A stretch of 64,000 bases of DNA from an uncultured Prevotellaceae bacterium. Its GTDB lineage: Bacteria > Bacteroidota > Bacteroidia > Bacteroidales > Bacteroidaceae. This document shows, one piece after another, positions 1-64,000 of this stretch (position 1 is its first letter; the number at the start of each line of letters is the position of its first letter). The stretch is taken from assembly GCA_946184125.1 (NCBI GenBank), contig CAMHEL010000001.1:24905-88904 (forward strand). The letters are read 5' to 3'. Under the pieces are notes generated by a model. The model was not told the origin of the DNA and ran no database searches. It saw only the letters and a program-made list of their open reading frames with translations. The position numbers and the translations under genes are program-made.

Positions 1-959
1 CCCGCATGGTGTCGCTGATGGACTACTGCCTTGGGCGCACCAATGGCGACGGGATGGCGGAGGGACGGCCCGACGACTGGGTCTTCGTCGACTGGACCGA
101 TTTCCCGATGCACAAGCGTGGCGTGTTGTGCTTCGAGCAACTCTTGTTCTGCCGTGCTCTCGAGGCGATGGCGGCGTGTGCCGCCTTGTTGCGCGATACC
201 ACCCTCCTTGACCTGCCACAAGGCAGCCTGACCACTAATGACTATGCCGCCGGCGCCACACACTACGGACACCTCGCGGAGCAGTTGCGTGAAAAACTCA
301 TGCCTACTTTCTGGAGCGAGCAACACCATGCCCTTCTTCATGCCATCGAGGAGGGGAAGATGAACGAGCAGGTGACGCGCTTCCCCAATATGTTCGCCAT
401 CCTCTACGGCTATGCTGACAGTGGTCAGCGCCAGGATATCCTGAGGCATGTGCTGCTCAACGAGAAGGTGGACGCCATCACAACGCCCTATATGCGCTTC
501 TATGAGCTTGACGCGCTCTGCATGATGGGGCAGCATGAAGCGGTCATCGATGCCATCCGCGACTATTGGGGTGGTATGCTCCGCCTCGGCGCCACCTCGT
601 TCTGGGAGAAATACAACCCCGCGGAGCAGGGCACGGAGCACCTCGCCATGTATGGACGGCCTTACGGCAAAAGCCTCTGTCATGCCTGGGGGGCCAGCCC
701 GCTCTATATCCTTGGAAAGCATTTTCTCGGCATCACACCCACCTCGGCGGGCTACGCCACCTACGAGGTGCGCCCCCACCTTGGAGGTCTGGAATGGATG
801 GAGGGTGCTGTCCCCACCCCCTTCGGTCTCATCACCGTGAAGATGGACCGCCAGCACATCACCGTCCACAGCACAGGAGGAAATGGGACACTCGTCATCG
901 GAGAAAAGCGAATACCAATTAAAGGGAAATTAAAGATTGATTTCGGCTGCACCGATTGA
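1..959 (+). CDS. Alpha-L-rhamnosidase, GH78 family (C-terminal part, truncated by the window edge)
   Basis: This enzyme family releases terminal alpha-L-rhamnose from plant glycans or glycosides. The reading frame is open from the first base, so the first ATG at 6 is probably internal; GH78 proteins are usually 700 or more residues and only about 318 are seen. Visible features are the (alpha/alpha)6-barrel segment with WVFVDWTDF near the start and the family's typical end: SFWEKYNP, CHAWGASPLYILGKHFLG, and YEVRPHLGGLEWMEGAVPTP leading into the small C-terminal beta domain. The N-terminal signal and catalytic residues lie outside the window. It is followed by 280 bp of repeats, so it ends its transcription unit here. 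Family assignment is good; substrate is not known. Confidence 0.85.
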   Translation, partial: RMVSLMDYCLGRTNGDGMAEGRPDDWVFVDWTDFPMHKRGVLCFEQLLFCRALEAMAACAALLRDTTLLDLPQGSLTTNDYAAGATHYGHLAEQLREKLMPTFWSEQHHALLHAIEEGKMNEQVTRFPNMFAILYGYADSGQRQDILRHVLLNEKVDAITTPYMRFYELDALCMMGQHEAVIDAIRDYWGGMLRLGATSFWEKYNPAEQGTEHLAMYGRPYGKSLCHAWGASPLYILGKHFLGITPTSAGYATYEVRPHLGGLEWMEGAVPTPFGLITVKMDRQHITVHSTGGNGTLVIGEKRIPIKGKLKIDFGCTD

Positions 960-971
960 AGAATAAAGATT

Positions 972-1150
972 GAGCCCACATTAAAAAGTCCGAATTCTTT
1001 GCTGAGAGCCGTTAGGCACTCCCCTCCCATTAAGGGGAGGGGTAGGGGGTGGGGTTTGTAACTTATTGATTTTTAGAGATATTCAATCCATCTATCATTA
1101 TCTTTCATTAAATGGTATGGGTGCGTGAGCTTCGCCTGTCGCTCTTTGTC
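972..1150 (+). repeat. Degenerate copy of the 62-kb MITE-like element
   Basis: This stretch matches 62046-62220 over almost its whole length: the left terminus (16 of 18 bases), the CCCTCCC/GGGAGGGG block, the segment starting GTAACTTATTGATTTTTAG, and the right part GTGCGTGAGCTTCGCCTG. The right terminal inverted repeat is lost; after CTCTTTGTC the sequence diverges. No target duplication can be seen. The rest of the 960-1238 gap holds only the hairpin at 1163-1206. Confidence 0.8.
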
Positions 1151-1162
1151 AAATTGAACCAG

Positions 1163-1206
1163 ACCTTTCGACCTTATTCGTAGATTGACGAATAAGGTCG
1201 AAAGGT
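1163..1206. repeat. Perfect 19-bp palindromic hairpin
   Basis: The arms ACCTTTCGACCTTATTCGT and ACGAATAAGGTCGAAAGGT are perfect reverse complements around a 6-nt loop (AGATTG). It lies 32 bp past the stop of the minus-strand NRPS. There is no clear T tract, so a normal intrinsic terminator is not well supported. The arm resembles CCTTTCGAACTTATTCGT at 63310, so it may belong to a dispersed family. Confidence 0.75.
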
Positions 1207-1238
1207 TTTGCTTCGAATGTGGTAATCCGAGTTCGAGA

Positions 1239-4200
1239 TTATTCTTTGATTGTACAGACTATCCCCTTCGAGGGCATCGTGAACCAATTTACAATTTTCT
1301 TGGCGGCTTGCTCCACATTGGTGGAGGTCGCTTTGATGCGCTGTGCGATGTCTTGAACGGTGCGGGTGTCAAGTGATCCCATGAGTGTGGGTATGCGCTG
1401 GAGACTGTCGTCGAAGGGTGTCTTGCCGTTGTCGCCAGGTATGAGATAACCCACTCTGACGATTCTCGCTTTGAGATGGTGACTGAGGACGAGTGAAAGG
1501 ATATGCCGTTCGGCGAGGAATTTCGAACGAGAATACTGGTCGGTGAACTGCTGGTGGTGGTAGAGCGTCTGTGGTGAAAGTGGTGGTAAGTTGGTGTCGG
1601 TACCGCCGACACTCAGTGTGGACACATGGATGAGCGGACGGTCGGTGGCGAGGCATAACTGTGACAGAAGTGCCACCCCCTCGGTGTTCACCAAAGTGAT
1701 GTTGTCGTCTTTGGCGAAATAGCGAACGTCGGCGGCACAGTTGACCACCATGTCGAACGATGTCTCTGTCAGTGCCGTCACGCTCTCGCACCGTGTGAGG
1801 TCGCCATAGACGGTACGCAGGTGCGAGGAGGGCAGTTCCTCGCCGAAATAGTATGCCCATCGCTCGCGAAGCCGTTCACGGGCCTGTTCGGCGTCGGTGT
1901 CGCGCATCATGCACACCACCTCATATCCGTTCTTGTCGATGAGTGCCCTGAGCAGGTGGATGCCTAAGAACCCCGTCGCGCCTGTAAGCAGCACCGTCGC
2001 ACCTGAGGGCAGCGGTGCGAAAAGGGTGTCGTGCGAGAGGTGCAGGAGGCTATGGATGGGCCGGTAGTCATATTGTTCGATGTCGTCGTCGTGGAGATTG
2101 CCGCCGTGTTCGAGCAGCAGTCCGAGTTGGTGTGGTGTGGGATGGGTGAAGATGTCGCTGAAATGCAACTTGTAACCTTTCTGCCTTGCTGCTGTCACCA
2201 GTTGCATGGCGAGGATGGAGGTGCCGCCGAGGGCGAAGAAGTCATCGGTGCTCCCTACACTGCTCCTGTCGCCAAGCACCTCGGCGAAGAGTTGGCAGAG
2301 GGTGGCTTCCAGTGGTGTGGCAGGCGGTGTTGTGTCTTCGGCCATGGGCATGGGTAACTGGCGGTATGCCACCTTCCCCGATGATGTCAGCGGCATGGCG
2401 TCGAGGGCGATGAGGCGTTGGGGAACCATCGTGGCGGGCAGTGCACGGCGCAACTGTTCGCTCACCTCGGTGGCGGTCAGTGGCGCATGGGCTGTGAAAT
2501 AGCCGGTCAGAAGTGGCTTCCCGTTCACCTCGGGAGCGACGACCACGGCATCGACGATGCCGTCGATGCACCGCATCTGTTGCTCGATTTCCTCCAGCGC
2601 GATGCGTATGCCGTCGATTTTCACCTGACGGTCTTTTCGGCCAATGAATTCCAGTTGCCCCTCGTCGTTCCATCTCACCAGGTCGCCGGTGTGATAGACC
2701 TTGCCGTGATAGAAGGTGCAGTGGGTGAAGCGCTCCTCGGTGAGTGCTGGCGCCTTCCAGTAACCCAGGGCGATGTTGCTGCCGGCGAGCCACAGTTCAC
2801 CCACGGCTCCTTGTGGGAGCAGGCAGCCGAAGCAGTCCACCACAAAAGCGTGGCAGTTGTCCAGTGGGCGGCCGATGGGTATGGTCTCATACGTCCGCCG
2901 TTTCTCCAATTCATAATAGGTGGCATCGACGGTGAACTCTGTCGGGCCGTAGGTGTTGTATACCCGTCCTTGCACAGGAGGGATGTCGGTCAGGCGTTCG
3001 CCGCCTACGCAGAGGTAGTCGACGGGCAGGTCGTGGCTCTGTGCGAGGGCGACGCCAAGACGTGTGGTGTAGCAGCCACCGGTAACGTGATGAATGTCGA
3101 TGAAGTGTGCGATATCGTCGAGGTCTTTACGCTGGTCTTCGGGGATGAGAAGGACGCAACCTCCCGTGGTGAGCACGGGGAAGAGGTCTTCCACCGAGGC
3201 GTCGAAGGCGAGGGAGGAATGGCAGGCGATGCGGCTGCGGTTTGTCAGAGGCCAGCGGCGCACACAGAAATGGATGAGGTTGGAAAGGGCGGCATGGGGT
3301 ATCACCACCCCCTTGGGCCTTCCTGTCGTCCCCGATGTGTAGATGATGTAGGCGGGGGCCTGTGGCTGAGAGTGGTCGATGGGGCAGGGTGGGGCAGTGG
3401 AGGAGGCGTGGGTATGGATGGCGGTACTGTCGAGGATGAGGGTAATGCCCGCGTCGTCGATGAGTTGCTGTTGCCGCTGGGGAGGAAGGTGGGGGTCGAT
3501 GGGCATGTAGGCGGCACCGGCGCGCATGATGGCGAGTGCCCCGACGAGAAAGGCGGCACATGGCGTGGCATACAGTCCGATGACAGGACCGGAGGTGTTT
3601 TGGGTGTGTAGCCAGTGGGCCAGCGCGCGCGACTGCCGCTCCAGTTCGCTGTAGGTCAGCGACTGCCGGCTGTCGTCGACGGCTACCGACTCTGGCGTGC
3701 TGCGGCACTGTTTGAGAAACAGACTCACCACAGTGTCATCGGCATGGTGGTTCTGCTCACCTGCTGAGAGACGCAGCATACGGGCCGTCTCGTCATCACT
3801 CATCAGGGTGATGCCGCTCACATGGCTGTCGCTGCCTGTCATCAGACTGGAAAGGGCATGGCGCATGGCATGGGCGAAAAGACGGAGTGCACCGCGGCTG
3901 TGGGAGGTGGGCGCCTCCAGCCGCACCTCATAGCTGTCGTCCACGGCATAGACCACCACGCTGAGGTCGCCGGGCGACGACTGGGCGAGCTGGACGCCCT
4001 GGTAGTGCTGCCCCTCGATGATGGTCTCCTCCTTCACTCCGTCGCCTTGGAAGGCGAAGGAGATTTTGGGGATGAGACCGCTGTCGCGGCAGAAATGTGT
4101 GAAAGGGTAGGTGCGGTGGCGGAGGGTGTTCATCCATTGTCTCCGGAGCTGGGTGAGGAGGTCGGAACAGGTCGTGTCAGTGGCGATGTCGGCCACGAAG

Positions 4201-5042
4201 GGCACCGTCTGCACAAACATGCCGTAAGTGTGTGCCAGGCGTTTGTCGAAACGGCCATGGTTGATGGTGGAGAAGGTGACACGGCTGTGGTGGGTGAGCT
4301 TGCTCAAGGTGAGGCTGAAGACTGCCATTAGCAGCAGTGGGGCCGAGGTGTGGTGCTCTTCCGTCCAGCGGTCTGTTTCTTGCCGGCTGATGCTGAAGCT
4401 CTCTGTGCTTTTTCCCTCGTTGCTGGAGGGTGTGCCGGAGACATAGCAGGTTGCCTCGCAGTCTTCGAAAAGACCGAGGAAATAGTCTCTCGCTTTGGTG
4501 TAGGATGGGGTGTGCAGGGCCTGCTGCTCTTCCTCGGCCCAGGCAAACAGCGTCTTCGCCGGCGGAGCCAGGACGCACCCCGCATAGGCCGCTGGCAGGT
4601 CGGTCTGCATGAGGTTGTGTGCGATGGTGTAACCGTCGGCGATGCTGTGGTGGAAGTCGGAAAGAAGATACAGATGGCTGTCGGTCTCGATGACTTCAAA
4701 GCGGCAAAGTGCCTCATCGCCGAATAGGTCGAAGGGCTTGACGAAGCCGTGGCGGATATACGTGTCGGCCACGTCCTCGCTCATCTGGCGTCGGGCGACG
4801 GGGATGGGGAGGGCGTGGTCGGCATATTGACGGATGGTGCCGTCGGGGGTTCTTATGAAACGGATATGGAGCTCCTCACGGGAGGAGCAGATACAAGTGA
4901 TGGCATCCACGAGCCTTGAGGCATCGACAGACTTGCCGAGGGTGATGACCGATGGCAGGTTCCATGCGGTGGACTGTGGCGTGGCGCTGCAGGCAAGGAG
5001 AATGCCGAGCTGCGCGTCGAGCACAGGGTGCGAGTCCATCAC
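1239..5042 (-). CDS. Single-module nonribosomal peptide synthetase (C-A-T-R)
   Basis: A 1267-residue multidomain enzyme. Condensation domain about 1-430 with the active-site motif HHSIADG (131-137). Adenylation domain about 440-900 with YIIYTSGTTGRPKG (565-578), YNTYGPTE (695-702), YHTGDL (783-788) and the catalytic lysine in SSGK (890). Carrier domain with FFALGGTSI (935-943; Ser942 is the phosphopantetheine site). Terminal NAD(P)-dependent reductase from about 1010 with LLTGATGFLG (1018-1027) and YSRSK (1170-1174). Such an enzyme joins an acyl or aminoacyl donor to one amino acid and releases it reductively as an aldehyde or alcohol. The binding-pocket residues read roughly D-A-E-C-V-G-T-V-D, which resembles the lysine code I recall for bacitracin synthetase; this is inference. 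The reductase, about 258 residues, is shorter than typical R domains. The ORF begins GTG-ATG (5042/5039); either may be the start. It lies 19 bp behind pheS, probably co-transcribed. No phosphopantetheinyl transferase or transporter is adjacent. Confidence 0.92.
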   Translation of the reverse strand: MMDSHPVLDAQLGILLACSATPQSTAWNLPSVITLGKSVDASRLVDAITCICSSREELHIRFIRTPDGTIRQYADHALPIPVARRQMSEDVADTYIRHGFVKPFDLFGDEALCRFEVIETDSHLYLLSDFHHSIADGYTIAHNLMQTDLPAAYAGCVLAPPAKTLFAWAEEEQQALHTPSYTKARDYFLGLFEDCEATCYVSGTPSSNEGKSTESFSISRQETDRWTEEHHTSAPLLLMAVFSLTLSKLTHHSRVTFSTINHGRFDKRLAHTYGMFVQTVPFVADIATDTTCSDLLTQLRRQWMNTLRHRTYPFTHFCRDSGLIPKISFAFQGDGVKEETIIEGQHYQGVQLAQSSPGDLSVVVYAVDDSYEVRLEAPTSHSRGALRLFAHAMRHALSSLMTGSDSHVSGITLMSDDETARMLRLSAGEQNHHADDTVVSLFLKQCRSTPESVAVDDSRQSLTYSELERQSRALAHWLHTQNTSGPVIGLYATPCAAFLVGALAIMRAGAAYMPIDPHLPPQRQQQLIDDAGITLILDSTAIHTHASSTAPPCPIDHSQPQAPAYIIYTSGTTGRPKGVVIPHAALSNLIHFCVRRWPLTNRSRIACHSSLAFDASVEDLFPVLTTGGCVLLIPEDQRKDLDDIAHFIDIHHVTGGCYTTRLGVALAQSHDLPVDYLCVGGERLTDIPPVQGRVYNTYGPTEFTVDATYYELEKRRTYETIPIGRPLDNCHAFVVDCFGCLLPQGAVGELWLAGSNIALGYWKAPALTEERFTHCTFYHGKVYHTGDLVRWNDEGQLEFIGRKDRQVKIDGIRIALEEIEQQMRCIDGIVDAVVVAPEVNGKPLLTGYFTAHAPLTATEVSEQLRRALPATMVPQRLIALDAMPLTSSGKVAYRQLPMPMAEDTTPPATPLEATLCQLFAEVLGDRSSVGSTDDFFALGGTSILAMQLVTAARQKGYKLHFSDIFTHPTPHQLGLLLEHGGNLHDDDIEQYDYRPIHSLLHLSHDTLFAPLPSGATVLLTGATGFLGIHLLRALIDKNGYEVVCMMRDTDAEQARERLRERWAYYFGEELPSSHLRTVYGDLTRCESVTALTETSFDMVVNCAADVRYFAKDDNITLVNTEGVALLSQLCLATDRPLIHVSTLSVGGTDTNLPPLSPQTLYHHQQFTDQYSRSKFLAERHILSLVLSHHLKARIVRVGYLIPGDNGKTPFDDSLQRIPTLMGSLDTRTVQDIAQRIKATSTNVEQAAKKIVNWFTMPSKGIVCTIKE

Positions 5043-5061
5043 GGTGACGGTTGGAGAACGG

Positions 5062-6099
5062 TCAATAGGCCGACTCGAACTCGCGGAGGAAGCGGGTGTC
5101 GTTCTCTGAGAACATGCGTAGGTCGCTCACACGGTATTTCAGGTTGGTGATGCGCTCGACACCTACGCCGAAGGCATAGCCGCTGTAGATGCTGCTGTCG
5201 ATGCCGCACAACTCCAGCACGTTGGGGTCAACCATGCCACAACCCAGGATTTCCACCCATCCGGTGTGCTTGCAGAAACCGCATCCCACACCGCCGCAGA
5301 TGTGGCACGAGATGTCCATCTCGGCACTCGGCTCGGTGAAGGGGAAGAAACTCGGGCGGAGGCGGATTTTCGTGTCGGCACCGAACAACTCACGGGCGAA
5401 AGAGAGTAGTACCTGCTTGAGGTCGGTGAAGGAGACGTTGCGGTCGATGTAAAGTCCTTCCACCTGATGGAAGAAGCAGTGGGCACGGGCGGTGATGGCC
5501 TCATTGCGATACACACGGCCTGGGCAGATGACGCGGATGGGAGGCTGGGTGGTGTCCATCACACGGGCCTGAACCGAACTGGTGTGGCTCCTGAGGATGA
5601 TGTTCTTTGCCACGTCGTCGGCATTGGTCTCCACGAAAAACGTGTCCTGCATGTCGCGAGCGGGATGGTCGGCGGCGAAATTCATCTTCGTGAACACATG
5701 AAGGTCATCCTCCACCTCAGGACCATCGGCAAGCGTGAATCCCATACGTGAGAAAATGTCGATAATCTCGTTGGTGACAATCGAGATGGGATGGCGCGTG
5801 CCAAGCTCGATGGGGTAGGCGGTGCGTGTCAGGTCAAGGCTCTCAGTGGCACCGCCAGTGGTGGAAATCTCATCGCGAAGGGCATTGATGCGCTCGGTGG
5901 CCTTCTGCTTCAACTCGTTGAGCTTCATGCCAATGACACGTTTCTGCTCACCCGCCACTTGGCGGAAGTCCGACATCAGTGAGGCGATCTCTCCTCGCTT
6001 GCTCAAATACTTCAGGCGAAGGGCCTCTATCTCTTCGGCATTCGCCGCATGCAACTGCTGCACTTCACTCAGAAGTGCCTCTATTTTCTCAAGTAACAT
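5062..6099 (-). CDS. pheS: Phenylalanyl-tRNA synthetase alpha subunit
   Basis: Charges tRNA-Phe with phenylalanine as part of the alpha2-beta2 enzyme in the cytoplasm; the beta-subunit gene pheT is not in the window. The N-terminal coiled coil is followed by the class II core, with GTRHPIS, FTKMNFAADHPARDMQDTFF, LRSHTSSVQAR, CPGRVYRNEAITARAHCFFHQVEGL (motif 2) and GWVEILGCGMVDPNVL, then the motif 3 region GYAFGVGVERI. The ORF track starts at a TTG (6126), but that codon lies inside the -7 promoter box, so the ATG at 6099 (MLLEKIEALL) is preferred, giving 345 residues. It is the first gene of a likely two-gene unit with the NRPS, an unusual partner for pheS. Confidence 0.97.
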   Translation of the reverse strand: MLLEKIEALLSEVQQLHAANAEEIEALRLKYLSKRGEIASLMSDFRQVAGEQKRVIGMKLNELKQKATERINALRDEISTTGGATESLDLTRTAYPIELGTRHPISIVTNEIIDIFSRMGFTLADGPEVEDDLHVFTKMNFAADHPARDMQDTFFVETNADDVAKNIILRSHTSSVQARVMDTTQPPIRVICPGRVYRNEAITARAHCFFHQVEGLYIDRNVSFTDLKQVLLSFARELFGADTKIRLRPSFFPFTEPSAEMDISCHICGGVGCGFCKHTGWVEILGCGMVDPNVLELCGIDSSIYSGYAFGVGVERITNLKYRVSDLRMFSENDTRFLREFESAY

Positions 6100-6123
6100 T
6101 CTCTTATCTTTTGAAATTGTATG

Positions 6124-6131
6124 CAAAGGTA
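6124..6131 (-). promoter_or_regulatory. -7 promoter box of pheS (TACCTTTG)
   Basis: The minus strand reads TACCTTTG, the Bacteroidota TAnnTTTG box, 25 bp before the pheS ATG. No good TTTG lies at the -33 distance. Its place rules out the upstream TTG start. Confidence 0.6.
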
Positions 6132-6173
6132 ATATTTTTATGGTAAATCACGCACATTATCGAAATAAAGTTG

Positions 6174-6181
6174 TACTTTTG
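6174..6181 (+). promoter_or_regulatory. -7 promoter box of the DUF4348 lipoprotein gene (TACTTTTG)
   Basis: TACTTTTG matches TAnnTTTG and lies 41 bp before the ATG at 6222. It is divergent from the pheS promoter, leaving about 40 bp between the two boxes. The -33 element is weak. Confidence 0.5.
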
Positions 6182-6221
6182 CAAGTAATATCGTCAAATT
6201 CGGGCGCATAACATATAATGT

Positions 6222-7097
6222 ATGATTAGACGAAAGACCATTTTCGCGTGCTTCATACTTATGGCTTTAGGTATCGTCTATAGCTGTAAGGACAAGAAGC
6301 CTGAGGTGGAGGAGATAACTAAGACAGACACTGTGGTGCCAGTCGATACCGTGCCGGCTGTCGTGGTCGATACCGTGCCTGAGGATGCCATGGACAGCCT
6401 CATCTCTGCCACGCCAATGCCCGTCGCTGCCGACGAGCTCTTCGATGACTTCCTCTTCAACTTCGCCGCCAACAAAAAACTGCAGTATGAGAGGGTGGAC
6501 TTCCCTCTCGAAGTGGAGCAGGGCGACACCACAACCACCATACAGCAGGCGGAGTGGAAACAGGAGCACTATTTCATGAAACAGGAGTTCTATACCCTCA
6601 TCTTCGACAATGAGAAACAGCTCGACCTGGTGAAAGCCACACACCTCGACAGCGTCGTGGTAGAGAAAATCGACCTCAGGGCTAATAACGTCGAGCAGCA
6701 TATCTTCAACAGGGTGAACGGGCAATGGAGGCTCACTGGCATCACTCGCAACTCCATCCTGCAGAACCCCAACAAGTCCTTCCTCGGCTTCTACGAGAAA
6801 TTCGCCAACGACTCCGCCTTCCAGATGCAGAGCATCGGAGAGCCGGTCGAGGCCACTGTGCCCGACCCCGACGATGAGTACGGCACGGTGGAAGGTGAGT
6901 TCTTCCCGGAACAGTGGCCCGACTTCCGTCCCACCGAACTGCCCACAGATTTCCTTTACAATATCAATTATGGCCAGTCATATACGCAGAACAAGCAGAA
7001 AGTGCTCGTTTTCAGGGGCATCGCCAATGGACTGGAGGCAAGGATGACTTTCAGGCAGACCGATGGAAAATGGAAACTGGTGAAATTGGTCAACTGA
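6222..7097 (+). CDS. DUF4348-type lipoprotein
   Basis: A 291-residue exported lipoprotein of unknown function. The signal peptide (MIRRKTIFACFILMALG) ends in a lipobox with Cys22. A Thr/Val/Pro/Asp-rich linker with repeated DTVP motifs (about 35-60) precedes one folded domain (about 70-291) with alternating beta-like segments, consistent with DUF4348 proteins of Bacteroidales. It is probably anchored to the inner or outer membrane facing the periplasm. It has its own promoter and is followed 50 bp later by murB. Nothing in the sequence indicates a catalytic role. Confidence 0.8.
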   Translation: MIRRKTIFACFILMALGIVYSCKDKKPEVEEITKTDTVVPVDTVPAVVVDTVPEDAMDSLISATPMPVAADELFDDFLFNFAANKKLQYERVDFPLEVEQGDTTTTIQQAEWKQEHYFMKQEFYTLIFDNEKQLDLVKATHLDSVVVEKIDLRANNVEQHIFNRVNGQWRLTGITRNSILQNPNKSFLGFYEKFANDSAFQMQSIGEPVEATVPDPDDEYGTVEGEFFPEQWPDFRPTELPTDFLYNINYGQSYTQNKQKVLVFRGIANGLEARMTFRQTDGKWKLVKLVN

Positions 7098-7147
7098 CCC
7101 TTCTGACCTGTTAATAGCATGATACTCAACTCTCCCAGTAAATCATT

Positions 7148-8161
7148 ATGATAGACATTCTAAATTATGACCTGACCAGGCACAACACTTTTGGCATCAA
7201 GGTATCCTGCCGGAGGTACGTAGAACTGGAGAAAGAGGCTGAGGTGACACCCTTCGTCTGTTCACTAACCGACGACGACACACCCATCCTCGTCATCGGA
7301 GGTGGAAGCAACCTGCTGTTCACCGGAGATTTCAAGGGGACGGTGCTGCGCTCGGCCATCAAAGGAGTAGAGACAACCAGCGAGAACGGATATGTGCTGC
7401 TCAGATGCGGCTCAGGGGAGCGGTGGGACGATATCGTCGCCCTATGCGTCGACCATGGGTGGTATGGCGCCGAAAACCTCTCCTACATACCCGGCGATGT
7501 GGGGGCTTCTGCCGTTCAGAACATCGGGGCTTACGGCGTTGAGGTGAAAGACCTTATCTGGGCCATCGAAGCCGTTGACCTCAAAACGGGACTGATGGTG
7601 AATATCGAACCGCAGGACTGTGAGTATGGCTACCGCGACTCTCGATTCAAAAGGGAGTGGATGGGGCGATTCTTCATCACGGCGGTCACTTACAGACTAT
7701 CGGAAACCTTCTCGCCCAAACTCGACTATGGCAACATCAGGGCGATGCTGGAGGCAAGAGGGATAGAAAAACCCACGGCACGGCAGCTTAGGCAGGTCAT
7801 CATCGATATCAGAAAGGCAAAACTGCCCGACCCGGAGCAGGAAGGTAATGCGGGAAGCTTTTTCGTCAACCCCGTCGTCGATGGCGAGAAGTACAGACAA
7901 CTGGCAAGCATCTATCCTGACATGCCTCACTACACCATCGACAGCGACAATGAGAAAATACCTGCGGGATGGCTCATCGAACAATGCGGATGGAAGGGAC
8001 GGAGTATGGGTAATGCCGCCGTCAGTGGCAAACAGGCTCTCGTGCTGGTCAACAAGGGGGGCGCTACGGGAGAGGACGTGCTGCGGCTGTGCGAGGCGGT
8101 AAGAAACGATGTCTTCAATAGGTTCGGCATAGAAATCCATACCGAGGTCAACATCATCTGA
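7148..8161 (+). CDS. murB: UDP-N-acetylenolpyruvoylglucosamine reductase
   Basis: FAD-dependent cytoplasmic enzyme that reduces UDP-GlcNAc-enolpyruvate to UDP-MurNAc with NADPH, the second committed step of peptidoglycan synthesis. It is 337 residues, the type I length. The FAD-binding segment GGGSNLLF (51-58) and YIPGDVGASAVQNIGAYG (113-130) are present; CEYGYRDSRFK (159-168) carries the substrate-binding Tyr/Arg, and GSFFVNP (236-242) holds the catalytic serine (Ser237). The end HTEVNII is typical. It is followed 5 bp later by the metallo-hydrolase, so the two are likely co-transcribed. Confidence 0.97.
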   Translation: MIDILNYDLTRHNTFGIKVSCRRYVELEKEAEVTPFVCSLTDDDTPILVIGGGSNLLFTGDFKGTVLRSAIKGVETTSENGYVLLRCGSGERWDDIVALCVDHGWYGAENLSYIPGDVGASAVQNIGAYGVEVKDLIWAIEAVDLKTGLMVNIEPQDCEYGYRDSRFKREWMGRFFITAVTYRLSETFSPKLDYGNIRAMLEARGIEKPTARQLRQVIIDIRKAKLPDPEQEGNAGSFFVNPVVDGEKYRQLASIYPDMPHYTIDSDNEKIPAGWLIEQCGWKGRSMGNAAVSGKQALVLVNKGGATGEDVLRLCEAVRNDVFNRFGIEIHTEVNII

Positions 8162-8166
8162 AACTT

Positions 8167-8928
8167 ATGAGATTCACCTTCTTAGGCACCGGAACATCGG
8201 GTGGTGTTCCCAGCATCGGATGCGGATGCTCCGTATGCCGAAGCAACGACCCGCACGACAAAAGACTGAGGTGCTCGGCACTTATCGATGAGGGCGACAC
8301 GCGTCTGCTCATCGACTGCGGACCTGACTTCCGGCAGCAAATCCTCCCCTTCGACTTCAAACCCATCGATGCCGTGCTGCTCACACACATCCATTACGAC
8401 CATGTGGCGGGCATCGACGACATTCGCCCTTTCTGCGTCTTCGGCCCGGTGCACATCTATGCCGACCAGTCTACTGCCGATGCGCTGAGGCGTACCATGC
8501 CTTATTGTTTTGGCGAGCACCTCTACCCCGGCGTGCCGCTGCTCGACCTGCAGGCCATTGCTCCCCACCAGACCATCACTGTCGGCGCGCTCGGCATCAC
8601 GCCTTTCACCGTCATGCACGGCAAACTGCCCATCCTTGGATTCCGTATCGGAAAACTCGCATACATCACCGACATGAAGAGCATCGAGCCGCAGGAAATG
8701 GCTTTTCTCGAGGGAACGGACACGCTCGTGGTCAATGCCCTGAGAAAACAAGGCCTGCACCACTCCCACCAGTTGGTCGATGACGCCGTTGCCTTCGCCC
8801 AACAGGTAGGGGCCCGCGAGACTTACCTTATTCATTTCTCACATGGCATCGGCCTCCATCGCGAAACCGAGGCAGAACTGCCCGAAGGCGTACACCTGGC
8901 CTACGACGGCCTCACACTCGACCTCTGA
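8167..8928 (+). CDS. MBL-fold metallo-hydrolase (PhnP-like)
   Basis: A 253-residue cytoplasmic metallo-beta-lactamase-fold protein. It starts with the family pattern FLGTGTSGGVPSIGCGC, in which the Cys-x-Cys-xx-Cys cluster resembles the structural zinc site of PhnP-like phosphodiesterases. The main metal site THIHYDHVAGID is at 73-84, with later metal ligands in VMHGKLPILGFR, AYITDMK and YLIHFSHGIG. These proteins hydrolyse phosphodiesters, often cyclic nucleotides or ribose phosphates; the substrate here is unknown. It lies 5 bp after murB and ends at a strong terminator. Confidence 0.88.
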   Translation: MRFTFLGTGTSGGVPSIGCGCSVCRSNDPHDKRLRCSALIDEGDTRLLIDCGPDFRQQILPFDFKPIDAVLLTHIHYDHVAGIDDIRPFCVFGPVHIYADQSTADALRRTMPYCFGEHLYPGVPLLDLQAIAPHQTITVGALGITPFTVMHGKLPILGFRIGKLAYITDMKSIEPQEMAFLEGTDTLVVNALRKQGLHHSHQLVDDAVAFAQQVGARETYLIHFSHGIGLHRETEAELPEGVHLAYDGLTLDL

Positions 8929-8949
8929 TTGAGGCGCCCATAAAAAACT

Positions 8950-8976
8950 ACGGGCACTGCCATAAGCAGTGCCCGT
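8950..8976. terminator. Bidirectional intrinsic terminator
   Basis: An 11-bp perfect stem, ACGGGCACTGC / GCAGTGCCCGT, with loop CATAA. It is preceded by an A run and followed by a T-rich stretch. It sits between the convergent metallo-hydrolase (+) and membrane operon (-), so it can serve both. Confidence 0.85.
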
Positions 8977-9008
8977 TATTTGTTGTAACGCCGTGGAAAA
9001 AGGGGTGT

Positions 9009-9305
9009 TCACCATGAGAGAAGCCGAGCAAAGAAGCCTTTCTTGCGTGAGTGCGAACTCTTGCGTCCGCCACCATAGCGGTTGTATAGCTTCAGAATGA
9101 GCAATATACCATCGAACACGCTTGCACCGGTTGTCATAAAAGCACTCAGGCGCTTGGATGGAGCCTGGCTTTTGGGCTTGTGGAACAGACTGTCCCATTG
9201 TGTTTTCATAGAAAGACTGTCGCGGTCGAGATCCTCTTTCAAGGCCTGCTTACGGGCCCGGATGTCATCGAGCGACTTATAATGTAACAAAGGTTGGGTG
9301 GGCAT
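9009..9305 (-). CDS. Small hypothetical protein, third gene of the YtxH/holin-X operon
   Basis: 98 residues, not recognised by sequence. The N-terminal half is charged and helical (YKSLDDIRARKQALKEDLD), a short apolar segment (about 58-72) could touch the membrane, and the tail is very basic (GGGRKSSHSRKKG). It starts 9 bp after the stop of the holin-X-like gene, so it is co-transcribed. The order YtxH-like, PF07332-like, small basic protein recalls the E. coli yqjD-yqjE-yqjK cluster; homology to YqjK is not shown. Confidence 0.7.
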   Translation of the reverse strand: MPTQPLLHYKSLDDIRARKQALKEDLDRDSLSMKTQWDSLFHKPKSQAPSKRLSAFMTTGASVFDGILLILKLYNRYGGGRKSSHSRKKGFFARLLSW

Positions 9306-9314
9306 ACGTGACTT

Positions 9315-9662
9315 CTAATTTAGTAATATGTCTGCAAGAAAGCGCACCAAGGGCTTCTCTATCCATTTGCGACGGTTGTACACAAAAAGGATGAGCAACA
9401 ATAAATAGATGCCGGCAACTATCAGGAATGCCCCGACTGTTCCCACAAGATGCGACAATGCGTAGGCGAGGGCGAAAGAAATGTAGATGAGCATCAGAAC
9501 TACCAACAGAAGGGCAACCAACGTGACGGCGGCAAGCGTAAGAAGCCTCACCACCTTCTCGATGATGTCCAACTTGATGTATTCCGACTTCACGCCCACA
9601 TAGCGCTTCGCCGACTCTACCAATTGGGCTATCGTCTCTATATTGTCGTCACTGGAAATCAT
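9315..9662 (-). CDS. Phage holin family (holin-X, PF07332-like) membrane protein
   Basis: 115 residues with a cytoplasmic amphipathic N terminus (SAKRYVGVKSEYIKLDIIEKVV), two closely spaced transmembrane helices (about 40-65 and 71-95), and a basic C-terminal end (YNRRKWIEKP). This is the layout of the YqjE/holin-X superfamily. Despite the name, these chromosomal proteins are not tied to phage lysis. It is the middle gene of a three-gene operon, 15 bp after the YtxH-like gene. Confidence 0.8.
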   Translation of the reverse strand: MISSDDNIETIAQLVESAKRYVGVKSEYIKLDIIEKVVRLLTLAAVTLVALLLVVLMLIYISFALAYALSHLVGTVGAFLIVAGIYLLLLILFVYNRRKWIEKPLVRFLADILLN

Positions 9663-9677
9663 CCTTCAGACGATTTT

Positions 9678-9893
9678 TTAATCCTCGCCTGTGGCGACGT
9701 CCTTCAGGTCGTCCACAAGGTCTTCCATGTCCTTGCGGCTGATGTTGATGTTGTGCTTCTTCAGAAAGTCTGACACCGTGTCGGCAAGACGTGTGCGGGT
9801 GTCGGTCCCCTTCTCGGGAGCCATGAGAATGCCAAGGGCTGCGCCAGCAAGGGCACCGCCAATGAAAGCGCCAATGTAACTAAGCTGTTTCAT
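9678..9893 (-). CDS. YtxH-like small membrane protein
   Basis: 71 residues. A glycine/alanine-rich transmembrane helix (YIGAFIGGALAGAALGILMAP, about 5-25) is followed by EKGTDTRTRLADTVSDFLKK, the usual YtxH/gas-vesicle-like pattern in which a membrane anchor precedes an amphipathic helix. Such proteins are often stress induced. It is the first gene of the operon with a -7 box about 80 bp upstream. Confidence 0.82.
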   Translation of the reverse strand: MKQLSYIGAFIGGALAGAALGILMAPEKGTDTRTRLADTVSDFLKKHNINISRKDMEDLVDDLKDVATGED

Positions 9894-9971
9894 AATGTTG
9901 ATGGTTGATAATTAAACTTGAAAGATTAAGTCGTGTGAGGGGCCTTTGGGGCTACCTCCGCTTTTCGAAAG

Positions 9972-9979
9972 CAAATATA
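9972..9979 (-). promoter_or_regulatory. -7 promoter box of the YtxH operon (TATATTTG)
   Basis: The minus strand reads TATATTTG, 78 bp before the YtxH start. The -33 position is not convincing. The rest of the 9894-10158 gap is AT-rich and holds the divergent SPOR promoter. Confidence 0.5.
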
Positions 9980-10095
9980 GCAATTCTTTTTCAATTGAAC
10001 CCACTTTTCAATGTCTTTTTTTGTTAAAAATGTTGTATTTTGTTAGTTTAACAAACTTTATAGCCTTTTTCGGTCGTTTTTTAGCCGAATTTGTG

Positions 10096-10103
10096 TAATT
10101 TCG
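10096..10103 (+). promoter_or_regulatory. -7 promoter box of the SPOR lipoprotein gene (TAATTTCG)
   Basis: TAATTTCG departs by one base from TAnnTTTG and lies 55 bp before the ATG, downstream of a T-rich stretch. The same variant is seen before the SusC gene at 38.7 kb. Confidence 0.4.
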
Positions 10104-10158
10104 CACTTGAAATAGAATTATGTGTAAATATCATCATCAATTACCAATCTTTTAACAA

Positions 10159-10659
10159 ATGAAGAAGTATCTCGTTATCTGCGCAGGGCTGTGTGTAGCT
10201 CTGGCATTCAGTAGCTGCAAGTCGAAGGAGAGCGCATACCGCAAGGCTTACGACAAGGCAAAAGCCCAGGATGCAGCCGTCACCGAAAACACCAACTACG
10301 ACGACACACCCGTTGTCACTCCGTTCGTTGACACGCCCGTCGCTGACAACAACGCAACAACTAACAACAACAATTACGAAAACGAGTCTGTACGCTCGGA
10401 GAACCTCACCGTGGTCAACGGCTCTGGTCTTAAGGCTTACAGCGTCGTCGTTGGCTCCTTCTCTGTCAAGTCGAATGCCGAGAACCTCGTGTCAAGGCTC
10501 CGCTCACAGGGCTACGACGCTCAGCTGGCATACAATTCTGCACGCGACATGTACCGTGTCGTTGCAACAACCTTCGCTGAGAAGGGACGTGCCGTGCAGA
10601 GCCGCAACCAGCTGCGCAACACCTATCCCGACGCTTGGCTGCTCTATTACGGCTATTAA
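10159..10659 (+). CDS. SPOR-domain lipoprotein
   Basis: A 166-residue lipoprotein with lipobox ALAFSSC (Cys20). An Asn/Thr/Asp-rich spacer (about 35-80) leads to a SPOR domain (about 88-166) with SYVVVGSFSVKSNAENLVSRLRSQGYDAQL-like pattern (here YSVVVGSFSVKSNAENL) and YRVVATTFAEKGRA. SPOR domains bind denuded glycan strands at septal peptidoglycan, so the protein probably sits in the periplasm at the division site. It is followed 6 bp later by ruvX, so it may lead the ruvX-def-TPR unit. Confidence 0.9.
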   Translation: MKKYLVICAGLCVALAFSSCKSKESAYRKAYDKAKAQDAAVTENTNYDDTPVVTPFVDTPVADNNATTNNNNYENESVRSENLTVVNGSGLKAYSVVVGSFSVKSNAENLVSRLRSQGYDAQLAYNSARDMYRVVATTFAEKGRAVQSRNQLRNTYPDAWLLYYGY

Positions 10660-10665
10660 TACGTC

Positions 10666-11082
10666 GTGGCGAGAATACTGGCCATCGACTATGGCAGAAA
10701 ACGCACCGGACTGGCAGTCACCGACCCCCTGCAGCTCATAGCCGGGGGGTTGGCGACTGTTTCTACTGCAACGCTCATGGACTGGTTGCGTGACTATCTG
10801 CAGCGCGAGGAGGTGGAAATGGTCGTCGTGGGGGAACCGAAACAGACCAACGGACAGCCCAGCGAGAACTGGAAAAGAGTGAAGCAGTTTGTCGCACAAT
10901 TCAGAAAGGCTTTCCCGAACATCTCCGTTGCTCTCTACGACGAGCGATTCACATCGGTACTCGCACATCAGGCCATGATTGACGGCGGGTTGCGAAAAAA
11001 AGCCCGACAGGACAAGGCACTCGTCGACGAGATTAGTGCCACTATTATTTTGCAGAGTTTTTTGGAATCGAGAAGGAAATGA
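10666..11082 (+). CDS. ruvX: Putative pre-16S rRNA nuclease / Holliday junction resolvase-like (YqgF)
   Basis: 138 residues with an RNase H-like fold. ILAIDYGRKRTGLAVTDPL carries the first catalytic Asp, VVVGEPKQTNGQPSE follows, and VALYDERFTSVLAHQAM holds the conserved DERxTS motif. The family processes the 5' end of 16S rRNA in E. coli. The start is GTG (MARILAIDYG) 6 bp after the SPOR gene. Its TGA overlaps the ATG of def (ATGA), indicating translational coupling. Confidence 0.95.
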   Translation: MARILAIDYGRKRTGLAVTDPLQLIAGGLATVSTATLMDWLRDYLQREEVEMVVVGEPKQTNGQPSENWKRVKQFVAQFRKAFPNISVALYDERFTSVLAHQAMIDGGLRKKARQDKALVDEISATIILQSFLESRRK

Positions 11083-11642
11083 TACTACCTATTTATATTT
11101 ATGGGCAAAACGTGCTCAGGAAAGTGGCGGAGGACATCCCCGCCGACTACCCCGGTCTCAATGAGTTTGTCGATAACCTCTGGGAAACTCTTGCCGATTC
11201 TGAGGGGATAGGTCTTGCCGCACCACAGGTGGGCAAGGATGTCCGCGTGGTGGTAATCGACCTTGACCTCCTTGCTGAGGATATGCCTGAGTACAAGGGG
11301 TTCAAGAAGGCATTCATCAACCCGCATATTCTGGAGTACGACGAGAGCGAAACCGACACCATGGAGGAGGGATGCCTCAGTCTGCCGGGTATTCACGAGA
11401 AGGTGACACGACCCACACGCATCAAGGTGCGCTACGAGGACATCGACAGACAGGTGCATGAAGAGTGGGTGGGGGGATACCTCGCACGGGTCATGCAGCA
11501 TGAGTTCGACCACCTCGAAGGAAAGGTTTTCATCGACCGCATCTCACCGTTCCGCAAAACGATGATAAAAAGCCGCCTTAAGGCTCTCCTGCAGGGGCGT
11601 TACAGCTGCTCCTACAAGACCAAGGCTGCCCTGAGGAAATAG
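11079..11642 (+). CDS. def: Peptide deformylase
   Basis: Removes the N-formyl group from nascent proteins; a metal-dependent cytoplasmic enzyme. All three motifs are present: GIGLAAPQVG (43-52), EGCLSLPG (97-104; the Cys is a metal ligand) and QHEFDHLEG (140-148; two His ligands and the catalytic Glu). At 187 residues it is a normal length. It overlaps ruvX by 4 bases and is followed 5 bp later by the TPR gene. Confidence 0.97.
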   Translation: MILPIYIYGQNVLRKVAEDIPADYPGLNEFVDNLWETLADSEGIGLAAPQVGKDVRVVVIDLDLLAEDMPEYKGFKKAFINPHILEYDESETDTMEEGCLSLPGIHEKVTRPTRIKVRYEDIDRQVHEEWVGGYLARVMQHEFDHLEGKVFIDRISPFRKTMIKSRLKALLQGRYSCSYKTKAALRK

Positions 11643-11647
11643 TTGAC

Positions 11648-13618
11648 ATGCTCACCAGGGCTCTCCTCTTCTTGATGGCACTTCTGCCACTCAGAGCGTC
11701 TGCACAGTTCAATGTCGACAGACTGATTATGAGTGGCAGAAGTGCCTTGTATTATGAGGACTATGTGCTCGCCATACAGCATTTCAACAGGGCCATCGCA
11801 TCCAAACCATACCGATACGAACCGTGGTTCTACAGAGGGGTGGCTAAATTCTACCTCGACGACTTCGCTGGGGCTGAGGACGACTGCACCGAGGCCCTCA
11901 ACCTCAACCCTTACGTCACGGGCATCTACGAACTGCGGGGACTTTGCCGCATCAGGGAGAGCAAATACCAGGAGGCCATCGAAGACTACGACAGGGCGCT
12001 GAAGGATGAACCGTCGGCACAGAACTTCTGGTTCAACAGGGCGCTATGCCGCATCGAACTGAAAGACTATGAGCGGGCACAGCTCGAACTCGACACCATC
12101 ATCCAGAAATGGGGCAAATATGCCAGGGCATACACCGTAAAGGCTGGCGTCTGTCTCATGCAGGCCGACACCACCGCTGCGGCGACATGGCTCGACAAGG
12201 CACTCAAAATCGACCCCTACGACTGGGAGTCGTGGCTCACAAGGGCGAGCATCAGCCTGTCAAGGTCGAACTGGAAGGAGGCTGATGAACAACTGGGGCA
12301 GGTCATACATCTCAAACCGCAGATGGTGAGCTGCTATGTCAACAGGGCTCTCGCACGGCTCAACACCAACAACCTCAGAGGGGCCATGGCGGATTACGAC
12401 ACTGCCATCGACCTCGACCCCGACAACTTCCTCGCCCACTACAACCGTGGACTGCTCCGTGTGCAGGTGGGCGACGACAACCGGGCCATTGAGGATTTCA
12501 ACTATGTGGTGAGCATGGAGCCAAAGAACATCATGGCCATCTACAACCGGGCGCTGCTGCTCCATAAAACGGGTGACCTCAGAGGGGCCATACGCGACTA
12601 CACACGGGTGCTCGAGGAGTTTCCTAATTTCTGGACCGGTCTCTACCGGCGCGCCGACTGCTACCGACGCCTGGGCATGACCAACCAGGCCGAGAACGAC
12701 GAGTTCAAGGTCTTCAAGGCGCAGATGGACAAACACATCGGCATTCAGCCACGGTGGTCGAGAAACCAGGTGAGCCAGACGAGGAAGAAGAGCGAGATTG
12801 ACTTCGACAAGTACAACCATGTCGTGGTGGAGGACGAGGAGCCCGTCATGGAGCATGAGTATGAGAGCGTCTACAGGGGCAAGGTGCAGAACCGCAAGGT
12901 GGACCTCGACCAGATGCCGATGTACGTTCTCTCGTTCATGCCTTATGCTAATGTCGTCAAGGGCTACCAGGTCTTTGATGCCGAGGTGGAGGCGTTCAAC
13001 CAGAAATCAAAACCTCTTCAGAGGGTCTATCTCACTTGCAACCCCGCTTCGCTCAGCGAACAGCAGACGAAGAAGGTCTTCGCGCTGACCGATTCGCTCA
13101 CCACACTCATCCTCGATTCACGCGACGTGCAGGTCACCAAATATCTCCTCCTCCAGCGTGCCGTCGCCTATTCCGTCGTGCAGAACTATGGCGACGCCAT
13201 CGACGACCTTACCACCTGCATAGGCATCGACTCCACCCTCGTGCTCGCCTACTGGCAGAGAGGGGTATGCGAGGCGGCCATGAATGAGTTCAACAGCTCG
13301 CAGGGAACTGACTCGAAAATCAAGGGAGCCAGCGCCCTCTACGACCTCAACCGGGCCATCGCTCTCGAGACTGACAATGCCTATATCTATTACGATAGGG
13401 GCAACCTCCACTACATGCAGGGCGACTATGCCGAGGCCATCGACGATTACTCGAAGGCCATCGCGGCCAATCACAACATGGCGGAGGCCTACTACAACCG
13501 CGGCCTGGCTTATATCCACACCAATGAGAGGAAGAAAGGCATCGCCGACCTCAGCAAGTCGGGAGAACTGGGACTGTATGGCGCATACAGCATGATTAAG
13601 AAGTTCTCGAAGCCTTAA
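11648..13618 (+). CDS. Exported tetratricopeptide-repeat protein
   Basis: 656 residues. A signal peptide (LLFLMALLPLRASA) is followed by at least nine TPR units in two groups, about 24-360 and about 490-640, for example ALYYEDYVLAIQHFNRAIAS and GDYAEAIDDYSKAIAANHN. A charged linker between them carries KKSEIDFDKYNHVVVEDEEP. It is probably a periplasmic or outer-membrane scaffold; the partner is unknown. The order ruvX-def-TPR-thrS is one I recall from other Bacteroidales, so it is not lineage specific. Confidence 0.88.
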   Translation: MLTRALLFLMALLPLRASAQFNVDRLIMSGRSALYYEDYVLAIQHFNRAIASKPYRYEPWFYRGVAKFYLDDFAGAEDDCTEALNLNPYVTGIYELRGLCRIRESKYQEAIEDYDRALKDEPSAQNFWFNRALCRIELKDYERAQLELDTIIQKWGKYARAYTVKAGVCLMQADTTAAATWLDKALKIDPYDWESWLTRASISLSRSNWKEADEQLGQVIHLKPQMVSCYVNRALARLNTNNLRGAMADYDTAIDLDPDNFLAHYNRGLLRVQVGDDNRAIEDFNYVVSMEPKNIMAIYNRALLLHKTGDLRGAIRDYTRVLEEFPNFWTGLYRRADCYRRLGMTNQAENDEFKVFKAQMDKHIGIQPRWSRNQVSQTRKKSEIDFDKYNHVVVEDEEPVMEHEYESVYRGKVQNRKVDLDQMPMYVLSFMPYANVVKGYQVFDAEVEAFNQKSKPLQRVYLTCNPASLSEQQTKKVFALTDSLTTLILDSRDVQVTKYLLLQRAVAYSVVQNYGDAIDDLTTCIGIDSTLVLAYWQRGVCEAAMNEFNSSQGTDSKIKGASALYDLNRAIALETDNAYIYYDRGNLHYMQGDYAEAIDDYSKAIAANHNMAEAYYNRGLAYIHTNERKKGIADLSKSGELGLYGAYSMIKKFSKP

Positions 13619-13743
13619 ACTTCTGCTTGCCTGTTCTCTTCTCGCGGCACTTTGGACGGTTTTTTATCCCGAATAATCGGATTGGGGAAGTCACGGCAAT
13701 TCTCTCAAATTCTTCAATTCGTGAGAAAAAGGCGACGTTTTAT

Positions 13744-13774
13744 TTTGTCCTTCGCCGCTCTTTCATTACCTTTG
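13744..13774 (+). promoter_or_regulatory. thrS promoter (TTTG-N19-TACCTTTG)
   Basis: TTTG at 13744-13747 and TACCTTTG at 13767-13774, spaced 19 nt, an exact match to the Bacteroidota vegetative promoter. Transcription would start near 13781, leaving a leader of about 25 nt before the ATG at 13806. Confidence 0.8.
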
Positions 13775-13805
13775 CCGACAATTCACAAATAGTTGTATAA
13801 TTTGT

Positions 13806-15773
13806 ATGAAAATCAACATCACTTTCCCCGATGGCACCGTGCGTGAGTATGAGCAGGGTGTGACTGGGCTTCAGATTGCAGAGAGCATCTCGCCGGCTCT
13901 CGCCCGCAACGTTGTATCTTGCGGTGTCAATGGTGAGACTGTAGAACTCAACAGACCCATACTCGGCGATGCAACCATCGCTCTCTACAAGTTCGACGAT
14001 GAAGAGGGCAAGCACACCTTCTGGCACACCAGTGCACACCTGCTTGCCGAAGCGCTCAAACAGCTCTATCCTGGCATACAGTTCGGATTCGGACCTGCCG
14101 TGGAGAATGGCTTCTTCTATGATGTCATGCCCAAGGAGGGGGACGTCATCTCTGAGAACGACCTGCCGAAGATTGAGGCACGCATGATGGAACTGGCCAA
14201 GAAGGACGAGGCCGTGGTGAGGCGCGACATCTCGAAGGCCGACGCGCTCAACGAGTTCGCTGCCGACGGACAGACCTACAAATGCGAGCACATCGAGCAG
14301 GACCTCGAGGATGGCACCATCTCAACCTACACTCAGGGCGACTTCACCGACCTCTGCCGTGGCCCGCACCTCATGTCGACAGGGGCCATCAAGGCCATCA
14401 AAATCACCAGCGTGGCTGGAGCTTTCTGGAGAGGCGACGCCAAGCGAGAGCAGATGACACGCATCTATGGCATCTCCTTCCCTAAGAAGAAGATGCTCGA
14501 CGAGTATCTCGTCATGCTCGAGGAAGCTAAGAAGCGCGACCACAGAAAGATTGGAAAGGAGATGGAACTGTTCATGTTCTCTGAGCGAGTGGGAAAGGGA
14601 CTGCCCATCTGGCTGCCCAAAGGAACCGACCTGAGACTCAGACTTCAGGACATGCTGCGCAAAATCCAGAAACGCTTCGGATACCAGGAGGTCATCACAC
14701 CGCATATCGGCAGCAAGAACCTCTATGTCACTTCAGGGCATTACGCCCACTACGGCAAGGACTCCTTCCAGCCCATACACACACCAGAGGAGGACGAGGA
14801 GTATATGCTCAAACCGATGAACTGCCCCCACCACTGCGAGGTCTTCGCCATGAAGCCACGCTCATACAAGGACCTGCCTCTGCGCATCGCTGAGTTCGGT
14901 ACCGTATACCGCTACGAGAAGAGCGGCGAACTGCACGGTCTCACACGCGTCCGCTCATTCACACAGGACGACGCACATATCTTCTGCCGTCCCGACCAGG
15001 TGAAGGGGGAGTTCCTCAGGGTGATGGACATCATACAGGCGGTGTTCAAAATCTTCAATTTCGATAATTTCGAGGCTCAGATATCTCTCCGCGACCCCAA
15101 GGACACCGAGAAATACATCGGCAGCGATGAGGTGTGGGCTGAGAGCGAACAGGCCATCATCGACGCTTGCAAGGAGAAAGGGCTCGACGCACGCATCGAG
15201 TACGGCGAGGCCGCTTTCTATGGACCGAAACTCGACTTCATGGTGAAGGATGCCATAGGACGCAGGTGGCAGTTGGGAACCATCCAGGTGGACTACAACC
15301 TGCCGCAGCGCTTCAAACTGGAGTATGTCGCCGAGGACAACTCGCGACAGACACCGGTGATGGTGCACCGTGCTCCCTTCGGCTCGATGGAGCGATTTAC
15401 CGCCGTACTGGTGGAGCACACCGCAGGGCATTTCCCACTCTGGCTCACACCCGACCAGGTGGCCATCCTACCCATCTCGGAGAATTTCAACGACTACGCA
15501 CAGTCCGTGGCACGCTACTTCGACAGCAAGGGCGTGAGGGCAACCATCGACGACCGAAACGAGAAAATCGGCCGCAAAATACGTGACAACGAACTCAAAC
15601 GTGTGCCCTACATGGTCATCGTGGGAGAAAAGGAGGCTGCCGAGGGACTGGTGTCGATGCGCAAACAAGGTGGTGGCGAACAGGCCAGCATGACCATGGA
15701 GGCCTTCGCTGAACGCATCAACAACGAGGTCGCTATGATGCTTGAGGCCACCAACATCACTCCCAACGACTAA
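13806..15773 (+). CDS. thrS: Threonyl-tRNA synthetase
   Basis: Charges tRNA-Thr; cytoplasmic class II enzyme of 655 residues. N-terminal TGS domain (1-62; [13 protein letters not shown]), editing domain with [11 protein letters not shown] and later the CEHIEQD region, then the catalytic core with [13 protein letters not shown] (zinc Cys and motif region), [13 protein letters not shown] (motif 2) and [11 protein letters not shown] (motif 3), and the anticodon-binding domain at the end. The usual PGH is PHH here. It ends at its own terminator; infC-rpmI-rplT, which often follow thrS in this order, are not present. Confidence 0.98.
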
Positions 15774-15798
15774 GAGTAATAGTGGACTTGAACTAAAG

Positions 15799-15831
15799 AG
15801 GGTGTGTAAGATGAAAATTCTTATACACCCT
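15799..15831 (+). terminator. Intrinsic terminator of thrS
   Basis: Stem AGGGTGTGTAAG / CTTATACACCCT (one G-U pair), 9-nt loop, followed by TCTTTTTGG. It lies 25 bp after the thrS stop. Confidence 0.85.
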
Positions 15832-15903
15832 TCTTTTTGGAACCCTATGGTCACATCTTGGTAAATAACAGGATACGGAACACTGGTTCTCAAACATATT
15901 TCG

Positions 15904-15911
15904 TACCTTTG
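15904..15911 (+). promoter_or_regulatory. -7 promoter box of the acid phosphatase gene (TACCTTTG)
   Basis: TACCTTTG lies 85 bp before the ATG at 15997; no convincing TTTG at -33. The predicted transcript begins with the hairpin at 15915-15961. Confidence 0.6.
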
Positions 15912-15914
15912 CAG

Positions 15915-15961
15915 ACACAAAATTCCATCCTCTTGCGGATAGTGAGAGGATGGTCTTGTGT
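15915..15961 (+). promoter_or_regulatory. 5' leader hairpin before the acid phosphatase gene
   Basis: Two nested stems: ACACAA/TTGTGT outside and CCATCCTCT/AGAGGATGG inside, with an 11-nt loop. It would form at the very 5' end of the mRNA. No known riboswitch was recognised and there is no T tract after it, so it is not a simple attenuator. Confidence 0.5.
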
Positions 15962-15996
15962 TACAAGAGAGTTGACATTAGAATAATAAGTAAAAA

Positions 15997-16884
15997 ATGA
16001 ATTTGAAGATGAAAAGATTTCTTTTTCTGGCCGTGGCTTTTGTGCTTTGCGGCATTGTAAATGTTCAGGCTGCAGGCGACGAGAAGAATGGACACGCGTA
16101 TTTTACAAAGGCTCAATTGCCAAATATGGCGAACATCCTGCCAGCACCGCCGGAGTTTGAGTCCGCAAGGTTCGTGGCCGACCAGTCGCAGTATCTATGG
16201 GGGAAGTTGATGCGTCTCGACGAAGAGCGTTGTGCACAAGCCAAACGTGACGCTGTGTATAGCATGGCTACGATCATCGAGGAGTTTGGAGGCATCTTTG
16301 GCCTGGAGATAACCAAGGAGGATACTCCTGAGATTTACAGCATCCTGCAGGATGTCTGTGCTTCCTGCGACAGTATCTACTCCGACGCGAAGGCTCACTT
16401 CAACCGCATGCGCCCGTATGCATATTACAACGAGGGCACCATCGTGCCTGAAAAGGAAGAGAAGCACCGAAACGAGGGCTCGTACCCCTCCGGTCACACC
16501 GTACTGGGATGGACGTCGGCATTATTGCTGGCAGATATCAACACCTCTCCGGAGGCTATGGAAGGACTGCTGACCCGTGGATATGAGTTTGGGCAAAGCA
16601 GGGTCATCGCGGGTTACCACTGGCAGAGCGACGTGGATGCAGGACGATTGGCTGGTACTGTGCTTTACCAGATGATTCGCAACCATGAGCGTTTCATCGG
16701 ACAACTGGCCAGGGCACGTGCCGAGTTTGCCGAGAAAACGGGCAAATTGTCTAATGTGGTCAACACCCCCAGTGCCATGCAGCACGAGGGCTCTGCCAAA
16801 GTCTATCGCATCGATGGCACGCCCGTCACCGACGGCGCGAAAGGCATCGTGATTGCCAACGGGCAGAAAGTGGTCAGGAGATAG
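15997..16884 (+). CDS. Class A nonspecific acid phosphatase (PAP2/PhoN-like) with a T9SS-like C-terminal tail
   Basis: An exported PAP2-fold phosphomonoesterase of 295 residues. The signal peptide ends about residue 26 (VNVQAAG). All three active-site motifs are present: K132 with RP at 139-140 (KxxxxxxRP), PSGH at 164-167 in GSYPSGHT, and SRVIAGYHWQSD at 201-212 with the phosphate-accepting histidine. GSYPSGHT is the class A signature. The last 30 residues (KVYRIDGTPV, KGIVIANGQKVV) resemble the short T9SS type A sorting domain of Prevotella proteins. It may therefore be secreted through the SprA system encoded at 24.8 kb. The enzyme call is firm; the sorting call is inference. Confidence 0.92.
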   Translation: MNLKMKRFLFLAVAFVLCGIVNVQAAGDEKNGHAYFTKAQLPNMANILPAPPEFESARFVADQSQYLWGKLMRLDEERCAQAKRDAVYSMATIIEEFGGIFGLEITKEDTPEIYSILQDVCASCDSIYSDAKAHFNRMRPYAYYNEGTIVPEKEEKHRNEGSYPSGHTVLGWTSALLLADINTSPEAMEGLLTRGYEFGQSRVIAGYHWQSDVDAGRLAGTVLYQMIRNHERFIGQLARARAEFAEKTGKLSNVVNTPSAMQHEGSAKVYRIDGTPVTDGAKGIVIANGQKVVRR

Positions 16885-16885
16885 A

Positions 16886-17057
16886 CCTTGAGGGCAGAGG
16901 TAATTCATTATTATCGGCCGAAGCAAATTACCTCTGCCCTCAATGCCGAAGCAAATTACCTCTGCCCTCAATGCCGAAATAAATTACCTCTGCCCTCAAT
17001 GCCGAAGTGAATTACCTCTGCCCTCAATGCCGAAACAAATTACCTCTGCCCTCAATG
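16886..17057. repeat. 28-bp tandem repeat (five units) preceded by one inverted half-unit
   Basis: Five head-to-tail 28-bp units built on AATTACCTCTGCCCTCAATG at 16918, 16946, 16974, 17002 and 17030, with one to three differences each. An inverted arm TTGAGGGCAGAGGTAATT (16888-16905) pairs perfectly with the first unit over 18 bp, so a strong hairpin follows the phosphatase stop. There are no spacers, so it is not CRISPR. Low-complexity AAACTCCT repeats follow to 17115. Confidence 0.9.
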
Positions 17058-17116
17058 CATATGTCTAAACTCTCAAACTCCTAAACTCCTAAACTCCCCA
17101 AAAAACTCCTAAAAAC

Positions 17117-18727
17117 CTAATATTCCGGGTTCTGCTTAATCTGCCCGTTGAGCGTGATGGCCCTTTCAGGTATGGGGAATACGGTGGTGTGGCGGTCGGC
17201 CTCTCCTTTGAGTTGTGGGCGCTGGTCGTAGGCACGGTGGTATCGGTCGAAGCGGATGAGGTCTTGGCGGCGCCATCCCTCCCAGTGCAGTTCCATGAGC
17301 CGCTCGTCGAGGATGTTGTCGAGTGTTGCCTTGCGGTATCCCATGCCTACGCGTTCGCGTACTTCATTGAGCTCTTCGTCGCCGTTCTCGCCTTTTCTCA
17401 CCTTGGCTTCAGCCTTCATCAGGAGCACGTCGGCATAGCGGAACAGGACGATGTCATTGTTTTGGAGAAGGCCACCGGAGTATGCTCTGCGGTCTTCCTC
17501 ATATTTCTTCATCCGGGCGCCGGCTGTCTTCTCATAGGGGGTGCTTGTAAGGTCGAGCTCCACCTCCAGCGGCTTATAGATTAGTGGAAGTCCATTGTCG
17601 AGAAGCACCTGGTTATTGTCAACATAGACATCGTCTGAATATAAGTTGAGCATAAAACGGGTGTCTTCGTCTTCGGTGTTGTAACCATAGGTGCGCACGG
17701 CACTCACTGTGGCGCAGATACCGTTTTCTGCACTCATGCCGAGAGCCTTGCCGTGGTTGTAGTGGCGTGAGCGCAAGAGGTTGGTGAAGACATTCGAGTA
17801 GAGGAACTTGTTCATGGGAATCGTAAAGATGTTCTCGCTTGAGTTTTCATTGTTGACCGAGAAATTCTGGACGTAGTCTTTCTCTAAACCGTAACCCGCA
17901 TAAGTCAACTTGTCGCACCAGTAGAGGCATGCGTCCCACGCGTTGAGCAGATGGCCTTCGCAGTCGAGCATGATGTCTGTTCCTGGTTCACGGTATTCAT
18001 CGGTCCAGTCATCGTATGTCCACACTTCGGCGTTGAGCGCCATCTTAGCGAGGATGAACCATGCCACGTGGCGTGTCATCCGACCGTAATATTCGCCTGG
18101 TAAATTGCTGAATTCGTCGGCGAGCAGAGGCAGTGCCTCGGTGAGCTTGTTCCAGATGTTGTTGAAAAGGGTGCTGCGGCTCACTTGGTTGGTCTCCTTG
18201 AGCAGGGTGGCGGCTGTGTCGAGGTAGGGCACTTGTCCGAAGAGGTCGATGAGGTAGAAGTAGTAGAGCGATCTCAGCGCACGGATTTCGGCTTTGTACC
18301 TCGAGAGCGTCCACTCGTTGAGCAGGCCGCTGTGCTCGTCGAGCTTGGCAAGAGCTTGATTGCACATCACGATGACTTTGTAGAGGTAGTCCCATGCACC
18401 TACAATGGGCTGTGTTCCCGGGGTGAATTTGTGGAGATAGAGCGACTGCCACAGTCCGCCGTCGAACCAGTCTCCGCCGCGTGTGGGTATCATGGCCTCG
18501 TCGGTGGTCAGTTCCGACAGGTCCCAGATGCCACGTGTCGTGCCTTGGAGACCTTGGGAGTCGCTGCTCCCGCCGATGTAGTTGTAAAGGTTGCCCACGG
18601 TGTTGTTGTAAAGGTCGCTGGCCGTGGCGAAAGTCTCGTGCTCGCTGAGCTGACTCCTTGGGTCCTCGTCGAGGCATGAGCTGAGCGAGAACAGTGCGAT
18701 GATGCTGATGATGATATTTCTTCTCAT
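17117..18727 (-). CDS. SusD/RagB-family outer-membrane lipoprotein
   Basis: 536-residue surface lipoprotein that caps a TonB-dependent SusC transporter and binds the nutrient. Lipobox SLSSC (Cys18), then the helical TPR-like SusD fold: ASDLYNNTVGNLYNYI near the N terminus, YLYKVIVMCNQALAKLDE, AEIRALRSLYYFYLIDLFGQVPY (the conserved RAxRAxxYFxLVxxFGdVPl-type block), and ERLMELHWEGWRRQDLIRF near the end. It starts 10 bp after the SusC stop, so it is co-transcribed. No hydrolase is linked, so the substrate cannot be guessed. Confidence 0.95.
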   Translation of the reverse strand: MRRNIIISIIALFSLSSCLDEDPRSQLSEHETFATASDLYNNTVGNLYNYIGGSSDSQGLQGTTRGIWDLSELTTDEAMIPTRGGDWFDGGLWQSLYLHKFTPGTQPIVGAWDYLYKVIVMCNQALAKLDEHSGLLNEWTLSRYKAEIRALRSLYYFYLIDLFGQVPYLDTAATLLKETNQVSRSTLFNNIWNKLTEALPLLADEFSNLPGEYYGRMTRHVAWFILAKMALNAEVWTYDDWTDEYREPGTDIMLDCEGHLLNAWDACLYWCDKLTYAGYGLEKDYVQNFSVNNENSSENIFTIPMNKFLYSNVFTNLLRSRHYNHGKALGMSAENGICATVSAVRTYGYNTEDEDTRFMLNLYSDDVYVDNNQVLLDNGLPLIYKPLEVELDLTSTPYEKTAGARMKKYEEDRRAYSGGLLQNNDIVLFRYADVLLMKAEAKVRKGENGDEELNEVRERVGMGYRKATLDNILDERLMELHWEGWRRQDLIRFDRYHRAYDQRPQLKGEADRHTTVFPIPERAITLNGQIKQNPEY

Positions 18728-18737
18728 GGTGTGCGGG

Positions 18738-21437
18738 TTAGAAAGAGATGCTTACGCCGAAAGTGAATGACCTGTAGGGAGGATATGAGCGCTTGTCGTC
18801 GATGCCTAAGGTGCTGTTCACCACAAAACTGTTTATCATGGGGGTGAGTCCGCTGTAAGAGGTGATGGTGGCGATGTTGTTGATGCTGAACGACACACGC
18901 AACTGGCTGATGTAATCGGTGAAGCGGCTGATGGGGACATTGTAGCCGATGGTGGCATAGTCGAAGTTGAGGTAGTCGCCGCTCTCGAGCCAGTAGTCGG
19001 TGACCGCCTGGTCGTAGATGTCTCGCTTCGGGGCACCCTTCATCACGTTGTAGTCGGGGAATGAGGCCATGTTCATCAGCGAGAGGGCCGTGCCATTGTA
19101 TATCTTGTGACCGAAGGCTCCGTTCATCTGAAGTGAGAAGTCGAAGTCTTTGTATCTCAAGCTGATGTTGGAGCCCAAGGTCCATTTGGGGGTGGCTTGA
19201 CCGGCGATGTACCGGTCTTTTTCTATACTGGCTTCACCGTCGCCGTCCAGGTCGGCAATGTCGTAGTAGTAGCCACCGTCGGGGTACTCTTTCAGCCCGG
19301 TGCAGTGGGGCAGGTAGAACACGCCGAGTGGCTGGCCCACGATCTGGTAGGCGACATCGCGGTTGCTGCCGTGGAAACCGGCACCGTTGAGCTCGCTGAT
19401 GCCCACGACTTTGTTGGCGGCCATGTACTCGCCGTTGTAGGTGCCCGAGAGGGAGATGAGCTTGTTGTACTGACGAGAGAGGTTGAGGTTGGCGTTGAGC
19501 TGGAGGTCTTTTGTCCTGATGAGGGTGGCGCCTATTCCGAATTCAAAGCCAGAGTTGCTCATCGAGCCTAAGTTGGCGTACATCTTTTCATAGGGGAATG
19601 GCGGAACGCTGACATCATAGAGGTAGAGCATGTCGCGCGTCTTCGAGTAGTAGTATTCTGCCTTGAGCACGAAACGGTCGTTCCACATCCCAAGGTCCAG
19701 TCCGATGTTGAAGGTGCTCTTGGTCTCCCATTTCAAATCGGGGTTGACATTGTCGATGCTGCCCAACGTGACGACGGGGGAGTCGTTGCCGGGGATGATG
19801 CCGATGGGCTCATAGATGGGGAGTGAGATGTAGGAACTGATGCCTCCCAGGTTTCCGGTGAAGCCATAGCCTGTGCGGAGCTTGAGCTGGGTGATAGAGG
19901 ATATTCCCTTCATGAAGGGCTCCTTCATCACGTCCCATTCAGCGGATATGGAAGGGAAATATCCCCATCGGTTGTTCTTTCCCACCTTGCTGCTTCCGTC
20001 GGCACGCATGGCCAATCCGAAGGTGTAGCGGTGTAGCATCAGGTATTTGGCGTTGAAGACCAAAGAGGCAAGGCTTGATTTCTCGTACGATGAGCCTGTA
20101 CCGCCGTATGGGCGGAGTGAGCCGGCGCCGAGGTTGTTGTAGCCGAACGCGTCGGTGGAGAAACCTTTCACCGTGGTGAAGAACTGGGTGAGTATGGTTG
20201 CTTGGTATTCACCTACTCCCATGATTTCGATTCTGTGCTCCTCGTCCCAGTCCCACCAGTATTTCAGGCCGAGGTCGGCCAGCCAACTCTCGCTTTTGAG
20301 CTCCCCACGGTAGGCCTGGCCTTGTCCCGACACCGATGTGGGAAGATACTGTGAGTGCTCGGTGCTGGTGAAGGAGTAAGAACCGGTGGTGATGAGCTGA
20401 AGGTTGGGCCAGATGTCATAGGTCGTGTTCAGGTGGGTGTTGAAGTTGAGCATCTTCGTGTCATCCTTATTGCCCAGCAGTGCTATGGGGTGGTTGATTT
20501 GAGAGGCGGTGGCGTTGGTGCTCCACGAACCGTCGCTGTTCTTGGTCGAAGGATAGGTGGGGTTCTGGGCCAATGCGGAGTAGAAAAGGTCTTGTGTGTC
20601 GTAGATTTCTTTGTCGCGCTGCGACGAGCCAAAGACACCTAAGTTGGCGGTGAAACGGTCGTCGAAGGCCTTCTGCTTGATGTCGAGCTTCGCCACGAAA
20701 TTGTCGTAGTCATTGTCCTTGATCACGGCGTTGTGGTCCATCATGCCAATCGATGCACGGTAATTGCTATGGTCGTTGCCGCCGCCAAAGGCGATGTGGT
20801 GATGGTGAATCAGACCGGTGTGGGTGAGCGCCTTGGGGAAGTCGGTGTCGTAGCCGCCGTCGTTGTAGAAATAGTTGAGGCTCTTGGCGGTGTTGATGTA
20901 TCCATTGCGGTCGAGCATCTCCACTTGTTTGAAGGCATGCTCAAAACCGATGTTGCCATCGTAGGAGATTTGGAACTTACCGCTGTGGCCCTTCTTCGTG
21001 GTGACGGCGATGACACCGGAGGCACCACGGGAACCGAACATGGCTGTCTCGGCGGCATTCTTCAGAATGGTGAAACTCTCAATGTCGGCGGGGTAGATGG
21101 TTGATAGGGTGGCGAGGTCGGACGACACGCCGTCGATGAGCACCAGAGGGTCGTTGCCGCCTGTCAGCGATGTCGTGCCTCGAACACGTACCGACGAAAG
21201 CATGGCCATTTGGTTTTCGCCGCTTGACACCTGAACACCGGCTGCCTGGCCGCTCAACTTGTTGATGGAATTGGATACAAAGCCTTTGTTCATGCGGTCC
21301 TCGGTCACTTTGTCCATCGAACCGCCATCGAGAATACTTTGGTTGAGGCTGTCTTTTGGCGTATTGCTACGCTGAGCCTGAATGGGGAGGGATAACAGCA
21401 GTATGACTGTCAGAAGGGGGAGATTCTTAACTCTCAT
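18738..21437 (-). CDS. SusC/RagA-family TonB-dependent transporter (short form)
   Basis: Outer-membrane 22-strand barrel that imports nutrients with energy from TonB. The ORF track starts at 21569, but its first 44 residues translate a repeat element and lie upstream of a canonical promoter. The real start is the ATG at 21437 (MRVKNLPLLTVILLLSLPIQAQ, a clear signal peptide), giving 899 residues. The plug domain has GQAAGVQVSSGENQMAMLSSVRVRG-type pattern, LVLIDGV, IESFTILKNAAETAMFGSRGASGVIAVTTKKG. The usual N-terminal carboxypeptidase-like domain is missing, so it is shorter than typical SusC (about 1000 or more). The barrel ends with FTFGVSISF and a terminal Phe. Pairs with the SusD gene downstream. 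Confidence 0.93.
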   Translation of the reverse strand: MRVKNLPLLTVILLLSLPIQAQRSNTPKDSLNQSILDGGSMDKVTEDRMNKGFVSNSINKLSGQAAGVQVSSGENQMAMLSSVRVRGTTSLTGGNDPLVLIDGVSSDLATLSTIYPADIESFTILKNAAETAMFGSRGASGVIAVTTKKGHSGKFQISYDGNIGFEHAFKQVEMLDRNGYINTAKSLNYFYNDGGYDTDFPKALTHTGLIHHHHIAFGGGNDHSNYRASIGMMDHNAVIKDNDYDNFVAKLDIKQKAFDDRFTANLGVFGSSQRDKEIYDTQDLFYSALAQNPTYPSTKNSDGSWSTNATASQINHPIALLGNKDDTKMLNFNTHLNTTYDIWPNLQLITTGSYSFTSTEHSQYLPTSVSGQGQAYRGELKSESWLADLGLKYWWDWDEEHRIEIMGVGEYQATILTQFFTTVKGFSTDAFGYNNLGAGSLRPYGGTGSSYEKSSLASLVFNAKYLMLHRYTFGLAMRADGSSKVGKNNRWGYFPSISAEWDVMKEPFMKGISSITQLKLRTGYGFTGNLGGISSYISLPIYEPIGIIPGNDSPVVTLGSIDNVNPDLKWETKSTFNIGLDLGMWNDRFVLKAEYYYSKTRDMLYLYDVSVPPFPYEKMYANLGSMSNSGFEFGIGATLIRTKDLQLNANLNLSRQYNKLISLSGTYNGEYMAANKVVGISELNGAGFHGSNRDVAYQIVGQPLGVFYLPHCTGLKEYPDGGYYYDIADLDGDGEASIEKDRYIAGQATPKWTLGSNISLRYKDFDFSLQMNGAFGHKIYNGTALSLMNMASFPDYNVMKGAPKRDIYDQAVTDYWLESGDYLNFDYATIGYNVPISRFTDYISQLRVSFSINNIATITSYSGLTPMINSFVVNSTLGIDDKRSYPPYRSFTFGVSISF

Positions 21438-21460
21438 AGTAATGGATGTGGTTGATATTG

Positions 21461-21491
21461 CAAAGGTAGCAAAAACCGAGAGCAATGCAAA
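21461..21491 (-). promoter_or_regulatory. SusC promoter inside the hairpin cassette (TTTG-N19-TACCTTTG)
   Basis: On the minus strand, TTTG (21491-21488) lies 19 nt before TACCTTTG (21468-21461). The -33 TTTG sits in the arm of the hairpin at 21482-21518, and its G is the unpaired bulge. Leader length to the ATG is about 20 nt. Confidence 0.8.
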
Positions 21492-21603
21492 ATAAAAAAT
21501 GCAATTTTTTTTCATTGCCGAGGTGCCCTTTACCTTATGTAAAGGTAGCAAAAACCGAGTGCAATGCAAAATAAAAAAATGGTAATTTTTTTATTTTCAT
21601 TGC
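21482..21603. repeat. Two copies of the promoter-hairpin cassette
   Basis: Copy A (21482-21518) and copy B (21561-21603) share GCAATGCAAAATAAAAAA, an A/T-rich stem and CATTGCCGAGGTG. Copy B forms 19 bp with one bulged C and loop GGTA. They are joined by the 42-bp unit (GAGGTGCCCTTTACC...) that forms the tandem array at 23.6 kb. Copy A drives SusC; copy B faces TACCTTTA, an imperfect -7 box. Each hairpin is flanked by CCGAG or close to it. Confidence 0.85.
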
Positions 21604-21613
21604 CGAGGTGTAA

Positions 21614-21902
21614 CTCAGTGAATCAACTAATAAAGTAATGTTCGTCGGGATTTGCAATCCCGGCGCAGTGAATATCAGGATTTTTAATCCGAAAATCGCA
21701 AACATAGTAACTTACACTCCATGCAGGTGGATTGCAAATCCACCTGAGCGTAAGATTCTCAGTGAATCAACTAAAAAAGTAATGTTCGTCGGGATTTGCA
21801 ATCCCGACGCATTGAATATCAGGATTTTCAATCCGAAAATCGCATTAAAAATGCTTACACTCCATGCAGGTGGATTGCAAATCCACCTGAGCGTAAGATT
21901 CG
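21614..21902. repeat. 144-bp tandem repeat, two units, rich in palindromes
   Basis: Units start at 21614 and 21758. Each holds GTCGGGATTTGCAATCCCG, a GGATTTTTAATCC or GGATTTTCAATCC half-palindrome and CAGGTGGATTGCAAATCCACCTG. The ORF of 100 residues across it is repeat translation only. It fills much of the SusC-ddh gap. Confidence 0.9.
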
Positions 21903-21917
21903 CTGAAGAGTTACGCA

Positions 21918-21953
21918 GAGGTGCCCTTTACCTTATATAAAGGTAGCAAAAAC
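21918..21953. repeat. Partial copy of the 42-bp unit
   Basis: GAGGTGCCCTTTACC, then TTATATAAAGG and TAGCAAAAACC, matching the 42-bp unit tandemly repeated at 23616-23772, with T-to-A change in the loop. Confidence 0.85.
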
Positions 21954-22061
21954 CAGGGAACTGTATCCCGTGGCGAACAGAATAGCTTCCGCCAAAATCC
22001 CTAAGCGTTAAAAATTTTGAAAATAATCTTTCTTTTTGATAGCTTTTTCCTAAAATTAGTG

Positions 22062-22069
22062 TACTTTTG
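22062..22069 (+). promoter_or_regulatory. -7 promoter box of ddh (TACTTTTG)
   Basis: TACTTTTG lies 46 bp before the ATG. A TTTG at 22035-22038 is 23 nt upstream, slightly wide of the usual 19-21. Confidence 0.55.
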
Positions 22070-22115
22070 CAATCGAAAACGGATTTTGACTAACTATTAA
22101 ACATAAAAAAGAACG

Positions 22116-23015
22116 ATGAAGAAGATTAGAGCCGCCGTAGTGGGTTACGGCAACATTGGCAAATATGCCCTTCAGGCCCTTGAAGCCGCTCCCGATTTTG
22201 AGGTCGCTGGCATCGTGCGAAGAAATGGCGATGCCGACAAGCCCGCTGAATTAGCACCTTATGATGTGGTGAAAGACATTTCCTTGCTGAAGGATGTCGA
22301 TGTGGCCATCCTTGCCACTCCCACACGAAGCTGTGAGGAGTATGCCAAGAAAATATTGCCTCTGGGCATCAACACCGTCGATAGCTTCGACATACATACC
22401 AGCATCCTCGACTATCGTGCCTCGCTCATGGAGGTGTGCAAGAAGACTGGAACCGTGGCGGTCATCGCTGCTGGATGGGACCCGGGAAGCGACAGCATCG
22501 TCAGAACGCTCATGCAGAGCCTCGCACCGAAAGGATTGTCGTACACCAATTTCGGACCTGGAATGTCCATGGGGCACTCAGTATGCGTACGCTCAAAGAA
22601 GGGGGTGAAAAACGCACTTTCGATGACCATTCCAAAAGGGGAGGGGCTGCATCGGCGAATGGTGTATGTGGAATTGGAGGAAGGAGCAAGCCTCGAAGAG
22701 GTGACGGCTGCCGTCAAAGCCGACCCGTATTTCTCCAACGACGAGACGCATGTGTTCGCAGTGCCTTCGGTCGATGAGGTGCGCGATATGGGCCATGGGG
22801 TCAACCTGGTAAGAAAAGGCGTCAGTGGACAGACACAGAACCAGAGGCTGGAGTTCAATATGAGCATCAACAACCCAGCCCTCACCGGACAGGTGCTCGT
22901 CAATGTGGCTCGGGCATCGCTGCGCCAGCAGCCTGGATGCTACACCATGATTGAGATACCTGTCGTCGATATGCTGCCTGGCGACAGAGAGAGCATCATC
23001 GGGCATCTGGTATGA
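22116..23015 (+). CDS. ddh: meso-Diaminopimelate D-dehydrogenase
   Basis: NADP-dependent reductive amination of tetrahydrodipicolinate straight to meso-diaminopimelate, the short branch of the lysine and peptidoglycan pathway. 299 residues. Rossmann motif VVGYGNIGKYALQAL (8-22), LATPTRS, DSFDIHT, AAGWDPGSDS and FGPGMSMGHSV are the hallmark segments of this enzyme, not of DapB. It stands alone with its own promoter and a terminator at 23058-23095. Confidence 0.96.
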   Translation: MKKIRAAVVGYGNIGKYALQALEAAPDFEVAGIVRRNGDADKPAELAPYDVVKDISLLKDVDVAILATPTRSCEEYAKKILPLGINTVDSFDIHTSILDYRASLMEVCKKTGTVAVIAAGWDPGSDSIVRTLMQSLAPKGLSYTNFGPGMSMGHSVCVRSKKGVKNALSMTIPKGEGLHRRMVYVELEEGASLEEVTAAVKADPYFSNDETHVFAVPSVDEVRDMGHGVNLVRKGVSGQTQNQRLEFNMSINNPALTGQVLVNVARASLRQQPGCYTMIEIPVVDMLPGDRESIIGHLV

Positions 23016-23057
23016 GGATGCTTGCTTGAAGTAGGTTTTACCTTATATATATATTAT

Positions 23058-23095
23058 ACCCCCGCCTGCGTATCATCATGAGCGCAGACGGGGGT
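23058..23095. terminator. Bidirectional terminator-like hairpin between ddh and the TerB-like gene
   Basis: Stem ACCCCCGCCTGCG / CGCAGACGGGGGT (12 of 13 paired) with a 12-nt loop, flanked by TATATATA. It sits between convergent genes. T tract is absent on the plus side but AT-rich flanks are present. Confidence 0.65.
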
Positions 23096-23123
23096 AGATA
23101 GTGTATAAGGGAGGACCGGGACC

Positions 23124-23504
23124 TCAGTCGAGCGACGACATGTAGGTCAGGGCCTCAAGCACGGTCATGGTGGGGAGGTCGCAGAAGGTGGAAACCAACT
23201 GCCAGAGCTTCAGCTCATCGTTGTCGATTTCACCATCGATGGCCATGAGCGAACCAAGAAATGCACCCACATAGCGCTTGTGCTCGGTGTCGAGCGATGT
23301 CACCACCGTCAAAGCCTCGGTGAAAGGCATCGACTCGGAGGCTTCGTAGATGGAGGCAAATTCCTCGTGGGGAATGCCAAGACGCTCCATTTCCATTGTC
23401 CATGAACACATCTCGTTCTCAGCCACCTTGCCGTCGGCGGCTATCATCGCATTGGCAAGCTTGGCTATCGCCATCAGGCCGGTCTTCTCGAAACTGATTT
23501 TCAT
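23124..23504 (-). CDS. TerB-like helical protein
   Basis: 126 residues, all helical. It has the acidic metal-binding pattern of the TerB/DjlA N-terminal fold: AMIAADGKVAENEMCSW and later SLMAIDGEIDNDELKLWQ, an internal pseudo-repeat of (A/I)DGxxxxxE. TerB-type domains are linked to tellurite or stress responses and often to membranes; here the role is unknown. The ATG at 23504 (MKISFEKTG) is preferred over the ORF-track start at 23531, which lies closer to the promoter and reads repeat-like sequence. Confidence 0.75.
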   Translation of the reverse strand: MKISFEKTGLMAIAKLANAMIAADGKVAENEMCSWTMEMERLGIPHEEFASIYEASESMPFTEALTVVTSLDTEHKRYVGAFLGSLMAIDGEIDNDELKLWQLVSTFCDLPTMTVLEALTYMSSLD

Positions 23505-23554
23505 TTTGTATCTTCTGTTTGGTGGAAACAACGGGCTTCAACCGTTTCATCGTG

Positions 23555-23614
23555 CAAAGGTAGCAAAAACCGAGTGCAATGCAAAACAAAAAATTCATTT
23601 TTTGTTTTCATGGC
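23555..23614 (-). promoter_or_regulatory. Promoter-hairpin cassette of the TerB-like gene
   Basis: TACCTTTG at 23562-23555 and TTTG at 23585-23582 are 19 nt apart. The hairpin (23576-23614) pairs GCAATG..AAAACAAAAAAT with ATTTTTTGTTTT..CATGGC, one mismatch and one bulged C. The C-G pair in the stem replaces the T-A pair of copy B. Confidence 0.8.
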
Positions 23615-23615
23615 C

Positions 23616-23772
23616 GAGGTGCCCTTTACCTTATGTAAAGGTAGCAAAAACCGAGTGGAGGTGCCCTTTACCTTATGTAAAGGTAGCAAAAACCGAGTGG
23701 AGGTGCCCTTTACCTTATGCAAAGGTAGCAAAAACCGAGTGGAGTTGCCCTTTCCCTTATGTAAAGGTAATG
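23616..23772. repeat. 42-bp tandem repeat, 3.7 units
   Basis: Units begin at 23616, 23658, 23700 and 23742 (partial). Each holds CCTTTAC-CTTAT-GTAAAGG, a 7-bp stem, and TAGCAAAAACCGAGTG. On the minus strand each unit reads GGTTTTTGCTACCTTT, the region of the cassette around the -7 box. ORFs across it are repeat translation. Confidence 0.95.
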
Positions 23773-23803
23773 TTTTTTGTGAAAATGGTCTGACGAGTGC
23801 AAC

Positions 23804-23929
23804 GGCGGCCTGAAAGGCCAATAAGCCCTCAGCCCAGGGCAACGCCCTGGGTTTTTAGAATCGATATTCATTATTTCGCCATGAAGGGGCAAAAGCTTGA
23901 TATCCTGTTGCTTATGCCCTTTCATGGCG
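23804..23929. repeat. REP-like dispersed element with terminator-type hairpin (copy 1)
   Basis: Starts GGCGGCCTGAAAGGCC, then CCCAGGGC-AAC-GCCCTGGG followed by TTTTT (23833-23856), then a 20-bp near-perfect inverted repeat CGCCATGAAGGGGCAAAAGC (23877-23896) with 23910-23929. A second copy lies at 63468-63586. ORFs in it are of the spurious NPGRCPGLRAY type. Confidence 0.85.
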
Positions 23930-24007
23930 GAATGTTAGCCCGTGAATAAAAACCCTGAGAACGTGCTGCCCCTTTGGGGTACCGTGGCCGAGCGAAAACA
24001 TGTTTTT

Positions 24008-24079
24008 GTAAGTAGGTGAACAAAATTTGATGACATCTACAAGAATGATAGTAACAGATTTTTTTGATTACCTACTTAC
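24008..24079. repeat. 72-bp inverted-repeat element (AAGTAGGT family, copy 1)
   Basis: Perfect 10-bp terminal arms GTAAGTAGGT and ACCTACTTAC. The interior AATTTGATGA...TAACAGAT is shared with 61993-62045, and the right part with 46047-46071. Beyond it to 24230 nothing gene-like is seen. Confidence 0.7.
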
Positions 24080-24230
24080 CATTAACGCCGGAATCTTCAC
24101 CCTCATCGTCTTCTTCACGATTGAGGGCCATGACGGTGAGGGGCAATCGCCGTGAAAAAACGTGATGCAATGCAATAAACGGGGGCATTTGTTCGTTATT
24201 CTATCGTATATATACAAAAAACGACAGCAA

Positions 24231-24845
24231 ATGATAGAATATATCCGGGGCGAACTAACAGACATCACCCCAGCGTTGGCCGTTGTCGAGGCGGCAGGGG
24301 TGGGTTATGCACTCAATATTTCGCTTAACACTTACACGGCCATTCAGAACAAAAAAGAGGTGCTCCTCTATGTGCATGAGGCGCTTGTGGCTGGAGGAAG
24401 AGACGATTCGTTCACCCTCTATGGCTTTGCCGACAAGCAGGAGCGAGAACTCTACCGACAGCTCATCACCGTTTCGGGTGTGGGAGCCAACACCGCGCGC
24501 ATGATCCTTTCGTCGTGCACGCCTGCAGAATTGTGTAGCGTCATCGCCAATGGCGACGAACGAACCCTCAAGAGTGTCAAGGGAATAGGACTGCGAACCG
24601 CACAGCGAATCATTGTCGATTTGAAAGACAAGATTGCCACATCCGACATCGCTGCAAAGGCTGTGGGAAGCACGGAAACAGCCGTCGGCATCGACAACGA
24701 GGTGCGCTCCGAAGCCATCAGCGCACTCACCATGCTTGGCTTCTCGCCGGCACCATCAGCCAAGGTCGTGGGGGAAATCCTCAAGCAGCAGCCGCAGCTC
24801 CCCGTGGAGCAAGTCGTCAAACTCGCCCTCAAACTCATCAAGTGA
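24231..24845 (+). CDS. ruvA: Holliday junction branch-migration protein RuvA
   Basis: Tetrameric DNA-binding subunit of RuvAB, which drives branch migration in recombination repair. 204 residues from the ATG at 24231 ([10 protein letters not shown]); the ORF-track start 69 bp upstream adds non-family residues. OB-fold domain 1-65, tandem helix-hairpin-helix motifs [17 protein letters not shown] and [23 protein letters not shown], and a C-terminal RuvB-binding helix bundle with [11 protein letters not shown]. It is followed 4 bp later by sprA, an order I recall as common in Bacteroidota. Confidence 0.96.
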
Positions 24846-24849
24846 GGTC

Positions 24850-27800
24850 ATGAAGGTCATCCAGAGAATTATAGGCACCATTATCGTGTTGTGCGCCATC
24901 AGTGTCATGGCGGGCAACGCTCTATCCGTGCCTCAGGATGACCGGACAAGGCAGCAGCGACGACAGCAGACCAACAGCCCACAGGATGACCGGACAAGGC
25001 AGCGCAGGCAGGCTACTCCACAGCAGAGAATCCAGGCCGACACAAACGGCGACCAGTCCGACGACAAAAAGAAAGATGACAAGAATGACGACAAAAACAA
25101 GGTGAACGTCACTGCCCAGCCCATCATCGACGATGACATGGAGATCCCCGACTCCCTCCTCCATCCAAGGTGGCGCATTCAGCGCACATCGCCTGTCACC
25201 GACGATGACCTCAGCCAAGGCTCAGCCGACTTGCAGCGACCGGAGAACATGAAGCAGACCGTCGTCTATAACGATACGCTCGACAGATACATTTTTGGCA
25301 ACAAGATTGCGGGGACGTATGTCTACGCTCCCACCATGATGGACTACAGCGAGTATTTCAAATGGAGTGAGAAACAAGCCCTCAGAAAGTTCTTCCAATC
25401 CAAGAACGAGGAAGCTGCCAAGACGAAGGGAAAGGAAAAATTCGACTTCACCGACATGCACTTCGACCTCGGACCCGCAGAGAAAATCTTCGGACCGGGC
25501 GGCGTGCGCATCAAGACTCAGGGAACGGCGGAACTCAAGTTCGGAGCAACCTTCAAGAACATCGACAACCCCTCCCTGCCCATACGCAACAGGAAGACCA
25601 CAACCATGGACTTCGACGAGAAAATCAACCTCAGCGTCAATGGAAAGGTGGGCGACAAGGTGAACATGAACATCAACTACAACACCGATGCCACCTTCTC
25701 CTTCGATGCTCAGACCATGAAACTCAAATACGAGGGAAAGGAAGACGAAATCATCAAACTCGTCGAGGGGGGTAATGTGACGTTCCCAGGCAACTCCTCG
25801 CTCATCACAGGTGCAAGCGCTCTCTTCGGACTGAGAACCGACATGCAGTTCGGAAAACTCAAGTTGCAGACCGTCATCTCCCAGAAAAAGTCGGCTTCGG
25901 GAAGCGTCTCCTCAAAGGGTGGCGTGCAGTTCACACCCTTCGAGATCGATGTCGCTGACTATGAGGAGAACCGGCACTTCTTCCTCGCAAAATACTTCCG
26001 TGAGAAATACGACGGGGCAATGAAAACCCTTCCCAACATCACCACGGGAATCACCATCAACCGAATTGAAGTGTGGGTGACCAACAAGACCGGAACGGCC
26101 AACAACACACGCAACATCATCGCACTTCCCGAACTGGGCGAGGCAGGAGCATCGGCACCACCAGCAAATGCCGCCAACCAGATTTATTCGCAGATGGTGA
26201 GCACATACGCCAATGCAAGGGAAATCGACCAGACATCATCTGTGCTCGACACACGCTTCGTGGGGGGCACCGACTACGAGAAACTCGCATCGGCAAGACT
26301 GCTTTCCTCGTCGGAGTACACCGTCAACCAGGCTCTGGGATACATCTCGCTCAAGACTGCACTTCAGACAGACCAGGTGCTCGCCGTCGCTTTCGAATAC
26401 ACCTACGGTGGTGTCACATATCAGGTGGGAGAGTTCGCCAGCGATGTCACCGACGTCACCAAATGCCTCTTCGTCAAGTCGCTCAAGAACACCAGCAACA
26501 ACCCGCAGCAGTCGAACTGGGACCTGATGATGAAAAACGTCTATTATCTCGCATCGAATGTGGAGAAAGACCGATTCAGACTCGACATCAAGTTCCAAAG
26601 CGACACCGCGGGAGTCTATCTCACCTATCTTCCCGAGCCCCAGGTCAAGGACCAGACTCTCATCAAAGTCATCGACGCCGACCGACTCGACAACAACATG
26701 AAGACTCATGCCAACGGCTATTTCGACTACGTCAGCGGATATACCGTCACCAACGGGCGAGTCTTCCTTCCCAAGGTGGAGCCTTTCGGCTCATATCTCT
26801 ACAACTACCTCGTGTCGAAAGGCGTGGCGGCACAAGCGGCGGAAAAATACAGCTATACCGAACTGTATGACTCCACGAAGACCGTGGCAAGGCAGATTGC
26901 AGAGAAAGACAAGTTCATCCTCACAGGACAGTTCCGAGGCTCTTCGTCGAGCGTCATCTCTCTCGGCGCATACAATGTGCCGCAGGGCTCCGTCGTCGTC
27001 ACCGCCGGAGGTGTCGTCCTCAACGAAGGCTCCGACTACACCGTCGATTACTCTGCTGGCGAAGTGACCATCATCAACCAAAGCATCCTCGACTCCGGGC
27101 AGAAGATTGACGCTTCCTATGAGAGCAACACTGACTATGGCCAGACAAGGAAAACCATGTTTGGCGTCAACTGGGAGTATGACTTCACCAAGAACTTCCA
27201 GATGAGCGGTACGCTGAGACACCTCTCCGAGCAGGCGCTCACCACCAAGGTGGCGATGGGTGCCGAACCGCTCAACAACACGCTTTGGGGCGTCAACCTC
27301 AATTGGAAGAAGGAGAGCCAATGGCTCACCAACATGCTCGACAAACTGCCATTTCTACACCTCACACAGCCGTCGAACATCTCGCTGACGGCGGAGTTCG
27401 CACACCTCATCGCCGGACAGTCGCATGGCACACAGGACAATGCTTCCTATCTCGACGACTTCGAGAACACCAAGAACACCATCAGTGTGTCGGAGCCCAC
27501 CTCATGGATTATCTCCAGCGTGCCCACGATGTTTGATGAGTACAAGGACAAGACCGGGCTCACCAGCGGCTTCAACAGAAGTCTGCTCGCCTGGTACAAC
27601 ATCGACCCACTCTTCACCCGCCGTAGCTCATCGCTCACGCCGAGCCACATAAAAAGCGACCTGGACCAACTCTCCAACCACTACGTGCGAGAAGTCTATG
27701 TCAGGGAACTCTACCCCAACAGGGACCAGAGCTCATACAGCGGCGCCACATCCACGCTCGCCGTGCTCAACCTCGCCTATTACCCCTCGGAGAGAGGACC

Positions 27801-30800
27801 CTACAACTTCAACCCCGACCTCAATGCCGCTGGGCGATTCGACCGAACAGAAAACAAATGGGGCGGAATGATGAGAAAACTCGACACCAACGACTTCGAG
27901 ACGGCTAACATCGAGTATATCGAATTCTGGCTCCTCGACCCATTCATCTATACCAGCCAGAAGGATAATGCAGCGGAGTATGGCGGCGACTTCTATATCA
28001 ACCTTGGAGAGGTCAGCGAGGATGTGCTGCGCGACGGAAAGAAATTCCAAGAGAGCGGAATGGCGGTCGACGGCTCGGCAAAATACACCACCACGCAGTG
28101 GGGAAAAATACCCAACCAGCCCACCGACAACACCTATTCCTTCGTCACCACATCGGGGGCAAGGGCAAGCCAGGACGTGGGATTCAATGGACTAACCGAC
28201 AGCGAGGAGAAGACCTTCGAGAGCTACCAGCAGTTCCTCACCGAAATACAGGGAAAGGTGTCGCCCGAAGTGTTCGACAGTATCTTCAACGACCCTGCCA
28301 ACGACAACTACCACTACTTCAGAGGAAGCGACTACGACCAGCAGCAGGCGTCCATTCTGCAGCGGTACAAGCGCATCAACAATCCTCAGGGCAACTCGCC
28401 CGACTCCGACATGCGTACCGAGAGTTATGACACCTCCTACAAGACGACACCCGACGTGGAGGACATCAACCAGGACTACACCCTCAACGAGTATGAGAAA
28501 TACTATCAGTATCATGTGTCCATCAGACCAGAGGACCTCGTCGTAGGGCGGAACTTCATCGTCGACAGCAGGGTGGGAAGCGGCACGCTCAGAAACGGAG
28601 AGAGATACGACGTCACATGGTACCAGTTCAGAATTCCTCTCGACAGGTATGAGAAAAAGGAGGGCGCCATCAGCGACTTCACTTCCATAAGGTTCATGAG
28701 AATGTTCCTCACCAACTTCAAACAGCCCATCGTCTTGCGATTCGGAAGCCTTGACCTCGTCTATGGCGAATGGAGGGTCTATACACAGAACCTCACCAAT
28801 AGCGTATCCAACTCGGGATACATGGCTGTCAGCGCAGTCAATATTGAGGAAAACAACGACAAGACTCCGGTCAACTACATCCTGCCGCCGGGCATCTCAC
28901 GCGTCCAGGACCCCACACAGCCGCAGCTCGTCGAAAGCAATGAGCAGGCTCTCGATATCATGGTCACCAACCTCGGCACTGGAGAGTCGAAATGTGTCTA
29001 TAAAAACACCACGCTCGACCTCAGACAGTACAAACGCCTGCAGATGTTCGCTCATGCCAACCCGTTCAACGAGAACACGACCAACCTCGCCGACAATCAG
29101 CTCGCACTCTTCATACGCCTCGGAAACGACTACAAGAGCAATTATTACGAGTATGAGATACCGCTCAAACTCACACCAGCGGGGCACTACGACAAATACT
29201 CCACATCCGACAAATGGACCGTGTGGCCCGAGGAAAACATGCTCGATATACCTCTGAGCATCTTCACCGCACTCAAGAAGGAGCGCAACAAAGCCAAGGC
29301 TGAGGGTACGGCAAGCTACAACCAGCTCTACACCGCCTATGATGAGGACAAACCTTCCAATAAGGTCAGCATCATGGGTAATCCTTCGCTCGGAGAGGTC
29401 AAAACCATGATTATTGGCGTGAGAAACCTCTCGGGAGAGGTCAAGTCGGGAGAGGTGTGGGTCAATGAACTACGACTCAAGGAGTACAACAACGAGGGAG
29501 GATGGGCCGCTCAGGGAAAACTAAATGTCCAACTCTCCGACTTCGGCTCCATCAACCTGGGGGGCTCTTACCGAACAGAGGGATTCGGAGGAATTGAGGA
29601 CGGAGTGGCGGCAAGGGCGCAGGATACTTACCAGAACTACACGCTCACAGCCAACCTGGAACTGGGTAAGTTCTTCCCCGACAAAGCCAAGGTGTCGGCG
29701 CCGCTCTACTATTCCGTCAGCAAGGAGAAAACCATGCCGAAATACAACCCGCTCGACACGGATATGGAGCTCGATGACGCTTTCGAGGCCATGGACAAGA
29801 GGGAAAGAGACTCCGTCGAGGCCATCGTCGTCACCAAGGCCACAAGCACCAATTTCTCGCTGTCGAATGTCAGGGTCGGCATCGCAACAAAGGGGCACCC
29901 CATGCCCTACGACCCCGCAAACTTCTCCTTCACCTACAGCCATAGCCACAGCCATACGGCTGGTGAGACGACCATCTACGAGAATGATGACAGGTGGAAC
30001 GGACAACTGTCATACTCATGGACACCGGTCTATAAGACTTGGGAGCCATTCAAAAAACTCAAGTCGAAATCCAAATGGCTCGAGATAGCAAAGAAATTCG
30101 GACTCAACTACTTGCCGCAGAACATCACCTTCAACACCGACATCAAACGTTCCTACTACGAACTGCAGGAACGCGACGTCGATAACCTCGAAGGGGCTCA
30201 GCTTCCCATCACCTTCAACGAACAGTTCCTTTGGAACAGAGACTTCTCCATCAGATGGGACTTCACCAAAAACCTGCACCTCAGCTTCCAGAGCGCCACT
30301 CATGCGGAAATAGAGGAACCATACACGCCCATCAACAAAGACCTCTATCCCGACCACTACGAGGCATGGAAAGACTCCGTGTGGACTTCCATCAAGAACA
30401 TGGGCGAACCGCTCGACTACGCACAGACCTTCTCCGCATCCTATAAGGTGCCGCTCAACCTCATACCTATCTTCGACTGGCTCACAACCGACGTCACCTA
30501 CAACTCCAACTATTCATGGGTGAGGGGGACGAAACTTGAGGATGGAACAACGCTCGGCAACACCATCTCCAACGGCAGGACGCTCAACATCAACGGCAAC
30601 TTCAACCTGCAGAAGCTTTACGACCATGTGCCTTTCCTCAAGAAGGCCAATGAGCGATTCAACAAATCGTCGTCGAACAGAAACAACCAGCGCAACAAAG
30701 CCAACCAGAAAGCCAACCAAAAGGCCAACCAGAAAGGTAAAAAGGGCGAAGACGACAAACAGAAGGCTGAAGACGACAAGCAGAAGGCACAGTTGCCTAA

Positions 30801-32544
30801 GAACAAAAACACCTTCGAGAAGGAAATCACCATCCCTGGCGACTCATCCATCGTGGTGACACACAGCAAGAAGAGCAAGAGGCTCGTCGTCTCGGCTAAG
30901 TCGAAAGACGGAAAGAACATCAACGTGAAATACAAGGTGGTGGACGACAACAAGATAAAAATCACCAACAAGGGCGACTCTGCTGTCACCATGAAACTCA
31001 GTGTCACACCCAAACAGCCGCTCGACGACAAGACTTGGTACAAGACCACACAGGTCTTCGCCAGGGCGCTCATGATGGTGAGAAGCATCAACCTCTCCTA
31101 CCGCGACCAGCGCTCAATGTCCATCTCAGGCTTCATGCCTGTCATAGGAAACGCTTTCGGACAGCATCGGGGCGATATCCTCAGCCCGGGTCTTGACTTC
31201 GCTTTCGGACTCACCGACGTGGACTACATCAAAAAAGCCCACGACAATGGATGGCTGCTCAGCAACGACGCCCTCGCTACAGAGCCGGCTGCCACCAACA
31301 GCACAAAAGACCTCCAGCTCAAAGTGACGCTGGAACCGGCAAAAGACCTGAAAATCGACCTCAACGCATCAAGGACCGAGACCGATGCCAGAAGAATTCA
31401 GTATATGTACGCCGGCTCGCCAACCATGCGAAGCGGCCAGTTCACCATGACAACCATTTCGCTAAGAGGGGCTTTCGAGAGCACGGGAAATGCTACCGAT
31501 GGATACCATTCATCCACTTTCGAGAAGTTCTGCACCTCGCTCGAGGGATTCAAGTCGCGTGTGGAGCAAAGGTATGCTGGGGCTACCTATCCCGCGGGTA
31601 CCACTCTCGCCGGACAGGAATTCGACCCGGCTAACGGAGGCGTTGGCATCTATAGCGCGGATGTCATGATACCGGCATTCCTCGCTTCATATACCAATAT
31701 CGGAGGTAACTCGCTCGACCTCTTCCCAACAATCACAAAACTGCTGCCCAACTGGACCATACGATACAGCGGACTGAGCAAGCTCACACCTTTCAAAGAG
31801 TGGTTCAAGAGTGTCAACCTCAACCATTCCTATAAGAGCATCTTCTCCATAGGATCATACGCCAGCTTCTCTTCGTGGCAGGAATATATGGGCGACCTCG
31901 GATTCATCACTGATGCAACAACTGGTAATCCGGTGCCATCGAGCATGTTCAATATCTCAACAGCAAGCATCAACGAGCAGTTCTCACCACTGCTCGGAAT
32001 AGATGTCACTTTGCAGAACAACCTCACCTGCAAACTCGAGTACAAATCGACAAGGGTTATCAACCTCAGCACCACCAGCGTGCAGCTCAATGAGAACACC
32101 TCCAACGACTGGGTGATTGGAATGGGATACAAAATCAACGACTTCAAACTCTTTGGGGGCGGAAGCTCATCGCACCGGAAGGTGAAAGGCTCAAAGAAGA
32201 AAGGTAAAGGCGATGGCGACGACAGCGACGACAACAAGCAGTCGAGCAGGCAGAACAGCAGAACCAACAGCAAGAATTTCAACCATGACCTCAACATGCG
32301 CTTCGACTTCTCTTACCGGAAACAGGCCAGCATCACACGCGACATCGCAACCATGACCAGCCAGGCCAGCAGCGGTAACACTGCTTTCAAATTCTCATTC
32401 AGTGCCGACTACACTCTTTCGAAACTGATGACCATGACGTTCTACTACGACCAGCAGACCAATACGCCGCTGCTCACAAGCAACAGCTATCCCACCACTA
32501 CAAGAGACTTCGGCTTGAGCCTCAAGTTCTCGCTCACAAGATAA
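24850..32544 (+). CDS. sprA: T9SS outer-membrane translocon SprA (Sov)
   Basis: Giant single-chain outer-membrane barrel through which the type IX secretion system exports folded cargo. 2564 residues from the ATG at 24850, close to known SprA/Sov sizes; the ORF-track start at 24634 runs through ruvA in another frame. A signal segment (IIGTIIVLCAISVMAG) is followed by a Gln/Arg/Asp-rich stretch with a duplicated PQDDRTRQ, then SprA blocks such as NKIAGTYVYAP, MDFDEKINLSVNGKVGDKVNMNINYNTDATFSFD and LSLAYYPSERGPYN-type sequence (here LNLAYYPSERGPYNFNP). Lys/Asn/Gln-rich insertions lie near 1935-1985 (repeats of NQKA) and 2445-2477. The end FGLSLKFSLTR fits a barrel strand. Other T9SS genes are not in the window. 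Confidence 0.95.
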   Translation: MKVIQRIIGTIIVLCAISVMAGNALSVPQDDRTRQQRRQQTNSPQDDRTRQRRQATPQQRIQADTNGDQSDDKKKDDKNDDKNKVNVTAQPIIDDDMEIPDSLLHPRWRIQRTSPVTDDDLSQGSADLQRPENMKQTVVYNDTLDRYIFGNKIAGTYVYAPTMMDYSEYFKWSEKQALRKFFQSKNEEAAKTKGKEKFDFTDMHFDLGPAEKIFGPGGVRIKTQGTAELKFGATFKNIDNPSLPIRNRKTTTMDFDEKINLSVNGKVGDKVNMNINYNTDATFSFDAQTMKLKYEGKEDEIIKLVEGGNVTFPGNSSLITGASALFGLRTDMQFGKLKLQTVISQKKSASGSVSSKGGVQFTPFEIDVADYEENRHFFLAKYFREKYDGAMKTLPNITTGITINRIEVWVTNKTGTANNTRNIIALPELGEAGASAPPANAANQIYSQMVSTYANAREIDQTSSVLDTRFVGGTDYEKLASARLLSSSEYTVNQALGYISLKTALQTDQVLAVAFEYTYGGVTYQVGEFASDVTDVTKCLFVKSLKNTSNNPQQSNWDLMMKNVYYLASNVEKDRFRLDIKFQSDTAGVYLTYLPEPQVKDQTLIKVIDADRLDNNMKTHANGYFDYVSGYTVTNGRVFLPKVEPFGSYLYNYLVSKGVAAQAAEKYSYTELYDSTKTVARQIAEKDKFILTGQFRGSSSSVISLGAYNVPQGSVVVTAGGVVLNEGSDYTVDYSAGEVTIINQSILDSGQKIDASYESNTDYGQTRKTMFGVNWEYDFTKNFQMSGTLRHLSEQALTTKVAMGAEPLNNTLWGVNLNWKKESQWLTNMLDKLPFLHLTQPSNISLTAEFAHLIAGQSHGTQDNASYLDDFENTKNTISVSEPTSWIISSVPTMFDEYKDKTGLTSGFNRSLLAWYNIDPLFTRRSSSLTPSHIKSDLDQLSNHYVREVYVRELYPNRDQSSYSGATSTLAVLNLAYYPSERGPYNFNPDLNAAGRFDRTENKWGGMMRKLDTNDFETANIEYIEFWLLDPFIYTSQKDNAAEYGGDFYINLGEVSEDVLRDGKKFQESGMAVDGSAKYTTTQWGKIPNQPTDNTYSFVTTSGARASQDVGFNGLTDSEEKTFESYQQFLTEIQGKVSPEVFDSIFNDPANDNYHYFRGSDYDQQQASILQRYKRINNPQGNSPDSDMRTESYDTSYKTTPDVEDINQDYTLNEYEKYYQYHVSIRPEDLVVGRNFIVDSRVGSGTLRNGERYDVTWYQFRIPLDRYEKKEGAISDFTSIRFMRMFLTNFKQPIVLRFGSLDLVYGEWRVYTQNLTNSVSNSGYMAVSAVNIEENNDKTPVNYILPPGISRVQDPTQPQLVESNEQALDIMVTNLGTGESKCVYKNTTLDLRQYKRLQMFAHANPFNENTTNLADNQLALFIRLGNDYKSNYYEYEIPLKLTPAGHYDKYSTSDKWTVWPEENMLDIPLSIFTALKKERNKAKAEGTASYNQLYTAYDEDKPSNKVSIMGNPSLGEVKTMIIGVRNLSGEVKSGEVWVNELRLKEYNNEGGWAAQGKLNVQLSDFGSINLGGSYRTEGFGGIEDGVAARAQDTYQNYTLTANLELGKFFPDKAKVSAPLYYSVSKEKTMPKYNPLDTDMELDDAFEAMDKRERDSVEAIVVTKATSTNFSLSNVRVGIATKGHPMPYDPANFSFTYSHSHSHTAGETTIYENDDRWNGQLSYSWTPVYKTWEPFKKLKSKSKWLEIAKKFGLNYLPQNITFNTDIKRSYYELQERDVDNLEGAQLPITFNEQFLWNRDFSIRWDFTKNLHLSFQSATHAEIEEPYTPINKDLYPDHYEAWKDSVWTSIKNMGEPLDYAQTFSASYKVPLNLIPIFDWLTTDVTYNSNYSWVRGTKLEDGTTLGNTISNGRTLNINGNFNLQKLYDHVPFLKKANERFNKSSSNRNNQRNKANQKANQKANQKGKKGEDDKQKAEDDKQKAQLPKNKNTFEKEITIPGDSSIVVTHSKKSKRLVVSAKSKDGKNINVKYKVVDDNKIKITNKGDSAVTMKLSVTPKQPLDDKTWYKTTQVFARALMMVRSINLSYRDQRSMSISGFMPVIGNAFGQHRGDILSPGLDFAFGLTDVDYIKKAHDNGWLLSNDALATEPAATNSTKDLQLKVTLEPAKDLKIDLNASRTETDARRIQYMYAGSPTMRSGQFTMTTISLRGAFESTGNATDGYHSSTFEKFCTSLEGFKSRVEQRYAGATYPAGTTLAGQEFDPANGGVGIYSADVMIPAFLASYTNIGGNSLDLFPTITKLLPNWTIRYSGLSKLTPFKEWFKSVNLNHSYKSIFSIGSYASFSSWQEYMGDLGFITDATTGNPVPSSMFNISTASINEQFSPLLGIDVTLQNNLTCKLEYKSTRVINLSTTSVQLNENTSNDWVIGMGYKINDFKLFGGGSSSHRKVKGSKKKGKGDGDDSDDNKQSSRQNSRTNSKNFNHDLNMRFDFSYRKQASITRDIATMTSQASSGNTAFKFSFSADYTLSKLMTMTFYYDQQTNTPLLTSNSYPTTTRDFGLSLKFSLTR

Positions 32545-32555
32545 AACTCAAACTC

Positions 32556-33797
32556 ATGAACGCAAAATATTGTCAACACATATATCGATACCTGTTCCTT
32601 CTTGTCACTGCTTGCTCCTCTGCCGTCGTGTCGGCGCAGATTGTGGAGACCGGTGACTATGCCGCTCCACAGCAGACTGCCACCTATGAGAACCCATGGG
32701 CTAACAACCTACGTGTAAGGCTCGAGAACATGATGAGCGACGAACTGCTCCAGACCACACAGCTCGGCATGATGGTCTACGACCTCAACGAGAATGAGAT
32801 CATCTTCACACATAACGAGAAGCACAGGATGAGGCCGGCGTCGGTGATGAAACTTGTCACGTCCATCACTGCCCTCGATATGCTCGGAGGTGATTATGGC
32901 TATTATACCAGCATCTGCTACAAGGGGACATTGGAGGCCGACACTCTGCGTGGATATCTCTACTGCGTGGGGGGATTCGACCCTACCACAACCACCGACG
33001 ACATACGCGACATGGCACGTGAGGTAAGGCGATTTGGTATCGCTCATATCGATGGCGTCATCGTTGCCGACCTCACCATGAAGGACACGCTGACCTTCGG
33101 AAGCGGATGGTGCTGGGACGACGAGAACGACCGCCTCACACCTCTCCTCGTCGACAAGAAAGACCAGTTCCTCTCTGTCTTCATGCGACAGCTGCGAGAG
33201 GCGGGGGTCTCACTCAGTGTCACACTCGGAAAGGGAAAGGTTCCCCAGGGATGCACAGAGGTATGCCGCTTCCGAACAGACATCGACAAGGTGCTCACCA
33301 AGATGATGAAAAAGAGTGACAACCTATATGCCGAGTCCATGTTCTATCAAATCGCTAAGGCCAACACAACCAAGGAGGGCAAGGCGGCTGATGCTGAAGG
33401 TGCCGTCAAAAGACTCCTCTATCGACTCGGACTTGACCCAAAAAGCTATACCATCGCCGATGGCAGCGGACTGTCGCTCTACAGCTATATCACAGCACAG
33501 ATGATTGTCAGACTGCTCCGGCATGCCTATGACAACCGGGAAATCTTCGGGCATCTTTACCCGGCGCTACCCATCGCTGGCGTCGACGGCACCCTCGAGA
33601 ACCGTATGAAGACGGGGCCATGCCGGGGAAACGTTCATGCCAAGACGGGGACCGTGTCGGGTGTCTCCACGCTTGCCGGCTACTGCACTGCAAGTAATGG
33701 CCATCTACTCTGCTTTGCCATTCTCAACCAGGGCCTCATCAAGTCTTCCGATGGGCGGGCCTTCCAAGACAGGGTCTGCGAAGTATTGTGTAAATAG
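32556..33797 (+). CDS. dacB: D-alanyl-D-alanine carboxypeptidase/endopeptidase (PBP4, S13 family)
   Basis: Periplasmic penicillin-binding protein that trims or cleaves peptidoglycan cross-links. 413 residues with a signal peptide (FLLVTACSSAVVSAQ). All catalytic motifs are seen: SVMK (96-99), SDN (254-256) and KTG (363-365). The spacing between SxxK and SxN is wide, as expected for S13 with its inserted domains. It begins 11 bp after sprA and is likely the last gene of ruvA-sprA-dacB. A palindromic repeat follows. Confidence 0.94.
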   Translation: MNAKYCQHIYRYLFLLVTACSSAVVSAQIVETGDYAAPQQTATYENPWANNLRVRLENMMSDELLQTTQLGMMVYDLNENEIIFTHNEKHRMRPASVMKLVTSITALDMLGGDYGYYTSICYKGTLEADTLRGYLYCVGGFDPTTTTDDIRDMAREVRRFGIAHIDGVIVADLTMKDTLTFGSGWCWDDENDRLTPLLVDKKDQFLSVFMRQLREAGVSLSVTLGKGKVPQGCTEVCRFRTDIDKVLTKMMKKSDNLYAESMFYQIAKANTTKEGKAADAEGAVKRLLYRLGLDPKSYTIADGSGLSLYSYITAQMIVRLLRHAYDNREIFGHLYPALPIAGVDGTLENRMKTGPCRGNVHAKTGTVSGVSTLAGYCTASNGHLLCFAILNQGLIKSSDGRAFQDRVCEVLCK

Positions 33798-33821
33798 AGC
33801 GATACCACCAAAAAAGACGAA

Positions 33822-33859
33822 GTTCTCCCCGTTCCGTTTGTTGCGATGTCATCGCAACA
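33822..33859. repeat. GTTGCGAT palindrome repeat, copy 1
   Basis: CCCCGTTCCGTTTG followed by GTTGCGATGTCATCGCAAC (8-bp perfect arms, 33841-33859). Copies at 34890-34927 and 58829-58867. May act as the terminator between dacB and the convergent gene, but no T tract follows. Confidence 0.75.
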
Positions 33860-33896
33860 ACAATCCATCGCAACCATAATCCCTCAATGATAAGGT

Positions 33897-34754
33897 CTAT
33901 TCCAGGACCTTGGTGACGTCGGCGATGCTCATCGACTCTACGCTGCTGCTGTTTTCGCGTTTTACGAACACATGGCCGGTGAGTTCATCAACTGCTGTCA
34001 CGACATATCCTGGACGATATGTACTGACCCATGTAGCCCATACCTTGTCGCCAACCTTTATTTTCTCCTTGAAGGGAATGAGCCGAACGTCGGCCTTGTC
34101 GTATGCCATTATCTTGCTGGCGAAACCCAGGACAAGCACTTTGTCACCATCAACATGGACGAGCGTCGCTTTCAGCCACTCGTTGTCTTTCTTGATGGCT
34201 ACTTGTGCACCGCTCTGCCACTGACCGTCTTTGAGGACTGCGAACGTCCCTGGCTTCAGGGTCTCTCCCTTTCTTTTCTCCGTCAGTGTGGGACTTTCCG
34301 GATTATCGGGCCATCTCATGTCCAGATAGCATACTTTCGGCTCCTTGGGGTTCTTGTCATCTACGACGATTGCCCGCTGAAGGCCGCTGCCCGACTGCCA
34401 CCATGTCAGTAGCACATCTCCTTTTTTCGCTTTTGCACTCTTGGGTAGGGGGATGATGAGCGAGTTGGGCATCTCCACCACTTTGCCGTAATTGTTGAGC
34501 ACCGACTTCTCTTCGCCAACCTCTTTCACGGTGGTGTCGTAGAAGATGAGTATGGCCTCTTCCAGCGGTTTGCCCTTCTCCAACGAACTGGGATAGTATG
34601 TGAATGGGCTTAGCACGGTCTGGCCTGCATCCATCTTTAGTTTCACACCTTGTGGAAAATCCCACGGCCAAGTGGCATCTTCTTTGTCTTGGGCAATTGA
34701 AGGCATCACGATGGCAATGGCCATCATCAGCAGAAGTGTCTTTACTGTTTTCAT
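33897..34754 (-). CDS. Exported hypothetical protein
   Basis: 285 residues from the ATG at 34754 (MKTVKTLLLMMAIAIVMPSIAQ, signal peptide); the ORF-track start lies upstream of the promoter. The mature part is beta-rich with no catalytic motif that I recognise. Two segments look alike and SH3- or Tudor-like: LKPGTFAVLKDGQWQSGAQVAI and IKVGDKVWATWVSTYRPGYVV, both of the form G-x-W/V..G. It is probably periplasmic. It stands alone between repeats. Confidence 0.75.
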   Translation of the reverse strand: MKTVKTLLLMMAIAIVMPSIAQDKEDATWPWDFPQGVKLKMDAGQTVLSPFTYYPSSLEKGKPLEEAILIFYDTTVKEVGEEKSVLNNYGKVVEMPNSLIIPLPKSAKAKKGDVLLTWWQSGSGLQRAIVVDDKNPKEPKVCYLDMRWPDNPESPTLTEKRKGETLKPGTFAVLKDGQWQSGAQVAIKKDNEWLKATLVHVDGDKVLVLGFASKIMAYDKADVRLIPFKEKIKVGDKVWATWVSTYRPGYVVTAVDELTGHVFVKRENSSSVESMSIADVTKVLE

Positions 34755-34796
34755 CTTTTTCCAATTAGTATTGTGTAATCCAAAGTCAATCATGGA

Positions 34797-34828
34797 CAAA
34801 GGTACACATTTTATGCGAACTTTCCAAA
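34797..34828 (-). promoter_or_regulatory. Promoter of the exported hypothetical gene (TTTG-N20-TACCTTTG)
   Basis: Minus strand TTTG (34828-34825), 20 nt, TACCTTTG (34804-34797). It lies 43 bp before the ATG and fixes the start at 34754. Confidence 0.78.
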
Positions 34829-34889
34829 AATACGAACTCATTTGTCTATCATGCGGACGTGAAAATAATGCGAGAGTACCCAAAGTCGG

Positions 34890-34985
34890 AACCCTCCCCG
34901 TTCCGTCTGTTGCGATGTTATCGCAACTATGGATATGTATTAGAAGGACGGAGTTTTTGATCCGTTTTTTGTAAGGGCATAGTTG
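34890..34985. repeat. GTTGCGAT palindrome repeat (copy 2) and 40-bp dispersed repeat (copy 1)
   Basis: 34890-34927 repeats the 33822 element with a compatible palindrome (GTTGCGATGTTATCGCAAC). 34946-34985 is a 40-bp sequence identical to 38230-38269, beginning GGACGGAGTTTTTGATCCGT with an ACGGA/TCCGT stem and T run. Variants of GGGACGG recur at 34996-35022. Nothing else is seen in the 34829-35111 gap. Confidence 0.85.
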
Positions 34986-35111
34986 AGTGTATCAGAGGGA
35001 CGGTGTATCAGAGGGACGGGGAATTTGATATATGAAACACTGGCTCGGAGTTATTGTATCACGGGAATAATGGAGAAAAATCATGTTCCGGTAGTCTTTT
35101 TTATGAGATAA

Positions 35112-35143
35112 TTTGCTAATTCAACATTATTTCTATATTTTTG
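35112..35143 (+). promoter_or_regulatory. Promoter of the 35.2-kb gene (TTTG-N20-TATTTTTG)
   Basis: TTTG at 35112-35115, TATTTTTG at 35136-35143, spacing 20 nt. Leader of about 30 nt before the ATG at 35179. Confidence 0.78.
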
Positions 35144-35178
35144 CAAGGTATTGTAAAAACTTATTAAATCATATAACT

Positions 35179-35628
35179 ATGAACAAAATCTTCACCATTT
35201 CTCTTGCCTTATTCTTGTGCTTTAACGTAATGGGTTCTTCTATTACCGAAAACCCGAAAGAGGAAGCCATTTCACGTCAAGACGCGGCTATTTGTTGGTT
35301 TTATCTTAAGGGTACCATAGGTAAAAATAATGTTAGAATGTATCTTGCAGCACCCAATGACAATTTCTTAGGTCAATATTTTTATGTTTCGCAGGGTTTT
35401 TACAACCAAATTGATTTGAAACAATCATATTATGATATAGATACGGGTCATTTGATTATTAATGAATATGTTAATGGTATGAGGACAGGAAAGTTTGATG
35501 GTTTTTTAAGAGATGGTGGTGGCGAAGGATGCAGTGCGGTATACACTGGTACTTTTACCAATTTTAATGGTAAAAGATTCAAATTCAGATTGTATGATGA
35601 TCCTATGTCACCATATTTGGACGATTAA
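35179..35628 (+). CDS. Small exported hypothetical protein
   Basis: 149 residues from the ATG at 35179 (MNKIFTISLALFLCFNVMGSS, signal peptide); the 35113 start in the ORF track lies inside the promoter. The mature part is beta-rich: WFYLKGTIGKNNVRMYLAAPNDNFLGQYFYV, then HLIINEYVNGMRTGKFDGFL and YTGTFTNFNGKRFKFRLYD. This pattern of an energy- or glycan-neutral beta sheet with repeated GxF/Y turns is not one I can name. It is much richer in AT than its neighbours, which suggests recent acquisition. Confidence 0.75.
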   Translation: MNKIFTISLALFLCFNVMGSSITENPKEEAISRQDAAICWFYLKGTIGKNNVRMYLAAPNDNFLGQYFYVSQGFYNQIDLKQSYYDIDTGHLIINEYVNGMRTGKFDGFLRDGGGEGCSAVYTGTFTNFNGKRFKFRLYDDPMSPYLDD

Positions 35629-35910
35629 ATCTTCTTATTAGAAAATCTTATTTCAATAGCATTTTTTATTCATAAACATTATAATTATGAAAAGCTCAAA
35701 TCAATTATAAAAGACAAATATGATATGTATCAAGTAGAGTCCGCAGAATCGTCTCATAAGATTTTTGTAATGTATTGTCGTGAGAGTAATAGCAGAAAGG
35801 TCCTATTGTATTACTATGACCCAAATCCGGACAAAAAAGATGTAAAATATGTAGTAGATTTACAATATAGAGACATATCTATTTATAAAGATCCTAGTGA
35901 TGAATTGTAA
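35629..35910 (+). CDS. Small hypothetical ORF, possibly the 3' part of a broken gene
   Basis: The ORF track gives 61 residues from ATG 35725 (MYQVESAESSHKIFVMYC). The same frame is open back to 35629, directly after the stop of the 35179 gene, and reads ISIAFFIHKHYNYEKLKSII-type sequence with no start. It could be a real small gene, a remnant whose 5' end is lost, or a tail formerly fused to the 35179 gene through its TAA. AT-rich like the gene before it. No function can be given. Confidence 0.45.
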   Translation: MFLLENLISIAFFIHKHYNYEKLKSIIKDKYDMYQVESAESSHKIFVMYCRESNSRKVLLYYYDPNPDKKDVKYVVDLQYRDISIYKDPSDEL

Positions 35911-35989
35911 AAATGAAAACGTGTGCGGATCACGGGAAATTGCGAAAGACGGGGACGGTGTTTTTGTTTCAATTATTTGAAAGCTATTA

Positions 35990-36135
35990 TTTTCTATTGG
36001 AGCATTTTACTGTCAAATCAAGTTTGTCATTCCTATAAAAATCTAATTTTGCAAATTATTGGTAAGAAGATTCACAATTTTTGTTCTTCGGTCAATGCAT
36101 TAGGAAGTTTCGATAAAAGCAAGTCATTGATATTA
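35990..36135 (-). pseudogene. Decayed copy of the 3' end of the AlbA_2/HATPase gene
   Basis: Minus-strand reading gives NDLLLSKLPNALTEEQK (from about 36135), close to NELLLDKLPDALTEQQK near the C terminus of the neighbouring gene, then stop and frameshift with further weak similarity (LLTNNLQN against LLMNLRNAG). It is a partial duplication downstream of the intact gene. Between the two lie AT-rich DNA and short repeats of CGCAAACTTCRCG (36240-36350). The rest of 35911-36352 shows no gene. Confidence 0.6.
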
Positions 36136-36352
36136 ATGAGGAAAGAGGAATCGGGGGATAGCAAATGGATTGAAATGTTAGAATTAAGAACGAATTCCAT
36201 AGGTTGACTTAGTTCTCTTAAAGTTCTCTCAAAGTTCACATGTACTTCACGCAAACTTCGCGCAATTGATTTTTTGAATTCTACTGAAAACGAAGTACTT
36301 ACAAAAATACTGTGCGCAAACTTCACGCAAACTTCACGAAATTTGCGCGAAC

Positions 36353-38050
36353 TCATACTAACTTCCAAAGTTTCTTTTCGCAGAGTTTGATTTTACCAGC
36401 ATTGCGTAAATTCATAAGCAAATGTCCAATCTTTGTTATTTTCTGCTGTTCCGTCAATGCATCGGGTAGCTTGTCTAAAAGCAATTCGTTGATTTCTGCT
36501 CTTCCCTTCTTGCCGTGCTGCGCAAGATAGTTGATGATAAGGTCCTTGTAATAGTTGTCATCAAAGCCTTTGTTCTTGGTGTATTTAGCTTCTTGTCCTG
36601 TGGCTTTGGCAACACTTTTGGCAAAATAGAGGGCGTTCTTTCGGCCTTCAACAAGTTTGCGCTTTCTCAGATAGGCAATCTCGTCGTTGCTCAATGGGCG
36701 ATGCAGTTGCACCCTGCTCAGCATCTCAATTTCAAGCAGACTGAGTGACTTATCCCTTGTCAAGAGCATGGCATAGTCGACGTCCACCACCTTGCCAATA
36801 ATGGTCACCTTCACGCGGTTCTCGCTGATATCATAATCGGGCATAGGGAACAGTCTGTCTCGTTGTTTGTTGAACATACGCCTGATACCACTGCCTATCG
36901 TGTCCACTTGCCCCAATTCAACCATGGCATTCGCCAGCATTTTGTTCCTGTAATTCTCTTCGGGGGCGTCGTTTTCAAGCACACTCCTTATGCTGTTGGG
37001 GATGAAACTGCCAAGATTGCTGAAAATGAGCCTGTCTTCCTCTTCCACCACATTGATTATGCCATTGCACCGATAATTTTGGTGGGCAATGGCGTTGTTC
37101 AGGGCTTCTCGAATGATGAATGGGTCATACGTATCAAATTCCTCTGGAACCAAAGTGAGGAGGGCTGGATTCATGTAGCGGTATTTGAAATTGCGTATTT
37201 TATGATACACTTTCTCTGTCGCCAGAATCAGAGGACATGTTTCGATGGAGAAATCACGTTCATTGCCAGTGGAATCCTTATATATCCACCTGATGCGTGC
37301 CACGGCAGGTGATATGAGATACTCGCTCTCAGAACGGCCCAACAGCAAAACGGCGGTATTTGTTATTTTGCCTTTGAGCGTTATCTTGGCCTTGTTGAGA
37401 AACGTCTCATCATCCCAGGTTATCATCTCCTCTGCCAACTTCTCGTGCTTTGTGGCATACAGTTCACGTGCCTTCAGAATAGCTTCAGGATCGAGGTCAT
37501 CCAATGTGGCACCATCCACTATCTCGGCACTCCAATCCTTTGCCGAGAGATAAATCTGGCGGATATAGCCGGGGAAGTCCTTGAGTTTTGTCAGGTTGCT
37601 GCCTATGCGAACATAGGAAATGCCCTTGAAGTTGACCGGTTCTCCTGCGGCTGCCTGTATTTCGAAGATGACGATATGAAGATTGCTGTCACCATTATAG
37701 TCGAACTCTTCAATGTCGAAAGGAATGATGGGTGAGCAGTTCTTTCTCAACCACAATTCATAATCCTGGTTGCCATACTTGGTGGAAGGCATCCGCAGGT
37801 TGGTGCCCACCACCTTCCAAGAACCATCCTCCACTCCCAGTACTAAATAGCCATGAGACTTGTATTTCAGGCAGGCCGAGTTTGCCAGTCCTGAAATGTA
37901 GTTGCCCACACCTTCGTAGGTGATGCTACGGTGTGACTCTCCTATGTTGGTCTTGAACTCCACCCATTCCGTTTCGCCGGCACTCTTGCGCTGGCGAGCC
38001 ATCGACAGAAGTTCCTCCAATAGCCTATGCTGGTCTTCAAGGGTTCTCAT
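36353..38050 (-). CDS. AlbA_2 (Schlafen-type) domain protein with HATPase-like domain, putative transcriptional regulator
   Basis: 565 residues from the ATG at 38050 (MRTLEDQHRLLEELL); the ORF-track start at 38227 is upstream of the promoter. N-terminal AlbA_2 domain (about 20-150) with ETEWVEFKTNIG, ISGLANSACLKYKSHGYLVLGVED and the YVRIGSNLTKL end. The middle (about 300-420) is the GHKL-ATPase-like block found in RecG-like regulators: IIREALNNAIAHQNYRCNGIINV, LIFSNLGSFIPNSI and GQVDTIGSGIRRMF. Winged-helix-type C-terminal region with two parts. Such proteins are common on accessory DNA; the target is unknown. It is driven by the hairpin cassette and diverges from the beta-glucan locus. Confidence 0.85.
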   Translation of the reverse strand: MRTLEDQHRLLEELLSMARQRKSAGETEWVEFKTNIGESHRSITYEGVGNYISGLANSACLKYKSHGYLVLGVEDGSWKVVGTNLRMPSTKYGNQDYELWLRKNCSPIIPFDIEEFDYNGDSNLHIVIFEIQAAAGEPVNFKGISYVRIGSNLTKLKDFPGYIRQIYLSAKDWSAEIVDGATLDDLDPEAILKARELYATKHEKLAEEMITWDDETFLNKAKITLKGKITNTAVLLLGRSESEYLISPAVARIRWIYKDSTGNERDFSIETCPLILATEKVYHKIRNFKYRYMNPALLTLVPEEFDTYDPFIIREALNNAIAHQNYRCNGIINVVEEEDRLIFSNLGSFIPNSIRSVLENDAPEENYRNKMLANAMVELGQVDTIGSGIRRMFNKQRDRLFPMPDYDISENRVKVTIIGKVVDVDYAMLLTRDKSLSLLEIEMLSRVQLHRPLSNDEIAYLRKRKLVEGRKNALYFAKSVAKATGQEAKYTKNKGFDDNYYKDLIINYLAQHGKKGRAEINELLLDKLPDALTEQQKITKIGHLLMNLRNAGKIKLCEKKLWKLV

Positions 38051-38085
38051 AATGTCTCTAATTGTTTTTTTGGCTCTTTCGGTTG

Positions 38086-38143
38086 CAAAGATAGTGCAAA
38101 TCGAGTGGAATGCAGAATAAAAGACGATTTTTATTCTCATTCC
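38086..38143 (-). promoter_or_regulatory. Promoter-hairpin cassette of the AlbA_2 gene
   Basis: Minus strand TATCTTTG (38093-38086), 19 nt after TCTG (38116-38113). Hairpin 38107-38143: GGAATG(c)AGAATAAAA with TTTTATTCTCATTCC, 15 bp and one bulged C. Two stem pairs differ from the other copies in a compensatory way. Confidence 0.75.
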
Positions 38144-38229
38144 CGAGATGAAGCCTATCTTCGCCGAAGGCAAAGGTAACACTTTTTCTTTGAACCAGTC
38201 TATAGCGATAGAGAAATCTTGGATCACGG

Positions 38230-38269
38230 GGACGGAGTTTTTGATCCGTTTTTTGTAAGGGCATAGTTG
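38230..38269. repeat. 40-bp dispersed repeat, copy 2
   Basis: Identical over 40 bases to 34946-34985. The ACGGA/TCCGT stem with a T run could act as a weak terminator. The remaining gap to 38480 shows nothing clear. Confidence 0.9.
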
Positions 38270-38481
38270 CGGAAATTTTTGCCCATTTTGTGAATCAAAT
38301 AATTTGGAAATCTGGCGTGGTTTTCCGTCTCCTTTACATCCTTTCAGCTATTTCTGGCATCCTCTGATACCATTGTCGATTCCGCTCGAAAAACACTTGA
38401 TTCTACCCTGAAAATAGGTGTTTTCTTTACACTTTTAACTCGCAAATATCCCAAAATCATTCCTTGAAAGGCTTATATCGC

Positions 38482-38583
38482 ATCCACTTCTTTTGTTATT
38501 CGGTTTTTCTGTAAGTTGTTGTTTATCAATATAGAAGGTACTTACAGTTTACACTAATAATCCACTTTTTTGTTATATTGGGT
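38482..38583 (+). promoter_or_regulatory. Two direct repeats upstream of the beta-glucan locus
   Basis: ATCCACTTCTTTTGTTATTC (38482) and ATCCACTTTTTTGTTATATT (38560), 78 bp apart, share about 18 bases; the second overlaps the -33 region. An inverted GTAAG...CTTAC lies between them. They may bind the regulator of the locus; this is inference. Confidence 0.45.
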
Positions 38584-38613
38584 TGATTCGTGTAGATTAA
38601 TTTCCTAATTTCG
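38582..38613 (+). promoter_or_regulatory. Promoter of the beta-glucan locus (GTTG-N20-TAATTTCG)
   Basis: GTTG at 38582-38585 and TAATTTCG at 38606-38613, spacing 20 nt, one mismatch in each box. Leader of about 70 nt to the SusC ATG. Imperfect boxes fit a regulated promoter. Confidence 0.55.
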
Positions 38614-38692
38614 CAGTCGAAAAACAAAAGTCGCGTCAGAAAGCGATAAAAGAAACAATCAACCTAAATAAATAACTAAAAAATCATTTCTA

Positions 38693-41600
38693 ATGGAAAA
38701 AGGAAGGTTTCTCATGGCGTTGCTGCTATCATTGTTGATATCAGCGACGGCCTCAGCCCAGAAACAGCGTTTCTCGGGTACAGTGACTGACGACAAGGGT
38801 GAGCCTGTCATTGGCGCCTCTGTCGTGGAGAAAGGTTCGTCGAATGGAGGCATCACCGACATCGACGGGCACTTCACAGTAGAGGTGGAGGCTGGGGCCC
38901 CCCTCGTGGTGTCATACATCGGCTATGCCAGCGTTGAGGTGGCTGCTGCACCTGGCATGAGTGTCGTGCTCAAGGAAGATGCCTCGATGCTCAACGATGT
39001 CGTCGTTATCGGCTACGGTGTGCAGAAAAAGAGTGTCGTCACAGCGGCCATCGCAAAGGTCAGTTCCGAAGACCTTATGGGCAAAATGCCCGTGCGTATG
39101 GATAACGCACTGAAGGGACTCGCTGCCGGTGTCACCGTGACCTCAAACTCCGGTCAACCCGGCGAGGGCTCCCGCATACGCATACGCGGAAACAATTCTA
39201 TTAACAGTTCCTCCGACCCCCTCTACATCGTCGATGGCATGCCTATCGAGGGAGGACTCGACTTCGTCAACCCCAACGACATCGAATCCATCGAGGTACT
39301 CAAGGATGCTGCCTCGGGAGCCATTTACGGAGCAAGGGCTGCTAATGGTGTGGTGCTCGTCACCACCAAGCGGGGCAAGCTCGGAAATGCACAAATCAAC
39401 TACAATTTCTCCTATGGATGGCAGAACCCCTGGAAGAAACGCGATGTGACCAATGCACAGGAGTATGTCGTTCTCCAGAATGAGAAATACCTCAACGGTG
39501 GACATGCACCCCTCTATAAAGACCCCTATATGCTCACCGATTCCAATGGGCAGGCCATCACAGGTGGCGGTACCGACTGGCAGGAACTGGTGTTCAACGA
39601 CAACGCACCGGTGGTCAACCACGACGTCACCATCAGCGGAGCATCGGAGAAAGTCAACTACTATTTCTCCTTGGGCTATTTCACACAGGATGGTATCGTG
39701 GGAGGCAATTACGGACAGTCGAACTACGACCGACTCACCCTCAGGTCGAACACACAGTTCAACCTCTTCGACGCTTCCAAGGACCGCAATTTCCTCAACC
39801 GGCTCGACCTCAACGTCAACCTCGCCTATACGCGTGTGCATTCCACTGGCGTGAGCACCAACTCTGAGTATGGTTCCATCCTCGGCTCTGCACTCTATAT
39901 GTCGCCGCTCCTCGCACCCACTGCCGTCAACTGGACCGACGACAAAGGCGTGAAGCACAACGTCGCCGACGACCTCTTCTCGCATTTCGCTTCCTATGAC
40001 CTGCCGCGCGATGCCAACGGAAACCCATACACCATACCTGGTTCGTTCGGAACCTACCAGGAGATGAACAACCCGCTGGCCATGATGGCGCTCAACCCCA
40101 CTAAGGGATGGTCGCACAAGTTCGTGCCGGGATTCTCTTTCGACCTCCAGATCTGGGACAACCTCAAATATCATTTCTCCTACAGCACCGACCTCGCATT
40201 CTACGGCAATTCAGGTGGCACCACATCGCTCTATTACCTCTCGGCTAACAACCGCGGGGAGCACACCAGTGCCAGCGTCTACAAAGGCAACAACAACAGG
40301 TGGCAGGTGGAGAACACACTCAGCTACGACAAAGTTTTCGGAAAACACACCGTGGGCGTCGTCCTCGGACAGTCGGCTCTCAAATACAAAGGCGATGACC
40401 TCAGCGGATGGAGATGGGGACTCGTCAACAGCAGCAAACCCTACATCAACTACACCAACGGCGTGCTGGAGTATGCCAAGGATGCCGACGGAAACATCAC
40501 GGGTGCAACAGTGCCTTACGGCGTGGGCGGTGGCATGTACAACGAGCACCGCATGACATCGCTCTTCGGACGTGTGAGCTACAACTACGACGAGCGTTAC
40601 ATGCTGCAGGCCACCATCCGACGCGACGGCAGCAGTAGGTTCGGCACCAACAACCGCTTCGCTACATTCCCCTCGGCATCTGTGGGATGGAACGTCACCA
40701 ACGAGAGCTTCATGCAACCCGTACGCAACTGGCTCAACTACCTCAAAGTGCGCGCCAGCTGGGGAAAGAACGGTAACGACTGGATTGGTGACTTCGCATA
40801 CACCACACTCACTCAGATGGGTAACAACGTCTTCTTCGGAAAAATTGCAGAGAAGCATGTGGGCTCAAAAGCCGACAAAACGGCCAACCCCGACCTCAAA
40901 TGGGAAGAGAGCGAGCAGACTGACATCGGCCTCGACTTCGGGTTCTTCAGCAACGCCCTCACCTTCACCGTCGACTATTTCATCAAGAAAACCAACGGCA
41001 TGATTATCACAATGCCCATTCCCTCATACGTAGGAGAGACCAAACCTCTGGGAAATGCTGGCGACATGGAGAACAAAGGTGTGGAGTTCGAACTCGGATA
41101 CAAATTCCATATCGGAGATGCCAAGTTCCATATCAAGGGCAACGCATCCTATCTGAAGAACACGCTCAAGAACCTGGGCAACGACACCGGATTCCTGCCA
41201 CTCGACGCCGTACAGGGCATCTCGGGAGGCGGCACCAGGGCAGAGAACGGACAGCCCTATCCTTTCTTCTTCGGTTACAAGACCAATGGCGTCTTCCAGA
41301 CCTACGACGATGTGGCTGCATACAAAAACGCTCAGGGAAACCCCATACAGCCTAATGCTATACCCGGCGACGTCAGATTCGTCGATGTCAACGGCGATGG
41401 CGTCATCTCCGACGAAGACCGTACGAATATCGGTAACGGCAACCCCGACTGGGTCTTCGGATTCAACTTCAATGCAGAGTGGAAGGGATTCGACTTCAAC
41501 CTCTTCATGCAGGGCGTCAGCGGAGCCGACATCTTCGACGCCACTTACCGCACCGATGTCTTCTCTGGCAACTATCCCACTTGGATGCTCGGAAGATGGA

Positions 41601-41923
41601 CCGGACCTGGCACATCCTACAAATACCCAAGACTCGCTCTCGGCGACGCTGTCAACTGGCTCATGTCCGACCTCTACGTTTGCGACGGGTCCTATTTCAG
41701 ACTCAAGAACATCTCGCTCGGATACACCATCCCAAGGAAACTCACACAGAAACTGATGATACAGAAACTGCGCTTCTATGTGATGGCCGACAACCTCTTC
41801 ACATGGACCAAGTACTGGGGATTCGACCCCGAAATCGCTTCTGGTGGTACCTCGCTCGGCATCGACAGGGGTGTCTATCCGCAGGCAAGGACTTGGACCG
41901 TGGGCGTCAACCTCTCTTTCTAA
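38693..41923 (+). CDS. SusC-family TonB-dependent beta-glucan oligosaccharide transporter
   Basis: 1076-residue outer-membrane transporter, first gene of the locus. Signal peptide (LLLSLLISATASAQ), carboxypeptidase-like regulatory domain about 25-95 (FSGTVTDDKGEPVIGASVVEKG), TonB-box region DVVVIGYG, plug with ALKGLAAGVTVTSNSGQPG, LYIVDGMPI, IESIEVLKDAASGAIYGARAANGVVLVTTKRG, then the barrel ending WTVGVNLSF with terminal Phe. The substrate is inferred from the GH16 and GH3 genes downstream: beta-1,3- or mixed-linkage glucan. SusD follows 45 bp later. Confidence 0.97.
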   Translation: MEKGRFLMALLLSLLISATASAQKQRFSGTVTDDKGEPVIGASVVEKGSSNGGITDIDGHFTVEVEAGAPLVVSYIGYASVEVAAAPGMSVVLKEDASMLNDVVVIGYGVQKKSVVTAAIAKVSSEDLMGKMPVRMDNALKGLAAGVTVTSNSGQPGEGSRIRIRGNNSINSSSDPLYIVDGMPIEGGLDFVNPNDIESIEVLKDAASGAIYGARAANGVVLVTTKRGKLGNAQINYNFSYGWQNPWKKRDVTNAQEYVVLQNEKYLNGGHAPLYKDPYMLTDSNGQAITGGGTDWQELVFNDNAPVVNHDVTISGASEKVNYYFSLGYFTQDGIVGGNYGQSNYDRLTLRSNTQFNLFDASKDRNFLNRLDLNVNLAYTRVHSTGVSTNSEYGSILGSALYMSPLLAPTAVNWTDDKGVKHNVADDLFSHFASYDLPRDANGNPYTIPGSFGTYQEMNNPLAMMALNPTKGWSHKFVPGFSFDLQIWDNLKYHFSYSTDLAFYGNSGGTTSLYYLSANNRGEHTSASVYKGNNNRWQVENTLSYDKVFGKHTVGVVLGQSALKYKGDDLSGWRWGLVNSSKPYINYTNGVLEYAKDADGNITGATVPYGVGGGMYNEHRMTSLFGRVSYNYDERYMLQATIRRDGSSRFGTNNRFATFPSASVGWNVTNESFMQPVRNWLNYLKVRASWGKNGNDWIGDFAYTTLTQMGNNVFFGKIAEKHVGSKADKTANPDLKWEESEQTDIGLDFGFFSNALTFTVDYFIKKTNGMIITMPIPSYVGETKPLGNAGDMENKGVEFELGYKFHIGDAKFHIKGNASYLKNTLKNLGNDTGFLPLDAVQGISGGGTRAENGQPYPFFFGYKTNGVFQTYDDVAAYKNAQGNPIQPNAIPGDVRFVDVNGDGVISDEDRTNIGNGNPDWVFGFNFNAEWKGFDFNLFMQGVSGADIFDATYRTDVFSGNYPTWMLGRWTGPGTSYKYPRLALGDAVNWLMSDLYVCDGSYFRLKNISLGYTIPRKLTQKLMIQKLRFYVMADNLFTWTKYWGFDPEIASGGTSLGIDRGVYPQARTWTVGVNLSF

Positions 41924-41968
41924 AGGAAATATGTGTCAATATCATAAACATTAAACAGCACAACATAT

Positions 41969-43549
41969 ATGAAAACCAATCAGTCAATGATATTCACCCT
42001 GCTCACAGCTGCATTCTTGCTCACCAGCTGTGGAGAGGACTTCCTCAAAGTGGAGAGACCCAACGGAGAGCCACTCGAGGAGTATTACATCAACAAGGAA
42101 CATATCGAGGAGGCCGTCATCGCTGCTTACGACCCCATACACTGGCACGACTGGGGACTCAACCAGTACAACGCCTACAACATCGACTCCGAAATCATGG
42201 GCGACGACTTCTGGGTGGGGGGCTCAAACTACCAGGACATGCTGCACTGGCACATGCTCGGTAATTTCGAGGCAACAGCAGAGGAGACCCTCAGCACACT
42301 CTGGACCATCGACTATTCCGGTGTGAAACGGTGCAACGACGTGCTCAAGTATCTCGGATGGGCCAACCTCGACGCTGAATACAAAAACTCTTGCGAGATG
42401 CAGGCACGTTGCCTGCGCGTATTCTACTACAACAACCTCTGGCACCTCTTCGGAAACATTCCCTTCTACCTCGAAAACCTCACTGCAAGCACCAACTACA
42501 CGGCACCCCAGCTCAAGGCCGATGAGGTCTATGCACAGCTCATCGAGGAACTCGAGAAAGTCATCGATTCGAAGGTGCTGCCCGTCAAATGGGATGACAG
42601 CAATGCAGGACGTGTCTCGCAGGCCATGGCCATCATGATGTACGCAGAGATGGTCACCTACCAGAACGACACACAGCGCTTTGCAAAGGCGCTCTCTTAC
42701 CTCAAGGAGCAGGTCATCGGAAAATATGCGCTCAACCCAAGCTTCAAGAACATCTGGCTCACAGAGGGAGAATGGTGCAGCGAGTCCATCTGGGAAATCA
42801 ACTACGACCAGACGCAGTCGGAGCGCGACTGGGGCTCAGGACTCGCAGTAGGAGGTATGGTCATACCCACACTCATCTCACCAAACGACTGGCACAATGG
42901 CGACGGATGGGCAGAGGACGGAAACCAGGACGGATGGGGATTCCTCCCCATGAGGCTGCGAACACTGCAGATGTACGACCCCGAGGACAAACGCATCGAG
43001 GGAACCGTATGGGATGTCAGAGGCACCACATACACTCAGCGTGATGCCGACACTCACCTCTGGCTCTTCAAATACAGACCTTTCGATGTGAACAATGCCA
43101 ACGGCACATCGTCGAAAAACCTCAACTACGCCAACAACTACCGCGTCTACCGATACGCCGAGGCGCTGCTCTATGCGGCTGAACTATCCCTCAGGGCTTC
43201 CAACGGAAATGCCGCCGACGCCAAAAACTACGTCAACGAGGTGAGGGCAAGGGCTGGCATCACACCTCTCGACAATGTCACCGTCGACGATGTCTTCACC
43301 GAGCGACACAAGGAACTCGTGGGCGAGGGAAAGCGCTATTTCGACCTCGTCAGGGCGGAGTTCATGACCGATGCACAGGTCTCTGCTGCCAACAAGGCCA
43401 CCGGAGTCCTCGTACCCACACAAGACGAGGGAGTGGTGGGCTCGCAGCGAACCAACCCATGGAAACCTACCAAAAAATACATTCCCATCTACCAGGCAGA
43501 GCTCGACTCTGACCCCGCACTCGTCCAAAACGTAGACTACTTCAAATAA
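41969..43549 (+). CDS. SusD-family glycan-binding lipoprotein
   Basis: 526 residues, surface lipoprotein that closes over the SusC barrel. Lipobox LLTSC (Cys21), CGEDFLKVERP start typical of SusD, CEMQARCLRVFYYNNLWHLFGNIPFYLENL (conserved block), YRYAEALLYAAELSLRASNGNAADAKNYVNEVRARAGI and ERHKELVGEGKRYFDLVR near the end. Aromatic residues such as WHDW and WHM near 60-90 could line the glycan site. Second gene of the locus. Confidence 0.97.
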   Translation: MKTNQSMIFTLLTAAFLLTSCGEDFLKVERPNGEPLEEYYINKEHIEEAVIAAYDPIHWHDWGLNQYNAYNIDSEIMGDDFWVGGSNYQDMLHWHMLGNFEATAEETLSTLWTIDYSGVKRCNDVLKYLGWANLDAEYKNSCEMQARCLRVFYYNNLWHLFGNIPFYLENLTASTNYTAPQLKADEVYAQLIEELEKVIDSKVLPVKWDDSNAGRVSQAMAIMMYAEMVTYQNDTQRFAKALSYLKEQVIGKYALNPSFKNIWLTEGEWCSESIWEINYDQTQSERDWGSGLAVGGMVIPTLISPNDWHNGDGWAEDGNQDGWGFLPMRLRTLQMYDPEDKRIEGTVWDVRGTTYTQRDADTHLWLFKYRPFDVNNANGTSSKNLNYANNYRVYRYAEALLYAAELSLRASNGNAADAKNYVNEVRARAGITPLDNVTVDDVFTERHKELVGEGKRYFDLVRAEFMTDAQVSAANKATGVLVPTQDEGVVGSQRTNPWKPTKKYIPIYQAELDSDPALVQNVDYFK

Positions 43550-43612
43550 TGAGGAATGAGGAGTTAGGAATGTAGAAAAAGCGAAAATAGAATCAATAAC
43601 TATCGAATCATT

Positions 43613-46042
43613 ATGAAAACGACAAAATATAGCTTTTGGGCCATTGTGATGCTCGCCATGGCGGTGGCTGCCTGCTCGCCCGACGAGTTTGAGGGCGTCG
43701 ATGCCAACGGCGTGCCTACGGTCAGCGGAGAGGAATTCACACTCACTGTGGACCAGGAGGTCAACCAAGTTACCGTCTATTATCCCGAGAAACTCGGAGT
43801 CTATCCCGTATGGATCTTCAATGGGGCCACCTACAGCACACTGCATAATTCGGGATGGGCCAACACCGAGGCGGGTACTTATACCGTCGAGCTAAGACTC
43901 GGAAACCGCAACGGTGTCAGCGTCACCGGAGTGAAGAGAGAATTCACCTTCAACGAGACGAAGGTCAACTGGGACAATTACTTCAACCGTATCAAAGACA
44001 AGGAATGGCGAATCGACTATGCCGAGACGGCTCACCTGGCTTGCGGACCATTCGGAGGCGATGGCACCGGGTGGTGGTCGGCTGCTCCATCGGAGAAGAA
44101 AGACTTCGGTGTATACGACGACCGCATCTCATTCTCTGCCGACAACAAAAGGGGTGGGGCTTTCACCTACAACCCTGGCCCCGACGGCATGACTTATGTC
44201 AACAAGGGTACTACAATCTGGGGCAATGGTGACCCCGACTTCGACACACCCACAAAGGAGCAGGTATCGGCTTACCACTTCGAGAGAGGTAAATGGACCG
44301 ACTCCGAAGGACAGCTCATCGATGTCGATTACCTCGTACTCGATGCCAACACCCTCTTCCCATACATCAGTGCCGACAGACAGTACCAGAACCCAAGATT
44401 CCGCATCGAGACCCTCACCGCTTCCAAAATGGTGCTCGTCTATGAGAACGAGCCCGACGGCATCTCGTGGCGATACATCTTCACCAGCAAGGCCGAGGAG
44501 AAGGGATTCGAGGGCTTCGACGCCAACAGCAACTTCAATATGTGGAAGGGCATCGACCCCAACATGACGTTCTACTACAATCCTGACCCGGGATGGGGCA
44601 ATGAGCAGACTGCTGTGCTGCAGAACAGCTTCCAGAAGGGCGACAACGACTACACCGTCAGCATACCAAGCGAGTGCTACGCCGACTGGCAGGCACAGGT
44701 GCACTTCCACACCTCTCTCGCGCTCTCCGCTGCCAACAACTACGACTTCTCCACCATCTTGTTCTCCAACCAGGACATCGACGGCGTCATCGTCAAACTC
44801 ACCAATGAGGACGACAGCGACTTCATCATCGAGGAGCATGTCAGCCTCAAGGCTGGCGAGGAGTACATCTGCTGGAAGAGCGATGTGCCAGGTAAGGACC
44901 TCAACCCCGTAAAACTCGTCTTCGACTTCGGACACGCCAAGGGCAACACCACCGTCAACATTCGCAACATTGTCATCAAGGACCATGCCAACGACGATGG
45001 CACCGTTCTGCCTGACAATGAGGAGAAACCTGGAGCAACATGGGTGGCGGTCGACTCTCCCGACAACCTCGGAGCGGGCTTCAACACCGCTGGCACCATG
45101 CAGTTCTGGTGGGCCGACGCCGGATGGTCGCAAATCGGTAACCCCGACTTCTCGTTCAACAATGGTGTCTATACCATCACAGCTAAGGATGCCACTGTGA
45201 GCGAGTGGCAGGCGCAGTGCTCCATTCACGACGTGAACCTCAACATCGAGCCAGGACAACTCTACGACGTCAGGGCAAAGGTGGAGACAAGTGCCGACCT
45301 CGGACGCTTCACTTTCAAAATCTGTGACGAGGCCGACGACGACAACACGCTCATCTACAACGGCGCACTCGTATTGCAGGCAGGCGAGAACTACGTAGAA
45401 TTCGTTGGAGTCAAATGCCAGAAAGGTGGCAAAGACAGCGGATTCAGTAAGGCTAAACTATTCATCGACCTCGGCGGATGCCCGGCAGGACTCGAAGTCA
45501 GCCTCAGCGACATCATCGTGCAGAAGCACAGCGAGGGCGGTGGCTCATCAGGAGGTGGTGGCGAATGGGACGTCAACTCCGAACGCAACCTCTGGAAACC
45601 CATCTACGACAGTGGACTGAAACCTGCTTTCTGGTATGCACCAGGATGGAACCAAATAGCCGACCCAGAGTACAGCCAGGATGGTGACACATACACCGTC
45701 ACACTGCCAAAGGCTACTACCGACCAGTGGATGGCGCAGATGCACTTCGACACTCAGATATCAGCCAAGAAGGGTGACAAATACAACTTCTACTGCGTGC
45801 TCGAGTCCGACAAAGACCACCCGGGCGTGACGGTGAAACTGACCCAGAACGGCGACGACAACAACTTCTTCTTCGCACCCCGTGTCGCACTGCAAGCCTA
45901 CGAGCCCTTTGTCTTCAAACAGGAGGGGGTGACGCTGCCCAGTGCCGATGCCGACGCGCTCAACCTCTTCTTCGATTTCGGTGGAAACAGTGATGACAAC
46001 ACCATCACCATCAGTAAAGTGTACCTCGAAAAAGCAGAATGA
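43613..46042 (+). CDS. Surface glycan-binding lipoprotein with three tandem CBM-like modules
   Basis: 809 residues. Lipobox AVAAC (Cys21), a PKD- or Ig-like domain about 25-105 (VYPVWIFNGATYSTLHNSGWANTEAGTYTVELR), a beta-rich domain about 115-300, and then three related modules of about 150 residues each, starting near 305, 485 and 660. Each has WxxxxDxxxxFxYxPxW-type start, a GWNQIADPEYS or GWSQIGNPDFS turn, WQAQ/WMAQ plus H (DWQAQVHFHT, EWQAQCSIHD, QWMAQMHFDT) and LFFDFGG-like end, as in CBM4/9-type sheets. A GGGSSGGGG linker precedes the third. It holds the SusE/SusF position, so it is a non-catalytic glycan trap. Its stop overlaps the first ATG of the next ORF. Confidence 0.88.
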   Translation: MKTTKYSFWAIVMLAMAVAACSPDEFEGVDANGVPTVSGEEFTLTVDQEVNQVTVYYPEKLGVYPVWIFNGATYSTLHNSGWANTEAGTYTVELRLGNRNGVSVTGVKREFTFNETKVNWDNYFNRIKDKEWRIDYAETAHLACGPFGGDGTGWWSAAPSEKKDFGVYDDRISFSADNKRGGAFTYNPGPDGMTYVNKGTTIWGNGDPDFDTPTKEQVSAYHFERGKWTDSEGQLIDVDYLVLDANTLFPYISADRQYQNPRFRIETLTASKMVLVYENEPDGISWRYIFTSKAEEKGFEGFDANSNFNMWKGIDPNMTFYYNPDPGWGNEQTAVLQNSFQKGDNDYTVSIPSECYADWQAQVHFHTSLALSAANNYDFSTILFSNQDIDGVIVKLTNEDDSDFIIEEHVSLKAGEEYICWKSDVPGKDLNPVKLVFDFGHAKGNTTVNIRNIVIKDHANDDGTVLPDNEEKPGATWVAVDSPDNLGAGFNTAGTMQFWWADAGWSQIGNPDFSFNNGVYTITAKDATVSEWQAQCSIHDVNLNIEPGQLYDVRAKVETSADLGRFTFKICDEADDDNTLIYNGALVLQAGENYVEFVGVKCQKGGKDSGFSKAKLFIDLGGCPAGLEVSLSDIIVQKHSEGGGSSGGGGEWDVNSERNLWKPIYDSGLKPAFWYAPGWNQIADPEYSQDGDTYTVTLPKATTDQWMAQMHFDTQISAKKGDKYNFYCVLESDKDHPGVTVKLTQNGDDNNFFFAPRVALQAYEPFVFKQEGVTLPSADADALNLFFDFGGNSDDNTITISKVYLEKAE

Positions 46043-46071
46043 TAATAACAGATAATTTTGATTACCTACTT

Positions 46072-47166
46072 ATGAAAAAGTTCTTGTTAATAATCCCACT
46101 GTGCTGCACAGCAGCTTTCGCCAGTTGTGGCGATGATGGCAAGGAGAGCATACCCACGGTGTCGGTTTCCTGCCAGCCCGAACGCATCGAGGCTCCCGAG
46201 GGAGGAGGCGAATACAACATCAGCGTCACCACCACTGGTAAGGAGTGGGGCGTGTACGCCACCGCCGAATGGATTACCGTTGAAACCAGAAGCACGCTGC
46301 AGCCAAAGGGTGACGTCAGCGTCAAGGTGGAGGCCAACCCGCTCACCGAAGTGCGTTCCGCATCGGTGGTCCTCATGTCGGGTGGTGCACGGAAAGTCGT
46401 CGATGTCACACAGGCCGCGGCAAAATCGGCTTCATACTACGCTCCCGAGGGCTACAAACTCGTCTGGCACGATGAGTTCGACCAGGGTAGTGAACTCAAC
46501 CCGAATGACTGGACACATGAGGTGAAACAGGCTGGATGGGTCAACAACGAGTTGCAGAACTACGTCAACCACAAGTCGCCTGCTGGAAGCCTCGTCACCG
46601 AGGTGCGAAACGGCACCCTGCGCATCAACTGCTTCAAGGAAGACGGAAAGGTCTATTCCGGACGTGTCTATGCACGCGTGAAGGAGGGATGGCAGTATGG
46701 ATACATCGAGGCAAGCATCAAACTGCCGAAGGGAAAGGGCACATGGCCCGCTTTCTGGATGATGCCCGTCAACTTCAAGTCATGGCCGGCAGATGGAGAG
46801 ATTGACATCATGGAAGAGGTGGGATACCATCCCGACTATGTGTCGTCGAGCCTGCATGCCAATGCCCACGTGCACTCCAACAACACGCAGATCACGCATG
46901 AGATGCTTGTCCCTGGGGCTGAGGGCGAGTTCCATACCTATGCCATGGAATGGACGGGCTCCAACATCACAACCTACGTCGATGGCATGAAGCAACTCTC
47001 CTACGACAACCGAAAACTGGGACGCGACGACTGGCCTTACGACGACCCCTTCTACATCATCTTCAACCTCGCATGGGGTGGCTCATGGGGTGGAGCACAG
47101 GGCGTCGATGAAGCAGCACTGCCCGTCACCATGGAGGTCGACTACGTGAGGGTGTTCCAAAAGTAA
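46072..47166 (+). CDS. GH16 endo-beta-glucanase (laminarinase type) with BACON domain
   Basis: Endo-acting surface enzyme that cuts beta-1,3- or mixed-linkage glucan. 364 residues from ATG 46072, which gives a clean lipoprotein signal (CCTAAFASC, Cys19); the ATG at 46039 overlaps the previous stop but adds 11 residues before the signal. BACON domain about 32-115 (WGVYATAEWITVETRS), GH16 domain about 128-364 with LVWHDEFDQGSELN, the active site GEIDIMEEVG (nucleophile E243, D245, acid/base E248) and WPAFWMMP. The leader derives from the AAGTAGGT repeat family. Fourth gene of the locus. Confidence 0.95.
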   Translation: MKKFLLIIPLCCTAAFASCGDDGKESIPTVSVSCQPERIEAPEGGGEYNISVTTTGKEWGVYATAEWITVETRSTLQPKGDVSVKVEANPLTEVRSASVVLMSGGARKVVDVTQAAAKSASYYAPEGYKLVWHDEFDQGSELNPNDWTHEVKQAGWVNNELQNYVNHKSPAGSLVTEVRNGTLRINCFKEDGKVYSGRVYARVKEGWQYGYIEASIKLPKGKGTWPAFWMMPVNFKSWPADGEIDIMEEVGYHPDYVSSSLHANAHVHSNNTQITHEMLVPGAEGEFHTYAMEWTGSNITTYVDGMKQLSYDNRKLGRDDWPYDDPFYIIFNLAWGGSWGGAQGVDEAALPVTMEVDYVRVFQK

Positions 47167-47190
47167 AAGGCTTACCCAAAACATGCAAGT

Positions 47191-49419
47191 ATGCGAAAAC
47201 GTATCATTACCGCTGTATGTGCACTGGTGGCTATCGCCGCCAGTGCACAGCAGCCCATCTACCTCGACAGCAGCAAACCTGTCGAGCAGAGGGTGGAGGA
47301 TGCGCTCAGGAGAATGACGCTCGACGAGAAAATCGCCGTCATTCATGCTCAGAGCAAATTCTCGTCGCCCGGCATCAAACGGCTCGGCTTCCCCGACTTC
47401 TGGACCGACGACGGACCACACGGTGTGCGGCCCGACGTGCTCTGGGACCAGTGGGAACAGGCCGGACAAAGCAATGACTCGTGTGTCGCCTTCCCGGCGC
47501 TGACATGTCTCGCGGCTACGTTCAACCCGCTTATGGCAAGGGGTTATGGAGAGGCGCTCGGCGAGGAAGCGCTCTACAGGGGAAAGGACATGATACTCGG
47601 GCCGGGTGTCAATATCTACCGCACGCCTCTCAACGGGCGGAACTTCGAGTACATGGGCGAGGACCCCTTCCTCGCAAGCAGGATGGTGGTGCCCTACATC
47701 GCCGGACTGCAGTCGAAAGGCGTGGCGGCGTGCGTCAAGCACTATGCCCTGAACAACGATGAGAACTACCGCCACCAGGTCAACGTGGTCGTCGACGACC
47801 GTGCTCTCCACGAGATTTACCTGCCTGCGTTCAAGGCGGCGGTCACCGAGGCGGGCACATGGGGCATCATGGGCGCTTATAACCTCTACAAGGGACAGCA
47901 CAACTGCCATAACGACATCCTGCTCAATCAAATCCTGAAAAAGGATTGGAACTACGATGGAGTGGTGGTCTCCGACTGGGGCGGGGCGCACGATACCGAC
48001 GAGGCGGTGCGCTATGGGCTCGACATGGAGTTCGGGACATGGACCGACGGACTCGTCATGGGGCAGACCAACGCCTACGACATGTACCACCTCGCTCAGG
48101 CGTATAAAAAGGCCATCAAACAGGGAAAATACACTCAGCGCGAACTCGACGACAAGGTGCGACGTGTGCTAAGACTATTCTTCCGAACCACCATGAACCG
48201 TAACAGGGGATATGGATTCCTTTGCTCAGAAGGTCACTATGACACTGCGGAGCGCATCGCTGAGGAGGGTATCGTCCTGCTGAAAAACCGCGGAAATGTG
48301 CTGCCCATGAGGCTTGAAGGCAAAAAACGCATCCTCGTGGTGGGAGAGAACGCGGTCAAGATGATGACTGTGGGGGGCGGTAGCTCGTCGCTCAAGGCTC
48401 AGCGCGAACTGCTCCCGCTCGATGAACTGCAGAAAACCTGCCGGAAATGGGGCGTGGAATGCGACTATGCGCGTGGATATGTGGGCGATACGGTGCAGAG
48501 CTACAACGGGGTCACCGTGGGTAGAAGCATCGCCGAGAACCGTACACCGGAGCAGTTGATGGCGGAGGCCGTGGAGAAAGCCAAGGAGGCCGACTACGTG
48601 GTGGTCTTCGGAGGACTCAACAAAAGCGACTTCCAGGACTGCGAGGGGCATGACCGAAAAGAGTATGGACTGCCTTACGGACAGGACCAGCTCGTCGAGA
48701 GGCTCGCGGCTGTCAACAACAATGTCATCTTCGTCAATATCTCGGGAAATGCTGTCGCCATGCCATGGATTGACAAGGTGAACGCCATCGTCCAGGGATG
48801 GTTCATCGGTTCGCAGGCAGGAGAGGCGCTGGCGAAAGTGCTTACCGGAGAGGCCAACCCGTCGGGAAAACTGCCCTTCACATGGGCAAAGAACCTCAAC
48901 GACGTGCCGGCACACCGGCTCGGGGCATACCCGGGAGTGTGGAGAACCGACCATCAAATCATCGACGAGGAGTACAAGGAGGGCATCTTCGTGGGATACA
49001 GAGGTGTCGGCAAATACAAGACGAAACCGCTCTTCGCCTTCGGACATGGACTCAGCTATACCTCTTTCGAAATGGGGAAGGCGACCGCCGACAGAAAGAC
49101 GATGGCGTCTGGCGACAGCATCTCTTTCACCGTCAAAGTGACCAATACTGGTACATGTGATGGCGCCGAGGTGGTGCAACTTTACATCCACGACGTCAAG
49201 TCATCGCTGCCAAGGCCCGACAAGGAACTGAAAGGTTTCCAGAAGGTGTGGCTCAAGGCTGGCGAGAGCCGCGACGTCACCATCACCATCGGAAAAGAGG
49301 CGCTCAGCTTCTACGATGACAGCCGACAGCAGTGGACGGCTGAGCCAGGTGATTTCGAGGCGCTCATTGGCAACGCTTCAGACAACATCTCTTCAAAAGT
49401 GAAGTTCAAACTGCAGTAG
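47191..49419 (+). CDS. GH3 beta-glucosidase
   Basis: Exo-enzyme that releases glucose from the non-reducing end of beta-gluco-oligosaccharides. 742 residues. Signal peptide (AVCALVAIAASAQ), (beta/alpha)8 domain with FWTDDGPHGVRPD, LGPGVNIYRTPLNGRNFEYMGEDPFLA (137-162), CVKHYALNNDE (181-191) and nucleophile D262 in VVSDWGG. Then the alpha/beta sandwich with FVNISGNAVAMPW and the C-terminal fibronectin III-like domain (KVTNTGTCDGAEVVQLY). No lipobox, so it is probably periplasmic, acting after SusC import. Last gene of the locus, closed by a terminator. Confidence 0.96.
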   Translation: MRKRIITAVCALVAIAASAQQPIYLDSSKPVEQRVEDALRRMTLDEKIAVIHAQSKFSSPGIKRLGFPDFWTDDGPHGVRPDVLWDQWEQAGQSNDSCVAFPALTCLAATFNPLMARGYGEALGEEALYRGKDMILGPGVNIYRTPLNGRNFEYMGEDPFLASRMVVPYIAGLQSKGVAACVKHYALNNDENYRHQVNVVVDDRALHEIYLPAFKAAVTEAGTWGIMGAYNLYKGQHNCHNDILLNQILKKDWNYDGVVVSDWGGAHDTDEAVRYGLDMEFGTWTDGLVMGQTNAYDMYHLAQAYKKAIKQGKYTQRELDDKVRRVLRLFFRTTMNRNRGYGFLCSEGHYDTAERIAEEGIVLLKNRGNVLPMRLEGKKRILVVGENAVKMMTVGGGSSSLKAQRELLPLDELQKTCRKWGVECDYARGYVGDTVQSYNGVTVGRSIAENRTPEQLMAEAVEKAKEADYVVVFGGLNKSDFQDCEGHDRKEYGLPYGQDQLVERLAAVNNNVIFVNISGNAVAMPWIDKVNAIVQGWFIGSQAGEALAKVLTGEANPSGKLPFTWAKNLNDVPAHRLGAYPGVWRTDHQIIDEEYKEGIFVGYRGVGKYKTKPLFAFGHGLSYTSFEMGKATADRKTMASGDSISFTVKVTNTGTCDGAEVVQLYIHDVKSSLPRPDKELKGFQKVWLKAGESRDVTITIGKEALSFYDDSRQQWTAEPGDFEALIGNASDNISSKVKFKLQ

Positions 49420-49486
49420 TCTTTCACCCCATCTCTCGTTTGAACAATCTCAAGCGAATTGCTTTCAAACACAATTGCCTTCAAAC

Positions 49487-49530
49487 AAAAAGAGTTCCCC
49501 TCCCAAAATATTACGGGAGGGGAACTCTTT
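49487..49530. terminator. Bidirectional intrinsic terminator after the beta-glucan locus
   Basis: 17-bp perfect stem AAAAGAGTTCCCCTCCC / GGGAGGGGAACTCTTTT with a 10-nt loop. A and T runs at both ends make it work for GH3 (+) and the convergent VWA gene (-). Confidence 0.95.
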
Positions 49531-49551
49531 TTAATGGCCTTATAAAAAATG

Positions 49552-51156
49552 TCATTCATATGCCTCATTATATGCCTCATCCTCCTGATTTGATATCAGC
49601 CCTTTTCTCGACACGTTCTTGATGATTTCGAGCAAGTCTGCACGATAGTGATGCGGGTCGTAGCCGAGGCTGTTTTGCACCAGTTCGGATGCCATTTCAA
49701 GTGTGGCTTCTCCCCTGTACTCCGACGACCTCAGTATCATGCCATAGGCTGCGACACCGGCGGCGAAGCTCAGGTTTTCTGACAGTGGCATCAGCTTCCC
49801 GTCTTTGAACATGTCCTTCACGGCAACGTCCACCTTTAGTGGTATGCTGGGAGTGTTGAGCGATTTCTTATAGCGGAAATCGAATGTCGCGATGACGTCC
49901 TTCGAACTAGAGGTGCCTTTAAGGCTGTTTTTGAACTTCTCGGTGGGAACGATTTCATAAAGAGCGGTGATGGTCTGCCCTGCGCCGATTTCCCCGGCGT
50001 CTTTCTTGTCATCCTCGAAGTCCTCGTTGTTGAGCATCCGGTTCTCGTAACCGATGAGGCGATATTGGCTTACCATGGTCTTATCAAACGAGACCTGGCA
50101 TTTGGCATCGCTTGCCACGCTGACAAATCGTTCGCGCTCATCCACCAAGACCTTGAGCATCTCTTTCTCGCTGTCGATGTAGTAATACGTGCCGTTGCCT
50201 GCATTGGATACCTTCTCCATCATGCTGTCGTTCAGATTGCCGGTTCCAAATCCGAGGCATGTCATATAAATGCCCTGTGCGGCATATTGCTCCACCATTT
50301 CAACAAGCTCCTCATCACTGGTGACTCCCACGTTGAAGTCGCCGTCGGTGCCCATGATGATACGGTTGTTGTATTTGGGGTTGAAGTTGGTCAAGGCTTC
50401 TTTGTAGGCCATTTCCAAGGCTTTACCACCATCGGTGACACCTTCAGCACTCAGTCTTTTGATGGCTTTCTTTATTTTGTCGCTCTTGCTCACAGGGGTC
50501 GATTCCAGCAGTTTCTTCACATCTCCTGAATAGGTGATGAGTGAGATGCGGTCATCGGGGTTCATGTTGTCGACAAGGCGCAGCAGACCGTCCTTCAGTA
50601 ATTCGAGTTTGTCGCTCTCATCCATCGAACCCGATACGTCTACCAGGAAGACAAAGTTGGCACGAGGCACTTCTCCTTCCTTCAAATCCTTGCCCTTGAC
50701 GCCTAATCTGAGGAGTTTGTGCTCGGTATTCCATGGACAGTCGCCCACCTCTGCGTTGATGGCTACGGTGTTGTCGCCGGTAGGCGAGGCATAGTCGAAG
50801 GTGAAATAATTGAGGTATTCCTCTATGCGCACACTCGAAGAGGGTATGTCGTAGCCATTATTCGCATATCTGCGCATGATGGCATACGAGGCTCCATCGG
50901 CATCTATCGAGAAAGTGGATACTGGCTGGTCCTTCACATTGACAAATGGATTCTCTTCGGACTCTTCAAATTTGTTTTCATCTTCTTCTATTCCTTCTGG
51001 TTCTTCTGGCCCATCAGGTATTGGGGTGGTCATTTCATATTCTTCCTCTACGGCTGCTTCCGTATAAGTAACTCCATTCTTTGGCGAATATGCACATCCT
51101 ACGAGGATGCCTGCCAATGCTATTGGCAACCATTTTGATATTTTCATGTTCTTCAT
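49552..51156 (-). CDS. Von Willebrand factor type A lipoprotein (YfbK-like)
   Basis: 534 residues from ATG 51156; the ORF-track start reads TTTGAG-type low-complexity repeats. Lipobox LVGC (Cys21), an acidic Glu/Pro linker, a VWA N-terminal domain (QPVSTFSIDADGASYAIMRRYANNG ... VRIEEYLNYFTFDY), the VWA domain with the metal site DVSGSMDES and later MGTDGDFNVG, and a C-terminal DUF3520-like region (GAGQTITALYEIVP ... AAYGMILRSSEYRG). The layout matches YfbK-family proteins. The role is unknown; the metal site suggests protein binding on the periplasmic or surface side. Confidence 0.9.
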   Translation of the reverse strand: MKNMKISKWLPIALAGILVGCAYSPKNGVTYTEAAVEEEYEMTTPIPDGPEEPEGIEEDENKFEESEENPFVNVKDQPVSTFSIDADGASYAIMRRYANNGYDIPSSSVRIEEYLNYFTFDYASPTGDNTVAINAEVGDCPWNTEHKLLRLGVKGKDLKEGEVPRANFVFLVDVSGSMDESDKLELLKDGLLRLVDNMNPDDRISLITYSGDVKKLLESTPVSKSDKIKKAIKRLSAEGVTDGGKALEMAYKEALTNFNPKYNNRIIMGTDGDFNVGVTSDEELVEMVEQYAAQGIYMTCLGFGTGNLNDSMMEKVSNAGNGTYYYIDSEKEMLKVLVDERERFVSVASDAKCQVSFDKTMVSQYRLIGYENRMLNNEDFEDDKKDAGEIGAGQTITALYEIVPTEKFKNSLKGTSSSKDVIATFDFRYKKSLNTPSIPLKVDVAVKDMFKDGKLMPLSENLSFAAGVAAYGMILRSSEYRGEATLEMASELVQNSLGYDPHHYRADLLEIIKNVSRKGLISNQEDEAYNEAYE

Positions 51157-51215
51157 CTTTTTTGAGCTTTGAGATTTGTAATTTGAGCTTTGAGATTTCA
51201 AAGGATTTTTAAAAA

Positions 51216-51273
51216 GTGGGTTCTATGAATAGCTATAGGCTAAAACCGCCTTGTCGGAATTGATAGAACCCAC
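51216..51273 (-). terminator. Terminator of the small acidic lipoprotein gene
   Basis: Arms GTGGGTTCTAT / ATAGAACCCAC (11 bp) enclose 36 nt; on the minus strand the second arm is followed by TTTTTAAAAA. The long loop is unusual. TTTGAG low-complexity repeats follow at 51161-51200. Confidence 0.7.
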
Positions 51274-51298
51274 CCTGACATAATACTTTTTACCAGTG

Positions 51299-51583
51299 TT
51301 ATTCGCCTTTGCTCTCTTCTGCCTTTTCCTCGGTGTCGGCGGCGGTTGCATCGACGTCCTCGCCGTCCTGAGCAGCATCTGCTTTTTCGCCTTCTTGAGC
51401 AGTCGCATCTACATTCTCGCCGTCCTGAGCGCCAGCCTCTACATTTTCTCCTTCTTGAGCTGTGGTGCTGTCGGTCTGCTCTGTCTTGTTGGTCTGCTCA
51501 TCGGTGTTGTTGCTGTTGTCGGTCTTGCAGGAGGTGAAACTGATGGCAGCTACTACTGCCAATAACATCATCATCTTTTTCAT
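51299..51583 (-). CDS. Small acidic repeat lipoprotein
   Basis: 94 residues. Lipobox ISFTSC (Cys19). The whole mature chain is low complexity: an Asn/Thr/Gln stretch, then degenerate repeats of about 10-14 residues around AQEGENVEA, AQDGENVDA, AQEGEKADA, AQDGEDVDA. It is strongly acidic and probably unfolded, facing the periplasm or surface. The coding repeats are prone to slippage, so length may vary between strains. It has its own perfect promoter. No function is known. Confidence 0.8.
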   Translation of the reverse strand: MKKMMMLLAVVAAISFTSCKTDNSNNTDEQTNKTEQTDSTTAQEGENVEAGAQDGENVDATAQEGEKADAAQDGEDVDATAADTEEKAEESKGE

Positions 51584-51649
51584 AACTTTTCTCTTTTTTA
51601 GTTAGTAATTAGTAAAACAAAATTTCTCATGTCTTTGTTGAAGACGATG

Positions 51650-51681
51650 CAAAGATATGATGTCTTTTCACATGTTCCAAA
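51650..51681 (-). promoter_or_regulatory. Promoter of the acidic lipoprotein gene (TTTG-N20-TATCTTTG)
   Basis: Minus strand TTTG (51681-51678), 20 nt, TATCTTTG (51657-51650); 67 bp before the ATG. Confidence 0.8.
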
Positions 51682-51796
51682 TATTTTTGGCCGCGCTGTA
51701 CGAATACCCCCCTTTTGCTGTACGAATTGCAGCAAAACCTCCTTTTAATCCGTCAGGCGATGGCTTTGGCTCTCAAAACGTCTGCATTTTCAGGAC

Positions 51797-53920
51797 TCAT
51801 TCGCCCACTTCTTCCCACACGAGGACGGAGCCGTTGTGCCGGGCGGGGTCGGGACCAGTGTAGTCCATCGAGTAGGGACTGCCGGTTGTGGGGCTCTTGC
51901 CGATGTAGCGGTGGGTGCGAAGCGAGAAGAGCATGAACTCATGGTTGAGATAATCCTGCCAGAGGAACAGCTCGGCTTCATTGCTGTCTGAGGTGAAACG
52001 CACATCGCCGGCGAGGCCTTCCCCATACACCTTGATGTAGCGGCCGTCGGCACATTTTAAAATCACTTTGCCTTGACCGCGGTCGAGGACGGTGAACCTC
52101 GTCAGCTTGCTCTTGTCGCCGACATGGCTGTCGTGCAGCAGACCGTGCTGGAGGGCGATGGCGGGAAGACCGGTGGCCTTGTTGATGATGCGGAACGTCT
52201 TGCCGTAAGGGATGTTGCCGCTGCGGTCGGCACAAGGCTCTTCTACCGTGAAGTTGTCGAACTCGGCATATCCGCCTTGCTTGCCGTTTTTGTTGAAGGC
52301 GAAGAGGGCGTGCCGCGAGCCTTGGAAGGTGATGAGCTGGTAACTCAAGGGCATCATGCGACCGATGGTCTGGAAGGTCTTGCCGTCGGTGGAGTAGGCA
52401 TACTGGGCCTGGTCGTTGTCATACTCGCCGATGCAGCGAAGCCAAACCTTGCCTTGGGGCAGCGTTACTGGCACATCCACGGTGTCGTTGGTGAGTTGCT
52501 CGAAGCAGCGGAGGGTCAGACCTTTGCCTGCCTTGACGATGCCAAGCCATGAGCAGGGCACGTTGATGTTGCCTAAGCCGCAGACGTCGCCGTCCTTCAT
52601 GCCTTTCACATAAAGTTCCACGGTGGCGACAGACTTGGGGCCGATGACACGCTGGGTCAGCGTGTTGCGGGCCCACATCAGTTGCTCGGCGGGCATGGCG
52701 TTGATGCGCAGCTTGCCGCCTTTCAGGCTCCACTGTTTCTCGTCGGGGTTGTGGTTCCACTGCCATACACGGCCGAGCGACTTCCCGTCAAAATTCTCGC
52801 TGCGGTTGTAGGGGGCGCGAAGGGGCTGGGCCTCCTCGCCAATGCCGTAGCAACCCTGTTTCGTGTCGGGCTTGAACCAGGTGCGGGGGGCACGACCGAG
52901 GTTGCCTTTCAAGCCCACCATGGGCCAACCGTCGACCCAGGTCATGGGCATCAGGCATACCGTGCGACCGATGGAGTGGAAGTCCTGCATCAGGAGGGCC
53001 CACCAACTGCCGTCGGGACCTTGCACAATGCCGCCTTGGTGGGCGTTGGTGCATGCCGTGGCATCCTTGTCCAATGCGCCGAGACCGAACTGCGTGCCGT
53101 CGTGGCCGATGCGGTATTTCTCGCCACGGGGTACTTGGGTCAGCGAAGCGGCGTGGTAGCCGTAGGTCTCGTCGGCGGTGATGACACGTGTCTCGTAGGG
53201 ACCCCATATCGATTTCGAACGGGAGCAAAGCGTGCGGCCGTTGGGGCGGTAGTCGGTGGAGATGAGGTAGTACATACCGTCAATCTTATACATGTGGTGA
53301 CCTTCCCCCACACCATTGCCTTCGGCGATGATGGTGCGGGTGGTGCCTTCCTTCGGACCGCTCATGTCGGGCTCTAGTTCGGTGCATTTCACTTCACCGT
53401 AGCCGTGGATGGCATATATCTTCCCGTCATCGTCGAACAAGACGCTGAGGTCGTAGATGTTGCCTTTCATATTGTGGTGCTCCCACGGACCGCGGATGTC
53501 CTTCGAGGTGTAGCATTGCAAACCTTTGCCGTTGACATTGGTGTAGACATAAAACTGGCCGTTGGCGTGGCGGATGCAAGGGGCCCACACCCCTTGACCA
53601 TAAATCTCCTCATGGTTCTTCAGCGAGAAACGGTCTTCCGTGAAGTCGAAACGGTCGAAACAATACGAGATGTTTTCCCAGTTCACCAGGTCTTTCGAGT
53701 GAAGTATCACCAGGCCGGGCACGCTGTGCATCGTTGTGCCTGCGAGATAGTAGTCATCGCCTACACGGAGGATGTCGGGATCGCTGAACTCATCGTAGAA
53801 CAGCGGATTGGTGAATGTCCCGTTGCCATTGTCAGCGCTCCATGAGGAGGCCAGTGTCGTTTGTGCAGAAATGCTCCCTGTGTAGATGGCGAAAAGCGCC
53901 ATCAGTAGTGTTTTTTTCAT
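51797..53920 (-). CDS. GH43 glycoside hydrolase (beta-xylosidase/arabinofuranosidase type)
   Basis: Exported five-bladed beta-propeller enzyme of 707 residues acting on arabinose- or xylose-containing glycans. Signal peptide (LLMALFAIYTGSISAQ). Propeller 35-340 with the three acidic catalytic residues: base D47 in FSDPDILRVGDDYYL, pKa modulator D157 in IYDLSVLFDDDGK and acid E206 in GEGHHMYK. A beta-sandwich follows (about 360-565; FDGKSLGRVWQWNHNPDEKQW), as in GH43 xylosidases, and then a C-terminal beta-trefoil-like region with GKVILKCADGRYIKVYG and HRYIGKSP. Stands alone; no SusC/D linked. Confidence 0.92.
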   Translation of the reverse strand: MKKTLLMALFAIYTGSISAQTTLASSWSADNGNGTFTNPLFYDEFSDPDILRVGDDYYLAGTTMHSVPGLVILHSKDLVNWENISYCFDRFDFTEDRFSLKNHEEIYGQGVWAPCIRHANGQFYVYTNVNGKGLQCYTSKDIRGPWEHHNMKGNIYDLSVLFDDDGKIYAIHGYGEVKCTELEPDMSGPKEGTTRTIIAEGNGVGEGHHMYKIDGMYYLISTDYRPNGRTLCSRSKSIWGPYETRVITADETYGYHAASLTQVPRGEKYRIGHDGTQFGLGALDKDATACTNAHQGGIVQGPDGSWWALLMQDFHSIGRTVCLMPMTWVDGWPMVGLKGNLGRAPRTWFKPDTKQGCYGIGEEAQPLRAPYNRSENFDGKSLGRVWQWNHNPDEKQWSLKGGKLRINAMPAEQLMWARNTLTQRVIGPKSVATVELYVKGMKDGDVCGLGNINVPCSWLGIVKAGKGLTLRCFEQLTNDTVDVPVTLPQGKVWLRCIGEYDNDQAQYAYSTDGKTFQTIGRMMPLSYQLITFQGSRHALFAFNKNGKQGGYAEFDNFTVEEPCADRSGNIPYGKTFRIINKATGLPAIALQHGLLHDSHVGDKSKLTRFTVLDRGQGKVILKCADGRYIKVYGEGLAGDVRFTSDSNEAELFLWQDYLNHEFMLFSLRTHRYIGKSPTTGSPYSMDYTGPDPARHNGSVLVWEEVGE

Positions 53921-53959
53921 TTGTTTTTGTAGTTATTTAGGAGTTTGTTAAGCGTATAT

Positions 53960-54160
53960 TTGTTTCTTGTTTGGGGCTTGTCTGGTTCTTGTTGGGTTTT
54001 GTCTGGTTTATATTGGGGCTTGTTCGGTTCTTGTTGGGCTTGTTTTGTTTTTATTATTATCCTCGGAGCCATGTACAACCGGAAGACCGATCTCGGTCTT
54101 CCGATATTCCCCCGCCAGTATCCCAGTCTTCCGATATCCCCGCCGGTATCCTAGTCTTCC
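53960..54160. repeat. GT-rich tandem repeats and a CTTCCGATAT tandem repeat
   Basis: 53970-54060 holds two degenerate units of about 42 bp (GGGGCTTGTCTGGTTCTTGT and GGGGCTTGTTCGGTTCTTGT). 54097-54160 holds three copies of TCTTCCGATAT spaced by CCCCGCC(A/G)GTATCC. No gene is seen in 53921-54220. Confidence 0.8.
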
Positions 54161-54174
54161 GATATGAAAAACCT

Positions 54175-54203
54175 CTCGCCCGTCCGTGTCACGGACGGGC
54201 GAG
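54175..54203 (-). terminator. Terminator of the BspA-like gene
   Basis: 13-bp perfect GC-rich stem CTCGCCCGTCCGT / ACGGACGGGCGAG with loop GTC; on the minus strand it is followed by AGGTTTTTC. Confidence 0.85.
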
Positions 54204-54220
54204 TCGAGTCGAGTCGTGTC

Positions 54221-57200
54221 TTAATTGCCTATGAGGATGGAGACTATCATCATCACATCTGAGATGTCGATGCTTCTGTCGTTGTTCATGTCGGCGTTCT
54301 CTGAGTGGAAGCCCTGATTATTGCCCGATGTGATATAGCTGATGGTCATCATCACGTCGGCAATCGAAACAGCGCCGTCTAAGTTGACATCACCCTTCAG
54401 AATGCTCGAGATAACTGTGAAGTAGCCGCCTTTCCACTTAAGCCAGTTGTCTCCTGAGGTGACTGGCTCATCGGTGGTGGGTGCATCGGGCGTGGGAGTG
54501 AAGCCGGCGGGGCAAATCAGCTGGCAGGGAGATTCCACGGTGCCTATACCTCCACAGGCTTGTGCTTGAATGCCGGCGGACGATGCCGGAATGGCCAATT
54601 CCTGAAGCGATGTACATCCTTGAAGCATACAGGTGGAATAGCCTTCTTCGGGAAGGTTGAGATTGAAGTGGCTCAGGTCGAGTGAAGTCAGGCTGGAGCA
54701 ATTATAGAACATGAATGATGTGATTTCCAGACTGGAAGTGTCGTAATGGCTCACGTCTATCTGCTTGAGATTTTCGCATAGGGCGAACATCTGTTTCATG
54801 CTTTGTGCTTTCGACGTGTTCAAGCCTTCATGGCCTGTTATCGTCTCAAGGTTGGTGCATTGACTGAAGAAGTTCTCGAAAGTAGTCACATTTGAGGTGT
54901 CGAAGCCAGTGAGATTGACTTCTACCAGTTGGGTGCATTTCTGGAACATGGCCAGCATGGAGGTCGCCTTTGAGGTGTCGAAATGACTCAGGTCGAGACT
55001 CGTGAAGCCAGATAGGCTGAACATCAATTCGAAGTGGGTCACCTCAGAGGTGTTGAGATTCTCTATTCCCTCGATGGATGTGGCTTGTCCCATGTTGTAG
55101 AACCACTTGAAGCAAGAGGTGGGGCGAGCCTGACTAAAGGATGGCGTGAATATCACCTTGGTGATGGAGGCTCTCTCTTCTAGCCATTCTGGGACAGTGG
55201 TGCCTTCGTTCAGACGATAGACTTTCACACCGCTGGAGGCAAGGTTGTTCATCTCCCTGTCATAATAGAAAATAAGGTTGTTGTTTTGAAGAGCAGCGTA
55301 GGGCATCACCTCGGGAAGTATAAAGTAGCCATTCTTCCACTGTACCCAGCCTTCACCCTCTGCTTCGCTCACCAGGTTGAAACCTTCGGGGTAATAGAGA
55401 CGGCAGGGAGATTCGGGCTTGCCAACACCGCCACAGCAATCTGTGTAGAATGCATCGGCGGTCATCGGGAGGGAAAGACCCTTTAGGGAAGTGCAACCAC
55501 AAAGGAGATACTGCACATTATCCACATTAAAGGTGAAGTTGCTGAGGTCGAGTGAAGTAAGACTGATGCATTCTTCAAACATCATCGTGAAATCTCTGAC
55601 TGCTGATGTGTTGAAACTGCTCAAATTGACGGATTGGAGATGGTCGCAATACTCAAACATGCCGTTCAGATAGATGACACTGGATGTGTCGAACTTGCTT
55701 AGGTCAAGAGATGTCAGACTTCTGCATTCAGCGAACATCCATTCCATATAGGCCACTTTCGAAGTGTTGAAACTGCTTATATTGAGGGTCGTCAGACTTT
55801 CGCAGCCAGCAAACATCGCCCTCATGCTGGTTACATTCGGCGTCGTGACAGGGGTGAGGGTGAGAGTTTTAAGATTGGTGCAACCGTAGAACATCTGTTG
55901 CATCGTGGTCACATTCGTAGTCTTGAAATTTGTACGGACCCTTATCCTACCGCTCTCCGACATATACGAATGGTCGCCTAAGTTGAGCGTTGTCAATCCA
56001 CTGCAATTTTGGAACATACCGACCATGTCGGTCACCTTGCTCGTGTTCATGCGGAAAACGTTGGGAAGGGTTGTCAGTTTGGTGCATCCGGCGAACATAA
56101 ACCTCATGTTGGTCACTTCCGAGGTGTTGAAGCAGAAATACAAGAGGTTGTCAGGCTCGCTGATGGATGGATTGTGCATGGTGATGCTTTCAAGATTCTC
56201 CATGTTGGCAAACCAGTAATAGCACGATGTGGGACGGGCGCTTCTGAAAGAGGGATTGAAAACCACTTGCGTCACGCTGGCCCTGTCTTCAAACCATTCC
56301 GGCTTGTTCTCGCCCTCGTTCAGATTGTACACCTTGCCCGCACGGCTGTCCTTCTGGTCATCGTAATAGAAGGTCAGAACACCGTCGCTGAGCACGGCAT
56401 AGGGTTGGGGAGTCTGGGCATCGGTGAAGTAGCCCCACTTCCACTTGAACCAGCTTGTCCCGGATTCTTGCTTGTCAAGGACAAAGCCGGAAGGATAGTC
56501 CAGGAAGCAGGGGGCTTCCTGGGTGCCGACGTATTCGCAGGCGGCCTCGTTATGGTCGGCAACGCCATCAGCGTCAACACCTTTGTTCCAGTTGGAAGCA
56601 CCCAAAGGAACAATAAGGGTGGACAGCTGACTGCACCCTCTGATGATACGGTTGGTGGCATCGGAGGCATCGAATTTGAAATTGTTCAAGTCAAGGGTGG
56701 TGAGGGAACTGCAGCCTTCGAACATACTCGTGTAGTCGGTCACCTTGGAGGTGTCGAACTTGCTCACGTCAATCGAGGTGAGGGCTGAGCAACCACCGAA
56801 CATATCACTCATCCTCTCCACTTTGGCGGTGTTGAATTTGCTCACGTCGAGCGTCGTGACCTTGCTGCAATCCTCAAACATGCTGGAAAGGTCGCTGGCT
56901 TTAGAGGTGTTGAAATTGCTCACATCGAGAGAGGTCACAGAACGGCAACCACCGAACATGCTGAAGAGCGCGGTCACAGAGTTGGTGTCGAATTGGCTCA
57001 CATCGAGCGTGGTCACTTTGCCGCAACCGTAGAACATCTGGGCCATCGATTGCATCTTCGACGTGTCGAAATGACTCACGTCGAGCGTCTCAAGCTTGCT
57101 GCACATGAAAAACATGCCCGAGGCGGCGGTCACCTCTGAGGTGTTGAGGTACTGGATGCCCTCTATCTCAACCAGATTGCTCATGTAACTGAACCAGTTC

Positions 57201-58735
57201 GAGCATATGGTGGGCCTGGCTGCCGCAAACGACTCGTCGAACACCACTTTGGTCACTGTGGAGCGCGAGGAAGACCAACCAACACTGCTGTTCGTCGGGA
57301 GGTCGTATGTCGTGCCCTCACGGTTGCCTCTTTCCATGTCGCAGAAGAAGGTCAGGGTCGTCTTGTCTGCCGACAATTGGGCGTAAGGGGTGGGAGGATA
57401 TTTGAACAACCCGCCATAGGAGGTGAATGCTGCTATCTCACCGCCTATGTTCGTCGCTTGCTGCATCGTGGGTGTGAAATCAGGACTTGGCTTGACGAAC
57501 AGGCAACGGTCGCTTTGGGGATTGTAGGTCTTGTGAAAACCGGCAAGACCTTTTAAGGCCTGGTTGTCGCTACGGCCGATGTTGTTGTAGGTCGGTGGGG
57601 CGGAAAACGTCTTCAAACTATACAGGTTGCTCAGTATCTTGGTGTAGTCATGACCGTTTGGGTAGAAATAGAAACTGCTCAGGTTCAGATTCCTCAGCCT
57701 GTAGCAATCGCTGAACATCTCGGTCATGCTGTCCACATTCTCTGTCTTGAAGGTGGTCAGGTCCAGGTCGGTCAGCTGAACGCAGCCGTGGAACATATAG
57801 TTCATGTTCTTCACTCCACTGGTTCGAAGGTTGGAAAAACCGGTGATCGTCTTCAACTTGCTGAACGAGTCAAACCACTTGTAGCAGGTGATGGGACGGC
57901 AGCGGCTGAAGGATGGATGGAAGGTCACAGTGGTCACTGTGGTGTTGGCACCGTAGCTGGACCAGCCGGGAGCCGTGGAGATCTTGTCTACATCATTGTT
58001 CAGATAGATGTCGAAGGGAATACTGGTGCGCACGGCGAGACTGTCGTCGTCATGGAACGAGAGGGTCTTCCTGTCGGTGGAAAGCAAGGCATAGGGCTTC
58101 TGACTGTCCTTGAAAATGCCATCCTTCCACTTCCAGCACCCTTTGCCGTCATAAACCTCGGTGGGCTGGGGCCTGAAAGTGATGGGATAAACCATTATAC
58201 AAGGATTGTCTATCGTACCGGTTCCCTCACAAGAACCAGCCCTCATGAAATGAGCTGTGGCAGGAAGATACAAAACCTCCAGACTATTCATGAAACTCAG
58301 CATGTTGGTCGTGAGAACCGTGTTATCCTTGAAGACGAAACGGCTTAAGTCAAGGTCTTTCAGACTCTCACACTGATAGAACATCCAGCCGAAGGAGCCG
58401 ACATTACGGGTGTTGAGGTTGTAGATGTTGTAGATAGCTGTCAATTGCTTCATCCCCTTGAACCACTTGTAGCACATGGTGGGGCTGGCATTGGCAAAAC
58501 TGGAATCAAAGTAGACGGTTTTCACCGTCGAAGAATGCTCCAGCCATCCAGGATCTGTGTAGCCCGTGGGGAGCTCGTATTTACGACCTTCTGCACGGAT
58601 GTCGTAGTTGTTGTCATAGTAAAAGGTCAGTCTTGAAAAGTCCGAAGAAAAAAAGGCATACGCAGTTTCGGCTTTCATACTGACAGCTCCAAATACCAAC
58701 ATGAGCATGAGGAGCAGGAAACTTGTCTTTTTCAT
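54221..58735 (-). CDS. BspA-like surface protein with DUF285 repeats and a dockerin-like tail
   Basis: 1504 residues. Signal peptide (LLLMLMLVFGAVSMKA). Five blocks follow, each opening with PYA.LS...LTFYYD and VTKVVF.PSF..ARPTSCYKWF and continuing into DUF285/BspA leucine-rich repeats of about 23-25 residues (LDVSHFDTSKMQSMAQMFYGC, LDLSKFDTSSVIYLNGMFEYC). The blocks look like serial duplications of one unit. The end (about 1445-1504) carries two calcium-loop motifs, GDVNLDGAVSIADVM and ADMNNDRSIDISDVM, a type I dockerin-like pair. No cohesin is seen; such tails are common on Prevotella surface proteins. BspA-type proteins bind host or bacterial surfaces; the ligand here is unknown. Confidence 0.9.
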   Translation of the reverse strand: MKKTSFLLLMLMLVFGAVSMKAETAYAFFSSDFSRLTFYYDNNYDIRAEGRKYELPTGYTDPGWLEHSSTVKTVYFDSSFANASPTMCYKWFKGMKQLTAIYNIYNLNTRNVGSFGWMFYQCESLKDLDLSRFVFKDNTVLTTNMLSFMNSLEVLYLPATAHFMRAGSCEGTGTIDNPCIMVYPITFRPQPTEVYDGKGCWKWKDGIFKDSQKPYALLSTDRKTLSFHDDDSLAVRTSIPFDIYLNNDVDKISTAPGWSSYGANTTVTTVTFHPSFSRCRPITCYKWFDSFSKLKTITGFSNLRTSGVKNMNYMFHGCVQLTDLDLTTFKTENVDSMTEMFSDCYRLRNLNLSSFYFYPNGHDYTKILSNLYSLKTFSAPPTYNNIGRSDNQALKGLAGFHKTYNPQSDRCLFVKPSPDFTPTMQQATNIGGEIAAFTSYGGLFKYPPTPYAQLSADKTTLTFFCDMERGNREGTTYDLPTNSSVGWSSSRSTVTKVVFDESFAAARPTICSNWFSYMSNLVEIEGIQYLNTSEVTAASGMFFMCSKLETLDVSHFDTSKMQSMAQMFYGCGKVTTLDVSQFDTNSVTALFSMFGGCRSVTSLDVSNFNTSKASDLSSMFEDCSKVTTLDVSKFNTAKVERMSDMFGGCSALTSIDVSKFDTSKVTDYTSMFEGCSSLTTLDLNNFKFDASDATNRIIRGCSQLSTLIVPLGASNWNKGVDADGVADHNEAACEYVGTQEAPCFLDYPSGFVLDKQESGTSWFKWKWGYFTDAQTPQPYAVLSDGVLTFYYDDQKDSRAGKVYNLNEGENKPEWFEDRASVTQVVFNPSFRSARPTSCYYWFANMENLESITMHNPSISEPDNLLYFCFNTSEVTNMRFMFAGCTKLTTLPNVFRMNTSKVTDMVGMFQNCSGLTTLNLGDHSYMSESGRIRVRTNFKTTNVTTMQQMFYGCTNLKTLTLTPVTTPNVTSMRAMFAGCESLTTLNISSFNTSKVAYMEWMFAECRSLTSLDLSKFDTSSVIYLNGMFEYCDHLQSVNLSSFNTSAVRDFTMMFEECISLTSLDLSNFTFNVDNVQYLLCGCTSLKGLSLPMTADAFYTDCCGGVGKPESPCRLYYPEGFNLVSEAEGEGWVQWKNGYFILPEVMPYAALQNNNLIFYYDREMNNLASSGVKVYRLNEGTTVPEWLEERASITKVIFTPSFSQARPTSCFKWFYNMGQATSIEGIENLNTSEVTHFELMFSLSGFTSLDLSHFDTSKATSMLAMFQKCTQLVEVNLTGFDTSNVTTFENFFSQCTNLETITGHEGLNTSKAQSMKQMFALCENLKQIDVSHYDTSSLEITSFMFYNCSSLTSLDLSHFNLNLPEEGYSTCMLQGCTSLQELAIPASSAGIQAQACGGIGTVESPCQLICPAGFTPTPDAPTTDEPVTSGDNWLKWKGGYFTVISSILKGDVNLDGAVSIADVMMTISYITSGNNQGFHSENADMNNDRSIDISDVMMIVSILIGN

Positions 58736-58775
58736 ATCTTGGAGTATTTGTGAATAGTTTCAGTTAATCTTGCCA

Positions 58776-58783
58776 CAAAGATA
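58776..58783 (-). promoter_or_regulatory. -7 promoter box of the BspA-like gene (TATCTTTG)
   Basis: Minus strand TATCTTTG 41 bp before the ATG; no good TTTG at -33. Confidence 0.55.
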
Positions 58784-58828
58784 ATAGTTTTTACTATATC
58801 TTCCAATTTTTAGAAGAAAAAAGTGAAA

Positions 58829-58867
58829 TACCTCCCTCGTTCCGCCTGTTGCGATGTCATCGATACC
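58829..58867. repeat. GTTGCGAT palindrome repeat, copy 3 (decayed)
   Basis: CCTCCCTCGTTCCGCCTGTT and GCGATGTCATCG match the 33.8 and 34.9 kb copies, but the second arm reads ATCGATAC, so the palindrome is partly lost. Confidence 0.7.
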
Positions 58868-58943
58868 ATGGCTCATTCCGCATCAGCCATGCCCCAAAAA
58901 CACATTTTTCTTCACAATTATGTGCCGTTTCATTTTTTTTGTG

Positions 58944-58951
58944 TATTTTTG
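58944..58951 (+). promoter_or_regulatory. -7 promoter box of the DUF6377 gene (TATTTTTG), almost abutting the ATG
   Basis: TATTTTTG ends 5 bp before the ATG at 58957. Transcription would begin at or next to the start codon, so the mRNA may be leaderless. Confidence 0.45.
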
Positions 58952-58956
58952 GCACG

Positions 58957-60624
58957 ATGAAGCGTATCCTACTGTTTTTGTACCTTTCATTATTGGCCAT
59001 CGGCCTGAATGCTAAGGTCAATCTCGACTCCCTCTACCACTGCCTCGACATGGAAATCGACCGTTTCCCTGAGTATGTGGCGAAGCACGAAGCCGAGGTC
59101 GAGACACTGCGGCAGCAACTCGTCAACTCGGATGACAACAACAAGAGTTATGAACTGGCCATGGCGCTGTACGACCGTTACAGGGCTTTCGTCAACGACT
59201 CCGCCATACATTACCTTCGGGTCTGCATCAATCTGGCTGAGAAAGAGAACCAAAGGGAAAGGGTGGGGGAGTGCTGGGCACTCCTGGCACTGAGATGCTC
59301 GAATACTGGCATGTACGACGAGGCGCTCGAAATGCTAAGGCACGTCAATACGGCGCAGCTCGACGAACATGGACTCGGGGTATACTACGAGGCGTGCAAC
59401 CATGTCTACAACGAATTGGCTTACTATACTCATCTCGATGACATGAGGGAGGAATATGCCGCAAAGGCAAGAACCTATGAGGAACTGCTCCTCGCCACAG
59501 TGCCGCAGCAGTCCGACGCCGCTTTCCTCAGAAGGGAAATGAGAGACCTCACTTCTGGAGTTCTCGACAAGTCGATGGAGACCAATACGCAGTGGCTCGC
59601 AACGGTGGAGAAGGGAAGCCACCGATATGCGCTCGTCGCACTCTATAGATACTTGGAGTTCAATGCAATAAACGATACCGACAACATGATGTACTGGCTC
59701 GTGGAGTCGGCGCTTTCCGATGTGCGCAACGCTGTCATGGACCAAGGCTCGCTGTGGGAAATGGCCAACCAACTCATGCTGCAGGGAGATGTCGACCGGG
59801 CACACAAATACATCAACTTCACCAGCACATGCACCAACAGATATGGCTCGCGGCAGCGAAACTGGCAAATATCACCTTTGCTTTCCGACATCGCCAACAG
59901 GTATAAGGCTCGTAGCGACCGAAACCATAAACGCCTCATGATGACGCTTGCTGGCATCAGCGTCCTCGCACTGCTGCTCATGGTGTCACTGCTCTATGTC
60001 AACCGACAGAGAAAACGACTCGCTTCAGCTCAGCTCAAACAGAAACTGACGAACGAAATGCTCGCAGCTGCTAACGAACAACTGTCGGAGAAAAACCATG
60101 CCCTGTCGGATGTCAACGGACAGCTGCATGCGCTCAACGACCTGCTCGCCGAATCTAATAAGGTGAAAGAGGAGTATGTCGGGCGATTCATGAGGCTCTG
60201 CTCCATTTACATCGATAAAATGGACAAATTCCGGAACAGGGTCAACAAGATGATAAAAAACAGGGAGTACGACGAACTCTATGCTGCAACAAGGGGGCAG
60301 GACTCTAAAAACCAACAACTCGAGGAACTCTACGAGAGTTTCGATGCGGCGTTCCTCCATCTCTTCCCGAATTTCATCGAAGAGGTCAACGCACTGCTGA
60401 AACCCGACAAGCAAATGGAACTCGAAAAAAACAACCGCATGAACACCGGCCTCAGAATCCTCGCTCTCATTAGGCTCGGCATCAACGACAGTTCCAAAAT
60501 AGCAGAATTCCTCAACTACAGCGTCAACACCATCTACAATTACAGAGCTCGCCTCAAAAACAACGCCGCCCAAGACCGCGAAAATTTCGAAAACCACGTG
60601 AAAAACATCGGAATGCCGAAGTAG
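58957..60624 (+). CDS. DUF6377-type membrane regulator-like protein
   Basis: 555 residues from ATG 58957 (MKRILLFLYLSLLAIGLNA, signal peptide). A periplasmic helical TPR-like region (20-320) is followed by one transmembrane helix (about 328-348), a cytoplasmic coiled coil (352-405; LASAQLKQKLTNEMLAAANEQL) and a C-terminal domain with a helix-turn-helix-like end, LIRLGINDSSKIAEFLNYSVNTIYNYRARLKN (about 490-530). The layout suggests a one-component membrane sensor that binds DNA directly. Targets are unknown; the divergent BspA-like gene is the nearest candidate. The ORF-track start adds 36 residues that lie upstream of the promoter. Confidence 0.82.
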   Translation: MKRILLFLYLSLLAIGLNAKVNLDSLYHCLDMEIDRFPEYVAKHEAEVETLRQQLVNSDDNNKSYELAMALYDRYRAFVNDSAIHYLRVCINLAEKENQRERVGECWALLALRCSNTGMYDEALEMLRHVNTAQLDEHGLGVYYEACNHVYNELAYYTHLDDMREEYAAKARTYEELLLATVPQQSDAAFLRREMRDLTSGVLDKSMETNTQWLATVEKGSHRYALVALYRYLEFNAINDTDNMMYWLVESALSDVRNAVMDQGSLWEMANQLMLQGDVDRAHKYINFTSTCTNRYGSRQRNWQISPLLSDIANRYKARSDRNHKRLMMTLAGISVLALLLMVSLLYVNRQRKRLASAQLKQKLTNEMLAAANEQLSEKNHALSDVNGQLHALNDLLAESNKVKEEYVGRFMRLCSIYIDKMDKFRNRVNKMIKNREYDELYAATRGQDSKNQQLEELYESFDAAFLHLFPNFIEEVNALLKPDKQMELEKNNRMNTGLRILALIRLGINDSSKIAEFLNYSVNTIYNYRARLKNNAAQDRENFENHVKNIGMPK

Positions 60625-60625
60625 A

Positions 60626-60702
60626 TTTGAGGTTTGAGATTTGATGTTTGAGGTTTGGGATTAGAGTTTTGGGCTTTGATGTTTGAGATTTGAGGTTTGA
60701 AG
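60626..60702. repeat. TTTGAG low-complexity repeat
   Basis: Degenerate repeats of TTTGAGRTTTGAGATTTG. Similar runs lie at 51161-51200 and, inverted, at 62398-62432. Confidence 0.8.
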
Positions 60703-60712
60703 TAACTGAAGG

Positions 60713-60867
60713 AGGTCGGTGTCTCCGAGCCCGACAAAGATTATCGTGCCAAAAATGGATGGCCAGAAAAACGAAGCAAAAAGAATCCTTACGACTCAAA
60801 ACTAATCACAACTCTCAACCCTCAACTCTAAATCCGTAGGTCGGTGTCTCCGAGCCCGACAAAGATT
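60713..60867. repeat. Two copies of the AGGTCGG...CCCGACAAAGATT element
   Basis: 60713-60742 and 60838-60867 are identical over 30 bp (GTCTCCGAGCCCGACAAAGA core); a third copy with a perfected GTCGGG/CCCGAC stem is at 62658-62686. Copies two and three are followed by CGAACTCATTTG. Confidence 0.85.
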
Positions 60868-60886
60868 TTCCTTTCGAACTCATTTG

Positions 60887-60950
60887 CCAATCAAGGGGAC
60901 AGCCAATCAAGGGGCCAGCCAATCAAGGGGCCAGGTCTTTGATTGGCCCC
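60887..60950. repeat. 16-bp tandem repeat with inverted tail
   Basis: Three units of CCAATCAAGGGG(A/C)CAG at 60887, 60903, 60919, then TTTGATTGGCCCCTTT in inverse orientation, which can fold with any unit. Confidence 0.85.
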
Positions 60951-61020
60951 TTTATCTGTCGAAATTATTATCCCCTTTATCTGTCGAATTTAATAATCCC
61001 GTGCGCCTCATCTCCCCTCC

Positions 61021-61145
61021 GCCGCTTGCGGGGAGGGGCTGGGGGTGGGGTGTCAATATAGTGTGGGGTGTCAATATAGGCTGGTGGGGTGTCAATATAG
61101 GATGGAATGCCAATATAGGCTGGGGGTGGGGTGTCAATATAGGGC
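61021..61145. repeat. GTGGGGTGTCAATATAG tandem repeat
   Basis: Five spaced copies of TG(T/C)CAATATAG, four of them after GTGGGG, with GGCTGG spacers, following a GGGGAGGGGCTGGGGGTGGGG block like that in the MITE-like element. No gene is seen in 60625-61255. Confidence 0.8.
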
Positions 61146-61255
61146 CTGTCATCTCAAAAAACCTTGTCGAAAGAAAAATCCCGTGCCCCCAAAACAAACA
61201 AAATGCCCCTCTCCTGCTGGAGAGAGGCATAAAGTCTGCGTCGAAAGCGTTGCTT

Positions 61256-61708
61256 TTACTTAAAAACCAACTGCAGGGGCTCGCTGTTGCTATTGTCGGC
61301 AATCATTTTCCCTTCTTTCTGCAGGGCAGCGATTTTGCTGTCGAGTTTCTTGATTTTCTTCTCGAGGTTGACAATCTCGGTCATGTCCTGAGCTGGGTGG
61401 TAGTAGATGCCAGCCACCATTCCGCAACCCTCTTCGCGGTCGGCCTTGGCCTTCTCGAGAGCAATCATCATGTTCGTCCTCTTCTTCTCAAGTTTGGAAA
61501 TATCCATGTTGATTTCCTTCACCTGTTTCATGTCTGAGTTGTCGACAGTGGTGTTTGATGCACAGTATTGCTCGATGTCGTTGTCTGCTTCCAGCATTTT
61601 TTGCATGCTGTAGTTTAGTCCGCACCAGATAGACATTACTGATAATCCTGCCAAAAGGAAGGTTGCAACTGCATTCGTGCAGTACTGATAAAATTTCTTA
61701 GTTTCCAT
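61256..61708 (-). CDS. Small membrane-anchored coiled-coil protein, unknown function
   Basis: 150 residues. A single N-terminal membrane helix (about 11-32; AVATFLLAGLSVMSIWCGL) without a lipobox, then a largely helical, charged domain with two coiled-coil segments (about 62-90, KEINMDISKLEKKRTNMMIALEKAK, and 108-135, DMTEIVNLEKKIKKLDSKIAALQKEGK). A short loop with CGMVAGIYYHP lies between. Such proteins may act as membrane scaffolds. It has its own promoter and no linked partner. Confidence 0.75.
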   Translation of the reverse strand: METKKFYQYCTNAVATFLLAGLSVMSIWCGLNYSMQKMLEADNDIEQYCASNTTVDNSDMKQVKEINMDISKLEKKRTNMMIALEKAKADREEGCGMVAGIYYHPAQDMTEIVNLEKKIKKLDSKIAALQKEGKMIADNSNSEPLQLVFK

Positions 61709-61775
61709 AATTCTTCTTTTTTTATTGTTATTACTTTTATTTACTTTTGGTGTCGTTACTTTTGTTTTGACGTTG

Positions 61776-61808
61776 CAAATATAGTCACTGGATCACCCTC
61801 CCTCCAAC
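61776..61808 (-). promoter_or_regulatory. Promoter of the coiled-coil gene (GTTG-N21-TATATTTG)
   Basis: Minus strand GTTG (61808-61805), 21 nt, TATATTTG (61783-61776); 68 bp before the ATG at 61708. Confidence 0.65.
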
Positions 61809-61992
61809 TTTTTTCATCATTTCCCTTTTATCACGTTGCGACACATGCCCCATTTTGTGACAAATTGTATTGACACCCTCTTTTTCTGTCGCATCACGTC
61901 TTTTTCGCTTCAAAATTTCATAATTCATAGTTCGTGGCTCAAAAATCATAGTTGGGTTTGCTTTAACATTTCTGCTGTTGTATGCAAAAACT

Positions 61993-62045
61993 TAAGTAGG
62001 TAATCAATATTTGATGATAGTTGCAGATGTTTTTAATTACCTATT
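61993..62045. repeat. AAGTAGGT inverted-repeat element, copy 2, interrupted by the MITE
   Basis: TAAGTAGGTAAT and AATTACCTATT arms around AATATTTGATGA and CAGATGTTTTT, matching 24008-24079. The MITE sits at the end of its right arm. Confidence 0.65.
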
Positions 62046-62243
62046 GAGTCCACTTTAAAAAGTTCGAATTCTTTGCCGAGAGCCGTTAGGTACTCCCCTC
62101 CCATCAAGGGGAGGGGTTGGGGTGGGGTCTGTAACTTATTGATTTTTAGTGCCATTTTAATCCATCTATCATTATCTCTCATTAAATGGTATAGGTGCGT
62201 GAGCTTCGCCTGTCGCTCTTTGTCCACTTTTTAAAGTGGACTC
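62046..62243. mobile_element. 198-bp MITE-like element with perfect 18-bp terminal inverted repeats
   Basis: Left end GAGTCCACTTTAAAAAGT (62046-62063) and right end ACTTTTTAAAGTGGACTC (62226-62243) are exact reverse complements. It is flanked on both sides by ACCTATT (62039-62045 and 62244-62250), a 7-bp target duplication. It codes for nothing. The interior matches 972-1150. The parent transposase is not in the window. Confidence 0.88.
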
Positions 62244-62563
62244 ACCTATTTATTCCTTTACTGAATGATGATGGCTATGGTCCCTAACCCACATTGCTGA
62301 TACTCCCTATGTATCTCCTTGATTTCCAGTATATGGATTTTTTTGTATTTGTTTTGGGTGTACCACGGATTTGACTTTCCCGATTCTTGAGGTAACCTCA
62401 AACCTCAAATCTCAAATCTCAATCCTCAATCCTAAAGATCGTTTACTTTTTCCCGGAAAAGGGTATTAATGAATGGCTGACAGAAAGTTCTTGTTTCCTT
62501 TAATTAGGAAATAAATGAAAATTGGCTCTCGCATTGCCTTGATCAGGAACAATCTTAGCCCAC

Positions 62564-62620
62564 GCAAGAAAACATCCTGTCTTTTTCTATAGAAGGCAGG
62601 ATGTTGTTTTCTTGTTTTTT
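62564..62620 (+). terminator. Orphan terminator-like hairpin
   Basis: CAAGAAAA.CATCCTG..CTT pairs with AAGGCAGGATG...TTTTCTTG (62593-62614), followed by TTTTTT. No gene lies upstream on this strand within 2 kb. Confidence 0.55.
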
Positions 62621-62657
62621 CTTGCTTTTCTTCTTGTTTTTTGCATGTATTGATAGG

Positions 62658-62686
62658 AGGTCGGGTCTCCGAACCCGACAAAGATT
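62658..62686. repeat. AGGTCGG...CCCGACAAAGATT element, copy 3
   Basis: One base shorter than the 60.7 kb copies and with a perfect GTCGGG-TCTCCGAA-CCCGAC stem. It is followed by CGAACTCATTTG and CTTGCTTGTCAAATGCC, linking it to the 63.3-63.9 kb family. Confidence 0.8.
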
Positions 62687-63382
62687 ATCCTTCCGAACTC
62701 ATTTGTATGTCATCTTGCTTGTCAAATGCCGTTGAGATATCATCTGCGAAAGAGAATCGCGAAATCCAAGGCACAGAGGGGACAGAGATGGAGAGATTTA
62801 AAACACAGAGGCACAAAGACACAGAGAAACACAGAGTTTTTATTTCTTGGAGAGGGAGAGAAGGGGAAAGAGAACAAATATTCTTGTGGGGAATAGAGAT
62901 AGAGAGTTCCAAACCCAGAGGTGAATGTAGGAAAAAACGAAAACCATCCCCTTGCATCAAAAGGAATCTTGCTTGTCAATTGCGGAAAAAACGAGAGATA
63001 ATAGCACACGAAGATGTAGCGGTCTTAGACGAGCTAAGACCCTACCAATCACGCACTCCTTAGTTTGTTCGCTGGCTTTGGATACTAAATTAGCAATGCT
63101 AACTTCTTTTTCTTCCTTTTTGAGGACACCGTAAGGTGTTTTTTCATAAGCATGAGCGTTTTCCCTATGAACAATCATTTTTTTCTATCTTTTTATTAAG
63201 CGTAGCGTTTTTTTATCCTCTCTCTGTTAATCGGTTAGAACAATTTATAATTCATAGTTCATAATTCATGAATGTCCATACGTTTTGGCGGTTTTTTGGT
63301 GTTTCTGTCCTTTCGAACTTATTCGTATGGCATTTTGCTTGTTAAATGCCGAAGACGAAAGCCAACCTCCGCACCATTCATA

Positions 63383-63466
63383 AGGCATTTTGCTTGTTAA
63401 ATGCCGAAAGCCCCTATAAAAAGTATGGATTACAATCCATTTCGAAAATAATCTTTTCGAAAGCAC
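63383..63466. repeat. 84-bp direct repeat, copy 1
   Basis: Identical to 63917-64000. It holds GGCATTT-TGCTTGTT-AAATGCC and TTTCGAAA-ATAATCT-TTTCGAAA hairpins and leads into the REP-like element at 63468. Confidence 0.93.
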
Positions 63467-63467
63467 T

Positions 63468-63586
63468 GGCGGCCTGAAAGGCCAACACGCTCTCAGCCCA
63501 GGGCAACGCCCTGGGTTTCCAAGTCGGGTCTCATTATTCCGCCCCGACGGGGCAAAAGCCTTATAACCAAATGCTTATGCCCTTTC
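63468..63586. repeat. REP-like dispersed element, copy 2
   Basis: Matches 23804-23920: GGCGGCCTGAAAGGCCAA, CCCAGGGCAACGCCCTGGG (63497-63515), GGGGCAAAAGCC and TGCTTATGCCCTTT. The T5 tract after the GC stem is not kept (TTTCC). 63590-63916 after it holds a duplicated GGTGGCGCA (63658-63673) and no gene. Confidence 0.85.
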
Positions 63587-63916
63587 TCCTGACTTCATCA
63601 CTATGAGCGCCATCAAATAGTGACTATTGAAAATCAAGCAGTTACAAAAAGAGATGGGTGGCGCAGGGTGGCGCAAACAAATTTAGTCACCTTTTGCAGG
63701 GCTTTTCTCTGCTCTGAGATTTGCGTATATGCAGTTAATCTCAGTTTGAGAGCCAAATATTGGATTTTCAGAGCATCGAGAACAAGCTTATACCGCAGAT
63801 AAGGTGGTTTGGGGAAGCCAGATGACTCGCAAAAGGATAATCTCCTCTATATACATATTGAATTTCAGTAAGTTACAGATGTAGAAACCATTGGGTGGCG
63901 CATTGACGAAGTCAGG

Positions 63917-64000
63917 AGGCATTTTGCTTGTTAAATGCCGAAAGCCCCTATAAAAAGTATGGATTACAATCCATTTCGAAAATAATCTTTTCGAAAGCAC
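63917..64000. repeat. 84-bp direct repeat, copy 2 (reaches the window edge)
   Basis: Exact copy of 63383-63466. Since copy 1 runs straight into the REP-like element, a further REP copy probably starts just outside the window. Confidence 0.93.

Follow-up and report, generated by a model that had tools for sequence, protein, structure and literature searches.

IS200/IS605 insertion sequences and their non-autonomous derivatives carry an imperfect or bulged hairpin and a 5' guide complementary to the site at their 3' end, and they insert 3' of a short target that is retained; the guides choose the cleavage site (PMC8266576). REP, BIME and REPIN repeats with RAYT transposases are short intergenic hairpins with a mismatch or bulge in the stem, which form clusters and genome-specific families; the super-families of REP with a GTAG or CGTC tag extend to Bacteroidota, and those with CGTC also lack a known transposase (PMC3733652). 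The BrickBuilt MITE of Porphyromonas gingivalis, itself a member of the Bacteroidota, is intergenic, made of tandem units and endowed with promoter activity, and has been discussed as a possible mobile promoter (PMC4596501). Ordinary sigma-ABfr promoters of the Bacteroidota read TTTG-N19-TAnnTTTG and have no hairpin, guide or CTCG blocks.

Here we describe a short non-coding element that resembles each of these in part, and we show its structure, its covariation, its orientation and, at four genes (six sites), its position of insertion. It carries exactly the boxes and the spacing of the sigma-ABfr promoter. With the IS200/IS605 and RAYT/REP systems it shares a hairpin near its end that should fold as a single strand, by prediction and covariation, and a guide 5' of that hairpin complementary to the end site. 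Unlike in IS200/IS605, the target is the -7 box of a host promoter, a full promoter is carried, the element is much smaller, and no associated Y1 transposase was found. Unlike REP, BIME and REPIN repeats, it is flanked at the foot by CTCG on both sides and lacks their GTAG or CGTC tags (PMC3733652, PMC8266576), is placed and oriented as a promoter, lies head to tail rather than in inverted pairs, and has a fixed insertion site. By analogy, the element would work like a REP or an IS200/IS605-derived element; we did not class it as either, because tests for the GTAG tag and for a linked transposase found neither. BrickBuilt differs in its leader, tail and 23-nt bricks and in being bidirectional, and neither -7 box targeting nor a hairpin with paired changes has been described for it (PMC4596501). 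Classical MITEs differ by their duplicated target and by terminal inverted repeats; no such repeats were seen on the element. Open-licence papers on mobile promoters, Prevotella MITEs, Bacteroidota REP sequences and Prevotella start-site maps yielded no description of it.

Four copies in the window

The window, that is, the whole 64-kb stretch of DNA analysed, holds four hairpin copies on its minus strand: A and B in tandem before a SusC-like gene (ATG at 21437), C before a TerB-like gene (ATG at 23504) and D before an AlbA_2-like gene (ATG at 38050). At these three genes an initial annotation had described a recurrent order of hairpin, exactly 13 nt, TA(C/T)CTTTG and gene, and this layout was indeed present at all three starts; each of copies A to D consists of the hairpin, 13 nt and a TAnCTTT(G/A) box. 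Some details of that description did not hold: the copy A box ends in TTTA (TACCTTTA) and not TTTG, with copy B adjoining in tandem, the -33 position of copy D reads TCTG, and the bulge in the stem is not universal. The features are as follows.

21561-21603, minus strand: copy A hairpin H1 (GCAATGAAAATAAAAAAAT / ATTTTTTTATTTT-G-CATTGC), from sequence; DNA fold of -14.7 kcal/mol, z -5.88
21567-21570, minus strand: copy A -33 TTTG within the 3' arm, 19 nt ahead of the copy A -7 box, from sequence; spacing 19-20 nt family-wide
21540-21547, minus strand: copy A -7 box TACCTTTA, which doubles as left box for copy B, from sequence and core-pattern match
21531-21536, minus strand: copy B guide AAGGTA, complementary to TACCTT in both boxes, from sequence; guide and box covary family-wide
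21482-21518, minus strand: copy B hairpin H1, the weakest fold among the four copies, from sequence and DNA fold
21461-21468, minus strand: copy B -7 box TACCTTTG, putative proximal promoter of the SusC-like gene, from sequence, core-pattern match and reading of the downstream gene
23616-23769, minus strand: 3.7 tandem 42-bp units of -7 box, guide and CTCGG spacer, without the H1 hairpin, from TRF (period 42, 96% matches) and sequence
23576-23614, minus strand: copy C hairpin H1, from sequence, core-pattern match and DNA fold
23555-23562, minus strand: copy C -7 box TACCTTTG, putative promoter of the TerB-like gene, from sequence and core-pattern match
38171-38178, minus strand: copy D left box TACCTTTG, presumably the native -7 box and target, from sequence and by analogy with filled and empty sites
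38155-38170, minus strand: copy D hairpin H0 (CCTTCGGC) and guide GAAGATAG, complementary to CTATCTT of the right box, from sequence, fold and guide/box test
38107-38143, minus strand: copy D hairpin H1 with a bulged G, TCTG at the -33 position (38113-38116), from sequence; fold z -4.33
38086-38093, minus strand: copy D right (-7) box TATCTTTG, putative promoter of the AlbA_2-like gene, from sequence

Matches to the core numbered three in the window against none in 100 shuffles, and matches to the 5' arm of the hairpin four against a shuffle mean of 0.22. On DNA folding, a hairpin with one bulge in the 3' arm was obtained for copies A (z -5.9), C (-2.6) and D (-4.3); copy B folded poorly as a single strand, with a z of only -2.0.

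The window holds further repeats. The array at 23616-23769 corresponds to the element minus H1, as if H1 had been excised at its foot; taken together with copy C, it makes up a series of promoter-like boxes. Between a remnant element unit (about 21910-21950) and copy A, two copies of a hairpin-rich repeat of about 140 bp (GTGGATTTGCAATCCACC, CGGGATTGCAAATCCCG; 21620-21903) appear inserted into the element array. Another tandem repeat (28 bp, 5.1 copies, 93% matches) occupies 16917-17058.

Anatomy and distribution of the family

Across the family, the element is a non-coding unit of about 75-90 bp that reads, in order, left box TAnnTTTG, a small hairpin H0, guide GAAnnTA(G/C), a few nucleotides, CTCG, hairpin H1, one base, CTCG, 8 nt and right box TAnnTTTG. 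H0 is variable in sequence (GAGACttcGTCTC, GGCttcGCC, GTCCccaaaaGGAC). The foot of H1 was CTCG in every searched type, and a GTAG tag at the 5' foot was absent from all of them, GTAG occurring only within some guides.

The arms of H1 differ greatly among copies yet remain complementary. When searches left the arms free, at least four of the five outermost positions paired in 205 of 226 copies, compared with 52% after arms had been swapped between copies. Sliding one arm cut pairing from 93% to 27-39% in the set of 205; since this set had been pre-filtered for pairing, 205 of 226 against 52% is the fair, unfiltered figure. Among the 205 copies the second pair occurs as A-T, C-G, G-C and T-A, and the first and sixth as G-C and A-T; in the foot-filtered set the six outer pairs comprised 13 common Watson-Crick types, compared with 5-9 when slid. 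Thus the paired stem changes first noticed in the window are real, and far more numerous than four copies could show.

TTTG precedes the right box by 19 or 20 nt in 190 of the 205 copies (3 with shuffled hairpins) and in 76 of the 85 copies whose arms were never searched. The -33 TTTG in the hairpin arm, noted first for the window, where copy D reads TCTG instead, recurs family-wide, and with TAnnTTTG following at this distance shortly upstream of a gene it gives the layout of a Bacteroidota promoter. The G of this motif had been taken to be bulged in every copy. A single bulged 3' G best describes only 114 of 205 copies, the rest having no bulge, a bulge in the other arm or a mismatch, so that the bulge is a subtype feature; in the L019/L021 variant of the query genome, to which the window belongs, the -33 G can pair with a C and the adjacent A becomes the bulge. 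Upstream of purL in this genome (L017, contig C61), a second promoter-like repeat, CGAAAAAGCAAATTCATTTGACTTTTTGCTCACTTATTCGGATTTTTGCACTA(C/T)CTTTG, lies ahead of the element, and its right part is also present in L015 and L016; it is probably another subtype with a CTTATTCG spacer.

The base that follows the guide complements the one ahead of the right box in 111 of 120 copies and the one ahead of the left box in 83 of 120. In the 22 copies whose boxes differ, the guide, the complementarity of which is approximate only, fits the right box in 14 and the left in 3 (permuting right boxes gave a mean of 6.9 and a maximum of 12). Because the guide tracks the right box, the two belong together and the left box is foreign; for the same reason we count the right-end box as the element's own and not as a target duplication. 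A left box was not recognisable in about one-third of copies. Among 120 copies, 37 have a left box ending in TTTA or TCTG and 4 a right box ending in TTTA, a comparison limited by the search pattern, which barred TCTG at the right box. Many tandem pairs (L012/L018, L020, L024, G004) have TTTA in the gene-distal and TTTG in the proximal copy, and in such arrays only the last promoter retains an intact box.

An ORF starts within 60 nt downstream in 101 of the 129 gene-proximal copies with enough sequence, compared with 26 of 114 on the reverse side and 12% of random non-coding positions. The downstream genes, named from translations or DNA starts, are mutually unrelated; they include purL, tatA, ispD and two TrmH-type methyltransferases in the query genome, and dnaG, leuS, purH, thrS, mutS2 and cca in G079. 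The initial annotation of a dispersed promoter cassette, oriented to genes and with a covarying hairpin, was thus borne out.

We estimate 25-33 copies in the query genome, where the core pattern gave 33 matches at up to 3 mismatches and its reversed control none. For the family we used a pattern in which only CTCGG, NCTCG, two Ts and TAnnTTT are fixed and the hairpin arms are unconstrained. With this pattern the element was found in 76 of 120 genomes of the same genus, at up to 46 copies and with one control match overall; 12 of 247 genomes of the order Bacteroidales matched, including the query genome and one isolated match without the layout; and across the phylum the query genome stood alone among 297, with none of 296 other Bacteroidota matching. 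Named contigs are mostly from Prevotella and Prevotellaceae, some from Muribaculaceae, Paraprevotella and Alloprevotella, and from single Tannerella and Alistipes assemblies, on which grounds the genus in question is very probably Prevotella. A looser pattern added subtypes and raised the maximum to 59 copies in one genome. The genomes surveyed are mostly drafts or metagenome assemblies, and copies inside one genome are related, so that sequence counts do not represent independent events. Each genome has a hairpin family of its own, such as GCAGTATCAAG... in G126 and CAAAACAATCAAGC... in G103, and tandem arrays of 73-88 bp units are common. Copy D had no match in phage and plasmid records, and no family of Rfam 15 matched the element. 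A member of the FopS sRNA family (RF04319, 78.6 bits) lies about 500 nt from one element copy (L255, 2022-2090, minus strand).

Y1_Tnp was present in 48 of 76 genomes with the element and 25 of 44 without it (p = 0.56). Genomes with 46, 39 and 32 copies had no Y1_Tnp match, and the query genome had one weak Y1 match, with no element copy in that locus. A Y1 transposase as partner was rejected on this lack of association over the 120 genomes. An integron attC site and a phase-variable inverton were also rejected, as the sequence offered no outer inverted repeats or recombinase-type cores.

Filled and empty promoters

We compared upstream regions of purL from about 60 genomes and of ten other genes from as many as 13 relatives of G079. 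At purL, dnaG, mutS2 and an mtaB-like gene (six sites), related genomes show both filled and empty promoters. A filled site consists of the native flank and -7 box, then the element, here about 75-85 bp long, with its two hairpins, a guide that complements the element's own -7 box, -33 and new -7 box, and then the gene leader. In the clearest pair, the empty site of G074 reads ...TTGTACCTTTG / CACGCAAATTTC and the filled site of G134 ...TTGTACCTTTG / AAAATATTCGAAGGTAGTCCCGCTCGG-H1-GCTCGCTTATTCGTACCTTTG / CACGCAAATTTC, with long left flanks alike. In a second pair, G106 and G119, the native TAACTTTG persists as the left box, and the element contributes TACCTTTG as the right box.

Plain global alignment misplaces the gap between filled and empty promoters because the halves of the element resemble old promoters. 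Alignments were instead anchored at the boxes, and the 130-nt left flank of each filled left box was compared with the 130-nt left flank of the single box in orthologous empty promoters. The six filled boxes (purL in G119, G134 and G061; dnaG, mutS2 and the mtaB-like gene in G079) scored 74-174, five of them 130-174, compared with a 99.9% point of 71 and a maximum of 79 in controls with other genes (n = 1,471). In contrast, anchoring on the right box gave 21-34, the control level. Judged by these alignments, in which orthology rests on short regions, the purL site of G061 is marginal and the other five filled sites are decisive. The element, with its own -33 and -7 boxes, was shown to sit exactly between the native -7 box and the leader of the gene. 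One alternative offered in the initial annotation had been an element that spreads promoters; its insertion between native -7 box and gene is what these sites directly display.

Proposed mobility and its rivals

We consider it probable that the element is a mobile, short, non-coding element of Bacteroidales, with one genome-specific population per species, which inserts 3' of a -7 box and rebuilds the promoter. The empty sites might instead be derived, ancestral elements having been deleted between the direct -7 repeats, and repeats of this kind should undergo precise deletion at some rate. At purL, however, only 5 of 62 genomes are filled, and these five carry four spacer subtypes while 53 have plain promoters; therefore insertion recurs, and repeated insertion appears to explain the purL pattern better than loss. 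Every genome, moreover, has its own hairpin family, and a derived origin of the empty sites is quite improbable. For the movement of copies the main rival is template switching between boxes, or short-homology gene conversion: a strand stalled or nicked at a -7 box would switch to another element via the 8-9 bp box, copy one unit and return at the next box, with the hairpins aiding stalling. Units bounded by an identical 8-bp box, the frequency of tandem arrays, the existence of units without H1 and the lack of transposase association would all suit such a process. It nevertheless leaves unexplained why paired changes preserve the two hairpins and the guide in different species and why the guide tracks the right and not the left box, and some copies lie far from any other; we regard it as unlikely.

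The other rivals give the hairpin a function at the gene. The initial annotation had suggested a cruciform or dimer-binding site governing access to the -33 box, and a conserved promoter with a cruciform or operator hairpin, selected for gene control, would account for a TTTG held in the stem at fixed spacing and for the paired changes that maintain the stem. Yet orthologous housekeeping genes of close relatives use plain promoters without the hairpin, the genes served are unrelated housekeeping genes and form no regulon, the loop, the sequence of the arms and the length of the stem all vary freely, not every copy has the bulge, and a second hairpin and the guide, both outside the promoter, covary too. 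This regulatory role is improbable, and the interpretation initially given to the cassette is supported in part. A device acting in RNA, with the hairpin as a terminator, an insulator or a leader structure in transcripts from the left promoter, seems highly improbable: the A-tract/T-tract stems do look like bidirectional terminators in sequence and the left box could fire into H1, but the very -7 box with which H0 and the guide pair is untranscribed from that promoter, the element matches no Rfam family, and relatives do without the device at the same genes.

If the element is mobile, as we prefer, insertion would occur directly 3' of TAnnTTTG, the -7 box of a promoter already in place, and leave the gene leader untouched. 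The -33 and -7 boxes of the element would occupy the places of the native ones and so rebuild the promoter; the right-hand boxes would be the active promoter, and the displaced left box would decay. Insertion would be tolerated even at essential genes because the promoter is rebuilt, and the elements apparently spread through working promoters, essential genes included, without silencing them. With lesser certainty, the element may move in folded, single-stranded form, its guide pairing with its own end box in the manner of IS200/IS605 guides, and the moving enzyme may act in trans. The -7 box is single-stranded in the open complex, and the target could be single-stranded in such an open promoter bubble. 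We tentatively raise the possibility of a new class of mobile DNA that targets promoter opening, in which a folded single-stranded element would enter the melted -7 box, guided by pairing, and rebuild the promoter, and selfish promoters would run essential Prevotella genes.

Promoter evolution is usually put down to point mutation, or to the chance arrival of promoters with transposons. In the present case a short element appears specifically to replace core promoters, serially, in a very common gut and rumen genus, including those of dnaG, leuS, thrS and purL. The finding raises the question of which enzyme moves DNA that carries no gene. Promoter turnover becomes traceable, and paired natural promoters are available to measure effects on expression.
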